Part shown: piece after piece, positions 1 to 64,000 of the stretch
Numbering within the stretch: position 1 is the stretch's first letter
Layout: every line of letters begins with the position of its first letter
Assembly (NCBI GenBank): GCA_020628475.1
Contig: JAHDFB010000010.1
Span: 1 to 64,000 of the forward strand
Direction of reading: 5' to 3'
DNA length: 64,000 nucleotides
Origin: Saprospiraceae bacterium
Lineage (GTDB): Bacteria; Bacteroidota; Bacteroidia; Chitinophagales; Saprospiraceae
Program-made: the position numbers and the translations under genes
The notes under the pieces: generated by a model
Told to the model about the DNA's origin: nothing
The model's database searches: none
Seen by the model: the letters and a program-made list of their open reading frames with translations, nothing else

Positions 1-1
1 T

Positions 2-268
2 CATGAAGCATTTAACAATCCATGGACACGAGTATATCTAGCTTATAAAAATCAGAATTGTGTATTTTATTTGCAAGCAGAAGGCAACACATTTAAACAT
101 GACAGAATCCTTATTAATGAAGAAATGAAGGTAATACTCATTTCAACGATCGATGAGCAACTTTACTATGATGAAAAACATATTATAACTGGAGAAAATA
201 ATACTTACTCGCTCTCTCCTTCCAAAAAGGATTACATCGAACTTTATACCAGCTTAAAAGAATTATAA
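2..268 (+). CDS. 3' end of a hypothetical protein, truncated by the left window edge
   Basis: The frame is open from base 2 (HEAFNNPWTRVYLAYKNQNCVFYLQAEGN...); the ORF-track start at 71 is an internal TTG. Confidence 0.6.
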   Translation, partial: HEAFNNPWTRVYLAYKNQNCVFYLQAEGNTFKHDRILINEEMKVILISTIDEQLYYDEKHIITGENNTYSLSPSKKDYIELYTSLKEL

Positions 269-311
269 CATCAAGAAAACTTAAGATAGTTTTTTATTCG
301 TAAATGGGAGT

Positions 312-347
312 GGCCTACTAAATTTCATTATTTAGTGGGCCTTTTTT
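312..347 (+). terminator. Rho-independent terminator after the first CDS
   Basis: GGCCTACTAAA-N8-TTTAGTGGGCC stem (one G-U pair) followed by TTTTTT. Confidence 0.75.
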
Positions 348-441
348 CTAGAATGATTTTGGCCTTATTTTACATTTTGCAATATAAATGCTAAATTTAC
401 TTATCGAGTTTGGGGCCCTCCTTTTTAATATTTGTTTGCAT

Positions 442-3400
442 ATGAAATATTATTTGCTACCATTACTATGTTTACTAGGCTCGATCGCTCCTTTCAATCT
501 AACTAGTCAAACCAAATCACAACAATCAAATCTAGACGAGTCCTGTTCAAGGATGGCTAAATCATCGGTTCAGCAATTGGCGAACTTAGTCATTGGGGAT
601 TTATATAGTTTAGAATTTTACCATAATGGTGATATTGGTAATACGCAGGACTTTTTTGATCCTCAAGATGTTGAGAAATCTTACATGGAAAATGGTTTGC
701 TATATTTCACTCCACTCAAAGAACGAATATCTTTCATTCATCCAGGATATAAATGTGATCAAAAAATAATCAACAATCACGAGTTCAATATCAAAAATAT
801 CACACAAGCAAATTCTGGATTTGTACCATTAACCCTTGTTGATGGAGATTCTCCGACTACTTTGGTTGAAACGGTTTTACTGGGAGATGTCTGTCTCGAT
901 GTAGAAAATGCAGTTGCTCCAGGTGGAACAGCAGCTTACGGACAGTTTTTTGATGGACAAAGCACAGTAGGTATAGAAACAGGTGTAATCCTTGCAACAG
1001 GGAGTATCTTTACCGCTACTGGGCCAAATAATGCTGCTGGTAGTAGTAGTTCAGTTGGTACTGCTGGCTTTGATCAAGACCTTTCTGATTTAAATGGAGC
1101 AACCAGTTTAAATGATGTAGCAATACTAGAATTTGACTTTGTTCCTGATCAAGATTCTATTTCATTTGACTACGTTTTTGCCTCAGAAGAATACTGTGAT
1201 TTCGTGGGAAGTGCCTTTAATGATGTTTTTGGATTTTTCCTAAGCGGACCTGGAATAAATGGCCCCTATAGTAATAATGCAGAAAATATAGCTCTTATTC
1301 CTGGTACTACTACACCAGTTTCTATCAATAATGTGAATTACACAACCAATGGTGAATTCTATAATACCAATGTAATTTATGAAGGTGTAGGCGGCGGATG
1401 CACTCAAGCAGAAATTGATGAACCAGACTTATATCAAAAAGACATCGAATACGATGGTTTTACTACAATACTTCAAGCAAAAGCTGCCGTTATTCCTTGT
1501 GAAACATACCATATTAAACTCGCCATCGCAGATGTTGGAGATGGAGCTTGGGACTCCGCTGTTTTCTTGGGTAAAAATTCATTTGTATCCGGAGATGCCG
1601 GAGTAGAAGTTACAACCGAAATAGGATATACTGATCCTGTTGATGAAGCCGCTGTTGAAGGCTGCTCTGGGGCCTATATCGCCTTTTGGAAAAATCTCTT
1701 TTTAGACGAGGTTGTGGTTTATTTAAACATAGATAATTCGAGTACCGCTACAGAAGGGGTAGATTATGCAGAATTACCGGACAGTTTCGTTTTAAATATA
1801 GGGCTAAACCGAGATACGCTTTGGTTGGATATTTTCGAAGATCTTCTTGAAGAAGGGATCGAAACCATCGATATTTCTCTTGGTGGTTTATGTGCATGTG
1901 CTGATCCAAATGTGACAATTAATCTAAAAGATCCGGATCCTTTATCCATCACACCTCTAGAAGATCAGGGATTTTGTGATCCTCAAAATGCAATATTCAC
2001 CGCAGATGTGACAGGTGGTAATGAGCCTTACACCTATGAATGGAGTAATGGAAGCATGGCAAATACAACATCTGTATTTGTAGATAATTCAGGGTTTTAC
2101 TACGTCACGGTATCCGATGATTGTACCCAAATTGCCTATGATACCGTATTCGTAGAAATATATCCTAATTATGAATTTTCAGAAGTAGTGGAAATATGTG
2201 AAGGTGAATTTTATTTCGTTGGAGGCGCGAACCAATCACTTCCAGGTGTCTATCAAGATAATTTCCCTACCATTCACGATTGTGACAGTATACGTAATAC
2301 GCAATTGATTGTTAAACCTAAGGCATATTATGATACCTTGATTTATTCTTGTGCCAATGAACCGGTCGTCATTGGTGGCCAAACGATTAATTTTCCGGGT
2401 GTGAGCGATGTCGTATTATCTGGACTAGCTGCAAATGGATGTGATAGTATAATAACTGTAGAAGTACAATGGTTAACTCCAGTATCATCTATTGCCGATC
2501 CGGACACCTTAAATTGTCTAACGGACTCTGTTCAACTATTAACCATCGTACCAAATGTAGGTCAAGGATTTGAGTTTATCTGGGAAGGTCCGAATGATTT
2601 CACTTCAAACGAAGAACACCCTTGGGTCACGGATCCTGGCGTTTATTCTCTGACTGTAACACAAACCGTAAACGGTGTTTTCTGTGAATCATTCTTTCCA
2701 TTTTCAAATGAAGTACCTATTGATACGCTGGCTCCAGATATAGAACCATTAGCAGATATTACGATTTCTTGTGGATTGACAGAAATAGAAATCGATCCAA
2801 ATATTCTTAATCAAGACGAAATCGTGTCTGCGGACTTTTTATGGACTGGACCAAACGCATTTATGAGCGAAAACGAAATCATTACGGTCAGCGATTCAGG
2901 AAGTTATGAATTATTGGTTACCAATATTTCAAGTGGTTGTACTGAAATGATATCAGTACATGTAAGTATCGATAATGTTGAACCTGAAATAACCAGTAGT
3001 GGAGGATTCTTAGGCTGTAATGCTGATTCTATCCAAATATTTTCGGATGTCAATCTCATCAACGGAAACTTCGCCTGGACGGGACCGAATGGCTATTCTG
3101 CTTCCGATCAAAATCCTTATGTTTATGAAAGTGGAACCTATTATGTAGCCTATCAAATTACGCCTGATTGTATCGCTTTTGATACAGTAGAAGTAGGTGT
3201 TGATAATACCGTTCCTGAGATTTCTGCTATCGGAGACACCATCATTTGTAATCAAGGAGATGGAACATTAATTGCCAGTTCATCCACCATTGGGGTAACT
3301 TATCTTTGGACAGGACCGAACGGATTCCAATCGGAACAGGCACAAATATCCGTGCTAGATGAAGGCGAATATACCGTCATAATCACCGGAACCAATGGCT

Positions 3401-6090
3401 GTGAAAGCCAAGAAACTGTTCAACTGACATTACTAGATATTATACCAGAAATTTCCGTTTTCGATGATAAGATCGATTGTGGTGAATTGGGCGTGAACCT
3501 CATGTCAGAAACATCTGGAAATGACTTAAGCTTTACATGGGAGGGGCCAAATGGCTTTATGTCTATGGAAGAATCTCCTCTAGTGAATGAACCTGGTGCA
3601 TATACCCTATTTGTAAGTAATGCAGAAGGCTGTACGAATTCCGCCAGCTTAACTATTGAAGCAGATACTTTGATTCCGGAAGTTTCTGTCAATGCTTCCA
3701 CGATTAATTGTTATAACTTAACACCGACCATTGATGTCTTTGATGTGGTGGAAGATTTGGATTATAGCTGGGAAGGGCCGAATAGTTTTACTGGAAATAC
3801 AGAAGATGTTGAGGTAAATACTCCAGGTACATATACGCTTACCATAACCAGTGCAGCCAATGGTTGCCAAAATGAATATTCGATACCAATATCCATTGAT
3901 ACCATTCATCCAATATTTTCATCATTCGGAGACACCCTAGATTGTAATGCAGGGACGGCATTATTAAGTTCGGATGTATCTGGGAGTGAATTTGACATAC
4001 GATGGTATGATGAAGATAATAACCTCGTCGGACTGAATGCCATAGAAACCGTTGGCTCAGAAGGTGTCTATACCATAATTGTTCAAAATGAAAACAACGG
4101 TTGCGAAACGTCTCAAGCTGTCGAAATTTTCAAGAATGAAGATGTGCCAGATTTGTCCGCAGCGGGTGATACGATCAATTGTCTAGCGACTAGTTTTTCG
4201 ATAAGTTCTAGTTCAAACACAGCTGGAGTTAGCTACGCTTGGGAAGGACCAAATAGTTTTGTTTCTGATTTAAATACGGTCGAAGTAACGGATCCTGGGA
4301 CTTACAATATTACCATTACTGCTCCAAATGGTTGTATAGCCATTGAATCTGTAGAAGTAATATTAGACAATGCAGAACCAGTCGTCATCTTGGAAAATGA
4401 CGAATTAAACTGCTATAATCCAGCACTTGATTTAAGCATAAATGCTACTGGTGATGGAAACATCTATCAATGGGAAGGTCCTAACGGATTTGAAAGTAAT
4501 GAAGAATCTCCGTCTATTCTTGAAGAAGGAATGTACTCCGTGACCGTAACATCTTCGAATGGTTGTTCTCAAATGGCATCCCTTTCTATAAGCCAAGATT
4601 TTACTGAACCTTCGATTGACCTTGGTTCGAGTAATGATTTAGATTGTAATTTCGAAGAATCGCTGATCTCTTTAATTACTACTGCCCCAGATGGTAGTAC
4701 ATTTAACTGGACTGGGCCGAATGCATATACTTCTGATCAACAAAATATTACCATTTCAGAACCGGGAACCTATGAAATCGTTATTACGGGTGTTAATGGA
4801 TGTGAAAATACGGATCAAATCACGATTTCTCAAGATATCGAACCTATCGCATTGAGTACAAATGATGATTTTATTGATTGTTACAACGACGTAAAACAGC
4901 TGGATATCAATTATTCTAGCAATGATATATTTGAAATCAATTGGACGGGACCTAATAATTTCAATTCTGTACAACTTAACCCACTCGTGGAAGAAGGTGG
5001 CACCTACATCGTGGAAGTAACGGGAAATAATGGTTGTACTTCGACCGCATCCATAGAAATTGAAAGCAGAATATACTATCCTGAAGCAGATTTGATTGGG
5101 GATGATTTGTCCTGTACGAATGAAGTCGTAGAATTATCTACTGATTTAAATTCAAATGACTTCAATTACGTCTGGGATGATAGTAATGATGTAAACATTT
5201 CGAATACTGAAATTGCTCAAGTAACAGATGCAGGTTACTATTTTATTACGATCACCGATCCATATAATGGATGTTCCTATATAGATTCGATTGAAGTCCT
5301 ACAACTTCCTGATTTGATCAGTTATGATTATAATATTGATAATCCTAATTGTATGATCAACTTTGGTACCATTAGTATTTCAAATATTCAAGGAGGAACA
5401 GGGCCATTTAGCTACTCCATAGATGGAGGAAACAATTTTAGTCAAAACACCATATTTGATCAATTGGATGGAGGAACGTACGAAATAGTTATTCAAGATG
5501 CTAATGGATGTGAATTAGAGAATAGTGTTGAAATTATTGCACTTGAACAATTTGAGATTAGTGCTCAAGATCAATATGTATTAGTTCTTGGAAATACGGA
5601 ACAATTTGAAGTCATGACTTCTATTCCAGAAGATGAAATTGATTCTATATATTGGACACCAGCAGATAACCTAAGCTGTTCAGATTGTTTAAACCCGATC
5701 GTAACCGCCATTACCGATCAAGTATATACGGTAACACTGATCGACAAAAATGGCTGTGAACTAGTCACAACAATCAATCTCCGTGTAGCTGAGAATCCAA
5801 TATATGTTCCTAATGTCTTTACACCAAATGGAGATGGGCAAAATGATTACTTCAGCATTTTTGGAAACTTCAATACAATTGAAAGAATCAATACCTTCCA
5901 GATCTATGATCGATGGGGAAATAATGTGTTCAGAACAGATGATGTTGACCCTAAAGTCGAAGAAATTAAGTGGGATGGAACATTCTCTAATCGCGCTGTA
6001 AAACAAGATGTATTTGCCTATTATATCAAATACACATCAATCGATGGTACCGAAAAAGTATTGATCGGAGATGTTTCCGTGATGAAATAA
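442..6090 (+). CDS. Giant secreted Ig-like/PKD-like repeat protein with choice-of-anchor L-type N-terminal domain and gliding-motility/T9SS type B C-terminal sorting domain
   Basis: FDYVFASEEYCDFVGSAFNDVFGFFLSGPGI motif; repeated W(E/T)GPN modules; C-term VPNVFTPNGDGQNDYFSIFG...IYDRWGNNVF...WDGTF. ORF opens at 388 but the signal peptide starts at the ATG at 442. Confidence 0.85.
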   Translation: MKYYLLPLLCLLGSIAPFNLTSQTKSQQSNLDESCSRMAKSSVQQLANLVIGDLYSLEFYHNGDIGNTQDFFDPQDVEKSYMENGLLYFTPLKERISFIHPGYKCDQKIINNHEFNIKNITQANSGFVPLTLVDGDSPTTLVETVLLGDVCLDVENAVAPGGTAAYGQFFDGQSTVGIETGVILATGSIFTATGPNNAAGSSSSVGTAGFDQDLSDLNGATSLNDVAILEFDFVPDQDSISFDYVFASEEYCDFVGSAFNDVFGFFLSGPGINGPYSNNAENIALIPGTTTPVSINNVNYTTNGEFYNTNVIYEGVGGGCTQAEIDEPDLYQKDIEYDGFTTILQAKAAVIPCETYHIKLAIADVGDGAWDSAVFLGKNSFVSGDAGVEVTTEIGYTDPVDEAAVEGCSGAYIAFWKNLFLDEVVVYLNIDNSSTATEGVDYAELPDSFVLNIGLNRDTLWLDIFEDLLEEGIETIDISLGGLCACADPNVTINLKDPDPLSITPLEDQGFCDPQNAIFTADVTGGNEPYTYEWSNGSMANTTSVFVDNSGFYYVTVSDDCTQIAYDTVFVEIYPNYEFSEVVEICEGEFYFVGGANQSLPGVYQDNFPTIHDCDSIRNTQLIVKPKAYYDTLIYSCANEPVVIGGQTINFPGVSDVVLSGLAANGCDSIITVEVQWLTPVSSIADPDTLNCLTDSVQLLTIVPNVGQGFEFIWEGPNDFTSNEEHPWVTDPGVYSLTVTQTVNGVFCESFFPFSNEVPIDTLAPDIEPLADITISCGLTEIEIDPNILNQDEIVSADFLWTGPNAFMSENEIITVSDSGSYELLVTNISSGCTEMISVHVSIDNVEPEITSSGGFLGCNADSIQIFSDVNLINGNFAWTGPNGYSASDQNPYVYESGTYYVAYQITPDCIAFDTVEVGVDNTVPEISAIGDTIICNQGDGTLIASSSTIGVTYLWTGPNGFQSEQAQISVLDEGEYTVIITGTNGCESQETVQLTLLDIIPEISVFDDKIDCGELGVNLMSETSGNDLSFTWEGPNGFMSMEESPLVNEPGAYTLFVSNAEGCTNSASLTIEADTLIPEVSVNASTINCYNLTPTIDVFDVVEDLDYSWEGPNSFTGNTEDVEVNTPGTYTLTITSAANGCQNEYSIPISIDTIHPIFSSFGDTLDCNAGTALLSSDVSGSEFDIRWYDEDNNLVGLNAIETVGSEGVYTIIVQNENNGCETSQAVEIFKNEDVPDLSAAGDTINCLATSFSISSSSNTAGVSYAWEGPNSFVSDLNTVEVTDPGTYNITITAPNGCIAIESVEVILDNAEPVVILENDELNCYNPALDLSINATGDGNIYQWEGPNGFESNEESPSILEEGMYSVTVTSSNGCSQMASLSISQDFTEPSIDLGSSNDLDCNFEESLISLITTAPDGSTFNWTGPNAYTSDQQNITISEPGTYEIVITGVNGCENTDQITISQDIEPIALSTNDDFIDCYNDVKQLDINYSSNDIFEINWTGPNNFNSVQLNPLVEEGGTYIVEVTGNNGCTSTASIEIESRIYYPEADLIGDDLSCTNEVVELSTDLNSNDFNYVWDDSNDVNISNTEIAQVTDAGYYFITITDPYNGCSYIDSIEVLQLPDLISYDYNIDNPNCMINFGTISISNIQGGTGPFSYSIDGGNNFSQNTIFDQLDGGTYEIVIQDANGCELENSVEIIALEQFEISAQDQYVLVLGNTEQFEVMTSIPEDEIDSIYWTPADNLSCSDCLNPIVTAITDQVYTVTLIDKNGCELVTTINLRVAENPIYVPNVFTPNGDGQNDYFSIFGNFNTIERINTFQIYDRWGNNVFRTDDVDPKVEEIKWDGTFSNRAVKQDVFAYYIKYTSIDGTEKVLIGDVSVMK
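2520..5330 (+). repeat. Tandem Ig-like modules (~85-95 aa) with recurrent L-x-C ... W(E/T)GPNxF ... GxYxxxVT motif
   Basis: At least ten WEGPN/WTGPN occurrences in the translation at regular spacing. Confidence 0.8.
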
Positions 6091-6093
6091 AAC

Positions 6094-6127
6094 AAAAAAG
6101 GTTTCTTTAAATTAAGAAGCCTTTTTT
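6094..6127. terminator. Bidirectional terminator between convergent genes
   Basis: AAAAAAGGTTTCTTTAAATTAAGAAGCCTTTTTT, near-perfect palindrome with A and T tracts. Confidence 0.8.
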
Positions 6128-6138
6128 GTTGTTCGTAA

Positions 6139-7095
6139 TCATTTATCAACAATGTTAATCGTCGATTGACGTTTTCTATTGATATGCAACTGTGTAACAT
6201 CTGGCCGGGAGTAATGGCCCACTGGGTCAAAATTATGTCGTTCTTTTCGCACCAAATTATAATCTAAATCTTTGATATACAGTCCCTCCTCTCCTATTTG
6301 AGGCTCTAACACCCATTCTCCTTTAGGATCAGAAATACAGCTAGCACCATTGGCCATCATCTCCGAAGCCGTATTAACCAAGGTCTCATAATGTAAAATA
6401 TTCTTTGGGATATCATCTTTTCTCATCAGGCCTGAAACCGAAATTACATATGAACGTGACTCTTTAGCAATAAATCGTGTTATATCTAGGGTATTGTGAT
6501 CTCCGCCGGGCCAAATTGCCACATGTAAATCTTCTCCCATACCATATAAAGCCGCTCTTGGTAAAGGCATCCAATTTTCCCAACAGTTCAACGCTCCTAA
6601 GGTAAATGACTTAATTGGAAAAACTCGTAAACCATGTCCATCCCCAGGAGACCAAGACAACCGTTCTTCGTATGTCGGCATAAGTTTTCGATGCACATTC
6701 AAAATTTTTCCTGTATCGTCGATATACACTAAAGAACAATACACACTATGGCCTCCACGGTCTGCAGCTTTTTCAATAGTTCCAAGCACAAGTCTAATTT
6801 GACTTTGGGCGCAAGCCCTACAAATATCATCCAAGTCCCCTGCTCCAATATCAACTGCTTCACGCAAATACAAAGCATGCATTTCTTTTTGAAAAGATGA
6901 TTCAAATTTAGCTCCATCCGTGCGTTCAATCCAGAATGGATATCCTGGTAATAAAGCTTCTCCAAATGTCACCAAATCACAATTTTCCTTTCCAGCCTGT
7001 TGTATATATTGTATTATTTTATCGATTGTTTTACTTTTATCCAACCAGATAGGAGCTATTTGAGCCAAACCTACGCGCAATAAATCCTTATTCAT
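6139..7095 (-). CDS. Carbon-nitrogen hydrolase, nitrilase type
   Basis: Glu (TFGEALLPGYPFW), Lys (HRKLMPTYEERLSW) and Cys (LNCWENWMPL) catalytic motifs; start taken at MNKDLLRVGLAQIAP. Confidence 0.88.
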   Translation of the reverse strand: MNKDLLRVGLAQIAPIWLDKSKTIDKIIQYIQQAGKENCDLVTFGEALLPGYPFWIERTDGAKFESSFQKEMHALYLREAVDIGAGDLDDICRACAQSQIRLVLGTIEKAADRGGHSVYCSLVYIDDTGKILNVHRKLMPTYEERLSWSPGDGHGLRVFPIKSFTLGALNCWENWMPLPRAALYGMGEDLHVAIWPGGDHNTLDITRFIAKESRSYVISVSGLMRKDDIPKNILHYETLVNTASEMMANGASCISDPKGEWVLEPQIGEEGLYIKDLDYNLVRKERHNFDPVGHYSRPDVTQLHINRKRQSTINIVDK

Positions 7096-7111
7096 TTTAT
7101 TTCTTTTATTT

Positions 7112-7972
7112 ATGAAGGTAACAGATAATTCAAAAAATGCTCTACCCAAGACACAGAATGTTTTGTCTTATCCCATTCAAAAGTATACAAAAAGGAATGA
7201 TGAAGAAATAATAGATACCATAGAAGATCACATCTGTCATGAAGGGGTTTTAGAATTTCGGGTAAAAAAGCAACATGATATTCAATACACCAGTATTGCT
7301 ATTACGATGCGGACAAAAGGGAATGATCTGAATCTTGCTCTTGGATTTTTGTATACCGAAGGGATTATTGAATCTTATGAAGATGTACATAAGCATCAAT
7401 TCCGATCAGAGGATATTCTTGCGATCGAACTTAAAAACCATGTCCATTTTGATCTCAAAAGTGCTACAAGAAATATATTTACATCTTCCAGCTGCGGTAT
7501 CTGTTCGAAAGCGAATAAATCGGCTCTTCAATATGATAGTCCGTATTTACCTTGGACATCCAAAGTGACCTTTAATGCTCAGATCATTTATGGTATCGCC
7601 CAAGTATTTTACCATTCAGAATCAATCTTTACAAAAACAGGAGGCAATCATGCCGCTGCCTTAATACGTCAAGACGGTCAATTGATTGATCTCGTTGAAG
7701 ACGTCGGACGGCATAATGCGCTGGATAAACTTATCGGGCAAGCCCTGCAAAAATCTTCGCTTCCTTGGGCAGATAAGGCCATTGTACTGAGTGGTCGTAT
7801 TAGTTTTGAATTGGTGCAAAAAGCAACGATGACCGGAATACCTTTGATTATTGCCCTTGGAGCTCCTTCTAGTTTAGCTATTGAAGAGGCTTACGCCCAA
7901 AATATATGTCTTATAGGTTTTGCTAAAGATCAATCATTTAATGTATATTCATCCTTTGAAAGAATCCAATAA
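7112..7972 (+). CDS. fdhD: Formate dehydrogenase accessory sulfurtransferase FdhD
   Basis: SSCGICSKA CxxC motif, FTKTGGNHAAAL, EDVGRHNALDKLIG, SGRISFELVQKA. Confidence 0.92.
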   Translation: MKVTDNSKNALPKTQNVLSYPIQKYTKRNDEEIIDTIEDHICHEGVLEFRVKKQHDIQYTSIAITMRTKGNDLNLALGFLYTEGIIESYEDVHKHQFRSEDILAIELKNHVHFDLKSATRNIFTSSSCGICSKANKSALQYDSPYLPWTSKVTFNAQIIYGIAQVFYHSESIFTKTGGNHAAALIRQDGQLIDLVEDVGRHNALDKLIGQALQKSSLPWADKAIVLSGRISFELVQKATMTGIPLIIALGAPSSLAIEEAYAQNICLIGFAKDQSFNVYSSFERIQ

Positions 7973-7974
7973 AA

Positions 7975-10257
7975 ATGTCGAAAAACAATACGCACAGAGC
8001 GCCCCAATCTAGCCAAGAAACGAAGGTATCCGCACCGAAGAAAAAGGCCGTTGGACTCGAGGCTGTTCAAAAATCAATACAACAAATGGGCCGGTATATG
8101 GATATGCCCAAAGCGCTAAAGGCTTCTTTAAAGATGAACCAAAAAGGTGGATTTGACTGTCCTGGTTGTGCATGGCCTGACCCGGAAGATGAGCGTTCCA
8201 GTATTGGTGAATATTGTGAAAATGGTATCAAGGCATTGGTGGAAGAGGCCACCAAGAATCGAGCAAACCCTTCTTTTTTCGAGAAACATTCCGTTCAAGA
8301 CTTGGCTGCGCTTTCGGATTTTGAATTAGGTAAGAGTGGACGAATTACGCATCCTATGTATTTGGCAAAAGGAGCTAGTCATTATCGACCAATAGAATGG
8401 AAGCAGGCTTATGCCTTAATTAATCAACATCTAAAATCCTGCGACTCGCCAGATGAGGCTGTTTTCTACACTTCGGGTCGAACAAGTAACGAGGCGGCTT
8501 TTTTGTATGGTGCGTTTGTTAGAGCATTTGGGACAAACAATCTGCCAGATTGCTCCAATATGTGTCATGAATCCAGCGGATCGGCCCTTTCAAATACAGT
8601 AGGTATAGGAAAAGGATCGGTAAAATTGGAAGATTTACATCAAGCAGATTTGATTATTATTTTAGGGCAAAACCCCGGCACAAATCATCCTCGTATGTTG
8701 AATGCCCTAGAAAAAAATAAAATGAATGGTGGTAAAATTGTGGTCGTTAATCCCTTAAAAGAAGCAGGTTTAATGCATTACACCAATCCTCAAAAGCCAT
8801 TTAAAATTTTGAGTGGAGGCGTTTCATTGGCGGATGAATATGTTCAGGTCAAGGTTAATGGAGATATGGGATTTTTGAAAGCGATCCTGTATAAATTGCA
8901 TCAGCTCGAAAAGAAAGGAGAAGATATCTATGATAAGGATTTTATAAAAGAATATACAGAAGGATTTGAAGCCTACTCCGATCAAATCGGCCAAATCGAT
9001 TATGAGAAATGCTTGATCGAATCTGGCATCACCGATGAACAGATAGATCGTGTCGTTCATCTCATTCAACAAAATAAAAAAATCATCGCATGTTGGGCAA
9101 TGGGATTGACCCAACATAAAAATGGAGTCGCAACCATACAAGAAGTCGTTAATTTATTGTTACTCAAAGGAAGCATTGGAAAACCAGGTGCAGGAACCTG
9201 TCCAGTCAGAGGACACAGCAATGTACAAGGTGATCGTACAATGGGGATATGGGAAAAAATGCCAGAAGCTTATCACCAGCGACTGTCTAAAGCATTCAAT
9301 ATAGACTCTCCAAGACACCATGGTTACGATACGGTAGAATCCATAAAAGCAATGTACGAAAACAAAGTAAAGGTCTTTTTTGCTATGGGCGGAAACTTTC
9401 TATCTGCTGCACCTGATACCGATATTACGGCACAAGGACTACAAAATTGTGATTTAACTGTACATGTATCCACGAAACCGAATCGTTCTCATCTGGTACA
9501 TGGAAGTGAAGCACTAATCCTTCCGTGTAGAGGAAGAACGGAGATTGATGAGCAAAAAAGTGGTTATCAATTTGTAAGCGTCGAAAATAGTATGGGACAG
9601 GTTCATAGTTCCAAAGGAGTATTACCTCCAATATCAGAACATCTTAAAAGTGAAATCAACATCGTATGCGAAATGGCCGACGAGGTATTGGGAACATCGG
9701 ATATGGATTGGCTACAATTTGGGGATGATTATGATAAGATCCGTGATAAAATAGAAGAAGTGATTCCTGGATTTGATCAATACAATCAAAGAATAAGAAC
9801 GGACACTGGATTCTATCTTCCTAACCCTGCACGTGATCGATCTTTCACCAAAACAGGTAAAGCTAAGTTTACGGTGAATGCATTGACCGATAATCAATTA
9901 GAAAGTCATCAATATACTTTAATGACTTTAAGATCGCACGATCAGTATAATACAACTATTTATGGATTGGATGATCGATATCGCGGCATTAAAAATGGTC
10001 GTAAAATCATATTCATGAATATGTCAGATATGCAAAAACAGGGTTTAGGTGAACTAGATTTGGTACATGTACACAGTTATTTCCAAGGCGAAAAACGATC
10101 GATTTACTCCTTCAAAGTCGTACCATATGATATTCCTTCGGGATGTTTAGCCGCGTATTTTCCAGAAGCGAATCCTTTGGTTGCCATCAACAATGTAGCA
10201 GATATTAGCAATACACCTGCCAGTAAGCGAATTATTGTAGAAATTGAAAAAATCTAA
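7975..10257 (+). CDS. FdhF/YdeP family molybdopterin oxidoreductase
   Basis: CPGCAWPDP, YTSGRTSNEAAFLYG, NMCHESSGSAL, GQNPGTNHPRML, RGHSNVQGDRTMGI motifs; directly follows fdhD. Confidence 0.9.
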   Translation: MSKNNTHRAPQSSQETKVSAPKKKAVGLEAVQKSIQQMGRYMDMPKALKASLKMNQKGGFDCPGCAWPDPEDERSSIGEYCENGIKALVEEATKNRANPSFFEKHSVQDLAALSDFELGKSGRITHPMYLAKGASHYRPIEWKQAYALINQHLKSCDSPDEAVFYTSGRTSNEAAFLYGAFVRAFGTNNLPDCSNMCHESSGSALSNTVGIGKGSVKLEDLHQADLIIILGQNPGTNHPRMLNALEKNKMNGGKIVVVNPLKEAGLMHYTNPQKPFKILSGGVSLADEYVQVKVNGDMGFLKAILYKLHQLEKKGEDIYDKDFIKEYTEGFEAYSDQIGQIDYEKCLIESGITDEQIDRVVHLIQQNKKIIACWAMGLTQHKNGVATIQEVVNLLLLKGSIGKPGAGTCPVRGHSNVQGDRTMGIWEKMPEAYHQRLSKAFNIDSPRHHGYDTVESIKAMYENKVKVFFAMGGNFLSAAPDTDITAQGLQNCDLTVHVSTKPNRSHLVHGSEALILPCRGRTEIDEQKSGYQFVSVENSMGQVHSSKGVLPPISEHLKSEINIVCEMADEVLGTSDMDWLQFGDDYDKIRDKIEEVIPGFDQYNQRIRTDTGFYLPNPARDRSFTKTGKAKFTVNALTDNQLESHQYTLMTLRSHDQYNTTIYGLDDRYRGIKNGRKIIFMNMSDMQKQGLGELDLVHVHSYFQGEKRSIYSFKVVPYDIPSGCLAAYFPEANPLVAINNVADISNTPASKRIIVEIEKI

Positions 10258-10623
10258 TTAATGATGTTCTCTTGGGTTGTCAAATAATCGATCCTCATTT
10301 TCAGAACGAGGCGTCAGGCATTTATAATCGCGTTCAACAGCAATTTTATATGATTGACCAGCGGTCTCATTTTCTTGATAAATACCTTCGTCTGATGAAT
10401 GATGAAATGCGCTATAATTCGATGCAGAAATTTGAACTTTCAGGGTATTGTGATCCAGAAGTATGCTCATTTCTGACAAGTCCTCTGTCAATTCGATGCC
10501 ATAGCTCAAAACACCGCCCGGTAATTGACAGGAAGCAAAACATGAACCAGTATTTTGGATATCATCCATATCATCCATGGATAATCGTAAACGGACACTA
10601 TTGTTGAGAATTCTTAGCTTCAT
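10258..10623 (-). CDS. Conserved hypothetical small protein (MKLRILNNSVRLRLS...; possibly DUF7009-like)
   Basis: ORF with start at MKLRIL; convergent with the molybdo-oxidoreductase. Family assignment is from memory. Confidence 0.6.
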   Translation of the reverse strand: MKLRILNNSVRLRLSMDDMDDIQNTGSCFASCQLPGGVLSYGIELTEDLSEMSILLDHNTLKVQISASNYSAFHHSSDEGIYQENETAGQSYKIAVERDYKCLTPRSENEDRLFDNPREHH

Positions 10624-10659
10624 TAACTCTATTTGACATAAATATATAAATTTGCTGTT

Positions 10660-11160
10660 ATGAAAGAACAACGGTCATTTATAATATTATTTCTGTGTTT
10701 ATTATTCCTATCACTTCTTAATTTCTCTTGCAAGGAGGAAAAGAAAACACCTAAAAAGGACCCCGTTTTGGAATATATCGGAGGTGACTATTACCAAGAC
10801 TTAATCCGCACCCCGGTAAAGCCAGATGGTACCATTGATACCGCCAATATGGCCAAGATCAAGTTCACACAAGATCTCCATAATTTTGGTACATTAAAGC
10901 AGGGTGAAAAACGTGAACATAGTTTCGAATTTACAAATAATGGTTCCTTAGATTTAATTGTGATTGATGTTAAATCTTCTTGTGGTTGTACGGTCGCGTC
11001 TTACAGTGAAGAGCCAATTGCTCCAGGTCAAACTGGACAGATCAATATTAACTACGATTCTACAGATAGAATCGGCGTTCAGGAGAAAAAAGTGATTGTT
11101 CGTACAAATAGCTTCCCGAATCAGACGGAATTAACTATTATTGCCGATATAATTAAATAA
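10660..11160 (+). CDS. DUF1573 domain lipoprotein
   Basis: Lipobox-like FSC; FGTLKQGEKREHSFEFTNNGSLDLIVIDVKSSCGCTVASY..PIAPGQTGQI. Confidence 0.88.
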   Translation: MKEQRSFIILFLCLLFLSLLNFSCKEEKKTPKKDPVLEYIGGDYYQDLIRTPVKPDGTIDTANMAKIKFTQDLHNFGTLKQGEKREHSFEFTNNGSLDLIVIDVKSSCGCTVASYSEEPIAPGQTGQININYDSTDRIGVQEKKVIVRTNSFPNQTELTIIADIIK

Positions 11161-11166
11161 TAAAAT

Positions 11167-11508
11167 ATGCTAAACTCAATGATATTTTTACAAGCTGCTC
11201 CAGGTGGAGAAATTAGTCAATTCATCTTTATTGGAGCAATAATCGCGGTATTCTATCTTTTCATCATGAGACCTCAAATGAAAAAACAAAAGGAACAACG
11301 TGATTTCTCTTCTAGCATCAAAAAAGGTGATGAAGTCGTAACCGCATCTGGTATTGTAGGCAGGATCAATAAAATCGAAGGTCAATATATGATTATTGAA
11401 TCTAACAAAACTTTTATTAAAGTTCTAAGCTCCTCAGTGTCAAAAGAAATGACGGATAGCATTAAAGCTAAACCAGAAGAAAAAAAGAAAGGTTTATTTG
11501 GAATTTAA
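11167..11508 (+). CDS. yajC: Preprotein translocase subunit YajC
   Basis: FYLFIMRPQMKKQKEQRDFSSSIKKGDEVVTASGIVGRINKI. Confidence 0.93.
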   Translation: MLNSMIFLQAAPGGEISQFIFIGAIIAVFYLFIMRPQMKKQKEQRDFSSSIKKGDEVVTASGIVGRINKIEGQYMIIESNKTFIKVLSSSVSKEMTDSIKAKPEEKKKGLFGI

Positions 11509-11528
11509 TCTTCTAAATGCGGAGAAAT

Positions 11529-11559
11529 AAAAAAAGGCTTCATGTAAACATGAAGCCTT
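11529..11559 (-). terminator. Strong hairpin whose T tract lies on the minus strand
   Basis: AAGGCTTCATGT-AA-ACATGAAGCCTT perfect 12-bp stem (11534-11559) with A7 at 11529-11535. Confidence 0.7.
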
Positions 11560-11606
11560 AAACTTTGATATAACACCCTTAATTGAGAACGTTTTCCCAA
11601 CAACGT
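11529..11606 (-). ncRNA. Candidate small RNA (~75-78 nt) transcribed from an orphan minus-strand promoter
   Basis: Promoter CTTG-N21-TATATTTG (minus, 11643..11611) ~75 nt upstream of a hairpin + T-run terminator; no ORF between. Confidence 0.45.
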
Positions 11607-11610
11607 ATTA

Positions 11611-11643
11611 CAAATATATATAATATGTAAAGTATTATACAAG
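11611..11643 (-). promoter_or_regulatory. Bacteroidota-type promoter (TTG-N21-TATATTTG) firing leftward into the yajC-CotH gap
   Basis: Plus-strand CAAATATA at 11611-11618 and CAAG at 11640-11643. Confidence 0.5.
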
Positions 11644-11880
11644 TAATAAATACATAATTTTTATAATTTTATTTTCACATATACATCTCCTTGATTATTA
11701 GCGATAAATACATTTATAAAAATCAGCCACAACATAGCTATCCCAGCATTCCTCAGGCAGAAACGATTTAATAGCTCGTTTACATTCTTTAATAGTAAGA
11801 TATACTCCTTACTAATCTAGAAAATCAGATAGATCAACGCATCACTTTATATTCATAATGTATATCCGTATCGGATAAAT

Positions 11881-13389
11881 ATGATATTAATGAGAAATCT
11901 AGTACTGTTGCTTCTGATAGTAAACCTTTGGTCTACTAATAACTTCGCTCAAGGTGAATCGCTTTTCGATGATAGCTATTTACATGAAATACACTTCACG
12001 GCTGTAGATACGAATCTTATCGATGGACAGAAGATCTATCAATTAGTTAATATGACTTTTGATGGTATACAAATAGACAGCATTGGTTTTAAGGATAAAG
12101 GCAACATCTCTAGTGGTGTCCCCAACAAGAAACTACCCCTGAAGATCAAAACAAATAAATACATCAGCGGTCATGAATATGATGGTATCAAAGAATTTAC
12201 GCTGCATAATAATTACCAAGATCCATCTATGATGCGAGAAAAATTGAGCTACGATATATGTCGTGATCTTGGTTTACATGCTTTGAGAACGGCCTTCACC
12301 AAAGTTTACATAAACAATGAATACTGGGGTTTATATACCATAGTAGAAGGTAAAGATGAATATTATAAGCTGCAATTTGGAGATCGGGATGCAGATGCCA
12401 TAGAATCGCTTGATTTCGGAACGATGTGCTATTTAAGTGAGAATCCAAGTGATTATGATTATGACATCAGTGGACTCCCCTACTATATTTTGGAAAACGG
12501 TCATTCGGAATCTGCATTTGAAAAATTTGCAGAGATGATTGATGTAGCCAATAACACATCCATAGATGAATACATGGACATAGTCCCTGCATTGATCAAT
12601 TTAGATGATTTCATTCGTTATCAAGCCGCGAATGTATATATGATGAATTTTGATTCTTATATCGGTTTCAATGGCAATCAAATATACATGCATGACAGTC
12701 TTACGAATCAATGGCAAATAATACCTTGGGATTTTAATGCTTCATTAAATCTTTGGGATAATGGCAATGGAACAGAGTATGCATCCGAATATCCTCTATT
12801 TCCAAATAGAATTACAGAAGGATGTATTGCCAGCAAACTAAATGACATTGCCTATCTCAAGGATCAATATTTAGAGACGATGTGTCGTCTATCGAAAGAA
12901 CTGGCAGAACCTGAAGATATGATAGAGCGAATTGATGCCTATAAAAGCCAAATTCAACAAGCAGTCTACGATGATTGGAGAAAAGTGTATTCTAACGAAG
13001 AATTTGATCTTACCACTGAGTTTGGCACCTTTTCCATAGATGGAAATTCATTCGAAGGTTTAAAAACCTTCTTTGATCAACGTGCACAGAAAATCAATCA
13101 AGAAGTGGAGAGTGAGAACTATTTATGTACTCCTTCGAATAGTACAAGCATAGAAGACGGCACTTCTGCTATTCTTTATTATCCAAATCCTGTACAAAAT
13201 TATCTGTACTCCACTCAAGACGCGTTGAAGACCATTACGATTTTTGATGCACAAGGAAGAAGATTAAAACAAATACAATCCCCTACCTTCCCAATTTACC
13301 TAGGCGATTTAGGAAGTGGTATCTATTTCTTAATTACTGGAAAAAACAACAGGGAATATCATTCTAAATTGATCATTCAAAGAGATTAA
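11881..13389 (+). CDS. CotH kinase family protein with T9SS type A sorting domain
   Basis: DSIGFKDKGNISSG, PLKIKTNKY, MREKLSYDICRDLGL, NNEYWGLYTIVEGKDEYY, WQIIPWDFNASL; C-term ILYYPNPVQNYLY. Confidence 0.87.
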   Translation: MILMRNLVLLLLIVNLWSTNNFAQGESLFDDSYLHEIHFTAVDTNLIDGQKIYQLVNMTFDGIQIDSIGFKDKGNISSGVPNKKLPLKIKTNKYISGHEYDGIKEFTLHNNYQDPSMMREKLSYDICRDLGLHALRTAFTKVYINNEYWGLYTIVEGKDEYYKLQFGDRDADAIESLDFGTMCYLSENPSDYDYDISGLPYYILENGHSESAFEKFAEMIDVANNTSIDEYMDIVPALINLDDFIRYQAANVYMMNFDSYIGFNGNQIYMHDSLTNQWQIIPWDFNASLNLWDNGNGTEYASEYPLFPNRITEGCIASKLNDIAYLKDQYLETMCRLSKELAEPEDMIERIDAYKSQIQQAVYDDWRKVYSNEEFDLTTEFGTFSIDGNSFEGLKTFFDQRAQKINQEVESENYLCTPSNSTSIEDGTSAILYYPNPVQNYLYSTQDALKTITIFDAQGRRLKQIQSPTFPIYLGDLGSGIYFLITGKNNREYHSKLIIQRD

Positions 13390-13425
13390 AATAATTGAAT
13401 CAGAATATCCCGATGTATACTGCAA

Positions 13426-13659
13426 TTAATGGCCAGTACCAATTGTTTTGAAACTAACAATACGCACGGCTGCACCCCACATTTGAAAGCCAAAGTCATC
13501 GTCTAAATAAACAATTCTACATTCGATGATAGCATCTTCTTCTTGAAATTGAACGGGCATCATTTGAGGTCTTAATTGCTCCCCCTGATCACTTATAATA
13601 GACCAAAAACCACCTTCTATCTCCTGATATTTAGCTCTTCCTCGCACTTTTACACTCAT
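13426..13659 (-). CDS. Hypothetical 77-aa protein, translationally coupled to the S24 regulator
   Basis: Start overlaps the upstream stop by 4 nt (13656-13659). Confidence 0.65.
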   Translation of the reverse strand: MSVKVRGRAKYQEIEGGFWSIISDQGEQLRPQMMPVQFQEEDAIIECRIVYLDDDFGFQMWGAAVRIVSFKTIGTGH

Positions 13660-14498
13660 CTTGATCTATTTTGTCGTAACATTTTTTCAATCGTCTGATT
13701 CAAACTTTTAATAAGGTCATTCTGGGTCTTAAGCGTATCTCTTAATTGATCAATTTCGCAGTGCAACGCATTTCTAATATTCTTCGGGGAGGACATAAAA
13801 TGACTGATTTTCATCTTTATACTCCAAATTTCGACTACATCGTTTATGGGAACTTCTCTTGGAGGATAATAGTCATTATCAGAATGTAATAATAAGGTAC
13901 CATTAATATCAATTCTGTTTTCCAATCGTTTAACCACAATATCATCTCTAGTAATTAAGACATATACATGGTTATTCTTAAGAGAATGTCTCCACGATTC
14001 CTTTTCCGTAAAAGAACAAATTACGCGCTCTCCTTCATACAGCGTTGGCTCCATACTATCACCACTAACATCAAAGGATCGAAAAGTCCCCGATTGAAAA
14101 TAAGGATCTGGCAATGAAAATGTCGGAAGCTCTCCAATAAATTCAGGATTAGTCAACTGTCCCCCGTAACCTGCCTGAGCTGCATAAGGTACGTGCACAA
14201 TTCTTTCCTCGTTGTGCTTATCTGCCACCACGACTAAAACATCTTTGTTCGTTGCTTCATCATCACATTGAAAGGGTGCACCATGGCCAATGAATAAATA
14301 AGAAGGGCAAATGTTATATTTCTCAACTGCTTTACGAGCCAGTTCAATGGTAACATTTCTTCTACCTTTAAGAATTTCGCTCAGACTTTGTGGTAAGTAA
14401 TCCAGGCTGATGGCGAACTGCCTACTGGAACGGACAAGCCCCTTAGAAATGACTTCATTGTGGCATGTAATAAAACGTTGTGTGACAATATCTTGCAT
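13656..14498 (-). CDS. XRE-type HTH / S24 peptidase (LexA/CI-like) regulator
   Basis: N-terminal HTH; SGDSMEPTLYEGERVICSF catalytic Ser motif and DDIVVKRLENRI Lys motif. Confidence 0.85.
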   Translation of the reverse strand: MQDIVTQRFITCHNEVISKGLVRSSRQFAISLDYLPQSLSEILKGRRNVTIELARKAVEKYNICPSYLFIGHGAPFQCDDEATNKDVLVVVADKHNEERIVHVPYAAQAGYGGQLTNPEFIGELPTFSLPDPYFQSGTFRSFDVSGDSMEPTLYEGERVICSFTEKESWRHSLKNNHVYVLITRDDIVVKRLENRIDINGTLLLHSDNDYYPPREVPINDVVEIWSIKMKISHFMSSPKNIRNALHCEIDQLRDTLKTQNDLIKSLNQTIEKMLRQNRSR

Positions 14499-14547
14499 GA
14501 TAGTAGTTTCTTGATTGAGTAAAACAACGGATACCCATTAGCTATTA

Positions 14548-14580
14548 CAAATATATAAAATATTTAATATGTTAGCAAAA
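14548..14580 (-). promoter_or_regulatory. Promoter of the S24 regulator (TTTTG-N20-TATATTTG)
   Basis: Plus-strand CAAATATA at 14548-14555 and CAAAA at 14576-14580; ~45-nt leader to the ATG at 14498. Confidence 0.6.
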
Positions 14581-14736
14581 TGCTGTCATCAAAAAAGTTA
14601 TATTTTTCACACACAGCATAAACCACTAATAAACAGTCAACTACAATTTAAGAAACTGATATTAATCTTGTAAAAGAAGAGTATTTTTTATATTAAAGAA
14701 AAATAGATGTATAAAAAATCACCTTTTAAATAGAAT

Positions 14737-15081
14737 CTACTCTTCTTTAGCCGGATCGATAATCCCCGTTTTTTCTCCAAAATAATGGACAAAACGCTGC
14801 ATTTCATTGGCCAGATCTCCATTATTCGTAGCCTTATAATAGGAATCCGTAATTCCTTTTAAGGTTTGAAAAACAAATCTATCCATTTCGGTGATTTGAA
14901 AATCTTTCGTCCAAAGGTCAATTTTAAAAGTTTCTAGATGATCTCGGTCAAATAAAGATAACATAAATGCCTTACAATCAACTTTTCCATCAGGCGCATC
15001 ATCCGCTTCCCAAGTTATTTTATCAGGAGTATTATTGGCATCTAAGCCAACTTTAACGATGATTTCTTTTTCTTGCATCAC
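14737..15081 (-). CDS. gldC: Gliding motility protein GldC
   Basis: EIIVKVGLDANNTPDKITWEADD..CKAFMLSLFDRDHLETFKIDLWTKDFQITEMDRF. Confidence 0.9.
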   Translation of the reverse strand: MMQEKEIIVKVGLDANNTPDKITWEADDAPDGKVDCKAFMLSLFDRDHLETFKIDLWTKDFQITEMDRFVFQTLKGITDSYYKATNNGDLANEMQRFVHYFGEKTGIIDPAKEE

Positions 15082-15127
15082 TACTAAATTTTGCGCAAAA
15101 TTATAGCTTTATTTGGCTATATACGTT

Positions 15128-16069
15128 TTATTCAATGATAATCGTATAATATTCTATGGAAGACCCACCCCATATTCCAATCCCCCCATCAATATTTGAG
15201 GCTGCTCTTGAGTACGAGGAGAATGGACCTTGATTTCCTTGAGCAAATTCTAATGTATTCCAGAAATCGAAGTGCACTCGATCAATCAATTGCCATTGAA
15301 GAACTGCGGTATCACCTACTTCAAATAATCCTGCTAAATTAGGATCGAAATCCTCCTGATCTCTAGGGAATGGCTTATTCACAGGAAATCCAAAGGTGCT
15401 GCCATCGAAGGCTGGATCATCTGTCACACTGCGAAAATCTGATAAAAATGGACCTCCGTCTATTCCAACTTTCAAGCGATAATAGTTTTCTCCGGCAGGA
15501 TCAGATATATAGGAAAACATCTGACGGTAATTATCCAGTTGTACTTCACCGATTTGGTCCATCAACTGAATAGAATCAATACTCACAAAGTTCGGAATGG
15601 TTGTTTTCGCCGTTAAGGTTTTCCCTTCGAAATTCACCGTTAATTGGTATTCTTTCCCAATTTCCCCTGGCATTTGTTGTAATATATCCGCATAAAAACA
15701 AATGTCAAAACCTTCCAGAATGGTATCAATACCTAATGTTTCCTTGACCAATTCTTCTAATACTGGATCCAGATCATCCGTACAAATTTCAGCGAGTGTA
15801 ATTTCACTTTCTCCATCGGATACTTTAACCGTTGCTCCACCAAGAAATTGTTGTGGCGTAATGACTGTATCCTGTTGAAATAAGGGATAAGTCTTTGATA
15901 TGGTAACCAAAGATGGTGTTGCTTGTTCGCCAGCTTGTATATATCCTTCCACCACAATTTGAGGCGGTTCATTGGCAAATTCAGGAAAAAACGATTCCTG
16001 ACAAGAAACAAAGACTAAACAAGTAATTATTATTAAATAGCGCATCATTATTTTCTTTTTTGTTTCCAT
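15128..16069 (-). CDS. DUF4249 lipoprotein paired with a TonB-dependent receptor
   Basis: Lipobox (FVSC), PQIVVEGYIQAGEQATPSLVTISKTYP..; immediately downstream of the receptor. Confidence 0.85.
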   Translation of the reverse strand: METKKKIMMRYLIIITCLVFVSCQESFFPEFANEPPQIVVEGYIQAGEQATPSLVTISKTYPLFQQDTVITPQQFLGGATVKVSDGESEITLAEICTDDLDPVLEELVKETLGIDTILEGFDICFYADILQQMPGEIGKEYQLTVNFEGKTLTAKTTIPNFVSIDSIQLMDQIGEVQLDNYRQMFSYISDPAGENYYRLKVGIDGGPFLSDFRSVTDDPAFDGSTFGFPVNKPFPRDQEDFDPNLAGLFEVGDTAVLQWQLIDRVHFDFWNTLEFAQGNQGPFSSYSRAASNIDGGIGIWGGSSIEYYTIIIE

Positions 16070-18405
16070 TTGTAGTTATAACTAATACTAGGAATTAATG
16101 GAAAAATAGTCACCTGAAAAGCATCCAATCGAGGAGCAAAAGGTGGTGCATCTTCATCGTTTTCATAAAATGTAAAGAATGGATTTTTTCTGTTGTATAA
16201 ATTATAAACACCAAAAGTCCATGTACCAGAAAAGTCTTTCTCCACATCTGGATTTCGGGTATAGGTAAAAGAAATATCCGCCCGATGATAATCCGGAAGT
16301 CGAGCACTATTTCTAGGGCCGTAAAAAAGATTTAGATTATTCTCTATGTTGTACAAACCAGACAAAGGCGTATACGATTGGCCGGTACCATAGATAAATA
16401 CAGCACTCGCTTCCCATCTTTTTGAAATTTGGTAATTCATAACCACAGACAAATCATGTGGCCTATCGTATACTGCTGGATACCAACGTCCGTTTTCTAT
16501 ATCCGTAAAAGATCGTTCAGATCTAGACAAGGTATAACCGATCCATCCATTAAACCGGCCCCTGGATTTCTTTAAAAAGAACTCTGCTCCATAAGCCCTT
16601 CCTTTCCCAGAAATAAATTTCAATTCTTCATCTGCTCCTACTTCGGTAACAGCCGCTTCCGAATAGTCCAACTGATTTTGAAGATCTTTATAGTATATTT
16701 CAATAGAAGCTTCAATCGAATTATCCAAGAAATTTCTGAAGTACCCAACAGCATATTGGAGACCGATTTGAGGTTTAACCCGCTCTGAACTAGGAGACCA
16801 GACATCTGTGGGCAAGGTAGAGGATGAGTTACTGACTAGATGGATATACTGGTTTGTTCTGGTTATACCCAATTTAACAGATTGGCTTTCGCCAAAAGAG
16901 TATTTAGCAGAAAATCTAGGTTCAAATCCTGTGTAGGTAATCACGGGTTCATTTCTTCCATAATATTGACTGGTGTCTATCGTACTCTGATAAGGGCCTA
17001 ACTGGGTAAACGCAGATAATCGAACGCCATAATCTACACTAAATCGATCTGAAATCTTCCATTCATTTTTGGCATATATAGCATTTTCTAACGCGTATTT
17101 AGGGTTTTGTCCTAATTCAAATTCTATATTACCATCGGAAGCAGAAGCAGTACTCGGGGTGAGTATGTGGTAGGTATTATGTACACCAAATTTTACGAGA
17201 TGCTTTGTATTCGGGAAGTAGTCAAAATCTACGTTAAGACTGTAATCATTTACGCCGCTAAACAATTGGAATCTAAATGCGTCCTGTCCTCCTTGAAACT
17301 CAAATTGATAATCATTATAGAGGGCTGTAACATTCATAAACAACTTATTATTGAATAAATAATTCCACCGCAGCGTAGCCGTACTATTTCCATATGGTAA
17401 ATCAAAAGCAAATTCTCTTGAAGGTTGACTAAAGTTCAATACATCTCGTCCAAAATATCCACTTAGAAAAAGTCTATTCTTCTTGTTTATTTTCCAATTC
17501 AATTTGGTATTTAAATCATAAAAATAATAGTTGGTCCCTTCAAAATTCCCACCCTCCAAATAAGGCTGTAGAAGATCCAATATATAGGTTCTTCTACCGC
17601 TGGCAATAAATGATATTTTCTCTTTCCAAATAGGCCCCTGAACGGTTAATCGAGATGAAATAAGTCCGATACCTCCTTCTGCCTCAAAATACTTATTATT
17701 TCCTTCCTTCATTTGAACATCAACCACTGAAGAAAGTCTACCTCCATAATTGGCAGGCATTCCTCCTTTAATCAATGTAGTATTCTTGATGGCATCTGCA
17801 TTAAAAACCGAAAAGAATCCCAATAAATGACCGCTATTGTAAACCAACGCTTCATCCAACAATACCAAATTTTGATCCGGGCCTCCTCCACGTACATAAA
17901 ATCCCGAGTTCCCTTCTCCACTAGACATAACACCTGGAAGTAGTTGGATAACTTTCAATACATCCACCTCCCCCATCAAGGCAGGTAACTTCTTAATTTG
18001 TTCAACGGGAAGTTCTAAAGTACCCATTTGAGTTGATTCCACATTTTGTTTGGCTTCGTCTTTCTTGGCTGACACCACCACTTCTTCCATAAAAACACCA
18101 TTGCTTAACTCAACGTCAAACGTGATATCTTCATCTAAGTTGATTTCAAATACTTGAGTTTTAAATCCGATATAGGAATAGGCAATTTGGTAGGTACCAG
18201 CGTCCAGGGATAAAGAATAAAATCCATAGGTATTGGTGATACCACCATTGGACGGATTTTCTGAGTCAAAAACTCCAGCACCAATTAAAGTTTCTCCATT
18301 ATTGGCATCCTTCACATAACCCGAAATGGTGAATTTTTGAGCCATGCTAAAGGTAGAAAAAAGAAAGATGCTGAAGCTTAGTATATACTTTTTGATAGCG
18401 TACAA
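16048..18405 (-). CDS. TonB-dependent receptor with N-terminal carboxypeptidase-like regulatory domain
   Basis: FTISGYVKDANNGETLIGAGVF, plug domain NSGFYVRGGGPDQNLVLLDEALVYN, C-terminal beta-barrel. Confidence 0.92.
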   Translation of the reverse strand: MYAIKKYILSFSIFLFSTFSMAQKFTISGYVKDANNGETLIGAGVFDSENPSNGGITNTYGFYSLSLDAGTYQIAYSYIGFKTQVFEINLDEDITFDVELSNGVFMEEVVVSAKKDEAKQNVESTQMGTLELPVEQIKKLPALMGEVDVLKVIQLLPGVMSSGEGNSGFYVRGGGPDQNLVLLDEALVYNSGHLLGFFSVFNADAIKNTTLIKGGMPANYGGRLSSVVDVQMKEGNNKYFEAEGGIGLISSRLTVQGPIWKEKISFIASGRRTYILDLLQPYLEGGNFEGTNYYFYDLNTKLNWKINKKNRLFLSGYFGRDVLNFSQPSREFAFDLPYGNSTATLRWNYLFNNKLFMNVTALYNDYQFEFQGGQDAFRFQLFSGVNDYSLNVDFDYFPNTKHLVKFGVHNTYHILTPSTASASDGNIEFELGQNPKYALENAIYAKNEWKISDRFSVDYGVRLSAFTQLGPYQSTIDTSQYYGRNEPVITYTGFEPRFSAKYSFGESQSVKLGITRTNQYIHLVSNSSSTLPTDVWSPSSERVKPQIGLQYAVGYFRNFLDNSIEASIEIYYKDLQNQLDYSEAAVTEVGADEELKFISGKGRAYGAEFFLKKSRGRFNGWIGYTLSRSERSFTDIENGRWYPAVYDRPHDLSVVMNYQISKRWEASAVFIYGTGQSYTPLSGLYNIENNLNLFYGPRNSARLPDYHRADISFTYTRNPDVEKDFSGTWTFGVYNLYNRKNPFFTFYENDEDAPPFAPRLDAFQVTIFPLIPSISYNYKWKQKRK

Positions 18406-18509
18406 TTTTAATCTTTCTTAGAAACGTATAAATCAACAAAAGGATTAAATGAAATAGCTCTTTTTGACACTCGTAATCTTCTAAAAGATGAACCACGACA
18501 AAAGCTCGA

Positions 18510-19334
18510 TTAAACTTTTCTAGGTTTCATGGAATAACCGTAATTCTTGAGGCTATGAATGAGTCCTTTCGCGCCGGATAAATGTCCCGCACCTACGATA
18601 AAAAAAGTTTCTTGTTCTTCGCTGATGCGAACGATATTAGACAACATGATTTCATTGCGCCTGTACAATAGAATTTCACGAATTCCAGCCAATGATTTTT
18701 TGGATTTGGCATAAAGCTGGTGAATATCTTGAGTCTTATATAGCTCCAACATCTGTTGAGACTTCTTCCTAAATTTAGAAACATTTTTCAAGGCTTGTTT
18801 GAGAGCTCTCATTTGATAGCTCAATGGAATATTATACAGCGTCTCCAAGTGATCCGACAAGGTCTCGACGGAATCTCTTGCCTTTCCTTTAGCGGTCGCA
18901 TAATTCCAAAATTCAAGATCCATAGAAGAATTCATGGCACTAGACTCCGTATTAATAGCTATTTGAGTCATATAATTCAGGAGAAAAAGTGGCAATACTT
19001 GCTTGAATTGATCCAATGAAAGATTAAAAGATTTCTGCAATATCTGTTCAAATTTCTCGTATTTTTTTTCGCTCAACAAGTTCAAAAGAGAAACGTGATT
19101 CGGTAATTTCATGTGTTTTCCCATTTCAAACTGCGATTTATGATCTAATGGAATTTCAGTGGCAATACAAGAACAACGATCGATAGCCGCATGGATACGC
19201 TCTAAATTATCAAAGGCTAAATTAGCGGGAACATGCATGGACCCGAAAAGATAGCCTTTGAAATGATTTTTATATTGAATTTCCCAGAGCAGGGAATTCT
19301 TTTTAGCCATTAACTTCGTCTTGTTCATAATCAA
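18510..19334 (-). CDS. TraB/GumN family protein
   Basis: SLLWEIQYKNHFKGYLFGSMHVP ... ETFFIVGAGHLSGAKGLIHSLKNYGY. Confidence 0.87.
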   Translation of the reverse strand: MIMNKTKLMAKKNSLLWEIQYKNHFKGYLFGSMHVPANLAFDNLERIHAAIDRCSCIATEIPLDHKSQFEMGKHMKLPNHVSLLNLLSEKKYEKFEQILQKSFNLSLDQFKQVLPLFLLNYMTQIAINTESSAMNSSMDLEFWNYATAKGKARDSVETLSDHLETLYNIPLSYQMRALKQALKNVSKFRKKSQQMLELYKTQDIHQLYAKSKKSLAGIREILLYRRNEIMLSNIVRISEEQETFFIVGAGHLSGAKGLIHSLKNYGYSMKPRKV

Positions 19335-19788
19335 AAGGAAGTACTTTGGATTTCTTCACTTTTGATAAAGTCATTAATGTCTTTATTCGCTCTATTTCTT
19401 CAATTTGCGATAATCTTTTAAAGAGTAATTGCTCATACGTTGCAATATCTTTACAAACGATTTTCATGATAAAATCAGCATCACCTGTGATAATATAGCA
19501 TTCCGTTATCTCAGGAATCTCTTTTATTTTACCGATAAATTGCTCCAGCGCCTGATCTTTTTGCCACGCCAAATTAACTTGAACATAGGTGTTAACTTTC
19601 AATCCTAAAGCGTCTGGATCTACTTTTGCATGATAACTGGTAATAACTCCAGTTTGTTCTAATTTTTTCACGCGCTCTAAAGTTGGTGCAGGTGACAATC
19701 CAATCTTCTTAGATAGATCCAAATTCGTTATTTTACTATTCGTTTGGAGTTGCTCCAAAATTTTTAGATCAATTCTGTCTAATTTCAT
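19303..19788 (-). CDS. Lrp/AsnC family transcriptional regulator
   Basis: LDRIDLKILEQLQTNSKITNLDLSKKIGLSPAPTLERVKKLEQTGVI; C-terminal RAM domain. Confidence 0.92.
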   Translation of the reverse strand: MKLDRIDLKILEQLQTNSKITNLDLSKKIGLSPAPTLERVKKLEQTGVITSYHAKVDPDALGLKVNTYVQVNLAWQKDQALEQFIGKIKEIPEITECYIITGDADFIMKIVCKDIATYEQLLFKRLSQIEEIERIKTLMTLSKVKKSKVLPFDYEQDEVNG

Positions 19789-19936
19789 ATTGTTATTATT
19801 ATTCTTAACGCAAAGAAATGCAAATTTGAAATTATATTTGCTATTTAGCCGATATAATTAATATAAATTTTACAAATCCCTTTATTTAAACATCAAAATA
19901 GTTGAATTCTGCTATATTGACTCCATATAGCATAAA

Positions 19937-19968
19937 ATAGTCTTTCCAACATACATTGGAAAGACTAT
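19937..19968 (-). terminator. Terminator of glutamate dehydrogenase
   Basis: ATAGTCTTTCCAA-CATACA-TTGGAAAGACTAT, 13-bp stem. Confidence 0.75.
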
Positions 19969-19994
19969 TGTGTTTTAAAGAAACATTTATTCTG

Positions 19995-21413
19995 TTATGG
20001 GAATACACCTAATTGCATGTAATCCGATGCAATTTTATTCAAAGCACTTAAGAAAGCTGCCTCTCTCAAAGTACTAAGCTTCTTCTTGCGCTTTTTAATG
20101 TCTCTAATTTCTTTATAAGCAGTGATCATGGTTTCTTCTAAACCAGACCGAACCAAATCCACCTCATCGGCACCTCGTACGATCATTGATTTATCTCTAT
20201 TCGAAACTTTTTTACCGGTTGTTTTTTCAATAACATCCATGATATTAGCATAGGTATTCTGATCAAACCTCTTCTCCAATCGTCCGAAACGCATGTGAGA
20301 TAAGTTTTTCAACCATTCAAAGTAAGAAACCGTTACCCCACCTGCATTTAAAAACATATCAGGTACAACGATTATTCCTTTCGCCGTTAACATATCTTCC
20401 GCTACATCTGTAACCGGTCCATTTGCCGCTTCGCCTATGATCTTCGCCTTCACTAGATCCGCATTGTCAGCAGTAATTTGACTCTCTAAGGCAGCAGGAA
20501 TTAAAATATCACATTCCAAAGCAACCCAATCCTCGCGAACTTCAAGTGTTTCTGTTCCTGGGAATCCTAAAATCGATCCAGTCTGTTTTCTAAATTTAAT
20601 CAGTTTTTCAACATCGATTCCATCTTTAGAATAAATGGTCCCTTCCATTTCGGAAATTCCGACAATCTTAGCACCACCTTCTTTCTGACAAATTGTTCCT
20701 GTATATGATCCTACATTACCCAATCCTTGAATAACGATTGTTTTATCTTTCATACCTGCGGTCAACCCGATAGCCGCCATATCATCTTCGTACGATAATA
20801 GTTCTCGAAGTCCATAGTATACACCGCGTCCAGTAGCTTCTGTACGTCCTGCAATACCACCATGATTTACTGGTTTACCAGTTACACAAGCTAATCCATC
20901 GATATCTCCATTTTTAAGCTGATTGTAGGTATCTAGAATCCATGCCATTTCTCTAGGACCTGTTCCATAATCTGGAGCCGGTACATCAACACCAGGTCCG
21001 ATAAAATTCTTACGAATCAACTCTGTCGTATATCGTCGAGTAATTTTCTCTAATTGATCTTCTGAATATTTTCGTGGACTCACTTTGACACCACCTTTTG
21101 CACCTCCAAATGGTACATCAACAATGGCACATTTATAGGTCATCAAAGATGCCAATGCCATTACCTCTTCTTGATTGACCAAGTGTGAAAAACGAATCCC
21201 TCCTTTCGTCGGAAGACGGTGATGTGAATGCTGCACACGATATGCTTCCACAACTTCATAAGAATTTCCCATTTTCACTGGAAATCTCATTTGATAAACG
21301 GCATTACACTCTCTTATTTGTGCTAGTAATCCAGCTGGTAATCCCGAATGTTTAGCTGCTCTATCAAAGTTTGCTAATACACTTTCATAGAATCTTGCTT
21401 GCTTATGACTCAT
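19995..21413 (-). CDS. Glu/Leu/Phe/Val dehydrogenase
   Basis: RLPTKGGIRFSHLV, CAIVDVPFGGAKGGVKVSP, VDVPAPDYGTGPREMAWI, VIQGLGNVGS. Confidence 0.94.
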   Translation of the reverse strand: MSHKQARFYESVLANFDRAAKHSGLPAGLLAQIRECNAVYQMRFPVKMGNSYEVVEAYRVQHSHHRLPTKGGIRFSHLVNQEEVMALASLMTYKCAIVDVPFGGAKGGVKVSPRKYSEDQLEKITRRYTTELIRKNFIGPGVDVPAPDYGTGPREMAWILDTYNQLKNGDIDGLACVTGKPVNHGGIAGRTEATGRGVYYGLRELLSYEDDMAAIGLTAGMKDKTIVIQGLGNVGSYTGTICQKEGGAKIVGISEMEGTIYSKDGIDVEKLIKFRKQTGSILGFPGTETLEVREDWVALECDILIPAALESQITADNADLVKAKIIGEAANGPVTDVAEDMLTAKGIIVVPDMFLNAGGVTVSYFEWLKNLSHMRFGRLEKRFDQNTYANIMDVIEKTTGKKVSNRDKSMIVRGADEVDLVRSGLEETMITAYKEIRDIKKRKKKLSTLREAAFLSALNKIASDYMQLGVFP

Positions 21414-21606
21414 GCTTAATTTGATTTTCTAATTTTGATAATCTCCGTTCTAGGAGAAATAGAAATAGAAAGATACCAATCAATATGGCAGCCAAAACCA
21501 AAACGGTGGTTTTCATCTTTCCTTCGTTCGGCAGTAATGAATCTTGAGCAGCTAGGGAAACACAGCCCAAGGTGATGATAATCAGAGTTAAATTAAATTT
21601 TTTCAC
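21403..21606 (-). CDS. CcmD-like small membrane protein
   Basis: Signal segment plus TM helix VLVLAAILIGIFLFLFLLERRLSKLE; next to ccsA/ccmB. Confidence 0.75.
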   Translation of the reverse strand: MKKFNLTLIIITLGCVSLAAQDSLLPNEGKMKTTVLVLAAILIGIFLFLFLLERRLSKLENQIKHES

Positions 21607-21750
21607 TGTATAATTCGTTAACTGTAAACTAAAATGATTTGTGATTCATTTTACATTTCCCAATTATGGGGTAAACCTGAGACTATTTTTACTTTTGTAC
21701 AAACATTTTAAAGCTTATTTTCAATCCGATTATTAAAAATGACAAATTAA

Positions 21751-22827
21751 TTAATCCATCATTTTTAAGAACCATTTCTCGCGTACTCTTTTTAGTCTCA
21801 AAATGATCTGAGCTATCCAAACACCAAGCAGCGTAAAGCCTATTATAGCTGGATAAAACACCATACGCATAGTATGATCCATATCCTCACCTCCCAAAGC
21901 TGGATTACCTCCATTTCCTGGATGTAATGAATCCGTTATTCTTGGAATTACAAAGATCAAAGGAACAATGGTGAAAAATGCAAAAATGCTGTAAGTAGAA
22001 CTCAATCTCGCTTTCTTATCAATATCTTCGATACTCGAGCGCAAAATCCAATATGCTAAATAAATCATCATCGAAATAGCAGACATATTTAGTTTCACAT
22101 CGGATGTCCAATAAGCACCCCAAGTATCTTTGGCCCATAAGGATCCTGTTATCAAGCCTAAAATCCCCATCAAAATACCTGCATAGATTAGTGATGAAGC
22201 CTTATGATCATCATCCAGCTTCTTTTTTACCAAATACTTTATATTCAATATCATCGCTGCGAAGAAGAGTATGAACATAGCAAACCATAATGGAATATGA
22301 TAAAAGGTATTACGTATTGATTCAACTAATAAATTTCGGTATGGAAATAGAAAACCTGTCTTCTTATATAAGGTAGGTCCATTTTCCAATGTTGACCAAG
22401 AAGAATTGCTGTCAGTTCCTGTTTCTTTAATCACAATTCCTTCTGGATAAACAATCGTTCCATTCTCTTGGTCTGTAATCAATAAAGTAGCATATTTTAA
22501 ACTATCTGTACCTGGAAGTGATGGAAGATCAAAGGTAATTGTGCTTTGTCGGTTTGATAAAACTTCAACTTGCGTAGCTTTTAAAAAATGAACGGAATCA
22601 ATTTTCAAATAAGCCTCTTGATTTTCATCGCCAGAATAAATCGTATTATAAGTATTTACTTGAAAACTATTGGTCATTCCGGTTTTCAAAACACTTTTAG
22701 AAAGCCCTTCAATACCAGGCTTAAGTGGCACCAGCATACCAAACACCAATGCATACAGCAATATTAACATTACCAATATTTTCCACCACAGATTTTTTAA
22801 ATTCATCATGTTAACTTCTCCAAACAA
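21751..22827 (-). CDS. ccsA: Cytochrome c biogenesis protein CcsA/CcmC
   Basis: TM protein with WAKDTWGAYWTSDVKLNMSAISMMIYLAYWILR (WGxxWxxD-like) motif, next to ccmB. Confidence 0.85.
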   Translation of the reverse strand: MFGEVNMMNLKNLWWKILVMLILLYALVFGMLVPLKPGIEGLSKSVLKTGMTNSFQVNTYNTIYSGDENQEAYLKIDSVHFLKATQVEVLSNRQSTITFDLPSLPGTDSLKYATLLITDQENGTIVYPEGIVIKETGTDSNSSWSTLENGPTLYKKTGFLFPYRNLLVESIRNTFYHIPLWFAMFILFFAAMILNIKYLVKKKLDDDHKASSLIYAGILMGILGLITGSLWAKDTWGAYWTSDVKLNMSAISMMIYLAYWILRSSIEDIDKKARLSSTYSIFAFFTIVPLIFVIPRITDSLHPGNGGNPALGGEDMDHTMRMVFYPAIIGFTLLGVWIAQIILRLKRVREKWFLKMMD

Positions 22828-23467
22828 CAGGAAATATTATTACAGCCACTCCAAACAAAATAGAATCAATACCTACTAGCAAAAGCAGATCCGAATTATA
22901 CGAAGTATCTTGCAGTATTCCTAATGCATTACCAGACAATTTGATCAACAGTAATAAAATCGGGATGATTAAAGGTAACGACAATATAGCCATCATCGTC
23001 GATTGATTGTTTTGAGTGCTTAAAATACTCGCTACAAATGTAAAGCAAGTAGATACTCCAATTGCACCTAAAAAAATTGAAAGAAAAAATAAGTTAAGAT
23101 CAACCACCGGATTAATAGTGAAAACGACCAAAACAAAATATAAAATCAAAGAAACGATTAAAAGCATAAGCACATTATAAATAATCTTTGCTATAATTAT
23201 TTCTCCTGGATGTGCGACTTGATAATAATATAAATATTGACTCTTAGATTCTTGTGCAAAACTTTTTACCAGAGCACTTAAAGCGGCAAATAAGAAAATG
23301 ATCCAAAATAATACATTCCAAGCCATCACCGTTACGGTTTGAAAAGACTTATACACAATGAATGTAGAAGTGATCACATATAAAATGATGGCTCCTATAG
23401 CGTACTTATCCCGTAACTCGGTTTTAATATCCTTTAATATAAGCGAATAAATCCGACTTAATTTCAT
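22811..23467 (-). CDS. ccmB: Heme exporter protein CcmB
   Basis: LKDIKTELRDKYAIGAIILYVITSTFIVY, six TM segments, neighbour of ccsA. Confidence 0.85.
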   Translation of the reverse strand: MKLSRIYSLILKDIKTELRDKYAIGAIILYVITSTFIVYKSFQTVTVMAWNVLFWIIFLFAALSALVKSFAQESKSQYLYYYQVAHPGEIIIAKIIYNVLMLLIVSLILYFVLVVFTINPVVDLNLFFLSIFLGAIGVSTCFTFVASILSTQNNQSTMMAILSLPLIIPILLLLIKLSGNALGILQDTSYNSDLLLLVGIDSILFGVAVIIFPVVWRS

Positions 23468-23471
23468 GGCG

Positions 23472-23479
23472 CAAAGGTA
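23472..23479 (-). promoter_or_regulatory. -7 box TACCTTTG, 4 nt from the ccmB ATG
   Basis: Minus-strand TACCTTTG-CGCC-ATG; no -33 TTG at standard spacing. Confidence 0.4.
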
Positions 23480-23517
23480 TTACAAACTCAAGTGATAACA
23501 GTCATTAAACCGTCATA

Positions 23518-24069
23518 TTATTTAGCCGGATTTCTGATGACATATTGAACACAATTTTCAAGATTTGGACTTTCCTTTAATAATGGATGTTTAAAGGACT
23601 GGTGTAATGTCATGCCTATTTTTTTCATCACTCCTATAGATGGTTTGTTAATGGATGGAGCAATCGCATAAATAGCATCTAATTGCAGTCTATCAAAACC
23701 AAATTCAATAAATCGCTTTGCCATTTCAGAAGCATAACCTTTACCCCAAAAGCGTGGATCTAATCGCCAACCAATATCCACGAATTGTTGCCCTGCCATC
23801 TCCTGATCCATCATACCTACCCAACCGATAAACAATTCCGTCTCCTTCTCGATACAAGGAAGATAAGCATAGTTTTTTCGTTCAAAGTTGGCAATCATCC
23901 TTTGCATGGAGTCTCGAGTCTGTTCTTTACTATAAACCGAAGGAAAAAATCGCATGACTTCTTCATTTTGATTTAGTCGGCAATATGCTTCAAAATCTTC
24001 TTCTTTCCAAGCTCTACAATACAATCTTTCTGTCTCTAAAAAACACATAAGTTTATATTCAAAATCCAA
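23518..24069 (-). CDS. GNAT family N-acetyltransferase (RimJ/RimL-like); start may be at 24048
   Basis: LETERLYCRAWKEEDFEAY...IGWRLDPRFWGKGYASEMAKRFIEFGF. Confidence 0.9.
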   Translation of the reverse strand: MDFEYKLMCFLETERLYCRAWKEEDFEAYCRLNQNEEVMRFFPSVYSKEQTRDSMQRMIANFERKNYAYLPCIEKETELFIGWVGMMDQEMAGQQFVDIGWRLDPRFWGKGYASEMAKRFIEFGFDRLQLDAIYAIAPSINKPSIGVMKKIGMTLHQSFKHPLLKESPNLENCVQYVIRNPAK

Positions 24070-24076
24070 TAAAAAA

Positions 24077-24102
24077 GCATTACTAGAAAATTCTAGTAAT
24101 GC
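24077..24102 (-). terminator. Terminator downstream of purM
   Basis: GCATTACTAGAA-AA-TTCTAGTAATGC; T tract on the minus strand. Confidence 0.75.
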
Positions 24103-24246
24103 CTCAATATTAATTAAGGGTAGTTTATTCTTTAGTTGTTTAGTAATTCACTCGCAGATTCAAATAATTTCATTTATTAAAAGTCCGCAAAGAATATTGT
24201 ATAAGGCTACCCCTCATGTATAAGACGTAATAATCGCCTTTGACCC

Positions 24247-25422
24247 CTAAAAATGTTCATAGATAAATTGCTCATTTTTATATTTTAATTCCAATTCCCT
24301 TGATTCAGAAGAACTTACGTGACCAATTATTTTTGCATCGATATTTAAGCTTTGACTTAAAGCAATCAATCCTTCTGCGATTTCTTCATCCACATACATC
24401 TCCAATCGATGCCCCATATTAAATACCTGAAACATTTCTTTCGTACTAGTATTGGATTCTTGTTGTATCATATCAAATAATGGAGGTGCATCAAATAAGT
24501 TGTCCTTGACTATTTTTACACGTTCTACAAATTTCATTACTTTCGTCTGAGCACCACCAGAGCAATGGATGATTCCATGAATACCGGCTCGATAATTGTC
24601 AAGAGCCATTTTTATTAGTGGTAAATAAGTTCTGGTCGGAGAAAGAACCAGTTTACCAACATCGATACCCTCTATTGGAGAAGGATCAGTCAACTTCTTA
24701 CTTCCCGCGTAGGTTAATTCCGCAGGAATAGCTGGATCGAACGACTCGGGATACTTTTCTCTGTATACTTGATCAAATACATCATGACGAGCACTGGTCA
24801 ATCCATTTGAGCCCATTCCACCATTATACTCAGATTCATATGCAGCTTGTCCAAAAGACGCAAAGCCTACAATCACTTGTCCAGGTTTTATATTGTTCAC
24901 CACCAAATCCTTTCTAGGAATTCTTGCAAATGTGGTATAACCTACATCGATTGTTCGAACAATATCTCCAACATCAGCTGTTTCTCCTCCGGCTAATTCA
25001 ATATGAATGCCGTAAGACTTCATACTATCTATAAATTCCGTACATGCTTGAATGATCGCTGCAATCACTTCGCCGGGAATAACATTAGCGTTCCGTCCAA
25101 TAGTCGAACTAAGAACAATATTATCTACGACCCCTACACAGGCCATATCGTCAACATTCATGACAATCGCATCCTGTGCGATACCCTTCCAAACACTTGT
25201 ATCACCCGTCTCTTTCCAATACAAATATGCTAAGCTTCCTTTGGTTCCTGCAGTATCCGCATGCATGATATTACAAAAACGTGGATCTTGAGCGACTAAA
25301 TCCGGTAAAACCTTACAAAATGCATTGGCATATAACCCCTTATCAAGATGTTTAATGGCCGCATGTACCTCATCTTTCGTTGCAGAGACACCTCTTGCTG
25401 CGTATTTATGTGAATCGTTCAT
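24247..25422 (-). CDS. purM: Phosphoribosylformylglycinamidine cyclo-ligase (AIR synthase, PurM)
   Basis: MHADTAGTKGSLAYLYW, VMNVDDMACVGV, IELAGGETADVGDIVRTIDVGYT, GIIHCSGGAQTKV. Confidence 0.88.
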   Translation of the reverse strand: MNDSHKYAARGVSATKDEVHAAIKHLDKGLYANAFCKVLPDLVAQDPRFCNIMHADTAGTKGSLAYLYWKETGDTSVWKGIAQDAIVMNVDDMACVGVVDNIVLSSTIGRNANVIPGEVIAAIIQACTEFIDSMKSYGIHIELAGGETADVGDIVRTIDVGYTTFARIPRKDLVVNNIKPGQVIVGFASFGQAAYESEYNGGMGSNGLTSARHDVFDQVYREKYPESFDPAIPAELTYAGSKKLTDPSPIEGIDVGKLVLSPTRTYLPLIKMALDNYRAGIHGIIHCSGGAQTKVMKFVERVKIVKDNLFDAPPLFDMIQQESNTSTKEMFQVFNMGHRLEMYVDEEIAEGLIALSQSLNIDAKIIGHVSSSESRELELKYKNEQFIYEHF

Positions 25423-25576
25423 AAAAAAGCATCTAATTATTCCGCAAAGATGCTAAAAAAATGAGTTTGGTATGGTTATTGGTAATAATATATTGTAAGC
25501 ATTTAATGCTGCAACTGTTAAAACAACCGATTTAGACCTATTCATGAATATGAATAGGTTTTTTTTATGCCCGGAA

Positions 25577-28500
25577 TTAAGCAATCGCCTCCGTCATCAC
25601 TGGATTATGATCGAAATGTCTAAAGTCTACTTGACTGACAGAAGACACTCCTTTTTCCTCCATGAATACCCCATATAAAACATCCAATTCTGCCATGGTA
25701 GCCTTATTATGAGTAACTACTAAAAATTGAGAATCTTGAGAAAATGCTCGAATAATATTTGTAAACTTCTGAACATTTTGATCATCCAATGGTGCATCCA
25801 CTTCATCAAAAATGCAGAAAGGTGCAGGTTTCAACAGATATAGACTGAAAAGTAAAGCCGATGCCGTTAAGGTCTTTTCTCCCCCACTCAACTGACTCAA
25901 GGATTGAGGTCGTTTACCTTTCGGCTTAGCGATAATTTCAATACCAGATTTTAAAGGATTCTCAGGATCCAGTAAGATCAGATCACAATCATCATCTTTG
26001 GTAAACAAGGATCTAAATACCGTAACAAAATGTTTACGAGCTTCTTCAAACGCTTCTAAAAACAACTTGGTCGCGGTAGTTTCAATTTCATCCATCGTAG
26101 CGATTAACTGATCTTTAGCCTGAAGGATATCTTGCTTTTGAACATCAATATTCTCCTTACGTACCAACATTTCATCGTAAGCCTCTACGGCCATAGGGTT
26201 TATATCGCCAAAATTGGACAATCGATTTTGCATTTTCTCCAATTGCAAAGCTTGCTCATCCAATTGGAAATCTTCTGGAATGTCAATATCAATGGAATTA
26301 ATTTCTTCAGAAAATTCAATGTTCACGCGTTGTTTAATACCTTGAATTTTGAATGAATAGTCGGATGCCTTGTCTTTGGCTCCATTAATGACAGATTGTA
26401 ACTCAGCAAACTCTTTGTTTAGTTGCTTCACCAACATTTCCTCTTCATTAATTCGATGCTTAGCATCAAAATAAGACTGCTCAATATCTCCTAAATCACT
26501 TTGTTCATTTTTTCGCTCCTTATACGAGTTTTCTAATAAAATCTTGACACGTTTATATTCATCTTCACGCTTAGACTGTTTATCAATTTCACGCTCTTGA
26601 GCAGTTAAAATAGCCTTTTTTTCAGCAAGACTTTCATTCAACTTTTCTGTATTAAAACCATTCTCTTTTCGTAAATTAAGAATGAGATTTTGTTGTTGTA
26701 ATTTAGAAATCTGCGCTTCATTCATCTCACGAGACAATACCGATAATTGCTCCGTTAGTTGATTTAATAATCCAGTTTGACTCAATTGAGGCAACAATAA
26801 ATGAATACTTTCAGCAATCTCTTTTTTACGCACCGCTAAGTCTTCAAGTTTTAAAGCATTCGCCTCTATTGTTTTTGTTTGTTCCAAAATGGAAGATTCC
26901 TGCTGCTCTAAAGATTGGTGCACATTATCAACAGATGCTTGTAATTTGAATTGAATCTTTCGCTTTTGATCCAATTGATTTTGAAAGTCTTTGATCTGTT
27001 TACTGAAATCTTGCTTGGATAAATTAGATTTTTTACGTTCCAATTCAGTGATGCTCGCTGATATGCTATTTAGAGAAATTTGAAGCGCATCTGCATCTTT
27101 TATCAGAGATTCTAATTTCTTTTTCCTTCCTATACGCTTACCTTCAAAAACACTGTTCGAACCTCCAACAATTTGAGCATTTCTCGTCAAAAAAGAGCCG
27201 TCATTTGCAACCAAAGAGATTTGATCAAAACGGTCGAGATCTGATCGGTTTGATGCATTAATTTGATACGTGTCAAATAAGATATAATCAATCAATGCAG
27301 CATACTTAGCATCAACTTCAATCAAGGACTTCATACTTGACAAGGGAACGTCATAAGAGCTTTCAAGACTTGGAATTCGATCTAAAATAAAAAACTTGGC
27401 CTTTCCACGGTTCTTATTTCTAAGTAACGAAATGGCTTCTAATGCCTCATCCATCGTGTCCACAATGAAGTAATCCAGATAGTCTCCCATGACCATTTCG
27501 ACCGCAGCTCGATCAGCTTCCTCGCAAGAAATCACATCTGATAACATGACCTTTTTTCGTTTCCACTCCTTATGCAGAAACTTAATCGATTCAGGAAAAC
27601 CTTCCAGTTTGTTAATCATACTTTTCAGTAGACTAATTTCATTCTGCTTGATATCAATTTTACGCTCGAGCGCTCTTTTATTCTTAAGCTCTTCATCGAT
27701 CTCAAGTCGTAATAATTCAATATTGTTTTTTTTGTCTTCTTCTGATTGTTGTAATTCAGACAATTCTTTTTGAATAACTATTGATTCTTTCTGAATCAAT
27801 TCCAACTGATCATTTTCTTTCTTTACTTTTTCTTGCTGTTCAGAAGCTCGTTCCTTTAAAAAATGAATAGTATGCTCCGATTGTTGAATTTTATTGAGCG
27901 TAATGGCATGCTCTTTTTCAACATGCAGTTGCTGCTTATCCAATTCAACCTTTTCTTGTTCCTTTTGCTCCGCCAAAGATTTATTGTCCTCATACTGAAT
28001 ACTCAAAGACTTATGTTTCTTCTGTGCTTCTTCAAAAATTGTATCACGATCACCTTGTTCAACCTCTTCGATGACAATCCGATCATTGGTATGACGGATA
28101 GATTCTTGAAGATCTAAAATCTTTTCTTCTAACAGCTGAGCCCTTCTTTGAAGACCTGCCACCTTGTCGCTGCTGTGGTTCATTTCATTTTGAAGAATTT
28201 CCTTCCGACTTTCTTGTTTTCGAATCGTATCCGTTAATGTACTTATTTTTTGTTGAAATAGACTAAGTTGTTTTTCATCATTGATATTTTTCAACTTTTC
28301 TTTTTCCAAAGCAGATTCTTTACGATCAATAGTCGCTCTGAGCTCGATATACTTAACGTTAGAGGCCGTAATTTCCTTTTCAATCTTGATCAATTCATCT
28401 CTCAGCGCGTTAATTTTGACTAAGTGAAACTGTAGACTAAGATGTTTATACTTTGATTTGAGATCCAAGTACTTTTTAGTGCGTTTTGCCTGTTTTTCTA

Positions 28501-29113
28501 AGCTTTTCAGATTTGTCTCGATCTCGTGCAATAAATCTTCCACCCGATCTAAATCACTCTGGGTCAATGATAGTTTACTAAGCGCTTCTCGTTTTCTGCT
28601 CTTATATTTAGATATTCCAGCCGCCTGCTCAAACATTTTTCTTCGAGCCTGATCTTTATCTTGTAGGATATCGTCTACCATGCCCAATTCGATAATCGCA
28701 TACGAATTAGATCCAACCCCCGTGTCAACAAGTAAGTTCTTAATATCCTTCAATCTACATATTACATCATTGAGCCGGTACTCACTTTCACCACTCCGAT
28801 ACAAAGTTCTGGAAACCTTGACGATATGATAATCAGATGGAAGTATTCCTTTATTATTCTCAAAAGAAATGGAGACCTCTGCTGTTGGAGATTTCTTTCG
28901 TTTACGAGTACCATTGAAGATAACATCCTGCATTTTTTCAAGACGCAGTTCTTTAGACTTTTGTTCACCCAGCACCCAGCGTATAGCATCAATAATATTG
29001 GACTTGCCACTACCATTGGGGCCAACGATACCGGTAACACTTTCATTGAAATGAATAACCGTATCCTTCGCAAAACTCTTAAATCCTTTTATCTCTAGAC
29101 TCTGTAACCGCAT
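25577..29113 (-). CDS. smc: Chromosome segregation protein SMC
   Basis: Walker A GPNGSGKSNIIDAIRWVLGEQKSKELR; hinge; LSGGEKTLTASALLFSLYLLKPAPFCIFDEVDAPLDD; ATG at 29113 (ORF track uses upstream TTG). Confidence 0.96.
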   Translation of the reverse strand: MRLQSLEIKGFKSFAKDTVIHFNESVTGIVGPNGSGKSNIIDAIRWVLGEQKSKELRLEKMQDVIFNGTRKRKKSPTAEVSISFENNKGILPSDYHIVKVSRTLYRSGESEYRLNDVICRLKDIKNLLVDTGVGSNSYAIIELGMVDDILQDKDQARRKMFEQAAGISKYKSRKREALSKLSLTQSDLDRVEDLLHEIETNLKSLEKQAKRTKKYLDLKSKYKHLSLQFHLVKINALRDELIKIEKEITASNVKYIELRATIDRKESALEKEKLKNINDEKQLSLFQQKISTLTDTIRKQESRKEILQNEMNHSSDKVAGLQRRAQLLEEKILDLQESIRHTNDRIVIEEVEQGDRDTIFEEAQKKHKSLSIQYEDNKSLAEQKEQEKVELDKQQLHVEKEHAITLNKIQQSEHTIHFLKERASEQQEKVKKENDQLELIQKESIVIQKELSELQQSEEDKKNNIELLRLEIDEELKNKRALERKIDIKQNEISLLKSMINKLEGFPESIKFLHKEWKRKKVMLSDVISCEEADRAAVEMVMGDYLDYFIVDTMDEALEAISLLRNKNRGKAKFFILDRIPSLESSYDVPLSSMKSLIEVDAKYAALIDYILFDTYQINASNRSDLDRFDQISLVANDGSFLTRNAQIVGGSNSVFEGKRIGRKKKLESLIKDADALQISLNSISASITELERKKSNLSKQDFSKQIKDFQNQLDQKRKIQFKLQASVDNVHQSLEQQESSILEQTKTIEANALKLEDLAVRKKEIAESIHLLLPQLSQTGLLNQLTEQLSVLSREMNEAQISKLQQQNLILNLRKENGFNTEKLNESLAEKKAILTAQEREIDKQSKREDEYKRVKILLENSYKERKNEQSDLGDIEQSYFDAKHRINEEEMLVKQLNKEFAELQSVINGAKDKASDYSFKIQGIKQRVNIEFSEEINSIDIDIPEDFQLDEQALQLEKMQNRLSNFGDINPMAVEAYDEMLVRKENIDVQKQDILQAKDQLIATMDEIETTATKLFLEAFEEARKHFVTVFRSLFTKDDDCDLILLDPENPLKSGIEIIAKPKGKRPQSLSQLSGGEKTLTASALLFSLYLLKPAPFCIFDEVDAPLDDQNVQKFTNIIRAFSQDSQFLVVTHNKATMAELDVLYGVFMEEKGVSSVSQVDFRHFDHNPVMTEAIA

Positions 29114-29119
29114 AGCCTG

Positions 29120-29127
29120 CAAAAGTA
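29120..29127 (-). promoter_or_regulatory. -7 box TACTTTTG, 6 nt from the smc ATG
   Basis: Minus-strand TACTTTTG-CAGGCT-ATG. Confidence 0.4.
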
Positions 29128-29156
29128 ATTTATCATTCCTTAAAGCTTAAATATAG

Positions 29157-29228
29157 TTTTCCACATTAGTGGACAAACAATACTTTTCCACGTTTGACCT
29201 GTGGATAAACGATAATACTCGTGGAAAA
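29157..29228. promoter_or_regulatory. Cluster of DnaA-box-like 9-mers upstream of smc
   Basis: TTTTCCACA (29157), GTGGACAAA (29169, weak), TTTTCCACG (29184), TGTGGATAA (29200, = TTATCCACA), CGTGGAAAA (29220). Confidence 0.6.
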
Positions 29229-29258
29229 CTTACTAGATCACTGACATAATCTGTATTA

Positions 29259-29381
29259 GGGCGATCGAGCGTTACGCTTCAGGGCTCGCAATACTGCTCG
29301 GCTTCCATGAAATGAGCAAGTCTGCTCATTTATGGAATCTAGGCCTAGGGCCTACCCATTTCGCATCACTATCGCATGGAG
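29259..29381 (+). repeat. Dispersed intergenic element copy A
   Basis: GGGCGAT...TCACTATCGCATGGAG termini; internal hairpin TTCCATGAAATGAGCA-AGTC-TGCTCATTTATGGAA. Confidence 0.6.
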
Positions 29382-29675
29382 ATTTGATTTATCCGAAGAT
29401 CAATCCTCGACACCCTACATCCATGTATGAATTCCGGTCCAATCAAAATAAGTCGTGAAACCATGATAAGTTTTTATTAAATCTATAATGCCCCCTTAAG
29501 AAAATTGTCAATCCTAATACCTCATATTAAAGATAATTTTAATATTTGGATTAAATACAACCTCCACTACCATCCTGTCAAACAGGAAGTTACACAGGAA
29601 TTTTAAAATTCTTGTTCAATTCAGGAACGAAATCACCTGCTCATTACACTAATAAGAAAACTCAAAGCGCGTATC

Positions 29676-30326
29676 ATGCATAAAACCAAAGAAATTTACC
29701 CAGGAGCTTTCTACATATTTGAAAGTAAAGCAGCAGCAAATAGCAATTACATTGAAAATTTAAGAGAAGCCAAACAACTTCTGATATACGCTAACCATTA
29801 TTTGAAGTCCTACCTTAAAATTCATGACTATATCATAACTCGACATGGTTGGCAATTTGCAATAAGCATCAACAAGGATTTCCCTTCACATCAGAACCAA
29901 GAGCCATGGAGAGTTGTTTCCGAACGAATCCGATTATTTCTTTCAACTTATGTACGATACATCAATCATCATAGAAATCGCACCGGCGTATTGGTTCAAA
30001 AGAATTACATTAAATACTATTTTGAAACCTGGAAAGAGGCAAAAAGCCATCTAGACCGCATGAGAACACAACAAATCAGATTGTATCAACGAAAGAGAAA
30101 ATATCGAGGTTTGAAATTCCATTATAAAATTTCCAAAAAGAAGGAAATTGGATCCATATTCTTGTGTTCAAAAGCCTTGATAAAAATGAAATCGATACTC
30201 ATGGATGAATTGAGAATCCAACATTTATGGGCACTCAAGAATTTCGTAGGACCGAAATTGGTTGAAATCACCAAAAATCTCCATAAATCAACCAATCATC
30301 ACAAAACACACCAAAACTCCAGCTAA
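29676..30326 (+). CDS. Hypothetical protein, possible degenerate Y1/RAYT (IS200-like) transposase
   Basis: RIRLFLSTYVRYINHHRNRTGVLVQKNYIKYYF resembles the Y1_Tnp C-terminal half; HUH motif position reads ITRHGWQFAI; flanked by inverted copies of the dispersed element. Confidence 0.45.
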   Translation: MHKTKEIYPGAFYIFESKAAANSNYIENLREAKQLLIYANHYLKSYLKIHDYIITRHGWQFAISINKDFPSHQNQEPWRVVSERIRLFLSTYVRYINHHRNRTGVLVQKNYIKYYFETWKEAKSHLDRMRTQQIRLYQRKRKYRGLKFHYKISKKKEIGSIFLCSKALIKMKSILMDELRIQHLWALKNFVGPKLVEITKNLHKSTNHHKTHQNSS

Positions 30327-30480
30327 TCTCCCCCAATTTTCCTATAAAAATATCCCCCGATTCCGCATTAACCAAACTTACTCGCCAGCATTCCTCCAGC
30401 GAAACCACATGCCCTACCACCAACTCAACACTTCTCAGTTCCCTATTTACCCCCCCTCTTCTTCCTCCTATTTACATCCC

Positions 30481-30597
30481 CTCCGCGATAAAGATAGTAG
30501 CTGGCACGCGCACGCGTGATCCCGTAGGGATGAACTCGTGATACAGCGAATAGCTTGGCTCTCCGTTATTCGGTCATCGATGACGGAGAGATCGCCC
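30481..30597 (-). repeat. Dispersed intergenic element copy B (inverted relative to A)
   Basis: Reverse complement: GGGCGATCTCTCCG...GCTATTCGC...GCTACTATCTTTATCGCGGAG; CTCTCCGT/ACGGAGAG stem. Confidence 0.6.
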
Positions 30598-30614
30598 AAA
30601 ATAAAAATTAAGCA

Positions 30615-30622
30615 TACCTTTG
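30615..30622 (+). promoter_or_regulatory. -7 box TACCTTTG, 4 nt from the topB ATG
   Basis: TACCTTTG-CAGC-ATG; no -33 TTG at standard spacing. Confidence 0.45.
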
Positions 30623-30626
30623 CAGC

Positions 30627-32462
30627 ATGAAATTGTGCATTGCGGAGAAGCCTTCTGTAGCAAAAGAAATTGCAAAATTGCTACAAGCAAATACGAGGAG
30701 AGATGGTTATTTTGAAAGCCCAAACTATGTTGTAACCTGGACTTTTGGCCATCTGTGCACCTTATTTACGCCGGAGGATTACGACCCGCTTTGGAAGAAA
30801 TGGCAACTCGATAGCCTACCTATGCTTCCAGATCGATATCAGACCAAAGTCATGCAAGATAAAGGGGTGCGCAAACAATTCGAGACGATCAAAAAACTCT
30901 GTCAAAAAGCTGATCTAATCATAAACTGTGGAGATGCCGGTCAAGAAGGAGAACTCATACAACGGTGGGTACTGAAACAAGCCAATTGCCAAAAACCACT
31001 TAAAAGACTGTGGATTTCTTCCTTGACGACAGAGGCGATGAAAGATGGATTTAGAAATCTGCAAGAAGGCTCTAATTTTGATAATCTTTATTACGCGGGT
31101 ATGTCAAGAGCAATAGGAGATTGGCTTCTTGGAATGAATGCCACACGATTATATACCTTGAAATACGCTGATTATGGAACCGTTCTGTCCATAGGTCGTG
31201 TACAAACACCTACACTGGCAATGTTGGTCAATCGATATTTGGAAATAGAACGATTCGTCTCAAAACCATTTTGGGAAATTGAAACCATCTTCAAAAACGT
31301 CCATTTTCGATGTACTGAAGGAAGATTTCTTGATAAAAGCAAAGCGGAAGCGGTGCTCGGGAAAATCAAACTTTCTGACTTTGAAATCAAGGATTTCGAG
31401 AAAAAGAAAGGGAAAGAATATGCACCCAAATTGTTTGATCTGACTAGTCTACAAGTGTTCTGTAACAAGTCATTCGGAATGACTGCAGATCAAACCTTGA
31501 AAACAGCACAAACGCTATACGAAAGGAAGCTTATCAGTTACCCAAGGGTTGATACCAACTACCTTCCTTCCGATCAATACAATAAAATACCGGGTATTTT
31601 AAAATCACTGACAAATTATCAGCAATTTACCAGTAAAATTTTAGCAGAACCTATCAAGAAAACTAAACGTGTTTTCAATGATAAAAAAGTGACCGATCAC
31701 CATGCTATTATTCCAACTGGACAACAAGCAGCTCTTGATGGAAACTTACTAAAGGTATACGAAAGCATCGTAAAGAATTTTATTGCAAATTTTTATCCAG
31801 ATTGTATCGTTTCCAACACGACCGTTTTTGGAATGGTGCAAGAAATATCGTTCAAGGCAAGTGGTAAAGAAATATTGGAGCTCGGATGGCGAGAGGTGAT
31901 TCCTCCTTCTAAAAGCGAAAAGAAAAAAGAAGACGGAGAAAATTCCAATCAAATCATTCCAGTATTTGAAAAAGGTGAAAAAGGTCCACATAAACCGCAG
32001 ATCATTGAAAAGAAGACGCAAGCGCCCAAGCCATATACAGAAGCAACTTTATTGAGAGCCATGGAAACAGCGGGTAAAAAAGTAGAAGACGAAGAACTAC
32101 GTGAATTAATGAAAGCCAACGGTATTGGGAGACCGTCAACACGTGCAAATATTATTGAAACACTGTTTAAACGCCAATATATAAAACGGGTTCGCAAAAA
32201 TCTGATCCCTACAGAAGTAGGAATAAAGCTCATCTCTATTATCGATAACCCATTACTTAAATCTGCCGAATTGACTGGGCACTGGGAACGAAAATTAAAG
32301 GAAATTTCCAATGGTAATTACAGTCCAAAAAGCTTCATAAATGAAATGAAGAGCATGTGCGATCAGTTAGTAACAGAGGTCCGAATGTCAAAACGAACGG
32401 ATCGAATATCCGCACCAAATAATAAGACTAAAAGAGCAAGAAAAACTAAAAAGAAAGCTTAA
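30627..32462 (+). CDS. topB: DNA topoisomerase III
   Basis: MKLCIAEKPSVAKEIAKLL, NCGDAGQEGELIQRWVL, SIGRVQTPTLAMLV, LISYPRVDTNYLP. Confidence 0.95.
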   Translation: MKLCIAEKPSVAKEIAKLLQANTRRDGYFESPNYVVTWTFGHLCTLFTPEDYDPLWKKWQLDSLPMLPDRYQTKVMQDKGVRKQFETIKKLCQKADLIINCGDAGQEGELIQRWVLKQANCQKPLKRLWISSLTTEAMKDGFRNLQEGSNFDNLYYAGMSRAIGDWLLGMNATRLYTLKYADYGTVLSIGRVQTPTLAMLVNRYLEIERFVSKPFWEIETIFKNVHFRCTEGRFLDKSKAEAVLGKIKLSDFEIKDFEKKKGKEYAPKLFDLTSLQVFCNKSFGMTADQTLKTAQTLYERKLISYPRVDTNYLPSDQYNKIPGILKSLTNYQQFTSKILAEPIKKTKRVFNDKKVTDHHAIIPTGQQAALDGNLLKVYESIVKNFIANFYPDCIVSNTTVFGMVQEISFKASGKEILELGWREVIPPSKSEKKKEDGENSNQIIPVFEKGEKGPHKPQIIEKKTQAPKPYTEATLLRAMETAGKKVEDEELRELMKANGIGRPSTRANIIETLFKRQYIKRVRKNLIPTEVGIKLISIIDNPLLKSAELTGHWERKLKEISNGNYSPKSFINEMKSMCDQLVTEVRMSKRTDRISAPNNKTKRARKTKKKA

Positions 32463-32467
32463 AGCTT

Positions 32468-33853
32468 TTAGCTCGATGAAGTTTCCAATTCTTTTTTCCA
32501 ATCCAAAAAGAAAAAGTAATAGAGCGATACAAAGGATATGATAATCCAATAAAAAATCTCAGTTGCCCAAGCCATTTTCAATCCATAAGTAGAATACTCA
32601 ACAACCACGTACAGTAGCATAAGGTATAATCCCGATGTGATTAATTTGAGAATAAATCCCCAAGCCGTTTTCCCCATCCCAATCAGGCTATCAAAATAAA
32701 TCGATCCGATCGAAAATAGAGCCATGATAGCAATCAGAATATAAAAAATAGGTTGCGCTTCCTGAATCAAGCTCATATCCTCCTTCCCAAAAAATGGATA
32801 AAGCAATTGCTCTGGAAAAACAAGCACCGGAACTGAAATGGCCATGGTTATGGTAAAATTTAACAAAGTGACCTTATTCGTCGCAGGAATAATTTCAGAA
32901 TAGGCAGATTTACCTATTAAGTTACTTGTGATAGTGTTCATAGCGGTGGCAAAGCCCCAAGTCGGCACGGATAGTATCAGATAAATCACACGGATAATAT
33001 TCGAAATACCCAATTCATGCCTACCTAAATTTTCAATGATTCCGAAAAAGATGAGCCAACTGCCCAAGCCTACGATGACCTGTAATACAATGTTGAATGA
33101 AATATTAAATATTTCAGAAAACAGCTTCAAATCCAATTCCGGTCTTTTGAAAATATTTTCGACTACAGGATGGCGTTCCAAGATCATATAAAACACAAAT
33201 AGACCAAAAGCCGCAAATTCTGCTAACGAACTGGCTAGTCCTGCACCAGCAATGCCCAACTCATCAAAACCAAACTTTCCAAAAATCAATATGTAATTGA
33301 ACACGATATTAATGATCGCCAAATATAAGGTGTCAATAACGATAAATTTCGGTTTTGATATGCCCGTATAGTAAGCGACTATTCCAACGCCCAAATAACT
33401 AAAAAAGATACCGAGTGAACGTGGACGTAAATATTCCATCCCCTTTTCGAGCAATAAATGGTCATCAATAAATAATCCAAGCATCTGCTCTCCAAAAAAG
33501 CGAATACTCAAGAAAATTATCGCTGCTAAAAAAAATTCAAATATTAATAAGGTATAAAAATGACGTTTTATACCTATTAGATTCCCTGCTCCATGTTGTC
33601 GAGCGATCAATATTTGTCCACCTCGCGAAAAACCAAACCCAATCGCTGAAACGATCAGGTAAAATATACTAACAATACTTATAGCCTGAAATTCTAAGGC
33701 GCTCTTGTGATATAAAAATACAGAATCTGAAACGGCAATAATATTCTGTACCGCACTTCCTAGCATAATAGGAATGGATAAAGAGATTATATTTTTATAT
33801 GTGGTTTTCGTTTTCAATCTAGTGTCCGTGTTCTGTAAAAATGGCTCTACCAT
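32468..33853 (-). CDS. MATE family efflux transporter
   Basis: SIPIMLGSAVQNIIAVSDSVFLYH.., 12-TM pattern, GAGLASSLAEF. Confidence 0.9.
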   Translation of the reverse strand: MVEPFLQNTDTRLKTKTTYKNIISLSIPIMLGSAVQNIIAVSDSVFLYHKSALEFQAISIVSIFYLIVSAIGFGFSRGGQILIARQHGAGNLIGIKRHFYTLLIFEFFLAAIIFLSIRFFGEQMLGLFIDDHLLLEKGMEYLRPRSLGIFFSYLGVGIVAYYTGISKPKFIVIDTLYLAIINIVFNYILIFGKFGFDELGIAGAGLASSLAEFAAFGLFVFYMILERHPVVENIFKRPELDLKLFSEIFNISFNIVLQVIVGLGSWLIFFGIIENLGRHELGISNIIRVIYLILSVPTWGFATAMNTITSNLIGKSAYSEIIPATNKVTLLNFTITMAISVPVLVFPEQLLYPFFGKEDMSLIQEAQPIFYILIAIMALFSIGSIYFDSLIGMGKTAWGFILKLITSGLYLMLLYVVVEYSTYGLKMAWATEIFYWIIISFVSLYYFFFLDWKKELETSSS

Positions 33854-33880
33854 CTAAAAAGATCATAGAGCCATTAAAAC

Positions 33881-36094
33881 TTATTGCTGTATGCCTGCTA
33901 AATCACAAATGAATGCATATTCTAAGGCAATTTCCTTGAATCGTTCAAATCGTCCACTCGCACCACCATGTCCCGCACCCATGTTTGTCTTAAAGAGTAA
34001 AGGATTACTGTCTGTTTTATACTCTCTTAATTTGGCTACCCATTTTGCAGGTTCCCAATATTGAACCTGAGAATCAAAATACCCAGTAGTTACCAACATC
34101 GATGGGTACGCTTTTTTCTCCACATTATCATACGGAGAATACGATTTTATGTACTCATAATAAGTGGGATCATTTGGATTTCCCCACTCATCATATTCTC
34201 CCGTTGTCAATGGTATGGTTTCATCTAACATGGTGGTTACAACATCTACAAATGGAACCTGCGCAACAACTCCTTTCCATAAAGATGGATCTTGATTGAT
34301 GATAGCTCCCATTAATAAACCACCAGCGCTTCCGCCCATAGCAAATAAATTATCGGCTGAAGCATACTTATTGTCAATCAAATATTTTCCACAATCTACA
34401 AAATCATTGAAAGTATTTTTCTTTTTCAACAATTTTCCATCTTCATACCAATGACGACCCATTTCTTCGCCTCCTCGAATATGAGCAATTACATAGACAA
34501 ATCCTCGATCCAATAAACTTAATCGTACACTTGAAAAGTATGGGTCCATGGAATTACCATAAGATCCGTATCCATATAATAAACAAGGGGCGCTACCATC
34601 TATTTTCGTATCCTTATGATAGACCACACTTACAGGAACCTTGACTCCATCTCGTACAGGAATCATGATTCGTTCTGACTTGTAATTGGCAGCATCAAAA
34701 TCGCCGATGACTTCCTGCTGTTTTAACAAGGTCTTGTCCTTGGTCTTCATGTTAAAATCATAGGTGGAATTCGGAGTTGTCATTGATGTATACCCCATTC
34801 GCAGAACATCTGTGTCAAAATCCATATTAACAGAAGTATATGACAAACTTGCATCCTCTCCAAAATCAATGTAATACTCTTCCCCTACCTGTGGAATAAC
34901 GCGTAATTTAGAAATACCATTGATTCTTTCCGAAAGTACCATGTAATTCTCGAAAATATCCATGCCTTCTAATAGCACATCTCCACGGTGTTCGATGATA
35001 TCCGTCCAATTGTCTTTTGAAGTATTATCCAAGGTCGTTGACATCAGTTTAAAGTTCTTCGCACCATCCTTATTGGTTCTAATAAACCATTTATCCTTGT
35101 AGTGCGAGATACCGTATTCCAGTCCTCGTTCACGTGCTTGAAAGACCTGAAAGGCACCATCTGGATTATGCGCATCCAAGAATCGGTATTCTTGAGATAA
35201 GGTAGAATATGATCCTATGATGATATATTTTTTAGACTTTGTTTTGTAAACAAAGGTTCCGAAGGTTTCATCCGCTTCATGAAATACTTCGACATCGGCA
35301 GTAGCTGGAGTTCCCAAGGTATGTCTGAAGATTTTATAGGCACGAAGAGCATCGTCCTTCACCGTGTAAAAAACGGTTTTATTATCATTAGCCCAAGTAA
35401 CACCACCAGTCGTGTTCGGTATCACATCTTCTAATAACTTACCTGTTTCTAAATCTTTAAATTTAATCGTATAGATTCTTCGACTTACATTATCCTCACC
35501 ATAGGCCAAAATTTTATTATTTGGACTCACCGATCTACCAGCTACATTATAATAATCAAAACCTTCCGCCAATTCATTGACATTAAGAAGAATTTCCTCC
35601 TCTGCTTCTAAATCACCTTTTTTTCTGCTATATATGGGATACTCCTGTCCTTCTTCAAAACGAGTAATATAATAGTAGCCATTATCCTTATAAGGAACAC
35701 TCATGTCCGTTTCCTTAATTCTTCCCTTGATTTCTTGAAACAAGTTTTCCTTAAAATCCTGTAAGTGCTCGGTCAACTGATCCGTATACTCATTTTCAGC
35801 TTCCAAATAAGCCACGACATCTTGAGTTTGTTGATCTGGGCTTTCCGCATTTTTTTGATCATCACTCAGCTTCATCCAATAATAATTATCCTCTCGAATA
35901 TCGCCATGCATTTCATGTTTATGTAGCTCTTTTTTCGCTACAGGTGCAGTAACATCTTTCACCTTATTCATCATTGTACTCACTTGTTTTTTTTCCGTTG
36001 TATTCGTTTGACATGACAAGAGAAGTATTGTCACGAAACTCAATAATATGTGATTTAAATTTTTTGTCATCATAATTTTCTTTTGGTTGATCAT
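33881..36094 (-). CDS. S9 family peptidase, oligopeptidase B-like lipoprotein
   Basis: MGGSAGGLLMGAIINQDPSLWKGVVAQVPFVDVVTTM; Asp/His regions; lipobox LLSC. Confidence 0.93.
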   Translation of the reverse strand: MINQKKIMMTKNLNHILLSFVTILLLSCQTNTTEKKQVSTMMNKVKDVTAPVAKKELHKHEMHGDIREDNYYWMKLSDDQKNAESPDQQTQDVVAYLEAENEYTDQLTEHLQDFKENLFQEIKGRIKETDMSVPYKDNGYYYITRFEEGQEYPIYSRKKGDLEAEEEILLNVNELAEGFDYYNVAGRSVSPNNKILAYGEDNVSRRIYTIKFKDLETGKLLEDVIPNTTGGVTWANDNKTVFYTVKDDALRAYKIFRHTLGTPATADVEVFHEADETFGTFVYKTKSKKYIIIGSYSTLSQEYRFLDAHNPDGAFQVFQARERGLEYGISHYKDKWFIRTNKDGAKNFKLMSTTLDNTSKDNWTDIIEHRGDVLLEGMDIFENYMVLSERINGISKLRVIPQVGEEYYIDFGEDASLSYTSVNMDFDTDVLRMGYTSMTTPNSTYDFNMKTKDKTLLKQQEVIGDFDAANYKSERIMIPVRDGVKVPVSVVYHKDTKIDGSAPCLLYGYGSYGNSMDPYFSSVRLSLLDRGFVYVIAHIRGGEEMGRHWYEDGKLLKKKNTFNDFVDCGKYLIDNKYASADNLFAMGGSAGGLLMGAIINQDPSLWKGVVAQVPFVDVVTTMLDETIPLTTGEYDEWGNPNDPTYYEYIKSYSPYDNVEKKAYPSMLVTTGYFDSQVQYWEPAKWVAKLREYKTDSNPLLFKTNMGAGHGGASGRFERFKEIALEYAFICDLAGIQQ

Positions 36095-36107
36095 TATTAG
36101 AGTAAAT

Positions 36108-37086
36108 CTAAAAAGCTCTAGGAAATGGGATCATCTTTCTGGTGTTTTTATCAAATATTTTATACCGATAGGCTAAAAATCCCTGCCAAAAGTCAACTTT
36201 CAACAATTTATCTTCTACTTCTTGCTCAATAGCTTCATGGGCGGAAGCCAATTGGTAATTTGGAATACCTAGATTGAGATGATGAATATGATGATAACCA
36301 ATATTCCCTGTGATCCAATGTCCCCACTTCGGCAAATTCCAAAACGTACTTCCCTCTATACCCGCTTTAACAAAATCATGCTGACCCGTTTCTTTCCAAT
36401 AAGCTTCTTCCATTTGATGTTGTATAAAGAATATGTGACTACCGATTCCAAATGTGATCAAATACACTGGCAATACAGAAATGGCAAGTACAGAAAATGA
36501 TACAACTGGAAATAGCAGAATCCCCAAGCCAACATAGAGTATATTATTTTGAATAATAGCCCATTGTCCTTTCTTCGTAAAAAACACGAAAGGTATTCTA
36601 AAACCAATAATAAAGACGGATTGCTGATAAATCAATAATTGAAATACTGCACTTCTAAATATACGATAGGCAAAGCGCTTCATCCAAGGTAGATGTCGAT
36701 ACTCGTCCAACGTTAAGGTAATCACATCCAAAATGGAACGTTCATCCAAATTACCAGAATGTGCATGGTGACGATTATGAATAGTATTCCATAGCTCCAA
36801 TGGCACCAACATGATAAATCCAATTACATACTAACTTGTTCAATCGATTACTCTTAAAATAATTCTGATGTGCACAATCGTGAAAAACCATAAATAATTT
36901 AACCAAAAACAAAACCTGTAAAAGCTGGAAAATGATCAATAGCAAATACCTACTTCGAAGTGTAAATTGATAATTCAGAAAGAAACAAATAAGTACGATA
37001 ACAAAGCTTACTACGAAATGCCCGTAAGCCACTTGCGTATTCTTCACTTCAAATTGCCTCAATATAGTGCGTATAGATGTACTCAT
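36108..37086 (-). pseudogene. Fatty acid desaturase disrupted by an apparent frameshift
   Basis: His box 1 HDCAHQ in ORF 37152-36775 (start at MSTSIRTILRQF, 37086); boxes 2 and 3 HNRHHAH / HHIHHL in ORF 36812-36108, shifted by one nt. Confidence 0.75.
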
Positions 37087-37190
37087 AAGAAAGTCGACAT
37101 CAAATGTAAGGATAAATCTAAGATGAGCTTGTACTCTCTGGCTCAAATCCACATATTTAACGAAGGAATCCGATGTTATATAGACACAAA

Positions 37191-37222
37191 AAAAGGGAAT
37201 ATCTCGAAAGACATTCCCTTTT
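37191..37222 (-). terminator. Terminator of the OmpA/TSP3 gene
   Basis: AAAAGGGAAT-N12-ATTCCCTTTT. Confidence 0.7.
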
Positions 37223-37239
37223 AATAAAATCTAAAGCTC

Positions 37240-38766
37240 TTATCTTGGAATTAAGTTGAACTCTACTCTTCGATTGAGTGCGCGTCCTCTTAATGTATTA
37301 TTATCTGCTATTGGTCTCGATTCTCCATACCCTGCATAATTCATTCTTGCCGCTTTTACGCCTGCCCGAACTAAGAAATCATAACATGATTTTGCTCTAC
37401 GCTCAGAAAGATTTTGATTATTGGTAGCAGTACCTGTGTTATCGGTATGACCGCTTATCGATAGATTGAAATCAGGATATTTATTCATGATTCCAGCAAT
37501 TTGGTTTAAGATTCCTGATGATTCCGATTTTAACGAAGCTCTTCCTGAATCAAACTGAACGGCACGCATCGCCAATTCCAATACATCTAAATCTTCTTTT
37601 GATATCTCTGGACATCCATTATTTGCTACACTTCCAGCAGAGTTTGGACATCGATCTCGACTATCATCAATACCATCACCGTCCGTATCTGGGCAACCAT
37701 TATAGACAGCAATACCCGCTTTGTCCGGACATTTATCGGCAAAGTCAGCAACACCATCACGATCACGATCAGGACAGCCATTCGTAGAGGCAGGCCCAGC
37801 ATTATTTGGACATTTATCCACATCATCAGCAATACCATCATTATCCGAATCAAAGCTTGGACAGCCATCATTGGCCATATCTCCAGCTAAATCAGGACAT
37901 TTATCTTTATCATCTGGAACACCATCATTATCACGATCTGTAGAAGGACATCCCTTATTATCTTTAGAACCCGCTAGATTTGGACATTCATCATCCTTAT
38001 CGGATACGCCGTCACCATCACTATCTGGACAACCATTCAGTTTGACCAATCCTGCATAAGAAGGACAAGCATCTTCATAATCTGCTACACCATCTCCATC
38101 ACTATCCGGACAACCTTTTAAATCTTCTGGCCCAGCTACCTGAGGACATAAATCCAACTCATCAGGAATGCCATCGCCATCTGCATCATTTGGATCGGCT
38201 TTCTTTTTCTTCGGTTTCTTCATAGTGTCGTCTCCACTTCCCAATAAATAAACAAAACCAATACCATGCTGTAAATTATCACGGTCTGTTGAGAACGACT
38301 TTCTAAAGGTAGATTCCCAATTAATATATGCTCGATCGCGAATACGGAAATTCAATCCTAATCCAACAGGTGCTTGCAAATTAAAAGAACCTGTTCGTTC
38401 TCCTACACCACTTAAACCAGCAACTAAATATGGAACAACCACACTTTCAGGCTTAAAAAATTGATATTGAATATGCGCCCCTACTCCAAAGATGGTCTTG
38501 TGGTAATCCTCACTTTGAATATGACTGGACGGTACACCAACATGAATCGGAATCACCAAATTCAATGATTTCTGAACATTGTAATTAAGACCAATTTCAT
38601 AGCCGGAATGATAATTTCTAAGAGCTGTAATGGTTCCACCATTCTGAGATTGATAATCCAAGAATAACTTTTTGAAACTTAGACCCACTTTATTATCCTG
38701 ATTTTGAGCATTGACAGAAAATGCAAGACCCAAGATCATTAAAGCGATTAGAAAGTTATTTTTCAT
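37240..38766 (-). CDS. OmpA family outer membrane protein with thrombospondin type 3 repeats
   Basis: Repeated D(x)DGDGVxDxxDxCPxxAGxxxxxGCP; C-term ISGHTDNTGTATNNQNLSERRAKSCYDFL. Confidence 0.93.
   Translation of the reverse strand: MKNNFLIALMILGLAFSVNAQNQDNKVGLSFKKLFLDYQSQNGGTITALRNYHSGYEIGLNYNVQKSLNLVIPIHVGVPSSHIQSEDYHKTIFGVGAHIQYQFFKPESVVVPYLVAGLSGVGERTGSFNLQAPVGLGLNFRIRDRAYINWESTFRKSFSTDRDNLQHGIGFVYLLGSGDDTMKKPKKKKADPNDADGDGIPDELDLCPQVAGPEDLKGCPDSDGDGVADYEDACPSYAGLVKLNGCPDSDGDGVSDKDDECPNLAGSKDNKGCPSTDRDNDGVPDDKDKCPDLAGDMANDGCPSFDSDNDGIADDVDKCPNNAGPASTNGCPDRDRDGVADFADKCPDKAGIAVYNGCPDTDGDGIDDSRDRCPNSAGSVANNGCPEISKEDLDVLELAMRAVQFDSGRASLKSESSGILNQIAGIMNKYPDFNLSISGHTDNTGTATNNQNLSERRAKSCYDFLVRAGVKAARMNYAGYGESRPIADNNTLRGRALNRRVEFNLIPR
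37600..38190 (-). repeat. TSP type 3 calcium-binding repeat array
   Basis: About seven D-rich DxDxDGxxD..D.CP units in the translation. Confidence 0.85.
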
Positions 38767-39049
38767 ATAAATTGATTTATATAGTATCTACTAAATTGCT
38801 TGTTTTGAAGTCAAAGAGACACAAGATCAACAAAATTAATATTAATTATTTAAATAATATGTTTTTACAGTACATATTAACAAAATTGACAATGTGTTTT
38901 ATGAGCGAACATACAATTTTAAAGAGTCGTTTAAATCCAATTTCGCTTCCTTCATAACATATGAATATCATTCATAGATAATTGATCAAGAAATATTTCC
39001 TATTCCTATCTGAATAATTACATTTGCTCGGAAATTTTAAATCTATAAG

Positions 39050-39556
39050 ATGGCATCATTTATTCAACTATTTGTAACCGGTGGAACATTCGATAAAGAA
39101 TATAATTTTATTACAGGCGAGCTATATTTCAAAGATACGCACCTTGGTAAAATGTTCGAACGTGGTCGATCTACGCTCAATATAGATATAAAAACATTGA
39201 TGATGGTCGACTCTCTTGAAATGTCAGAAGAAGATCGCGATATCATCGTGCACAATTGCAAGAAAAGTAAAACACACAAGATCATCATCACCCATGGTAC
39301 GGATCGCATGGTCGAAACGGCCATTGAATTGGCGCAACATAAAGAATTGGCAGATAAAACCATCATTCTAACGGGCGCTATGATTCCTTACGCCTTTGGA
39401 ACATCTTCTGATGGATTCTTCAATTTGGGAGCATCACTTGCCTTTGTCCAATCCTTGGGACCCGGTGTCTTCGTATGTATGAATGGTCGATACTTCCACT
39501 GGGACAATGTTCGCAAAAATTTGGATACTGGCTATTTCGAAGCCTTGAAGTCATAA
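39050..39556 (+). CDS. Asparaginase domain-containing protein (short form)
   Basis: LFVTGGTFDKEYNF, IIITHGTDRMVETA, IILTGAMIPYAF; -7-like TACATTTG at 39019-39026. Confidence 0.88.
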   Translation: MASFIQLFVTGGTFDKEYNFITGELYFKDTHLGKMFERGRSTLNIDIKTLMMVDSLEMSEEDRDIIVHNCKKSKTHKIIITHGTDRMVETAIELAQHKELADKTIILTGAMIPYAFGTSSDGFFNLGASLAFVQSLGPGVFVCMNGRYFHWDNVRKNLDTGYFEALKS

Positions 39557-39566
39557 ATGATGGCCT

Positions 39567-40151
39567 ATGCAAGACTTATTATTTGATTTCATTGCACAAT
39601 ATATTGAACTAGACGAAACGGAAAAAAAGGCCATTTCAGATCTTGATATTTTCCGTAACGTGGCCAAGGGAGAGGTGTTACTCAGCGAAGGTCAATATTC
39701 GAATGAAGGTTACTTTGTTTTAAAAGGATGTTTGCGCATGTATTACATCGTCGAGGGTGAGGAGAAAACGACGGCGTTTTATACGGAAATGGAAGGGATT
39801 ACACCGGAATGCGTAAGTACCCAAAGTAAATCAACATATTTTCTTTCTGCCGTGGAAGATTCCATCATTAGTACAGCAACACCCGACATGGAACAGCAAA
39901 TATTTGAGTCATTTCCGAAGTTCGAATCCTTGTGCCGCGTGATTTCAGAAGAACTATTGATCAAACAACAGATCAATTTCGATCAATTTAAGTTATCCTC
40001 CCCGGAGGAACGCTATTTGTCATTACTCGAAAATAGGCCCGATCTCATACAACGTGTCCCACAACATCAATTAGCTAGTTTCCTGGGCATTACTCCACAA
40101 TCTTTGAGTCGAATGAAATCCCGAATTTACGCCAAGATTAAAAAAAAGTAA
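39567..40151 (+). CDS. Crp/Fnr family transcriptional regulator
   Basis: cNMP-binding fold (GEVLLSEGQYSNEGYFVLKGCLRMYYI); C-term HTH LASFLGITPQSLSRMKSRI. Confidence 0.9.
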   Translation: MQDLLFDFIAQYIELDETEKKAISDLDIFRNVAKGEVLLSEGQYSNEGYFVLKGCLRMYYIVEGEEKTTAFYTEMEGITPECVSTQSKSTYFLSAVEDSIISTATPDMEQQIFESFPKFESLCRVISEELLIKQQINFDQFKLSSPEERYLSLLENRPDLIQRVPQHQLASFLGITPQSLSRMKSRIYAKIKKK

Positions 40152-40198
40152 CATATCCTTTTAGATAATCAGCTACATTTCTTTATTGTTCATTAGTT

Positions 40199-40295
40199 GG
40201 GGGATGGCCGTGCTATTCGCCGTTTCCCTAAGGTCATCCATGAAAAAATCTAAGGATTTTTCATGGACAAGCGGCTACTATCACTATCCCTGGAG
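40199..40295 (+). repeat. Dispersed intergenic element copy C
   Basis: GGGGGATGGCCGTGCTATTCGCC...GGCTACTATCACTATCCCTGGAG; hairpin TCCATGAAAAA...TTTTTCATGGA (40237-40267). Confidence 0.65.
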
Positions 40296-40319
40296 AAGGC
40301 TCTAACCACAAAATAAAAA

Positions 40320-40346
40320 AGAGGCTCTTCCTACCAGAGAGCCTCT
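40320..40346 (-). terminator. Terminator of the 1034-aa T9SS protein gene
   Basis: AGAGGCTCT-N9-AGAGCCTCT, T tract on the minus strand. Confidence 0.75.
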
Positions 40347-40352
40347 CCATAC

Positions 40353-40382
40353 TTTGGGCAAGCACTACGTGCGCGACCCAAA
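40353..40382 (-). repeat. Hairpin-forming short repeat, copy 1
   Basis: GGCAAGCAC-TAC-GTGCGCGACCC (40357-40379), within TTTGGG...CCCAAA. Confidence 0.6.
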
Positions 40383-40399
40383 ATGTTCTCTATCTACTT

Positions 40400-43300
40400 C
40401 TACAACTTAATGATTTTCTTAATACCTCTAAATGCATCATTGGTGATCATCAGATAGTAATTCCCAGATGGCAGATTTGGCATTAAGAATGTTTTTCTAT
40501 AGCCATCATTATAACGTTGTACATCATGTGTCGCCACTATTTTCCCTTGTTGATCCATCAAAATAACTTTTACACTACTCGGTCCTTCTGGATATTCAAG
40601 GTGTAATTGAAACAATCCTTCATGAGGATTTGGCTTGATTACAAATAATGGATCATTCGAAATATCTTTAGTCGATACCAACAGGTCAATCGTTTCTGTA
40701 TATGTACAATTCGGATCGTACTGTACCACAATCTCGTACATTCCAGCACCGAGATTTTCAAAGATCGGGTTCGTCGAAAAGTTAGCTCCACCATCAATCG
40801 AATACATCGTATTTTCATTACTCATCGGGAATGTAATGATGATCGAACCGTCCATAGCTCCAGCTGCTGACTCTTCTTGAAACTCAACTTCCGCTTCCAA
40901 ATTACAGGTAACAGGCACGCAGAAATCTACCGTCCATTCTGATCCAAAATTGACATTATCCAATTCTACAACCACATCATCCCCTTCTCGAATTTCAAGA
41001 AATGGATTTCCGCCGAAACCCCAGCCATCTCCATAGCTATCCAATAAAATGAAGGTGTAACAAGCTTCTGGTAAACAAAAATCCAAATCTTCGACGGCTG
41101 CAGGACCAGTATATCCTCCACCTTCCAACACGACTTGACCTGCCATATCTAAGATTTGCCAACTCGTCTCATTCGAAAATGCGTCTGATTGGAATGAGAT
41201 ATTCATATCCAACAATTCATCATTGTATTCTAGATTTGTTTCTAATGTATCATTACTTGTAATCTCATCGATCACACCGTTTATGTTACTCGCATAAAAA
41301 GAAATCACATTATTTCCTACGGTCAATTCCACATCTTCAAAAACGATAGCTTCTGAAGCTTCCAAGGGTAAATTCGTAGTGATATCATTGGATTGAATCA
41401 ACATTCCATTTAACACAAGATTTGCTGTATATGAAGTCACCGTCTCAAAACCTTTATTCGTAAATATCGCCTCATAATCGATGATCTGATTACAAATAAA
41501 CGTTGGATTATTGTTACTCTCAGAAGTACTCATATCCGTATTCGCCAAATGTCTAATTTTTGATCTCAGGGTATCATTCCCATTATTTTCATCGCCATCC
41601 AAGCTTACGTACAAGGTGAAGTCATAGGTGTCAAAAGCCTCTATATCCACCATATTCGACAAAGTGATTTCTACCGAATTGAGCGGTTCAATAACATCTG
41701 GATGTAAACCAGATTCTAGCACATTACCTTCAAATTCAACGCCCCAATTTACGCCCTGTATCTGCTTGAATCCAGGATTAGATATTTGAATTTTCACTTC
41801 TTCCATGTTGGTATAACCAGAACCAGTGGTTGGAGAAGCTATTAAATCAGCTTTTGCATCAATCGAATCTCTTCTCAATTTGATCGCCGTAAGACGAGTG
41901 CCCCAATCTTCATTGGCTGGCATGTATTCACTGGTAAACCAAAATGTCTCATCGTCCACAGGATCTAAAGTCATCGAGAAATAATCCCCCCAACGTAATC
42001 CAGGGCTTGGTTGCGATCCCGCAACAATTATATTTTCACCAAAGGTCATGACACCCAATTCATCCGTAGCCGTTCTTGCGGTAATACCTACACTAGGATC
42101 TACCTCTTCGCCTGCAGCGGCGTATCCCATGATAATATTTCCTTTACTATCCTGGCAGATAGATCCCATAAATCGGCTGGTACCGTCATTTAAGCTAAAG
42201 GTACCTTCTTGATAAGTTGACCAATTTTCATCTCCTTGCTTACGCAATTCCATCCATCGAATACCAGCTTCATCATTTCCAGTAATATCCACGGTAAAAT
42301 CCAAAACGATGGATTCGTAGGTTTCGAAATTTCTATACTGAATTTTATTCATGATAATCGCAGGGATAACGGACAAAGGCCCGCCATTAGACAGGGTAAT
42401 ACATGAAAAGATACCATCGACGCACATATCCAATTCAAATGGCGAAGTGGCAATATCCACGGGATCAGTCAGGATCGTATTTTCGGGAGTTTCGAAATCT
42501 GGAATAATTTCAAAATATTCAATTTTATCGCCATCCGGCGTCCAATCATCATCTACCAATCGAAATGCAGCAAAATTCGTAGTAGCCGGTGGAGCGATTT
42601 TTCCAGAAAAATTCATTGGAGAAGCAAATTCTATAATATTGGTTCCTCCGATTTTAGTGATACCATCAATCGCAATATAGGTAACATCTTCTTCTCCTGC
42701 GATCATCGCTTGTTTGTCGATAGCATATACTGGATTAAATCCTTGAAATTCGTTGGTAGATAAATACCAGGCATCGTGCCAATTTCCAAATTTTGGATAA
42801 TCCGGAAAAGTAGGTGTGGAAATTTCATAGATATGGTATGAACCCATAGGGTCTTCCGTTTCCGAGACCGCCATAAGTACGGCATTTTCTTGAATAAACT
42901 CCGTTAGTACCCAACGATTTTCTAACCGATCAAAATAGATAATTGGATCTCCGACACCGACACGGTTAATTTCCGCCCATAATGGTCCCAAACTCGTTTC
43001 CAATACTAAATCGCCATTGGTTTTATCATAGATATACAACAAAGAGGAATTCGGCGCATTCGTAGACATTAAATAGTATTTCAAACCAATATCCCCATTA
43101 CAATCTGGTGGAGCAATACCATTTACATCCGAAGCTTGAATACCATCAACATCCACAAGAATTTGAAATTCTCCCGTTTGAGATTTGGTCAGCTGGCTTT
43201 GCTTTTTCACTAATGGATCTCCTGCGAGAGGTAAAGATCCAGCTACTTTTGGAAAAGGGCCATGATTCTTGAAATTGGGAATGGTTTTTAAATCTTGTTT

Positions 43301-43504
43301 CAAGGCTCCATGCTTTTGCTTTGTAGCGCTATTATCAACAGATTGAAAAGAAAGGGATTTTAAAGTGGAACTTTTACCTAAATAGGTAGCACGTCCATGC
43401 GTAAATTCTGAAGCATTGTTTTGTGCGAAAAGATACGCGGTGCTGAATAGAAGTGCGCAAACACACCAGAGTCTTGGTGTAATTGCTGTGAGTTGAATTT
43501 GCAT
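40400..43504 (-). CDS. Large secreted protein with T9SS type A sorting domain
   Basis: Signal peptide; CARDB-like segments (VKIQISNPGFKQIQGVNW); C-term FVIKPNPHEGLFQLHLEYP...LPSGNYYLMI. Confidence 0.8.
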   Translation of the reverse strand: MQIQLTAITPRLWCVCALLFSTAYLFAQNNASEFTHGRATYLGKSSTLKSLSFQSVDNSATKQKHGALKQDLKTIPNFKNHGPFPKVAGSLPLAGDPLVKKQSQLTKSQTGEFQILVDVDGIQASDVNGIAPPDCNGDIGLKYYLMSTNAPNSSLLYIYDKTNGDLVLETSLGPLWAEINRVGVGDPIIYFDRLENRWVLTEFIQENAVLMAVSETEDPMGSYHIYEISTPTFPDYPKFGNWHDAWYLSTNEFQGFNPVYAIDKQAMIAGEEDVTYIAIDGITKIGGTNIIEFASPMNFSGKIAPPATTNFAAFRLVDDDWTPDGDKIEYFEIIPDFETPENTILTDPVDIATSPFELDMCVDGIFSCITLSNGGPLSVIPAIIMNKIQYRNFETYESIVLDFTVDITGNDEAGIRWMELRKQGDENWSTYQEGTFSLNDGTSRFMGSICQDSKGNIIMGYAAAGEEVDPSVGITARTATDELGVMTFGENIIVAGSQPSPGLRWGDYFSMTLDPVDDETFWFTSEYMPANEDWGTRLTAIKLRRDSIDAKADLIASPTTGSGYTNMEEVKIQISNPGFKQIQGVNWGVEFEGNVLESGLHPDVIEPLNSVEITLSNMVDIEAFDTYDFTLYVSLDGDENNGNDTLRSKIRHLANTDMSTSESNNNPTFICNQIIDYEAIFTNKGFETVTSYTANLVLNGMLIQSNDITTNLPLEASEAIVFEDVELTVGNNVISFYASNINGVIDEITSNDTLETNLEYNDELLDMNISFQSDAFSNETSWQILDMAGQVVLEGGGYTGPAAVEDLDFCLPEACYTFILLDSYGDGWGFGGNPFLEIREGDDVVVELDNVNFGSEWTVDFCVPVTCNLEAEVEFQEESAAGAMDGSIIITFPMSNENTMYSIDGGANFSTNPIFENLGAGMYEIVVQYDPNCTYTETIDLLVSTKDISNDPLFVIKPNPHEGLFQLHLEYPEGPSSVKVILMDQQGKIVATHDVQRYNDGYRKTFLMPNLPSGNYYLMITNDAFRGIKKIIKL

Positions 43505-43712
43505 AAAGAAATAATTACATAATAAATAGATTTACTCAGTAAATGTAAAAATCTACCAACAGAACTTTTGTTTTGGTTGATACTTTCATCAATAATGTAA
43601 GTGATTATTTCGTTCTTGTGTTTTAGGAGACGCTTGTCGTAAACTGATAATTGAACCGCTCATAAAGGACATTCAAAAGCTCCTTTAAAACTTCTTCTTA
43701 AGATTTATAAAT

Positions 43713-43752
43713 AAAAAAAGAGCTTACTCCAAGGGAACAAGCTCTTTTTTTT
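43713..43752 (-). terminator. Terminator of the downstream M16 peptidase gene
   Basis: AAAAAAAGAGCTT...AAGCTCTTTTTTTT. Confidence 0.8.
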
Positions 43753-43775
43753 GGCAAGCACGGAGTGCGCGACCC
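43753..43775 (-). repeat. Hairpin-forming short repeat, copy 2
   Basis: GGCAAGCAC-GGA-GTGCGCGACCC; 20/23 identical to copy 1, differing only in the 3-nt loop. Confidence 0.6.
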
Positions 43776-43779
43776 TAGT

Positions 43780-45930
43780 TTATTTAATTTCAAACATGCC
43801 TTTATCAACGCCTGTATTGATTGTAATCGATTCTGCCTTCATTACGACAGGAGTTGGCATCATTCCAGATATTTCGATGGTATGAGGAATCATCACACCT
43901 TCTACTTCTTTATAATCACTCATTTTTGTAGAGATAGTTATGGATTGACCTTGAGACTCCACAGATTCTACGGATTTCTCCAATAGGTTACTTTCTACAT
44001 TGTAGTATTCCGTAACAGATTCTCCCCCAGGGCCTTTAACCAATACCACATAATAGGATTTCCCATCCATTTGATCGATTCCATCCAAGGTCATCGTGTA
44101 GCCATCCATATTATACAAACTTTGTTTTACAGGCACACTACTTTGCTTCGCTTTCTCGAACATCGGACCTTCCGTCAATCTTTGAGATCCACCCATACCA
44201 GAAACATCCAATGTTTTACCATCAAACACTTCTTTTGACATGATCATACTGCCAGAAGCCACTTCCTGCACATACATGCCTGGAGTTGCCACCGTCGTTT
44301 TAAAACTAGCTGGTCTCCCCATAATTTCGGCAGAATAATTGGAAGTCATATCTTCAATTTTATCAATGCTTTTCATTCCTCCGATGGCGTCTATATAATC
44401 ATTCACGACGATGATTGCGGTATGACCTTCAGGAATCGTAGCGGAAACAGGCTTGATAAAATTTCCATCTGTATCATAATAATCAATTTGCTGATCGCCG
44501 TCAAAAACAAGTAACTTATCTGCCACTTCTGATTTATTGCCAACGACGATAATATGTGCATTATCTGGAGTAACATATTTTTTCGCCATTTCCATAATAT
44601 CTTCCTTGGTCACTTGCTGGATACGCTCCGTATATTTCTCATAGTAGTCGTCAGGAAGATTGTATTTCGCCGATCGTAAAGCCAATCTAGCTACAGATCG
44701 AGGATTGGAAATGGAACGCGCAAATGTACCGATCATGAATTTCTTGGAAATTTCCAAGTTTTCATCCGTCACTGGAATTTTCGACATATTGCGCATCTCT
44801 TTGATAAATTCTACAACAGAACTATCCGTCACTTCATTTCGCACACTTGCAAAGGCGTTGAATGAACCTTGATAAGGATCCACATCTAAAGAAGACCTAG
44901 CACCGTATGTAAACGCTTTATCTTCACGAAGATTTTGCATCAACTTACTTGAAAATACTCCACCTCCCAGAATTGCGTTCATCAAGGAAGCTTTAATGGC
45001 ATCATCTTCTCCCGGTTTTAAATCCACCGGATAACTAATATTAATGACGGATTGCACCGCACCAGGTTTATTGACAAAATCGACGGTTGCTTGTTTAGGT
45101 CGTTTCACTTCTGGCATTGGAGCATATCCAGGCATCGCCTCCGGATTTTTCCAAGAACCAAAATAAGCGTTTGCTTGTGCTTTAGCCTCTTCTGGTGTGA
45201 TATCCCCTACTACGATTAAATAAGCATTTTTAGGGAAAAATGTACGTGCATGATAATTCTTAACATCCTCGAGTGTAATATTATTCACTGAACTGATAGA
45301 CGCTGAATTACCATATGGATGATCACCACCATAAATCAACTTACTTCTAACTTTCGAGGCAATTTGATTCGGGTCGTCTTGAGAAGATTGTATCCCTGAC
45401 AAGGTTCTCTTTACGGCCTTATCAAATTGTTCTTGCTCAAACGAGGGATTGATGATCACGTCACTAAAAATTTCTAAGAAAACATCACTATGTTTGGTCA
45501 AGCATTGACCAAAAGCACCACGACCGGTTGTGGACAATCGAGCACCGATATTATCAACCTTTTCGTCAATTTCTGATTTTGTCATACTCGGTGTCCCCGT
45601 ACTCATTAATGACCCGGAAAGATCTACATATCCTGTTTTATCGATATCATCTACTTCCAAGATAGGAGGACTATCTAAAGAAATTTGGTAATTAATCAAC
45701 GGAAGTTTATGATTTTCCACAACGATCAATTTGAGTCCATTGTCCAAAGTAGTTTGGGTATACTTACCTATTTTTATTGGTTTAGCAGGAGCTGACTTAG
45801 GTGCAGTAGCTCGCCAATCATTTACTTCAACTTCTGGTTTTTCAAGCATTTTATCCGCGGTTTTCGGATTACAAGCGAAAGCCAAAAAAGCGACGCTACA
45901 TGCTACGATATATACATATATTTTTTTCAT
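43780..45930 (-). CDS. M16 family peptidase lipoprotein (likely non-catalytic partner)
   Basis: TLDNGLKLIVVENHKLPLINYQISLDSPP.., R/Y-type C-terminal domain; no HxxEH seen. Confidence 0.88.
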   Translation of the reverse strand: MKKIYVYIVACSVAFLAFACNPKTADKMLEKPEVEVNDWRATAPKSAPAKPIKIGKYTQTTLDNGLKLIVVENHKLPLINYQISLDSPPILEVDDIDKTGYVDLSGSLMSTGTPSMTKSEIDEKVDNIGARLSTTGRGAFGQCLTKHSDVFLEIFSDVIINPSFEQEQFDKAVKRTLSGIQSSQDDPNQIASKVRSKLIYGGDHPYGNSASISSVNNITLEDVKNYHARTFFPKNAYLIVVGDITPEEAKAQANAYFGSWKNPEAMPGYAPMPEVKRPKQATVDFVNKPGAVQSVINISYPVDLKPGEDDAIKASLMNAILGGGVFSSKLMQNLREDKAFTYGARSSLDVDPYQGSFNAFASVRNEVTDSSVVEFIKEMRNMSKIPVTDENLEISKKFMIGTFARSISNPRSVARLALRSAKYNLPDDYYEKYTERIQQVTKEDIMEMAKKYVTPDNAHIIVVGNKSEVADKLLVFDGDQQIDYYDTDGNFIKPVSATIPEGHTAIIVVNDYIDAIGGMKSIDKIEDMTSNYSAEIMGRPASFKTTVATPGMYVQEVASGSMIMSKEVFDGKTLDVSGMGGSQRLTEGPMFEKAKQSSVPVKQSLYNMDGYTMTLDGIDQMDGKSYYVVLVKGPGGESVTEYYNVESNLLEKSVESVESQGQSITISTKMSDYKEVEGVMIPHTIEISGMMPTPVVMKAESITINTGVDKGMFEIK

Positions 45931-45958
45931 TTTATCAATTATTATGCATTCTTAAGGA

Positions 45959-47275
45959 TTAAGGATTTGCGGGTTTTGGCATATAATAAAGAACGACACG
46001 ATTATTTTTAACAAAGTATTTTTTGGCCGCTGCCATAATATCTTCTTTCGTTACGGCCAAATATCGATTCAATTCTGAATTTACGCGAGAAGCATCGTCG
46101 AAATAGGTTTTTGAACTGGCAAGATTCTCTGCTACACCTGCAAGACTTGCATTCTGATTAATCAAATTTACTTCGATCTGATTTCTTAATTTCTCAAATT
46201 CTTGATCGGACATCAACTCCGTTTGAATTTTGGCGACTTCTGCATCCATCCCTGTTTCTAAAACGTCTGGATCAATTCCACCATTTACAATTCCAAAAGA
46301 TAAAACAACCCCGGGATCTTCTAAGCCGAGCGGGAAACTCCCTACGAATAAAGCTAATTGTTGATCATCGACCAGTGATTTATTAAATCGAGAACTTTCT
46401 CCTTGGGATAATAATTGCGCGGCCATATCTACAGCGTAATAATCTGGCGAATCCAATCCAACCGTTCTATATATCTGTACAACTGCTGGTAATTGAATAT
46501 TGTCATAAATCGTATCTCGTACTTCTGCTGTCAGTGGTGCAGGTCTCTTATTTGGGCGTGGAATTTCCCCCACTCCTTTTGGAATAGAACCGAAATACTT
46601 TTCCACCAAAAGTTTGGTTTCAGTATATTCGATATCACCAGCTACTACCAATACGGCATTATTTGGCACATAAAACGTCTTATAAAAATTCTTGTAGTCT
46701 TCTTCCGTTGCCGCATCCAAATGTTCCATGGAACCGATGATTGGCCAACTATAAGGATAATCTGGATAAGCACGTACCATTGATTCTTCCAGAATAGAGC
46801 CATATGGTTGATTGTCCGTTCGTTGTCTACGTTCTTCTTTAACGACCAAGCGCTGTGTCTCAACACCTTTCGTATCAACAATGGCATGCATCAATCGCTC
46901 TGATTCCAACCATAAGCCTAGTTCTAATTCGTTGCTTGGTAAAATCTCGAAATAATACGTTCGGTCAAAACTGGTGTTGGCATTCAACGTACCTCCTGCC
47001 GATTCCACATAACGTGAATATTCTCCTCTTGGAATATTCTTGGAGCCTTCAAAAAGTAGATGCTCGAAGAAATGAGCAAATCCTGTTCTATCTGGGTTTT
47101 CGTTCTTCGAGCCAACATGATACATGATGGATACAGATACGGTTGGACTGGTATTATCTTGATGCATGATGACATCTAAACCATTATCCAATTGAAATTC
47201 TTGATATTCTATATTTAACTGAGCTATTGAAACTAGTCCAGCAAAAATGAATATCAGTGAGAGTATGATTCTCAT
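45959..47275 (-). CDS. M16 family zinc peptidase (catalytic partner)
   Basis: TGFAHFFEHLLFEGSKNIP (HxxEH); start at MRIILSLIFIF. Confidence 0.92.
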   Translation of the reverse strand: MRIILSLIFIFAGLVSIAQLNIEYQEFQLDNGLDVIMHQDNTSPTVSVSIMYHVGSKNENPDRTGFAHFFEHLLFEGSKNIPRGEYSRYVESAGGTLNANTSFDRTYYFEILPSNELELGLWLESERLMHAIVDTKGVETQRLVVKEERRQRTDNQPYGSILEESMVRAYPDYPYSWPIIGSMEHLDAATEEDYKNFYKTFYVPNNAVLVVAGDIEYTETKLLVEKYFGSIPKGVGEIPRPNKRPAPLTAEVRDTIYDNIQLPAVVQIYRTVGLDSPDYYAVDMAAQLLSQGESSRFNKSLVDDQQLALFVGSFPLGLEDPGVVLSFGIVNGGIDPDVLETGMDAEVAKIQTELMSDQEFEKLRNQIEVNLINQNASLAGVAENLASSKTYFDDASRVNSELNRYLAVTKEDIMAAAKKYFVKNNRVVLYYMPKPANP

Positions 47276-47401
47276 AATTGCAGTTTTGTGAGTAAAAGAA
47301 TGCCACAAAATTACAACATGAAGTCCTTATGGACAGAAATCTCCGATAAAACCGAACGATACGTCGATCAAAGCACTTAATATTTAAGAATTCAATTCAT
47401 T

Positions 47402-47863
47402 TTAAACTCCAAACTGTCTCAAATGATGATCCAAATGTTTGGAATATAAGGTATTCCACTCTTTGACAGATAACTTCCCAAAAGAATGAGATTCGCGCTG
47501 ATCATAATGAGAGGTTCCTAAATCGTAGGTCTTTTGAAGGTAGGAAATCAACCTCGATTTTTCTTTCTCAAAATCGCGTTCATCAGAAATCATGAAAACC
47601 GGTGCAGTTCTTCCATTTTTAGGATATGGTTTCGGGCCAACCACCTGTTGCTTAGCGAATAATTTTATCATAAACCGTGCAAATGCATTGGGACGAGGAT
47701 GAATATTCTCGTGATCCAATTCATAAGCTACGCAACAATGAGCCAACATTTGAGCAACATGCATTTTACCCCATAGAGGCGTCGTGTCATTGCTTAGTTG
47801 ATTTATCCTATCAAATGTATGTGCTAGTTCCTTCGGATCGAACAGATTCGCATATTGATTCAT
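47402..47863 (-). CDS. DUF1569 / DinB-like protein
   Basis: LWGKMHVAQMLAHCCVAYE ... HSFGKLSVKEWNTLYSKHLDHHLRQFGV. Confidence 0.8.
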   Translation of the reverse strand: MNQYANLFDPKELAHTFDRINQLSNDTTPLWGKMHVAQMLAHCCVAYELDHENIHPRPNAFARFMIKLFAKQQVVGPKPYPKNGRTAPVFMISDERDFEKEKSRLISYLQKTYDLGTSHYDQRESHSFGKLSVKEWNTLYSKHLDHHLRQFGV

Positions 47864-50046
47864 TAATAACCTGGATTTTGTTGTAAACCTGGATTAGCTG
47901 CTAAATCATTAGAAGGAATAGGGAAAATATTTCTAAATGGTTCTGTTTTCGCCCCTTCCATGACATTGCCTTTCCACTGCCAAAGGTAATCCCCATCCGT
48001 GAACTGACCAAATCGAACCAAATCTGTACGTCTGTGGCATTCCCAATACAATTCTTTCGCTCGCTCATCTAATATGACATCTAGATCTAGGGCATCCGCC
48101 GTAATATTTCCAGAGGTAGTCGAATACGCTCTTTCTCGTAATGCATTAAAATATCCCAACGCTTCTTCCTGAGAGCCATTTGCTCCCCGAAGAATTGATT
48201 CTGCCGCCATCAAATAAACGTCGCCCAATCGAAACATAGGAAAATCAGTGTCTGGAAAATCTAAATTGGATCCAGGTAATCCATCACTCGTAACATTTTT
48301 AAACTTGGTGACCGCATATCCTTCCGTAAATTCAACGACATCCTCAATATCCAAATTATGCCCCTCGCTGTAGAAAATAGCTCTTCTATCAAAGGAATTT
48401 AAATCAATTTGATAGGTATAATCTGGTTTATCCATATATAAGTAAATCGTATAACTCTCTGCCTCGTCGATAATAATATCTCCGCCATCATATTCTAAAA
48501 GGCCATCCTGTTCTGCATCTCCTAAATGTACGTCCCAAGAACCATTACTTCTGAATTTCAAACCTCCTGCCGATAAGTCCAATTGAACATAAAAGGCATT
48601 TAACTCAGGATCATATTCCATTTCTGTATCGACAGAATTTCCATTTGGGGTTGCATCTCCTATCAGACTCCATTCTCTTCTTTCAAATTCATAAGAATCA
48701 TCATTCAGATCAACACGGACGTAGTATAAACCTGCTTCGCCTAATTTAATATTATCACCATTTACTTCTAAAATTCCGTCGCCATCAGAATCTCCTAAGA
48801 TTTGAGGATTTGATCCAGGGAATTTAGTGATAAAAAATTCTCCACCATCATCTGGAAAATATACATGTCCTTCATAGACTTTATCAGCCAGCATCGATGT
48901 TAACGAAAAGTCCGTATCCGTGGCATCAAAATTCTGTGTAGAATTCGGAATATAGATTTTAGGGTAACTGCCCGTTTGACCTTCGTTGGAAGCGATATAA
49001 ACGCCACCTCCCGGAGGAAATTTCTCAACCAATTGACGAGTTGTTCGTACACCTCCCCATCCATTAATGACGCCCGATTCATCGGCTGGCATATCACCAC
49101 CTATCGCTGCACGAATAATAAAGGTCATACCACCCCAAGTTCTGGTATTGTTCCCGTCAAAATTCACAGGAAAGATAATCTCTGGAGATGTATGGTTATC
49201 TGCCAAGAATAGATTTGGATAACTTGGATCCAATGTATAACCGGCATCAATGACTTTCTTACAATAGTCTAATGCTTCTTGATATTTCTCCTGATCAATA
49301 TATACTTTGGCATTCAAATACAATTTTGCCAATAATACCTGAACAGCTGCCTGATCCGCTCGACCATATTCATTCATTCTGGCAGGAGTTATGGTATTTT
49401 CAATTTCTTTTAATTCCGATTCGATGTAATTGAATAAATCTTGAGGACTGGCTTGCTTCGGGAAAAATGAACCTACTGGATCATCTTCTGTAACAAAAGG
49501 TACATTTCTGAATAAATCCAATGCATGCCAATAACTCAATGCTCTAAGAAATCTGGCTTCTGACCGATATAACTCTATATCTGCTTTGAGGTCTGACTCA
49601 ACACCGCGTTCATCCAGCACATTCGGTTCTGTTTGACGAATAAATTCATTACAAAGCGTAATTTGATATAAAATTCTGCTGTAATGCGCATAAATAAAAG
49701 CATCCGATGCGCTCCAGGTTTGAGCGTGAAAATCTTTAATGGTTTGATCATTCCAACCGACTAAGGCCTCCTCGGTAGTGAATTCTTGATGGTAAAAATA
49801 ACCACGTAGATATTGCCCAAATCCTTCATCCAATCCGCTAATATCACTTTGACCTGCAGGACCTTCTTGACCAGATACGGCTAATCCAGCATATAATTTG
49901 GCGAGCACACCCAAATAGCTATTAGGATCATCATAAACAATTCCTGAGGTTACTAAATCATCATCCAATGGACTCGTATTTAAGTCTCCAAAACAAGAAC
50001 TTAAAAACAAGGCAACTAAAAGTATAAATATATATTTCATCTTCAT
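47863..50046 (-). CDS. RagB/SusD family protein with inserted SusE/F-like modules
   Basis: SusD N- and C-terminal signatures (EARFLRALSYWHALDLFRNVPF; LDERAKELYWECHRRTDLVRFGQF); internal SLIGDATPNGNSVDTEMEYDPELNAFYVQLDLSAGGLKFRSNGSWDVHLGD. Confidence 0.88.
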   Translation of the reverse strand: MKMKYIFILLVALFLSSCFGDLNTSPLDDDLVTSGIVYDDPNSYLGVLAKLYAGLAVSGQEGPAGQSDISGLDEGFGQYLRGYFYHQEFTTEEALVGWNDQTIKDFHAQTWSASDAFIYAHYSRILYQITLCNEFIRQTEPNVLDERGVESDLKADIELYRSEARFLRALSYWHALDLFRNVPFVTEDDPVGSFFPKQASPQDLFNYIESELKEIENTITPARMNEYGRADQAAVQVLLAKLYLNAKVYIDQEKYQEALDYCKKVIDAGYTLDPSYPNLFLADNHTSPEIIFPVNFDGNNTRTWGGMTFIIRAAIGGDMPADESGVINGWGGVRTTRQLVEKFPPGGGVYIASNEGQTGSYPKIYIPNSTQNFDATDTDFSLTSMLADKVYEGHVYFPDDGGEFFITKFPGSNPQILGDSDGDGILEVNGDNIKLGEAGLYYVRVDLNDDSYEFERREWSLIGDATPNGNSVDTEMEYDPELNAFYVQLDLSAGGLKFRSNGSWDVHLGDAEQDGLLEYDGGDIIIDEAESYTIYLYMDKPDYTYQIDLNSFDRRAIFYSEGHNLDIEDVVEFTEGYAVTKFKNVTSDGLPGSNLDFPDTDFPMFRLGDVYLMAAESILRGANGSQEEALGYFNALRERAYSTTSGNITADALDLDVILDERAKELYWECHRRTDLVRFGQFTDGDYLWQWKGNVMEGAKTEPFRNIFPIPSNDLAANPGLQQNPGY

Positions 50047-50066
50047 TTTTGTTCTATTATCTATGA

Positions 50067-53030
50067 TTAAATTTGAATGCTTAGTCCTAATAAATATGTC
50101 CTAGCTCTAGGATATAAATTATTATCTATTCCTAAATTGGTTTCAGGATCCAATCCCGTATAATTCGTAAATACAATCGGATTTTGAACGGTTGCATATA
50201 CTCTAAAATACCTCTTGGTCAATGGCGTGAAATCATATCCAAGGGTAAAATGATCAAATCGTAAGAATGATGCATCACGAACAAAATGATCACTAAAAGT
50301 AAGATTAGCTTGTTGTTCCACATTGTTATCAATGGCTGCCTGATGCACATTAACAATTACGCCAGAAGGATTATATAAACCAGCCAATGCTCCAATATTT
50401 GTTTCAACGTTATTATACATTTTGTTACCTACATTCGCTCTACCAGCGAACGAGAAATCAAATTGCTTGAAATTCAAATTACTCGTAAATCCAAAAATAT
50501 ACTTTGGAAAAGGATTTCCAGCTCGATATTTATCTTCCAAAGTAATCATGCCATCATCATTTCGATCTACAAATTCGCCTTCTATAATAGTACCATCGTC
50601 ATCATACTTTTGTTCATACACATAGAATGAATTTGGCGTAAAACCAACACTATGTACTTGTATTTGACTTCCGACCCCACCGGCAACACCTCCAGTTAAT
50701 ATTCCAACGTACGTCGAATCTTCTGAGGTATTTAACTTGATAATCGTACTTTCATTATAAGCCATATTTGCTCCGATATTCCACCGGAAATCTTTGGTTT
50801 TCACAGGTGTGTAATTCAATGAAAGTTCTACTCCTCTACTCACCATATCTCCAATATTGGTTACAATCTCATTGGTCAAATTAGAACCACCAGGGACCGT
50901 AATATTATTTAACAGGTCTTTTGTAAATCTTCTATAAACATCTACTGAACCATCCAATCGGTCTTTAATGACATTAAAATCAGCCGCTATATTGACCGTA
51001 GAAGTCTCTTCCCATTTAATATTTTCGTCATATCCATTCGGTCGAATCGTAGTCACATAACGATCACCAAATTGGTATTGTGCTGTTTCAAATCCTGTCT
51101 GATAAATTCCTTGATAAGCATACAGTCTAGATCCTCGTCCAATATCCTGTTGTCCAGTGACTCCCCATCCTGCACGAATTTTCAAGTAGTTGAAATATCT
51201 GCTATTCGATTCCAACACTTTATAAGCAATACTTGCTGCTGGAAATAATCCCCACCTATTTTCAGGAGAAAATCGTGAAGCACCATCTCTTCTTAAAGAT
51301 ACATTCGCGAAAAGTCGATCATTAAAACTATATTGTGCTCGACCAAATAATGAAACTAAATATAGCTCTTCTTTATTTTCATCCTCCACCGTTTCTGTTG
51401 GGCTTCCGGCACTATCTGAATTTTTGAAATCACTCTGCCAATAAAAGTGTTGCCAAGAATATCCGGCCATGACATCAAATCCATGTTTCCCGAAGTCTTC
51501 TTTATAGTTTAGAAAACTTTCCCACAAACTGTTTCTTGAAACGGAGCTATACTGATTATTTACACCTCCACCGGTATCGGCATCAAATGCAAAAGCAGCA
51601 ATATCTGGAACAACCACCGTACCGTTTCCAGTTGAATAGTCATAGGCTAAATTAAGATTAGCACGTAGAGCTTTCAAGAATGGCATTCTATAATCTACAT
51701 TAACAGATGAAATGTATCGAGCTACTCTCGAATCATCACTTTTTAATTCCAATAAAGCCACCGGATTGGTAGGCGCCAATTGATTCGGAAATCCTTGCGT
51801 ACCGGCAGTCCAAGTCGTATATCCTCCATAAGGAGAATTTTCATCAAGAACAGCTTTAGTGGGATCAAATGAAACTGCATTTCCTATCGCTCCTCGATCC
51901 GCAAAATGATTTCTATTAAAACTACTTTTAAAATTAGCTTTTACTTGAAGTGTATTATCCAAAAATCCTGGTGTCAAACTGATCGCTGACGTGATTCTGT
52001 TAAAATTATCGGTTTTAAGGACTCCATTCTTGTTTGTGTAACCCAAAGAAACACGATAGGGAATTCCAGAAACACCACCTGATAAACCAAGATTGTGATC
52101 CGTACTAAGCGCTGTTCTGTAAATTTCACTTTGCCAATCGGTGCTTTCATCTCCCAATAATTCTAATGCAGGATCTCCTTCCTCATAGCGTTCTGATATA
52201 ATTGATCTAAATTCATCTGCATCCAACACATCAACTCGTCTCGTATTTGATGAAGAAGCCACATTAGCATTATAGCTGACTTGAATCTTTTTATTAATAT
52301 TTCCTTTTTTCGTAGTAATTAAAATGACACCGCCAGAAGCCCTACTTCCATAAATAGCCGTAGCAGATGCATCCTTTAACACTGTAAATGTTTCAATATC
52401 ATTCGGATTGATAAGATTTAACGGATTTCTTGAGCCTGAGGGGCCTCCATTATCGATAGGAACATTATCTATTATAATTAATGGAGCGTTCGAGGCCTCC
52501 AAAGAAGAAAGTCCACGTATTAAAATGCTTGCTCCACCACCCGGCCCCGGGTCGGTTGTTATACTGACTCCAGCAATTTTTCCAGCCAACAATTCTTGTG
52601 GACTCGTGATGGCACCTTTATTAAATTGTTCCGTACTGACAGAAGCAATCGATCCGGTCGCATTCTCTTTTTTGACCGTTCCGTATCCTACAACAACGAT
52701 ATCTTCTAAAACTTCACCAGAATTTAAAGCGACATCAATGACCGTTCGTCCATTAATTGGGATCTCCACAGTGGCATATCCAGTAAAACTAACCACTATA
52801 CTCGTGGCAGAGTTAGGGACTTCCAAGCTATATTTACCATCTATATCTGTAATCGTTCCAACAAAGGTTTCTCCTTGCACAACCACGTTGGCGCCAATTA
52901 ATTCGGTACCATCAGTAGCATCGGTAACCAGTCCAGTAATGGTAGTCTGAGCAACCGCAAATAAGGGTATCAGAACCAATAACATTGCTAAATTGAAGCT
53001 TTTAAGCAAATAAAATTTAGTAGGATTCAT
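50067..53030 (-). CDS. SusC/RagA family TonB-linked outer membrane protein
   Basis: ITGLVTDATDGTELIGANVVVQG, plug GSRASGGVILITTKKG; C-term LYPRARTYLLGLSIQI; start at MNPTKFYLLKSF. Confidence 0.94.
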   Translation of the reverse strand: MNPTKFYLLKSFNLAMLLVLIPLFAVAQTTITGLVTDATDGTELIGANVVVQGETFVGTITDIDGKYSLEVPNSATSIVVSFTGYATVEIPINGRTVIDVALNSGEVLEDIVVVGYGTVKKENATGSIASVSTEQFNKGAITSPQELLAGKIAGVSITTDPGPGGGASILIRGLSSLEASNAPLIIIDNVPIDNGGPSGSRNPLNLINPNDIETFTVLKDASATAIYGSRASGGVILITTKKGNINKKIQVSYNANVASSSNTRRVDVLDADEFRSIISERYEEGDPALELLGDESTDWQSEIYRTALSTDHNLGLSGGVSGIPYRVSLGYTNKNGVLKTDNFNRITSAISLTPGFLDNTLQVKANFKSSFNRNHFADRGAIGNAVSFDPTKAVLDENSPYGGYTTWTAGTQGFPNQLAPTNPVALLELKSDDSRVARYISSVNVDYRMPFLKALRANLNLAYDYSTGNGTVVVPDIAAFAFDADTGGGVNNQYSSVSRNSLWESFLNYKEDFGKHGFDVMAGYSWQHFYWQSDFKNSDSAGSPTETVEDENKEELYLVSLFGRAQYSFNDRLFANVSLRRDGASRFSPENRWGLFPAASIAYKVLESNSRYFNYLKIRAGWGVTGQQDIGRGSRLYAYQGIYQTGFETAQYQFGDRYVTTIRPNGYDENIKWEETSTVNIAADFNVIKDRLDGSVDVYRRFTKDLLNNITVPGGSNLTNEIVTNIGDMVSRGVELSLNYTPVKTKDFRWNIGANMAYNESTIIKLNTSEDSTYVGILTGGVAGGVGSQIQVHSVGFTPNSFYVYEQKYDDDGTIIEGEFVDRNDDGMITLEDKYRAGNPFPKYIFGFTSNLNFKQFDFSFAGRANVGNKMYNNVETNIGALAGLYNPSGVIVNVHQAAIDNNVEQQANLTFSDHFVRDASFLRFDHFTLGYDFTPLTKRYFRVYATVQNPIVFTNYTGLDPETNLGIDNNLYPRARTYLLGLSIQI

Positions 53031-53143
53031 CAAAATTAATTTAATATTTTTATTGACTATTCGCGGTAAAAATAAAAATTTATATGTACTTTGCGTCATA
53101 TTGACAATAACTTATTTAATTACACTTACTAAAATGAGATAAA

Positions 53144-54904
53144 ATGAATGTACGTCTACTATTAATGGCTCTTTTTAGCTTTCTATTTTTGACAGGCTAT
53201 AGTCAGAGCATTGGAATAATTGGTGACGCCACTCCTGGTGGTTGGGATGCAGATACTGACATGACACAGGATCCTGACAACGCCGACCTATTTACTATTG
53301 ACATCACATTGACAAATGGAGCCGTTAAATTCCGTCAAGATGACGCATGGGACATCAACTGGGGGTCTGTAGATTTCCCTACTGGTACTGGAGAACAAGG
53401 CGGTGCTAATATTCCTGTATTTGCAGGTGATTATTCCGTTTGGTTTAATATTGCCACAGGAGAATATTCTTTCACCGTACAATCGGATATTGGAATTATC
53501 GGAGATGCTACTTCCGCCAATTGGGACTCTGATATAGATATGTATCAAAATCCTGATAATCCTGACAAATATTTCACCATCCTTGATTTAACGGTCGGAG
53601 AAGCCAAATTTAGACAGGATGATGCTTGGGATATTAACTGGGGTAGCTCAGATTTTCCGACTGGAACAGGTGTTATGGGAGGTGATAATATTCCCGTTGA
53701 CAAAGCTGGTGAATACATGATTGATTTTGATAAATCAACAGGTGAATATTCTTTCGGTGAAGTTATTACCTTTAGTTCTATTGGAATTATTGGTGATGCA
53801 ACTCCTGGCGGATGGGATAGCGATACCGATCTAATGCAAAGTGCTGCTGATCCAAATGTTTGGTCTGCGAATCTTACCTTAACTGATGGTGGTGCTAAAT
53901 TCCGAGCAAATGATGAATGGGTCATTGATTGGGGTGGAACGGATTTCCCTTCAGGCGTTGGTGTACAGGGTGGTGACAATATTCCAGTTGTAGCGGGAGA
54001 ATACAAAGTCAGTCTAAACACGGAAACAGGAGAATATAACTTCCAAGAAATTGTGGATTACGCTACTGTTGGTATCATTGGTGATGCCACACCGGGTGCA
54101 TGGGATAGTGACACGGATATGGAAAAGGACGAAATGGATGGTTCCATGTGGTCTTTACGTATTATCTTAACAGATGGAGAATTGAAATTCCGAGCAGATG
54201 ATGATTGGGCCGTTAATTGGGGATCTGGAGATTTCCCAACTGGAATAGCTGAACAAGATGGTGCTAATATTCCAATTCCTGCAGGAGAGTATATTATTAG
54301 CTTCAACAGTGTAACTGGTGAATATAATTTCGAAGAGATTGTTGTATACTCAACGGTTGGTATAATAGGGACTGGATCTCCGACCATGGGTTGGGATGAT
54401 GACACCGATATGATTAAAAATGCGGATAACGAGTTCCTTTTTGAATTAGAAGCCACTTTAGTAGATGGAGAAGTTAAATTTAGAGCAGAAGATGATTGGG
54501 CTGTAAATTGGGGTGCTGAAGAATTCCCTGACGGTGTTGGTACTCAAGATGGACCAAATATTCCAGTTACTGCTGGAACCTATGCAATATCATTAGTCAC
54601 TGATACCGGAGAATATAGTTTTGCTACACCAGATGCAACGAAAGAATTTTTAAATCCTGCTTCTGTAAAACTATATCCGAACCCAGCTGTCGGAACCATT
54701 CGATTAGATGTGAATGATGATCGACTTAGTGGAGATATACAAGTAACGATCTTAAATATGAACGGTAAAATTGTTGCAGAAAATTCAATAAATACCTTTA
54801 CTAATAATTCTATCGATGTTCAACACTTACAAGCTGGACATTATATGGTTAGACTTCAGGCAGAAAATGCTTTAGTCGGTAAAAAATTAACTATTGTAAA
54901 ATAG
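53144..54904 (+). CDS. Secreted protein of five SusE/F-like modules with T9SS type A sorting domain
   Basis: Five copies of (I/V)GIIGDATPGGWDSDTDM...KFRxDDxWxxNWGxxDFPTG...GGxNIPxxAGxYxxxxxxxTGEYxF; C-term LYPNPAVGTIRLDV. Confidence 0.88.
   Translation: MNVRLLLMALFSFLFLTGYSQSIGIIGDATPGGWDADTDMTQDPDNADLFTIDITLTNGAVKFRQDDAWDINWGSVDFPTGTGEQGGANIPVFAGDYSVWFNIATGEYSFTVQSDIGIIGDATSANWDSDIDMYQNPDNPDKYFTILDLTVGEAKFRQDDAWDINWGSSDFPTGTGVMGGDNIPVDKAGEYMIDFDKSTGEYSFGEVITFSSIGIIGDATPGGWDSDTDLMQSAADPNVWSANLTLTDGGAKFRANDEWVIDWGGTDFPSGVGVQGGDNIPVVAGEYKVSLNTETGEYNFQEIVDYATVGIIGDATPGAWDSDTDMEKDEMDGSMWSLRIILTDGELKFRADDDWAVNWGSGDFPTGIAEQDGANIPIPAGEYIISFNSVTGEYNFEEIVVYSTVGIIGTGSPTMGWDDDTDMIKNADNEFLFELEATLVDGEVKFRAEDDWAVNWGAEEFPDGVGTQDGPNIPVTAGTYAISLVTDTGEYSFATPDATKEFLNPASVKLYPNPAVGTIRLDVNDDRLSGDIQVTILNMNGKIVAENSINTFTNNSIDVQHLQAGHYMVRLQAENALVGKKLTIVK
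53210..54640 (+). repeat. Five tandem ~93-97-aa SusE/F-like repeats
   Basis: Repeat starts at 53210, 53489, 53780, 54068, 54356 (periods 279, 291, 288, 288 nt). Confidence 0.9.
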
Positions 54905-54979
54905 AATCACAAATGAAAGGCCTGAACGTCAAGTCAGGATCAAGGTATTAATGCCCCTTTTAAGGCAATACTAACTAGG

Positions 54980-55012
54980 GCTATTCAGCGTCATGCTGAA
55001 TAGCTTTTTTTG
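54980..55012 (+). terminator. Rho-independent terminator
   Basis: GCTATTCAGC-GTCAT-GCTGAATAGC followed by T8. Confidence 0.88.
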
Positions 55013-55078
55013 TGACAGCTGCTACCAATCCTTCAAAAATATTATCGACCTTTGAACGAGCTAAATAAAATTATCTGT

Positions 55079-57196
55079 ATGCAACATGTCTTAAGCGCTA
55101 GTCTTATATTCATATTATTTGGATTTCTTGCTTGTAATCCTAAGTCTACTAACATGCAAACATCTACAAAAGATCATCTGTATACGAATGCACTGATTAA
55201 CGAATCTAGTCCTTATCTCTTGCAGCATGCCCATAACCCAGTCAATTGGTATCCATGGGGAGAAGAAGCTTTGGAAAAAGCTAAAAAAGAAGACAAACTA
55301 ATCATAGTTTCCATTGGATATGCCGCTTGTCACTGGTGTCATGTTATGGAGCACGAATCCTTCGAAGATAGTTTAGTAGCTTCGATAATGAACGAGTATT
55401 TCGTCCCGATAAAGGTAGATCGAGAAGAACGTCCAGATGTGGATGATGTATACATGACAGCCTGCCAATTAGTAACAGGTGGCGGAGGCTGGCCATTGAA
55501 CGCATTTGCATTACCTGATGGTAAACCTATTTGGGCAGGTACCTATTTTCCAAAAGATCAGTGGATTAAAATTTTGGAGCAATTTAAAAAGTTAAAAGAA
55601 ACGGATTATCAATCTTTAAAAGATAATGCTCAGCAACTTACGGAAGGAGTAAAATCGCAGGATGATATTGTCAAAAGTGCTTTAAAGTCAGACTTTAATC
55701 AAGAAGCACTCACTCAATTTAATAAAAATATTTATGCCGTATCGGATTATCAAAACGGCGGACGTGTGGGAGAACCAAAATTTCCCATGCCCAGTATTTA
55801 TGATTATCTGTTAAAACAATATCGAATTACCAATGATGATAAAGCCTTAAAAACTATTGATATTACTTTAGAGAAAATGGCTAAAGGTGGTATTTATGAT
55901 CAACTAGGAGGAGGCTTTGCTCGATATTCTACGGATCGTGTTTGGTTAGCACCTCACTTCGAAAAGATGCTTTATGACAATGGTCAACTGGTTTCGGTAT
56001 ACTCGAAGGCCTATGCCCTCACCAAAAATCCATTATACAAAAAGGTCGTAGAAGAGTCCTTAGCCTTTATTGATAGAGAACTTACACATGGTACCGGAGC
56101 ATTCTATAGCTCTTTGGATGCAGATACAGAAGGAGAAGAAGGTAAGTTTTATGTTTGGACCGCTGACGAATTAAAAGAGCATTTGGGAGAAGAAATTTAT
56201 CCTATTTTCAAAGAATACTATTCTGTGGCGGAGAAAGGGAACTGGGAACACACCAACATACTTCATCGCACCAAAGACATTGCCGCGATTGCTAGTGATT
56301 TTGGCATGGAAGAATCAGAAATTGTAAAAATTATTGAACAAGCTAAATCGGATCTTTTAAAGATCAGAAACGATCGACCTCGTCCAGGCTTAGATGATAA
56401 AGTGATCACAAGTTGGAATGCATTAATGATTTCAGGATATATTGATGCGTTCAAAAGCTTTGGTGATGATACATACCGACAAAAAGCGCTGAAAGCTGTT
56501 GATTTCGTTTTAGAACAACAAATGAACAAGGAAGGACAATTGTTCCGAAATTTCAAAGATGGCAAATCCAGTATCAATGCATTTCTCGATGATTATGCAT
56601 TGACGATCCTCGCCTTAGTGGATGCCTATGAAATCAGCTTCGATGTGAAGTATCTAGAGGCAGCAGACCTTTTGGCAAAACATGTCTTCAAATACTTCTT
56701 GAATGAAGAAACAGGAATGTTCTATTATACTTCCTCCTTAGATCCTCCATTGGTTGCTCGTAAAACAGAACTTAATGACAATGTAATTCCAGGAAGTAAT
56801 TCGGCTATGGGAAGAGCTCTTCTTGAGCTAGGGACATTAAATTATAATTCGGATTATGTAAAGCACAGCAATCAAATGTTGTCTAATATGAATGAACAGT
56901 TAACCACAAATGAACGCAGCGATTTTAGTGCTTCGTGGTCTATTCTATATAACGATGTAGTTCATGCACCCTACGAAATTGCCATTGTAGGCCCTAAAGC
57001 GGATCAATTGCGAGATGAAATGAGTCAGTACTTTCTACCCGATGCACTATTCTTGGGTGGAAAAACAGAGGGTAGCATGAAAATGTTGGAAGGCAAGCTA
57101 CAAGGTGATGACACGTTCATTTACGTTTGTCAAAATAAAGTATGTAAATTTCCAGTACAAGATGTGGAAAGTGCTGTAAAACTTGTTACGCGTTAG
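55079..57196 (+). CDS. Thioredoxin domain-containing protein, YyaL/DUF255 family lipoprotein
   Basis: [55 protein letters not shown]. Confidence 0.93.
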
Positions 57197-57257
57197 AAGC
57201 TGGCACGATATTAGCTGCTAGTAATTTACGTATTAAATAAATCATTAATATATAATT

Positions 57258-58832
57258 ATGAAAGCCGTTAATTTATCTTTATTTTTTTGTTTGCTTAATG
57301 GATTACTGGTGGCTCAAAACGCCTACCCTGTTATTGACTTCACCAATACGGTATTCAATGAAAATGATTCAACATTTACAATTCAATACAGTTTTAGTGA
57401 TACGGATAACACTATTTTTGATGTTGACCTTATTCTAACCAATTCTGAGAGTGACAGTTTCAATTCTGTTCAAAGCGATGCTACTGGAGATATTGGATCA
57501 AATATTGACGCCGATGGTATAAAAACCATTATTTATAAGCATAATTCTAATGATATTACGACTGTTCATTTGAGATTGGTCATTTCAGATAATGAAGCCA
57601 TTGACATTGCAAGTATCGTTGCAGAGGTTGATCAAGAAAGGGTCCAAGGATATTTGGAACAAATCGAAGGTATTCGACATCGAACGGCTGGTGTAGATCA
57701 CCTAGAAGCTACCAAACTTCTGATGGAAACGCATCTCACTGATCTATCATTACAAGCAGAAAATAGCGTCTTTGACTTTGAAGGTTATGAAGCGGATAAT
57801 TACACCTCTGTTCAAGAAGGACTCACTGCTCCACAAATGGAATATCTAGTCGGAGGACATTATGATACGGTGGATGAATCGCCTGGAGCCGATGATAACG
57901 GAACAGCCATCGCCGGAATGATGGAAGTGTCTACCGTTTTGGCAAAATATAATTTTAACAAAAGTATTCGATATGTAGCTTGGGATTTAGAAGAAGAAGG
58001 ACTTCTTGGCTCCTTAGATTACGTCAATAATACGCTTGAAGAAGAACAAGATATTCAAGGGTATCTCAATTTTGAAATGATTGGATACTATGATGACACT
58101 CCAAATAGTCAGACCTTGCCATTTGGATTTGAGCAAATCTTTCCAGATGCCTACGAAGAAATCAGTTCAAACGAATTCAGAGGTGATTTCATCTCCAATA
58201 TTGGTAATACAGATTCTTCAGAAGGTATCATGCAAGATTTTGAAGAAATCGCAGAAAACTATGTGCCAGAATTAAAAGTAATATCTGTAGCGGCACCCGG
58301 AAATGGTTCTTCAACTCCGGACCTTGCTCGAAGTGATCATGCCGCCTTCTGGTTAAAAGGAATTCCTGCCATTATGCTCACAGATGGTGCTAATTTTAGA
58401 AATCCCTATTATCACAGTCCAGATGATACTTCGGACAAATTAGATTTTGAATTTATGACCAACACTATCAAAGCCTCCGTTGCTTATTTAGCAGAAAAAG
58501 CTGAAATTACGCACAATAGCTTTGCCGATCTAGCGATTGACAGTTTGGTTGTGTTTAATGCAGAACAAGATTTTAGTAATTTCAGATTGAAGATTTACCC
58601 GAATCCAAGTATGGATAAAATCATCGTTGATGCCTTCGATTTACAAAACAATACGGATAAGCAGTATAGAATTTATGACCAATTTGGTAAAATGATCACC
58701 CAAGGTGAACACAACTTCCATTATAATGGTCAATTACACATCAAGTTTTATGACATTCCTCCAGGACAATATATTTTCTATATTTCCGATAGTTCAGGAA
58801 AAAGTAGTCGAAAACGCTTTATTGTTCAGTAA
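57258..58832 (+). CDS. M28 family metallopeptidase with T9SS type A sorting domain
   Basis: GGHYDTVDESPGADDNGTAIAGMMEV, WDLEEEGLLGSLDYV, SDHAAFWLKGIPAIMLTDGA; C-term IYPNPSMDKIIV. Confidence 0.9.
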   Translation: MKAVNLSLFFCLLNGLLVAQNAYPVIDFTNTVFNENDSTFTIQYSFSDTDNTIFDVDLILTNSESDSFNSVQSDATGDIGSNIDADGIKTIIYKHNSNDITTVHLRLVISDNEAIDIASIVAEVDQERVQGYLEQIEGIRHRTAGVDHLEATKLLMETHLTDLSLQAENSVFDFEGYEADNYTSVQEGLTAPQMEYLVGGHYDTVDESPGADDNGTAIAGMMEVSTVLAKYNFNKSIRYVAWDLEEEGLLGSLDYVNNTLEEEQDIQGYLNFEMIGYYDDTPNSQTLPFGFEQIFPDAYEEISSNEFRGDFISNIGNTDSSEGIMQDFEEIAENYVPELKVISVAAPGNGSSTPDLARSDHAAFWLKGIPAIMLTDGANFRNPYYHSPDDTSDKLDFEFMTNTIKASVAYLAEKAEITHNSFADLAIDSLVVFNAEQDFSNFRLKIYPNPSMDKIIVDAFDLQNNTDKQYRIYDQFGKMITQGEHNFHYNGQLHIKFYDIPPGQYIFYISDSSGKSSRKRFIVQ

Positions 58833-59772
58833 AAATAGCCCGTATTTCTTCAATAAAAGAAGGCTCAGGAACGGTTTCCCCCATGACTAAATAAGTGAAA
58901 TGCTCAGCCATGATTTCCTCTGGATGTATATTGTAAGAAGTATTTTTACCAATCTTGTCAAAAAGATCCGAAGAAGCATTAAAATCATGGCTGACTACTT
59001 GACCGTCTTTCAGTAACAAATCAAAATCCTCATTGAGCTCCAATAGTTTTAAATCTAAATATTGAAAGAAACTGCCACCATCATATGGCCTGTTAGACAA
59101 GGTTGAAAATATTACGGCTTTTTCCTCTCCATCTATGCTTACTTGAATATAATGTTCAAAAAACGGAGCATCTGGATTCGTTATCTTAATATTTTTAAGT
59201 GCATCAGGAAATGTAATACGTTCACAAGGCTTAAATTGAATCGTACCATACAACTTCGTCCTTAAAGTTGCATCATGTCGACTTAGGACGTGAAACAACT
59301 CATGTAAAAACAAATGTAAGTCGGGATTTTCACGGACCACAATGAAATTTTGACGTGTGTAGCCAGCTGCACCGCCTTCTTCCTTACAGGTACTTTTTAC
59401 CAATTGAATATCAGTAGGTAATTCAATGTTCAATTGCAAGGACTGAATTTTTTCTTGGGCCTCTTGCACTACTTTTCTTGTAGCTGCTATTTCTTTAGAA
59501 GACCACTCCTCTGCTTGCTCAGAAGCAAAAGCTAAATAATCTGCTTCTCCGGCATTTTCAGATATCTGTGTTTTAGAAGCGAAATCAAAGGTTCCTTGTG
59601 ATTGACTAAATTCGTCAGAACTACCTAATAATTTCTGTGCTTCTATCTTAGAAGTCAAGTGGATAGTCGAATTTAAAAATGGTATGGTACGATCCATAGT
59701 TGATTCTTTCGATTGACAGCAAATACTGGTAATTAGCAAACTGGAAATTATAAATATAAAACTACTTTTCAT
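58819..59772 (-). CDS. Hypothetical lipoprotein with HExxH motif (putative metallopeptidase)
   Basis: LHLFLHELFHVLSRHDATLR; signal peptide/lipobox-like ITSICC. Confidence 0.65.
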   Translation of the reverse strand: MKSSFIFIISSLLITSICCQSKESTMDRTIPFLNSTIHLTSKIEAQKLLGSSDEFSQSQGTFDFASKTQISENAGEADYLAFASEQAEEWSSKEIAATRKVVQEAQEKIQSLQLNIELPTDIQLVKSTCKEEGGAAGYTRQNFIVVRENPDLHLFLHELFHVLSRHDATLRTKLYGTIQFKPCERITFPDALKNIKITNPDAPFFEHYIQVSIDGEEKAVIFSTLSNRPYDGGSFFQYLDLKLLELNEDFDLLLKDGQVVSHDFNASSDLFDKIGKNTSYNIHPEEIMAEHFTYLVMGETVPEPSFIEEIRAIFTEQ

Positions 59773-59843
59773 TGATTTAGATTAAAGTTTAAAATAGACA
59801 TTTGTTACGTTCTACTAGATTGAACAAATTACTAGAAAACATG

Positions 59844-60512
59844 TTATTCTGGGGCTGTATTTCGATTCCATAATTGAATAGTTGAAGCACTAAAAAATAA
59901 CACTAATATTAAATTTAAATATCCACCCATTACAATAAGCCATACCGTGCCACTCAAATAGTTATTAAAAAGGCCTTCTAACAGAAATGGAATTAAAGGG
60001 TAAAACAAGATTATCCAACGAGTATACAAGCTTTTTCCTGTCCAAACCAAGTAAATAAAAAGGATAGAACAAATCGCAAAAATAGGATATACAAACATTC
60101 TTAAGGTCTGATTAATATCTCTAGACAATGCCGTCAATTCCAACAAATCAAGATTATATTCAAGTGCAATCCTGGCACTAGCCCCAATAGAAATATAGGC
60201 CGCATGTACGACACCATAAGAAATCAATATAGCTCCAAAACTAAGGATTACCAGATTTCTTAAAAGTACTGGCGCCGGCTTTAAAGCATCATACAAATGA
60301 ACCAGCCCCAAGAGATAAAACCAACTAGCGAATAGTGCAGTAATACCACCCCACTTTAATCGTTGTTCGGATATCCCTGAAATATTTTCTAAAACATTCG
60401 TACTTGTCGGGTTAAAATACAATAACATGTCACCACTAAATAGTATGAGACCACCTAAAATGGCACATAATCCAGTAATATTTTTTCGCGATAGATGCAT
60501 GCTATTCTTCAA
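59844..60512 (-). CDS. Hypothetical integral membrane protein
   Basis: Multiple hydrophobic helices; candidate DUF6796-like (from memory). Confidence 0.65.
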   Translation of the reverse strand: MKNSMHLSRKNITGLCAILGGLILFSGDMLLYFNPTSTNVLENISGISEQRLKWGGITALFASWFYLLGLVHLYDALKPAPVLLRNLVILSFGAILISYGVVHAAYISIGASARIALEYNLDLLELTALSRDINQTLRMFVYPIFAICSILFIYLVWTGKSLYTRWIILFYPLIPFLLEGLFNNYLSGTVWLIVMGGYLNLILVLFFSASTIQLWNRNTAPE

Positions 60513-60515
60513 GAT

Positions 60516-60947
60516 CTAAATAGTAGTAGTCCCATTACTAAAAATTGCATGTAGCTTCTGTTCAGAAGGACGCAGGGCAAAAAAGAACAATAAAAGAAAG
60601 ATGGCATATCCTACATACAGCACGTTTCCTGTCACAAAGTATATAAGCATGACGATGATCAATGCAAATTCAGATGTCATCATTCGTAGCAAAGAACTCG
60701 TTGCATAGATATTTTCTTGTATGCTAGCATCTTTAGAGATCGCCGTTTTCATTCGAGTATTAAAAATAAAATTTCCAACTAAAATCAATGCGATGGAACT
60801 GATCGGTGCTACATACATCCAAAATCCATCTTCACTCCCCCAGTGAAAATCAAAGGTCTTTTGTACATAAAGAAACACCGCAATGATTCCAATTTGAATC
60901 ATTAAAAATGCGAGATGTAATCCTTGAACTTTTTTAATTGTATTCAT
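60516..60947 (-). CDS. Hypothetical membrane protein
   Basis: Four predicted TM segments; tightly spaced with neighbours. Confidence 0.65.
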   Translation of the reverse strand: MNTIKKVQGLHLAFLMIQIGIIAVFLYVQKTFDFHWGSEDGFWMYVAPISSIALILVGNFIFNTRMKTAISKDASIQENIYATSSLLRMMTSEFALIIVMLIYFVTGNVLYVGYAIFLLLFFFALRPSEQKLHAIFSNGTTTI

Positions 60948-60954
60948 ATAATCT

Positions 60955-61782
60955 CTACTTATCTACTGGGTAATCTAATAATTGCGCCCACTCCGTCCAC
61001 GATCCGTCATATATGGAATATTCTGTTCTACCGATAAGATGTGCTGCCATAAGAATAATACAGGCGGTCAGTCCTGATCCACAACTAAATGTCAGCATTT
61101 TTTGTCGAATATCTAAGTCCTTAAAAATCGCTTCCAAAGCTTCCCTTTTCTTAAAACGACCATTTTCCAATACATGTTTGAATGGTAGATTCTTTGAATG
61201 AGGAATATGACCTCCTCGAAGTCCTTTTCGAGGTTCCGGCACCAAAGCACAGAACCGCCCTTCTGATCGTGCATCAATCACCTGAACGGACTGTTCCTCC
61301 AAATCCTGATAAATGGCTTTTGCCGTCTTGAAATAAGCGTCTTCAAAGTTGGCCTCAAAATCTCCTGCTCCATGTACATCCCTGTGCTTATCAACAGTAG
61401 CCCCTCCCATTTCAATCCATGCATCTAAGCCTCCATCTAATACGGCCACCTGGTCATGTCCCATAGCCTTGAATAAATACCATAGTCTTGGAGCAGAATA
61501 AATACCTAAATTATCATAGATGATAACCTTACTTTGTTTATTGATGCCCAAAGATTGAACCACGTTTTCAAACGCTTTAGGACTAGGAACTGTATTCGGC
61601 AATTCGGAAGATAGATCACTAAAATGAGATTTTAATCCAACTTTGATGGCACCCGGAATGACTTTCCCAGGATGCTGTGCTTGTAGCCCCGACTTATTAC
61701 TTGCAGGACTTACGTCCAAAAGTACAGTATCTTCTTTAGCATCCATATTATGCAGCCAATCCGCTTGTATTAAATCATTCAT
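60955..61782 (-). CDS. Sulfurtransferase, two-domain rhodanese
   Basis: VIDARSEGRFCALVPEPRKGLRGGHIPHSKNLPF, active site SCGSGLTACI; start at MNDLIQADWL. Confidence 0.9.
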   Translation of the reverse strand: MNDLIQADWLHNMDAKEDTVLLDVSPASNKSGLQAQHPGKVIPGAIKVGLKSHFSDLSSELPNTVPSPKAFENVVQSLGINKQSKVIIYDNLGIYSAPRLWYLFKAMGHDQVAVLDGGLDAWIEMGGATVDKHRDVHGAGDFEANFEDAYFKTAKAIYQDLEEQSVQVIDARSEGRFCALVPEPRKGLRGGHIPHSKNLPFKHVLENGRFKKREALEAIFKDLDIRQKMLTFSCGSGLTACIILMAAHLIGRTEYSIYDGSWTEWAQLLDYPVDK

Positions 61783-61783
61783 A

Positions 61784-61987
61784 TTAGAATTCAGATTTAG
61801 GAATTTCTCGCTCAAATATGAGCTTCACTACTTTTTGGCTCTCACTTTTCTTGATGGATGGTTCAAAAGCTACAAAACGCCAGCCCAAATAGCCATATTC
61901 GTTCATTACGTCTAAAACATCCTCTTTTGGTTTTTTCGACCAAGTATTCACCTTGATCTCAACCCCTTGATATTCGTATCGTTTCAA
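61784..61987 (-). CDS. DUF4177-like small protein
   Basis: MKRYEYQGVEIKVNTW...VLDVMNEYGYLGWRFVAFEP...VKLIFERE. Confidence 0.6.
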   Translation of the reverse strand: MKRYEYQGVEIKVNTWSKKPKEDVLDVMNEYGYLGWRFVAFEPSIKKSESQKVVKLIFEREIPKSEF

Positions 61988-62040
61988 TGATTCTGAGTTT
62001 AATTATATACTAAATTATATCTTCTATCGAAACTAGCAAA

Positions 62041-62856
62041 CTAATTCACGGCAATATCGGGTCTGTATTTCGGTAAGCTATCGTCCAACATGATTGATTG
62101 CGGACTTAAACCTGTGAAACGTTTCATTTCTTTAATGAAATGACTTTGGTCATGATATTGATACTTGACGACATACTCCATCCAATTGCGATGATCATTT
62201 TCCAGTATTTCATGTAGGCAAGATCGGAATCGCTTCATCATCATATACTTTTTGGGCGTAAGCCCCGTTTCCTTTTTAAAATGACGCTCTATAGTACTCG
62301 TAGAATAAGCTAAGCGACTTTCTAGTGCTCCTACCGTATAAAAGTCATCCCTTTCTGAATAAAGATCCAAAATAAAACCCACACGATCTTCTTCCATCAG
62401 GTCCGTAAAATATTGATCCAATTGTGCTCCAATCGAAAGATTCGGCATCGTTTTCCATGCCATTCCCAATTTGTCAATGGAGGGGCCAAATAACTTATTT
62501 GCCAATATCAAAGGTGCTTTCGTAAGCATCTCACTTTTCAATCGAACAAAAGGAAGCAACGAAGCTACGGCATTCGATTTAAAGCGCACCACAACAGCAG
62601 ATTGTAATTCTGTAAAATCCAGTAAAATTTGATCATACATCACCGTTGATATAAAAGCTTGATGCATTCTTAGGCTATATTGAGGATGCATAATAGCTAT
62701 ACTGCCCTGTATAGGGAACACTAATTCAGGAGTGATCCCGGCATAGCTACTGATGAATTTCGAATCTGAAAATAAGCCTTGTATATCTCGAATGATCCAA
62801 TAGTATTCGATATACTTGGATAAGCGATGACAATTTGGATAGACCTTATGTTGCAT
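62041..62856 (-). CDS. AraC family transcriptional regulator
   Basis: STSTIERHFKKETGLTPKKYMMMKRFRSCLHEI...YHDQSHFIKEMKRFTGLSP. Confidence 0.9.
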   Translation of the reverse strand: MQHKVYPNCHRLSKYIEYYWIIRDIQGLFSDSKFISSYAGITPELVFPIQGSIAIMHPQYSLRMHQAFISTVMYDQILLDFTELQSAVVVRFKSNAVASLLPFVRLKSEMLTKAPLILANKLFGPSIDKLGMAWKTMPNLSIGAQLDQYFTDLMEEDRVGFILDLYSERDDFYTVGALESRLAYSTSTIERHFKKETGLTPKKYMMMKRFRSCLHEILENDHRNWMEYVVKYQYHDQSHFIKEMKRFTGLSPQSIMLDDSLPKYRPDIAVN

Positions 62857-62942
62857 ATGTGCTAAAATACAAGCTGCTAAATTAGACCTCTATTAAGGAA
62901 CTCAAGGATTAGTTCTATCAATCGATCAATTTTGTAGACCAT

Positions 62943-63731
62943 TTACTTTTCTGCAACAATCGAATAAACCAATGGAAGTAAGTGCTCTGTATGTTTAAGA
63001 CGATATTTAGATGCTTCGACCTCTTTTAAAGGAGGGATAAAATGATAGGGTGCATAATCGTATTCTTGGAAATCCTTGATTACTAAACCAGCATCGATTA
63101 ATGCCATTATTGTTTCTGATAGACTATGATTCCACGTAATCATTTGATCGTTTAAATTGGCTGATCGATCGGCATATGTACCTTCTTCAACCTCTACGAT
63201 GGCTCCCTGGTTAAAATAGGAAAAGGCAAAATCATCTACATCATCATTGTACATCCAAATAACAGGGTGAAAATCAGCCATCACAAATCGACCTCCTGGT
63301 TTTAAAGATTCATAGATCGTCTTCGCCCAGGCCTTCAAATCTGGTAACCAAATAATCGTGCCATAGGAAGTGAAAACAATATCATAATGATCCGAGACAT
63401 GTTCCCTCAAGGAATAGAGATCACAATTTACGAACTGAACATCCTGATTTAATTCCGTTGCTAACGTTCGTGCCAATTCAATCGATTTATCGGACAAATC
63501 TACACCAGTTACACGTGCTCCCATTCGACTCATGGAAATAGAATCTTGTCCAAAATGACATTGTAAGTGTAATACGGATTGTTGTTCAATGTTTCCTAAT
63601 AAATCGAGCTCAATACGCTTCAAGGTATTTTTCCCTGCCTTAAAGCTGGGCATATCGTAAAAAATGGAATCTTGATGCACAGCCGTTTTCTTATTCCACG
63701 CGATTTTGTTGATCTTTTTATAATCTTTCAT
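62943..63731 (-). CDS. Class I SAM-dependent methyltransferase
   Basis: VLHLQCHFGQDSISMSRMGARVTGVDLSDKSIELARTLA...FVNCDLYSL. Confidence 0.92.
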   Translation of the reverse strand: MKDYKKINKIAWNKKTAVHQDSIFYDMPSFKAGKNTLKRIELDLLGNIEQQSVLHLQCHFGQDSISMSRMGARVTGVDLSDKSIELARTLATELNQDVQFVNCDLYSLREHVSDHYDIVFTSYGTIIWLPDLKAWAKTIYESLKPGGRFVMADFHPVIWMYNDDVDDFAFSYFNQGAIVEVEEGTYADRSANLNDQMITWNHSLSETIMALIDAGLVIKDFQEYDYAPYHFIPPLKEVEASKYRLKHTEHLLPLVYSIVAEK

Positions 63732-63814
63732 GACTATTCAAACTATTATTTCTACTTCACGAATGGATGCAATATCCGTAATTCTAAAAAATTATGCAAT
63801 AATGTCACAATAAT

Positions 63815-63866
63815 TTTACTTTTTGTAAGGTTTACTTTACATTATGTAAATAAAACTTTACTTTTG
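63815..63866 (+). promoter_or_regulatory. Operator-like TTTAC repeats overlapping a TACTTTTG -7 box
   Basis: TTTAC-TTTTT-GTAAG (63815), TTTAC-ATTAT-GTAAA (63836), TTTACTTTTG (63857); 21-bp spacing. Confidence 0.6.
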
Positions 63867-63883
63867 AACTAAAATATTATTGT

Positions 63884-64000
63884 ATGAATACTTCTTATCT
63901 GATTCCGCATCGCTACAAAGTGCTAGGATGGATCCTATTTATTCCTTCGCTCATCATTGCCTTTCTGACAATTCTTTACGAATGGACGCCTCCCCTCTTT
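63884..64000 (+). CDS. N-terminus of a hypothetical membrane protein, truncated by the right window edge
   Basis: MNTSYLIPHRYKVLGWILFIPSLIIAFLTILYEWTPPLF, open to window end. Confidence 0.65.
   Translation, partial: MNTSYLIPHRYKVLGWILFIPSLIIAFLTILYEWTPPLF

Follow-up and report, generated by a model that had tools for sequence, protein, structure and literature searches.

The minus strand of the gap between yajC and the following gene very probably carries a free-standing gene for a trans-acting small RNA (sRNA), as predicted from its start and stop signals, its conservation among sister species and a fold common to the three species that carry it. The window, by which we mean the whole stretch of 64,000 nucleotides analysed here (contig JAHDFB010000010.1 of a Saprospiraceae bacterium, genome G000), leaves 372 bp between the two plus-strand genes: yajC (11167–11508), which lies outside the unit and converges on it with a stop codon ending at 11508, and a gene for a CotH-domain protein with a T9SS sorting tail (11881–13389), which begins at 11881. 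Direct reading of the minus strand gives, in this order, CTTG, 21 nt, TATATTTG, TAATACGTTGTTGGGAAAACGTTCTCAATTAAGGGTGTTATATCAAAGTTT and, at 11559–11534, AAGGCTTCATG-TTTA-CATGAAGCCTT with a tail starting TTTTT; the RNA body between the region of the −7 box and the terminator comprises about 47 nt. The first-pass annotation had described CTTG-N21-TATATTTG on the minus strand of a ~370-bp gap, which was borne out (11643–11611). The pattern [CT]TTG-N19-22-TAnnTTTG, with a perfect stem (9 bp or more) and a T tract no farther than 150 nt downstream, occurs once in the 64 kb on both strands and in none of 20 dinucleotide shuffles.

The −7 element TATATTTG (11611–11618, minus strand) is of the type TAnnTTTG, which at −12 to −5 constitutes the sigma-A signal in Flavobacterium and the Bacteroidota (PMC9723704). 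It is identical in three species, and the −33-type element CTTG (11640–11643, minus strand) reads TTTG in both relatives, G001 and G002. The spacer between the two elements measures 21 nt in G000 and 20 nt in each of the relatives, so that all three species display an own promoter of the phylum's type, TTTG/CTTG-N20-21-TATATTTG. A scan for promoters of the E. coli type did not list it, as expected for Bacteroidota. Because the TAnnTTTG box is placed at −12 to −5, position +1 falls on 11606, in agreement with the start previously suggested near that position, and a small RNA of about 78 nt is predicted (11529–11606, minus strand), whose start, deduced from the position of the box (PMC9723704), is uncertain by ~2 nt. 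The intrinsic terminator (11529–11559, minus strand) consists of an 11-bp stem, the loop UUUA and a U tract. A hairpin with a T tract had been correctly recognized before, but its length of 12 bp does not hold for the RNA, in which an 11-bp stem encloses a 4-nt loop and a twelfth T-A pair would leave a loop of only 2 nt.

The same unit was found in the same position and orientation next to yajC in G002, a member of the same genus, when 60 related genomes were searched for yajC and the sequence 3′ of it was inspected. A covariance model built from the G000 and G002 copies, from which G001 was excluded, detected a third copy in G001 (E = 1.5e-10). The three units are alignable from the −33 element through the T tract, and the flanks on both sides align poorly; the unit indeed lies at 11529–11643 as first annotated, but the conserved region is slightly larger, at about 11525–11643. 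RNA identities amount to 0.84 (G000–G002), 0.73 (G000–G001) and 0.82 (G002–G001). Between G000 and G002 the nucleotide identity of yajC is 0.63 and that of its fourfold-degenerate sites only 0.24, i.e. neutral sites are saturated. As the RNA retains an identity of 0.73–0.84 in spite of this saturation, the unit is under strong purifying selection. Conservation beyond the hairpin had been set beforehand as a test of the sRNA gene; promoter, 5′ hairpin, linker and terminator are all kept in the two sister species, far above the neutral level of yajC.

The hairpin could alternatively be the (possibly two-way) terminator of yajC, with the promoter-like sequence upstream being incidental. It is located 25 nt past the yajC stop with no other terminator after it, and G003, a further member of the genus, has a two-way terminator 3′ of yajC. 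Nevertheless, we regard this explanation as very unlikely: the T tract is confined to the minus side of the stem, whereas AAACTTTG follows on the plus side, and promoter and RNA body are conserved as well. Moreover, the association with yajC is not constant. In G002 the yajC stop lies about 80 nt earlier and the hairpin is thus farther from yajC than in G000; in G001 the 594 bp that lie beyond the terminator contain no yajC, and the unit adjoins the S24-regulator operon instead. Because the G001 unit has no yajC beside it, we do not take the unit to be the terminator of yajC, and the earlier view that the hairpin suits a leftward transcript better than yajC termination is strengthened. We also give very little credit to a cis-acting element, either antisense to a yajC read-through mRNA or serving as leader or attenuator of a minus-strand gene. 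Such a role would fit the convergence on yajC in G000 and G002, but not the G001 unit, which is not beside yajC; furthermore, no minus-strand gene is present downstream, where transcription would enter the antisense strand of yajC. The conserved gene order is S24 operon (minus), sRNA (minus) and yajC (plus), the gene of the S24-peptidase/CI-like regulator (13656–14498, minus strand) being a conserved neighbour outside the unit. Only in G000 does the CotH-domain gene separate the sRNA from the S24 operon; in the three relatives it is not found here.

Folded singly, the three RNAs adopt the same predicted architecture of a 5′ hairpin, an unpaired linker and the terminator. In G000 the 5′ hairpin domain extends over 11573–11608 and the linker over 11560–11572 (both minus strand); the hairpin loop is AACG (AAAG in G001), and the outer helix pairs AUAC with GUGU/GUAU. 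Should transcription begin precisely at 11606, the RNA would not include the two outermost pairs of this hairpin. In a structural alignment made by hand all pairs of the 5′ domain are kept and four carry changes on both sides (U-A/A-U/A-U, U-A/U-A/A-U, G-C/G-C/U-A and G-U/U-A/C-G), a covariation comprising few events in three sequences only, with a one-base bulge in G001. The terminator stem covaries, and RNAalifold applied to a MAFFT alignment credited two-sided changes to terminator pairs only. The whole G000 RNA folds far below shuffled sequences (z −4.9), mostly owing to the terminator; for the 5′ domain alone the comparison with shuffles yields p values of 0.05 (G000), 0.004 (G002) and 0.10 (G001), which is clearly better only in G002. 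A small peptide as the product was ruled out, since no reading frame is common to the three species: the open frames differ, stop differently and are each broken in at least one of them. The first annotation of a ~75-nt stretch devoid of an ORF is consistent with this result, as no frame is both open and kept across the relatives, and its interpretation as a small RNA gene is supported by the conserved signals, body and fold predicted here. Selection on the DNA only, i.e. on an operator/promoter cluster without a functional RNA, would agree with the finding that no upstream DNA is better conserved than the −7 box and the operator-like repeat, but would leave unexplained why the linker is invariant, why the 5′ hairpin keeps its fold and why a terminator is attached, and appears highly improbable.

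As far as the searched genomes go, the predicted unit is confined to one genus, in which three of the four genomes searched (G000, G001 and G002) carry it; completeness is 61% for G000 and 51% for G001, and additional copies are possible there. In G003 the gap between yajC and the S24 gene is devoid of the unit, and a degenerate remnant was also ruled out because the alignment is no better than that of shuffles. Protein identities group G000 with G003 and G001 with G002, and the unit is thus found in both clades of the genus; most simply, it was present in the genus ancestor and apparently lost in G003. That G003 lives without the unit speaks against the sRNA reading.

Matches of model R1 in 298 genomes of the order, read at E values from 1e-6 to 1e-3, proved to be ordinary terminators, and a terminator-free model (R2) was therefore used. 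R2 detected only G000, G001 and G002 among 398 genomes of the family and no additional match among 395 genomes of the class. An exact pattern searched in 84,980 species returned only the records corresponding to G001 and G002 (named Saprospiraceae MAGs), the remaining matches being chance hits without promoter and hairpin; viral contigs provided chance matches only. Matches of the core pattern GGGAAAACGTTCTCA in 199 family genomes, with one mismatch allowed, also look like chance when read in context, lacking promoter and terminator, and a candidate second partial copy in G000 (L033) was rejected, being an AT-rich match of promoter type that lacks the RNA body. At the gathering cut-off, Rfam 15 contains no family matching the window, including GibS, 6S and bacterial SRP RNA. 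The best GibS score of any ortholog is 24.8 bits versus a cut-off of 115, and the weak matches to suhB, CsrC, Arrc14 and GibS fall far short of the cut-offs and are mostly inconsistent between orthologs.

Invariant across the three species are the promoter box TATATTTG and, within the linker, UAUCAAAGUUU. The latter is the longest invariant stretch of the RNA body, and we propose the linker as the pairing (seed) region. Pairing in trans is preferred because experimentally tested Bacteroidota sRNAs of like make-up, GibS and Rfp18, act on mRNAs. The unit shares with GibS and other intergenic sRNAs of Bacteroides thetaiotaomicron the intergenic location, an own promoter and an intrinsic terminator as well as a conserved single-stranded stretch and an often narrow phylogenetic range (PMC7366714); of the 49 high-confidence intergenic sRNAs of this organism, 27 are strain-specific (PMC7366714). 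In contrast to GibS, which is 145 nt long and has a 5′ seed (PMC7366714), the RNA predicted here has about 78 nt, is structured at its 5′ end and carries its seed-like linker in front of the terminator. Rfp18 of Flavobacterium psychrophilum is likewise a hairpin-rich sRNA of a phylum with TAnnTTTG promoters, and is widely conserved within one genus; unlike our candidate, and compared by description, it is predicted to pair via its third stem-loop and affects metalloproteases (PMC9723704).

Exact-seed searches for the sites AAACTTTGATA and CTTTGATA-N-ACCCT revealed no conserved mRNA target. In G000, AAACTTTGATA directly adjoins the start codon (ATG) of a metalloprotease-like gene (L154, contig C87, about 1500–1516); this possible target site was set aside, as it may equally be a promoter box. 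In G001, AAACTTTGATATTACCCT upstream of ccmB (L144, 1000–1035, minus strand) is nearly complementary to the linker of the sRNA and AGGGU; the site, which is part of a 3′ UTR and sits just before a terminator-like hairpin, was rejected as a target because it is absent from G000 and G002. The lack of a conserved target in these searches would be in line with an RNA that binds a protein instead of pairing with mRNAs, in a 6S-like manner or as a decoy of an RNA-binding protein, and the conserved 5′ hairpin with its AACG/AAAG loop could form a protein site together with the conserved linker. Although the candidate resembles the phylum-wide 6S RNA in being small and structured, it is far shorter, possesses no long bulged hairpin with a central bubble and matches no Rfam family. 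We therefore consider protein binding rather unlikely and retain the trans-pairing sRNA.

The core of the sRNA promoter is embedded in an operator-like inverted repeat, ACATATTA-N10-TAATACGT (11603–11628, minus strand), which spans the −7 box. The repeat agrees with the genus motif ACATATTA-N10-TAATATGT in 15 of 16 positions (0 of 2000 shuffles), its spacer containing the −7 box; the match is weaker in the relatives (13/16 in G002 and 12/16 in G001). The motif reaches a density of 11–19 sites per genome in the genus. Across four genomes the form ACATATTA-N8-12-TAATAY has 58 matches versus 9 for the reversed control, the spacer being nearly always 10 nt, and ACATATTA-N1-14-TATATTTG has 17 versus 1. 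Inverted-repeat sites in the window are located at 11603–11628, 29522–29547, 38837–38862, 38872–38897 and 57228–57253, and others at loci including L182, L199, L203, L205, L170 and L207. Of the 35 sites inspected, 33 fall in intergenic DNA, and for 29 an ORF starts no more than 250 bp away. Judged from their translations, the linked genes comprise pepP and rpoN as well as those for an NtrC-like regulator, a cell-wall amidase and an RlmI-type methyltransferase, all of these being orthologous cases; others encode a cytochrome-c-peroxidase-like protein and secreted proteins. A number of the genes recur in two or three species.

This genus-wide repeat looks like the mark of an undescribed regulon and is presumably bound by a dimeric factor. 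The sRNA probably belongs to a regulon, since its −7 box sits inside the repeat. The sRNA promoter also resembles that of the S24-peptidase/CI-like regulator, which carries ACATATTA-N9-TATATTTG in the window and, in general form, ACATATTA-N9-13-TATATTTG in four of four species (window 13656–14498, L002, L117 and L065). This box is consistent with self-control of the regulator or with its belonging to that regulon. One candidate for the factor is the S24 regulator itself, but the spacing in its own promoter agrees less well with 10 nt. The apparent one-genus range, the apparent loss in one member and the placement of the core promoter in a recurring operator-like motif extend the first-pass annotation.

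We propose the following scenario for the unit. RNA polymerase with the housekeeping sigma factor would start at about 11606, proceed leftward and terminate at the hairpin and U tract (11559–11529). In the resulting ~78-nt RNA, a single-stranded linker rich in A and U would connect the 5′ hairpin with the terminator hairpin at the 3′ end; this linker might pair with mRNAs in trans and alter their translation or stability. A transcription factor might switch the RNA together with a regulon of envelope, secreted and regulatory genes. More speculatively, the sRNA, specific to this genus, could serve an undescribed global regulon as its RNA arm. A factor acting on ACATATTA-N10-TAATATGT would then switch the RNA together with rpoN, the NtrC-like activator, secreted proteins and the cell-wall amidase, while further mRNAs would be tuned by the UAUCAAAGUUU linker; we offer this as a tentative possibility.

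To our knowledge, few sRNAs of the Bacteroidota have known roles, and none has seemingly been described in the literature from Saprospiraceae. The candidate presented here is defined by comparison alone; its borders are clear, and both a pairing region and an operator are proposed for it. Its confinement to one genus and the apparent loss in one lineage would make it a clean case for how narrow-range sRNAs arise and get wired into an existing regulon.

Follow-up and report, generated by a model that had tools for sequence, protein, structure and literature searches.

A family of Y1-fold proteins without HUH and Tyr motifs shares a promoter-like box with competence genes in some Saprospiraceae

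The locus and the Y1 kinship of its ORF

The window analysed here is a stretch of 64,000 nucleotides from the start of contig JAHDFB010000010.1 of a Saprospiraceae bacterium (assembly GCA_020628475.1). The locus under study lies between genes for an SMC protein and DNA topoisomerase III and contains the following features:

25577..29122, minus strand: SMC protein, left flank
29256..29385, plus strand: element A, a dispersed intergenic element
29505..29511, plus strand: TTGTCAA motif, found by eye
29523..29546, no strand: dyad CATATTA-N10-TAATATT, a putative regulator site matching 13 of 14 consensus positions
29624..29654, plus strand: promoter-like regulon box GGAACGAAATCACCTGCTCATTACACTAATA, common to the family copies, comEC, ssb, radC and DUF2851 of the genome
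29676..30326, plus strand: ORF of the HUH-less, Tyr-less Y1-fold family, 216 aa, pI 10.1, charge +27
30274..30480, plus strand: C-rich, G-poor ORF end and 3' region with an abrupt skew flip
30481..30597, minus strand: element B of the original prediction, with no relation to A by alignment or model
30627..32462, plus strand: DNA topoisomerase III, right flank

Elsewhere in the window, seven copies of a 50-nt repeat (spacing 81-87 nt) were observed at 37634-38181 within the minus-strand ORF 37240-38766, and a 165-nt direct repeat in four degenerate copies at 53309-54622 inside ORF 53144-54904. An Rfam search of the window found nothing.

The ORF was present as the original prediction had described it, and the remote Y1/RAYT kinship proposed there was borne out by structure as well as by sequence. 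An AlphaFold model of the ORF, built on the alignment of 48 family members (pLDDT 83.7, pTM 0.75), was compared with the PDB by Foldseek. The top match was 4er8, the structure of TnpA-REP in complex with a REP hairpin (E 7.7e-5, probability 1.00), followed down to rank 29 by 28 further chains, all of them Y1 transposases; the match to 4er8 was modest (TM-score 0.39 by query and 0.49 by target, identity 10%). An alignment with Y1 proteins covers the length of the ORF. L096, a catalytic Y1 protein that itself matches PF01797 (E 3.7e-5), recovered the window ORF by sequence (E 6.8e-5) as well as other family members, the best of them on contig C22 of this genome (E 8e-10), and the family profile reached catalytic Y1 proteins, with L200 as the best (E 1e-15); E-values from these small searches are relative. 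PF01797 itself, the profile that the original prediction had proposed as a check, gave no match to the window ORF. Searches of Pfam, NCBIfam and PHROGs with the 48 members returned scattered chance-level matches only, and a PDB sequence search with the family gave no match. Owing to the Foldseek matches and the sequence links to catalytic Y1 proteins, the ORF is placed in the Y1 fold superfamily: it belongs to a previously undescribed family descended from RAYT/IS200-type Y1 transposases. A viral origin of the family was considered and rejected, as IMG/VR yielded no viral relative for the patterns used.

Where catalytic relatives have PNHFHLL, the window ORF reads TRHGWQFAI. The missing HUH motif and the loss of catalysis suggested from it extend to the entire family: in one alignment, none of the 48 members has the HxH (HUH) or the YIHxN motif, whereas both are present in all 19 catalytic relatives, which come from the same order. 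The replacements at the HUH position vary by clade (HGW, DGW, EGY, SGY) and the residue at the Tyr position also differs between clades; therefore errors of sequencing or alignment do not explain the loss. Judged by these defining features, the family is predicted not to be an active RAYT or IS200 transposase. Seven positions are invariant in the family (E27, G58, S82, R86, N97, R102, and G104). The gene had been called degenerate, which in the sense of decaying does not apply: every full-length copy has an open reading frame, and selection on the family is purifying, with dN 0.030 and dS 0.212 among recent copies (15 non-independent pairs; dN/dS about 0.14). The proteins are strongly basic (pI about 10), with a mean charge of +17 to +25 versus +7 in the catalytic relatives.

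The original prediction had further taken A and B for inverted copies of one element that flank the gene as in a REP/RAYT arrangement. Element A is real and dispersed, since a covariance model built from A plus three further copies of this genome as seeds found 17 full-length matches at E<0.01, the four seeds included. Elements of this type, which include copies at G000:C25:3036, C93:21669, and C39:64037 (G000 being this genome), are about 100-130 bp long with the conserved ends GAGCGTTACG and CATCACTATCGC and are not in Rfam. Neither alignment nor model supports B as a copy of this element. The alignment of A with B covers 11 nt with a score of 17, inside the shuffled range (mean 15.4, maximum 23), and the covariance model does not find B. 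The word GGGCGATC occurs once on each side of the ORF (plus strand at 29259, minus strand at 30590-30597), and two such words per window are at chance level, being reached in 22 of 100 shuffles. With A and B failing to align and a strong A-type element beside the window copy only, the REP/RAYT arrangement is not supported; no flanking or dispersed cognate REP elements were found with the other family copies, which are without a strong A-type neighbour. Element A is a neighbour and not a general partner of the family.

Copy number and insertion history

The original prediction had treated the ORF as one gene, perhaps domesticated. This is replaced by at least 24 dispersed copies with a putative competence-type promoter in this genome (G000, a MAG 61% complete), namely 22 full-length open copies and 2 partial ones. 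At least 32 copies, N-termini counted, were found in G002 of the same genus, at least 9 in G007 of another genus (g5), and one to three each in G001 and G003; the counts are lower bounds from MAG data. The other genomes among 149 relatives gave few weak matches, catalytic Y1 proteins among these, and a contig search of genomes with alignment A2 had matches in Saprospiraceae MAG-37 and MAG-38 only. In the tree, the copies form a single family (support 100) that expanded separately in G000 (21 copies), G002 (15 aligned copies) and G007 (9 copies) and that also includes old, diverged solitary copies (L064, L083, and L093). A 782-aa fusion in G002 (L068) was rejected, as it arose from a run of N in a scaffold gap.

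A flank test with chimeric queries revealed that the SMC gene adjoins the topoisomerase III gene without a family copy in G001 and G003, whereas the window has the order SMC-copy-topoisomerase. Further copy-free sites correspond to L050 (in G002), L063 (in G003 and G002), and L062 (in G002). The copies thus appear to be lineage-specific insertions; the empty sites might in principle be losses, but insertion is the simpler explanation. Copies of a recent burst in G002 start at a common left edge, about -305 relative to the box (12 of 16 copies), and end near +155 from the stop (three copies), which gives a unit of about 1.1 kb. A 3' hairpin was seen in the recent G002 copies only, and conserved terminal structures or target duplications of the unit were not identified. 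PF01797 matches above the cutoff were absent from the genus, including two genomes 96% complete, which leaves no evident catalytic Y1 helper.

The C-rich end of the ORF has counterparts in other copies. A sharp flip from G-rich to C-rich, G-poor sequence was observed at the ORF ends in three genomes, and the last 50 nt contain 4-5% G and 32-35% C in G000 and G002. The tail may be a site of the Rho-utilisation type. Pairing of this tail over a long range with the G-rich body was rejected, since a copy's own tail did not pair better than a swapped one in G000 and G002; in G007 own tails were only slightly better.

A box and a dyad shared with competence genes

A box with the consensus GGAACGnAATnnnnnnTTnrTTACACTAATA, or a close variant of it, lies just before the ATG of every full-length copy in G000. 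The search for this box across G000 gave 28 matches, whereas reversing it as a control gave 1. Of the 28, 23 lie upstream of family copies and 4 upstream of radC, ssb, DUF2851, and comEC; the remaining one is probably a chance match. In G002 the good matches other than those at family copies precede DUF2851, comM, radC, and comEC, while G003 has the box before comEC, ssb, and DUF2851 and G001 before ssb. Good matches were restricted to this genus among the 61 genomes searched. In genus g5 (G007) the family box differs and reads GGATATTTTnnnnGTTCnnGACACTTA. Its search in G007 gave 15 matches versus 0 in the control, and these lie at 9 family copies, comM, comEC, comF, DUF2851, and two tandem non-coding places. 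The box has diverged between the genera in step for the family and the competence genes, and this is the strongest single argument that both form one regulon. Altogether, the box was found at comEC in four genomes and at comF in a single one, but at neither dprA nor pilus genes. A cis element common to comEC and other transformation genes, as expected of a competence regulon, is thus present.

The DUF2851 (PF11013) genes with the box (L118, L150, L169, and L181) come from four genomes of two genera, and the gene product may be regarded as a candidate transformation protein. The two non-coding places of G007 (L231:1300-1850 on contig C58) have tandem boxes at 40795 and 41082 on the minus strand and no ORF after them. 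The stretches that follow are strongly folded (z -3.3 and -4.5 versus base shuffles), have no Rfam match and are candidate competence-regulated small RNAs.

At a constant distance upstream of the box lies a dyad with the consensus CATATTA-N10-TAATATG, which is also found upstream of comEC, comM, radC, and ssb in the genus. With offset and gap fixed, a dyad score of at least 11 was reached by 7 of 12 competence-set genes (0.94 expected) and by 19 of 37 family copies (3.2 expected). Because the competence genes have it too, this AT dyad is read as a regulator site; its reading as a transposon end, in the form of an upstream AT hairpin, was rejected as the main one, since comEC, comM, radC, and ssb are preceded by it at an identical gap and offset. 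By eye, TTGTCAA was also noticed upstream of most copies as well as of radC, comEC, and DUF2851 in G000.

Interpretation and comparison with known systems

The analysis directly supports the kinship with Y1 proteins, the absence of both motifs, the number of copies, their common box, the polymorphism of the insertions and purifying selection. We consider it probable that this non-catalytic, Y1-derived, lineage-expanded family is now part of a natural-competence regulon in some Saprospiraceae. Each copy would be a single-gene unit with its own competence box, often with the regulator dyad, and, if the box is a competence-active promoter, would be switched on together with ComEC, SSB, RadC, ComM, and ComF. 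Y1 proteins bind ssDNA hairpins, as in the 4er8 and IS608 structures. From fold and charge, DNA binding by the family protein is most likely: the very basic protein would bind, without cutting, the ssDNA delivered by ComEC, or hairpins therein, and most likely coats, sorts or bridges it. Acting with SSB, RadC, and ComM, it may protect, sort or recombine the incoming strand; a role of the family in transformation is inferred. The unit of about 1.1 kb would spread as a block, possibly via the same incoming ssDNA. RadC, ComM, Ssb, ComEC, ComF, and DprA belong to the Pasteurellaceae competence set for uptake and processing (PMC10269479), and in Riemerella transformation ComEC, DprA, and ComF are essential whereas a YifB/ComM mutant is reduced (PMC8459023).

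With 9 to 30 or more copies, the family is unusually numerous for a protein with a purely accessory role, which points to selfish spread. Both aspects could be combined: we tentatively propose, with rather less confidence, that the dead Y1 descendant may be a competence-borne mobile gene whose unit carries the host's competence operator and promoter, so that the protein would be made only during ssDNA import and its ssDNA binding would both shape transformation and spread the copies. A purely selfish element that rides on competence, with a protein serving its own copying, expressed only when ssDNA is plentiful and of no gain to the host, would spread via host recombination or illegitimate integration. 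Three lineage-specific expansions, empty sites in congeners, the recent G002 burst of units with common left (-305) and right (+155) ends, and a genus without a catalytic Y1 protein above the cutoff able to mobilise the unit all agree with this; however, conserved terminal structures and target duplications were not identified and several old, solitary, diverged copies (L064, L083, L093) persist, and we regard it as unlikely.

We give little credence to an active transposase with a reconstructed catalytic centre, one that would use another nucleophile or metal site and still move its own unit. The discrete, recently amplified unit, the purifying selection on its gene and the seven invariant positions would suit such an enzyme, but the invariant set has no His or Tyr and does not resemble a known nuclease site, and the HUH and Tyr positions hold different residues in different clades. 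Nor is it at all likely that the box marks a DNA-damage or general stress regulon instead of competence: SSB, RadC, and ComM do have repair roles, yet the box stands at comEC in four genomes and at comF in one, both of which serve DNA uptake, and the gene set fits known competence regulons (PMC10269479, PMC4630621). The domesticated RAYT with A and B as cognate REP-like elements, as originally predicted, draws on a Y1 fold nearest to a RAYT and on A being a dispersed structured element. Since B is not a copy of A, the window copy is the only family gene beside a strong A-type place, and HUH and Tyr are absent, it is highly improbable, and the cognate-REP reading of A and B is largely refuted.

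The favoured reading, that of a non-catalytic family within a competence regulon, bears on proteins that have been passed over, as surveys of Y1 proteins exclude those lacking HUH and Tyr as non-functional (PMC6006769). In the present case such proteins account for most of a putative regulon, and purifying selection acts on them. Keyword searches of the open-access literature retrieved no paper linking Y1-like proteins to competence and none describing competence in Saprospiraceae; the box provides a concrete putative competence cis element for a Bacteroidota family lacking a report there, and DUF2851 is added as a candidate transformation gene. These observations suggest that mobile DNA and natural transformation are linked in a new way and open to test the use of mobile-element proteins in DNA uptake, or their riding on it.

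Compared with RAYT / TnpA-REP proteins (Y1 class 2, IS200/IS605-related), the family has the same Y1 fold and length, and the catalytic proteins closest to it within the order have NHFH and YIHxN(P), as in the Bacteroidetes RAYT subclass 2.6 (PMC6006769). Unlike RAYTs, it is without both catalytic motifs in every member, has a competence-type box and no cognate REP found, and numbers 9 to 30 or more copies per genome versus a RAYT mean of 1.8. It resembles IS200/IS605 TnpA elements in its small, dispersed single-gene units of a Y1-fold protein, whereas it is non-catalytic by sequence, most of its copies are old and diverged and some recent, and its unit carries host-type regulatory sites inside. 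As with Sxy/CRP-S in Pasteurellaceae and the transformation genes of Riemerella, comEC, comF, comM, radC, and ssb stand under one cis element; in contrast to these regulons, the element is a dyad plus GGAAC...TTACACTAATA with no known regulator, and most box sites precede transposase-like paralogues. TldR, derived from TnpB, is a nuclease-dead transposon protein adopted by hosts. The family is likewise a transposon protein without catalysis that may keep nucleic-acid binding, but it differs from TldR in fold and role and is a multicopy expansion tied to DNA uptake genes.

Follow-up and report, generated by a model that had tools for sequence, protein, structure and literature searches.

A SusD protein of Saprospiraceae with a SusE/SusF-type double module inserted in one loop, and loss of most stacking tryptophans from the insert in one clade

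In the main nutrient importer of Bacteroidota, SusD serves as the moving lid. SusE and SusF (PDB 4fch, 4fem, 4fe9; PF14292 and PF16411) are lipoproteins in their own right, with an Ig-like domain at the N terminus, whereas in the SusD protein encoded in the 64,000-nucleotide stretch of DNA analysed here as a whole (the window) only their last two modules are found, inside the SusD chain; the module fold is common to both, and the stacking Trp residues of SusE/SusF are shared with the relatives of the window protein. Two adjacent X25 modules likewise occur in Sca5/Sas20 of Ruminococcus bromii (7rpy), and starch binding by such modules rests on stacking Trp residues, two per module in Sca5; unlike the window SusD, these are Firmicute scaffoldin proteins, outside any transporter lid (PMC9112005). 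A loop close to the sugar site also varies among the alpha-glucan SusDs of marine Flavobacteriia, which fall into looped and open types, the loci of the looped type regularly encoding a SusE; the loop of about 17 residues is reported there with no domain insertion, whereas that of the window protein holds two modules (PMC11093988). No account of SusE modules inside SusD was found among open-licence full texts of the literature.

The gene of interest and the parts of its product are located in the window as follows:
47866..50046, minus strand: susD, 727 aa, with a lipoprotein signal (Cys18), scaffold residues 21-343 and 553-727 and insert residues 346-551
48394..49011, minus strand: inserted double SusE/SusF-type (X25) module, residues ~346-551
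48673..48966, minus strand: module 1, residues 361-458 (~98 aa), alignable with the first module in 27 relatives
48403..48672, minus strand: module 2, residues 459-548 by these coordinates (459-551 by the limits of the insert), with PF16411 over 461-551

The membership of the protein in the SusD/RagB family (PF07980, PF14322) is given both by Pfam and by the fold. SusD_RagB was matched at residues 571-727 (6.7e-32; 111.8 bits against a cut-off of 23.1), together with a weak match to SusD-like_3 at residues 108-244. In the PDB the protein retrieved 3jys of Bacteroides vulgatus (1.4e-107) and the SusD of B. thetaiotaomicron (3.4e-84), and these SusDs covered it from residue 21 or 37 to 343 and again from 553 to 727, with nothing aligned between. 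The AlphaFold2 model of the full protein, computed from an input alignment of 61 sequences, had a mean pLDDT of 90, and its scaffold superposed on 3jys with Z 51.5 over 455 residues and on the B. thetaiotaomicron protein (3ck7-3ckc) with Z 48.7, at 40-45% identity. The lipoprotein Cys18 is invariant in the 61 sequences, and a SusC gene lies directly upstream.

The sugar site is preserved. Residues R81, W98, W330 and W304 of the window SusD correspond to the sugar-site residues R81, W98, W320 and Y296 of the B. thetaiotaomicron protein; W330 aligns with W320. Across all classes of relatives R81, W98, D100 and W330 vary little or not at all and position 304 holds an aromatic residue, as in starch-type SusDs. 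The window protein is a SusD lid protein, presumably of the alpha-glucan type. As placed by sequence, the insert begins 14 residues past W330, within the variable loop downstream of the sugar site. This loop comprises 47 residues in B. thetaiotaomicron SusD, 14 in 3jys and about 209, two modules included, in the window protein.

The insert itself was recognized as a member of the SusF_SusE/X25 type by a PF16411 match above threshold in the Pfam scan of the whole protein (residues 461-551, 33.7 bits against a cut-off of 27.5) and by its fold. The model of the excised segment (352-552) reached a pLDDT of 96.2, and its best structural matches were SusF 4fe9 (Z 11.8) and SusE 4fch/4fem (Z 11.5) of B. 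thetaiotaomicron, both modules being matched together over 174 (SusF) and 172 (SusE) of 201 residues; Foldseek gave E values of 2.6e-5 to 7e-5 against SusE/SusF. The next matches were the X25 starch-binding domains of Sca5 (Z 11.0) and of amylases. The insert lacks PF14292, the N-terminal domain of SusE, so that it does not amount to a SusE protein. The structural Gly, Asp and Tyr positions of the modules are kept. In 44 insert-less relatives the same loop measures 3-18 aa versus 190-219 aa in two-module homologues. Since the sequence, a confident structure model and the 44 insert-less relatives agree, the segment is confirmed as a true two-module insertion in one SusD loop. An assembly artefact is ruled out by the single unbroken reading frame of the segment and by the recurrence of the insert in more than 100 sequences, and the gap in the PDB alignment, together with the SusD fold comparison, excludes that it belongs to the ordinary SusD fold. 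The original prediction of a SusD with inserted SusE/F-like modules was thus borne out by the Pfam match, the folds and the insert-less relatives, and the comparison of structure models which it proposed led to SusF/SusE and not to the normal SusD fold; the segment had been placed at 48370-48920, which is smaller than its true span, and of the two modules, both present, the first had been given by its second half only, whereas it is a full module.

The two-module architecture is not unique to the window and is common to many genomes, which lowers the novelty originally implied. In the family of the window, Saprospiraceae, a SusD match was obtained in 112 of 199 genomes. The ~727-aa form, with 50-73% identity along its full length, is found in about half of the 112, and most of the others have an insert-less form of ~525 aa, with the break at 345/551. 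Nearly all of the best 80 loci (contigs, one genome per species) bear the insert, including some from the Bacteroidales Mariniphaga, Draconibacterium, Prolixibacteraceae and Lentimicrobiaceae. In a sample of 395 genomes of the phylum the two-module form was confined to the window's own family, and about 12 genomes from other families contained frames 600-670 aa long, which fit a single module; those inspected carry one. This sample and the insert-less Saprospiraceae forms rule out an insert ubiquitous in SusDs, and the survey of SusD architectures in the 199 family and 395 phylum genomes agrees with the earlier expectation that it is not general. Loop lengths fall into discrete classes of 3-18, ~100, 190-219 and ~328 aa. 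The relatives used are mostly metagenome-assembled genomes. SusDs of ~640 aa with one SusE-type module in the same loop were observed in the phylum survey (L196-L205), the single module being a first-type one in family f24 and a second-type one in some f5 genomes (L199, L200), and two Mariniphaga SusDs of ~853 aa (L183, L186) carry three modules in the order 1-2-2, again in the same loop.

Upstream of susD the window contains two further genes:
50067..53099, minus strand: susC, SusC/RagA-type TonB-dependent transporter (TIGR04056, 9.9e-218), the actual start probably being at 53030
53144..54904, plus strand: divergent gene of a secreted protein of 586 aa, here protein T (PF16411, 1.6e-33; Por_Secre_tail, 1.5e-15)

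Protein T consists of five repeats resembling module 2, which start at residues 23, 116, 213, 309 and 405 and carry the module-2 Trp motifs, followed at 510-584 by a sorting tail for type IX secretion. The likeness between the insert and these repeats, already noted from the window, holds for all five, each being matched by the module-2 profile with E values from 7e-13 to 2e-17. Comparison of the loci showed two arrangements. In 57 insert-bearing loci susC and susD are accompanied, usually directly downstream, by a SusE of ~345 aa with PF14292 and two C-terminal modules. Thirty SusE-less insert-bearing loci contain instead a T of ~600 aa with about five repeats and, in those examples scanned, the type IX secretion tail; it is divergent from susC in 28 and co-directional in two. 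A few loci have both SusE and T, with T downstream, and T was found beside none of the 44 insert-less susD genes. In a tree computed by a quick method from the SusD scaffold, with the insert left out, the SusE-less loci group together in a single clade of 37 that includes the window (SH-aLRT 100) and whose sister is formed by SusE-bearing loci, some with T downstream. A whole-genome search detected PF14292 in 15 of 15 genomes of the SusE type and in one of 26 genomes of the window's clade, where the match was weak and lay far from susD; completeness exceeds 90% in 25 of the 26, and the window's own genome, in which the domain was not found, is 61% complete. In the window's clade SusE is therefore missing from the genome and not merely from the operon.

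Downstream of susD, between 43780 and 47863, the window shows a DUF1569/DinB-like gene, the start codon of which overlaps the susD stop (base 47863), and then two genes named by eye from their sequence as M16-type peptidases. No carbohydrate enzyme is adjacent to the window susD; GH13 genes are present elsewhere in its genome, and the largest neighbour cluster of the loci includes GH13 members. A gene of family GH53 (endo-beta-1,4-galactanase, by Pfam) was observed near or directly downstream of susD in 14 of 81 loci (among them L038, L039, L040 and L044), an odd neighbour for a SusD of the starch type. In the sister genome G043 (locus L035) susC is split into three open frames, by assembly error or decay. 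No RNA family was found in 46000-55000.

Judged from sequence, the insert and the final two modules of the adjacent SusE in the relatives are homologous: the insert profile matched this module pair from end to end, with E values down to 7e-80, and the mean identity between an insert and the C-terminal pair of the SusE of the same operon is 49%. The closest relative of 98 of 100 inserts is another insert, therefore the transfer must be old; the same figure leaves concerted evolution of the insert with its same-operon SusE unsupported as a rule. At a few loci (L164, L175) the SusE modules have their nearest match in a SusD insert and not in another SusE, a possible exchange. The tree of module pairs requires four changes of label and the scaffold tree at least seven changes of the insert, three of them forced by well-supported branches, which means that more than one exchange, gain or loss took place; a single gain without loss is ruled out by the latter count, and losses or repeated gains have to be assumed. 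The ancestral operon was likely susC-susD(insert)-susE, and the order on the scaffold tree suggests a path in which T joined this operon (C-D-E to C-D-E-T) before SusE was lost and T relocated.

The difference between the two groups of loci extends to the residues on which binding depends. Outside the clade both Trp pairs, W373/W412 of module 1 and W470/W504 of module 2, are intact in 55 of 61 insert-bearing sequences. Inside it the pair of module 1 is intact in none of the 37 sequences and that of module 2 in ten, and 23 retain none of the four residues. In the profile alignment W373 falls on W192 of SusE and W470 on W296 (chain index + 29). SusE W192 is presumably a residue with a role in binding. 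The insert of the window has F373, S412 and N470 in place of Trp and keeps W504 alone, neither module having a complete pair. The loss is not an effect of the alignment, since the total number of Trp residues per insert also falls, from 6.6 outside the clade to 2.6 inside it (6.5 in SusE pairs). At equal scaffold identity (0.60-0.65) the inserts are 37% identical inside the clade versus 51% outside, so that the insert appears to diverge faster there. Yet it has been kept at full length in all 37 sequences, and because none has lost it, it probably does something. The merging of glycan-binding functions in one protein, proposed for the window, therefore fits the insert-bearing lineages outside the clade, whereas with one Trp of four left glycan binding by the window insert appears doubtful; likewise SusE-type modules do reside in SusD, but without replacing the separate SusE at the 57 loci outside the clade.

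The explanation we prefer, with a probability of about 0.64, is that a SusE-type module pair sits in the SusD loop, that the window insert binds weakly or not at all and serves for spacing or protein contact, and that capture is left to T and the SusD site. The insert would most likely have originated as an arm for starch capture, built into SusD beside its sugar site. In lineages with the complete operon it may act as a second built-in capture site, riding on the moving lid and holding the chain near the mouth of the transporter, together with SusE. The window's clade has lost SusE and has a type IX-secreted, five-module T encoded beside susC, and its insert has lost most of the stacking Trp residues and diverged faster. 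In the window bacterium the insert would most likely be retained in a worn-down or repurposed state, serving for spacing or protein contact, capture having passed to the secreted T and the intact SusD site. This shift of capture to T, with the insert decaying or taking another role, is deduced from one clade-level event: SusE loss, T gain and Trp loss coincide in a single lineage and count as one observation, not 37, since all 37 members share that descent.

It is tempting to extend this to a broader reading, possible though on the whole doubtful, in which the loop beside the sugar site of alpha-glucan SusDs is a recurrent acceptor of zero, one, two or three SusE modules of either type, the capture layer can move among a free lipoprotein, the lid and a type IX-secreted protein, and in the clade capture has passed from SusE and the lid to T and the insert has a new non-binding task, such as docking T.

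That the window insert is instead a working starch-binding arm, through W504, F373, Tyr and Lys/Asn residues, and that SusE became dispensable since SusD bears its modules, seems unlikely. The insert is full length throughout the clade and its modelled fold is intact; module 2 may still bind, because W504 survives and the sister L035 keeps both module-2 Trp residues, and Phe at 373 could stack. However, the absence of any complete module-1 pair, the 23 sequences devoid of all four Trp residues and the faster divergence speak against it, and the coexistence of SusE with the insert in 57 loci indicates that at these loci the insert did not suffice to make SusE redundant.

Still less probable is a switch of partner, by which the insert would now attach T (or a different surface lipoprotein) to SusCD: T was seen only in insert-bearing loci, where it replaces SusE in the neighbourhood, and among loci with T but without SusE none was found to lack the insert, but the argument is drawn from gene neighbourhood, and a few loci have T beside an intact SusE, where a new dock would be unneeded. 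A neutral remnant heading for loss is highly improbable, since in spite of the Trp loss, the faster divergence and the insert-less SusDs nested among insert-bearing ones outside the clade, which suggest that losses do happen, none of the 37 sequences has lost the insert, its structural Gly, Asp and Tyr positions are conserved and its fold is predicted with confidence.

It is debated whether the starch-capture proteins form a stable utilisome with SusD or a transient complex (PMC7618045). A lid with covalently attached capture modules offers a natural experiment on this question, as a single protein tests the usefulness of capture next to the lid, and the close relatives of the window protein provide, for direct comparison, SusDs that have none, one, two or three modules or decayed ones.
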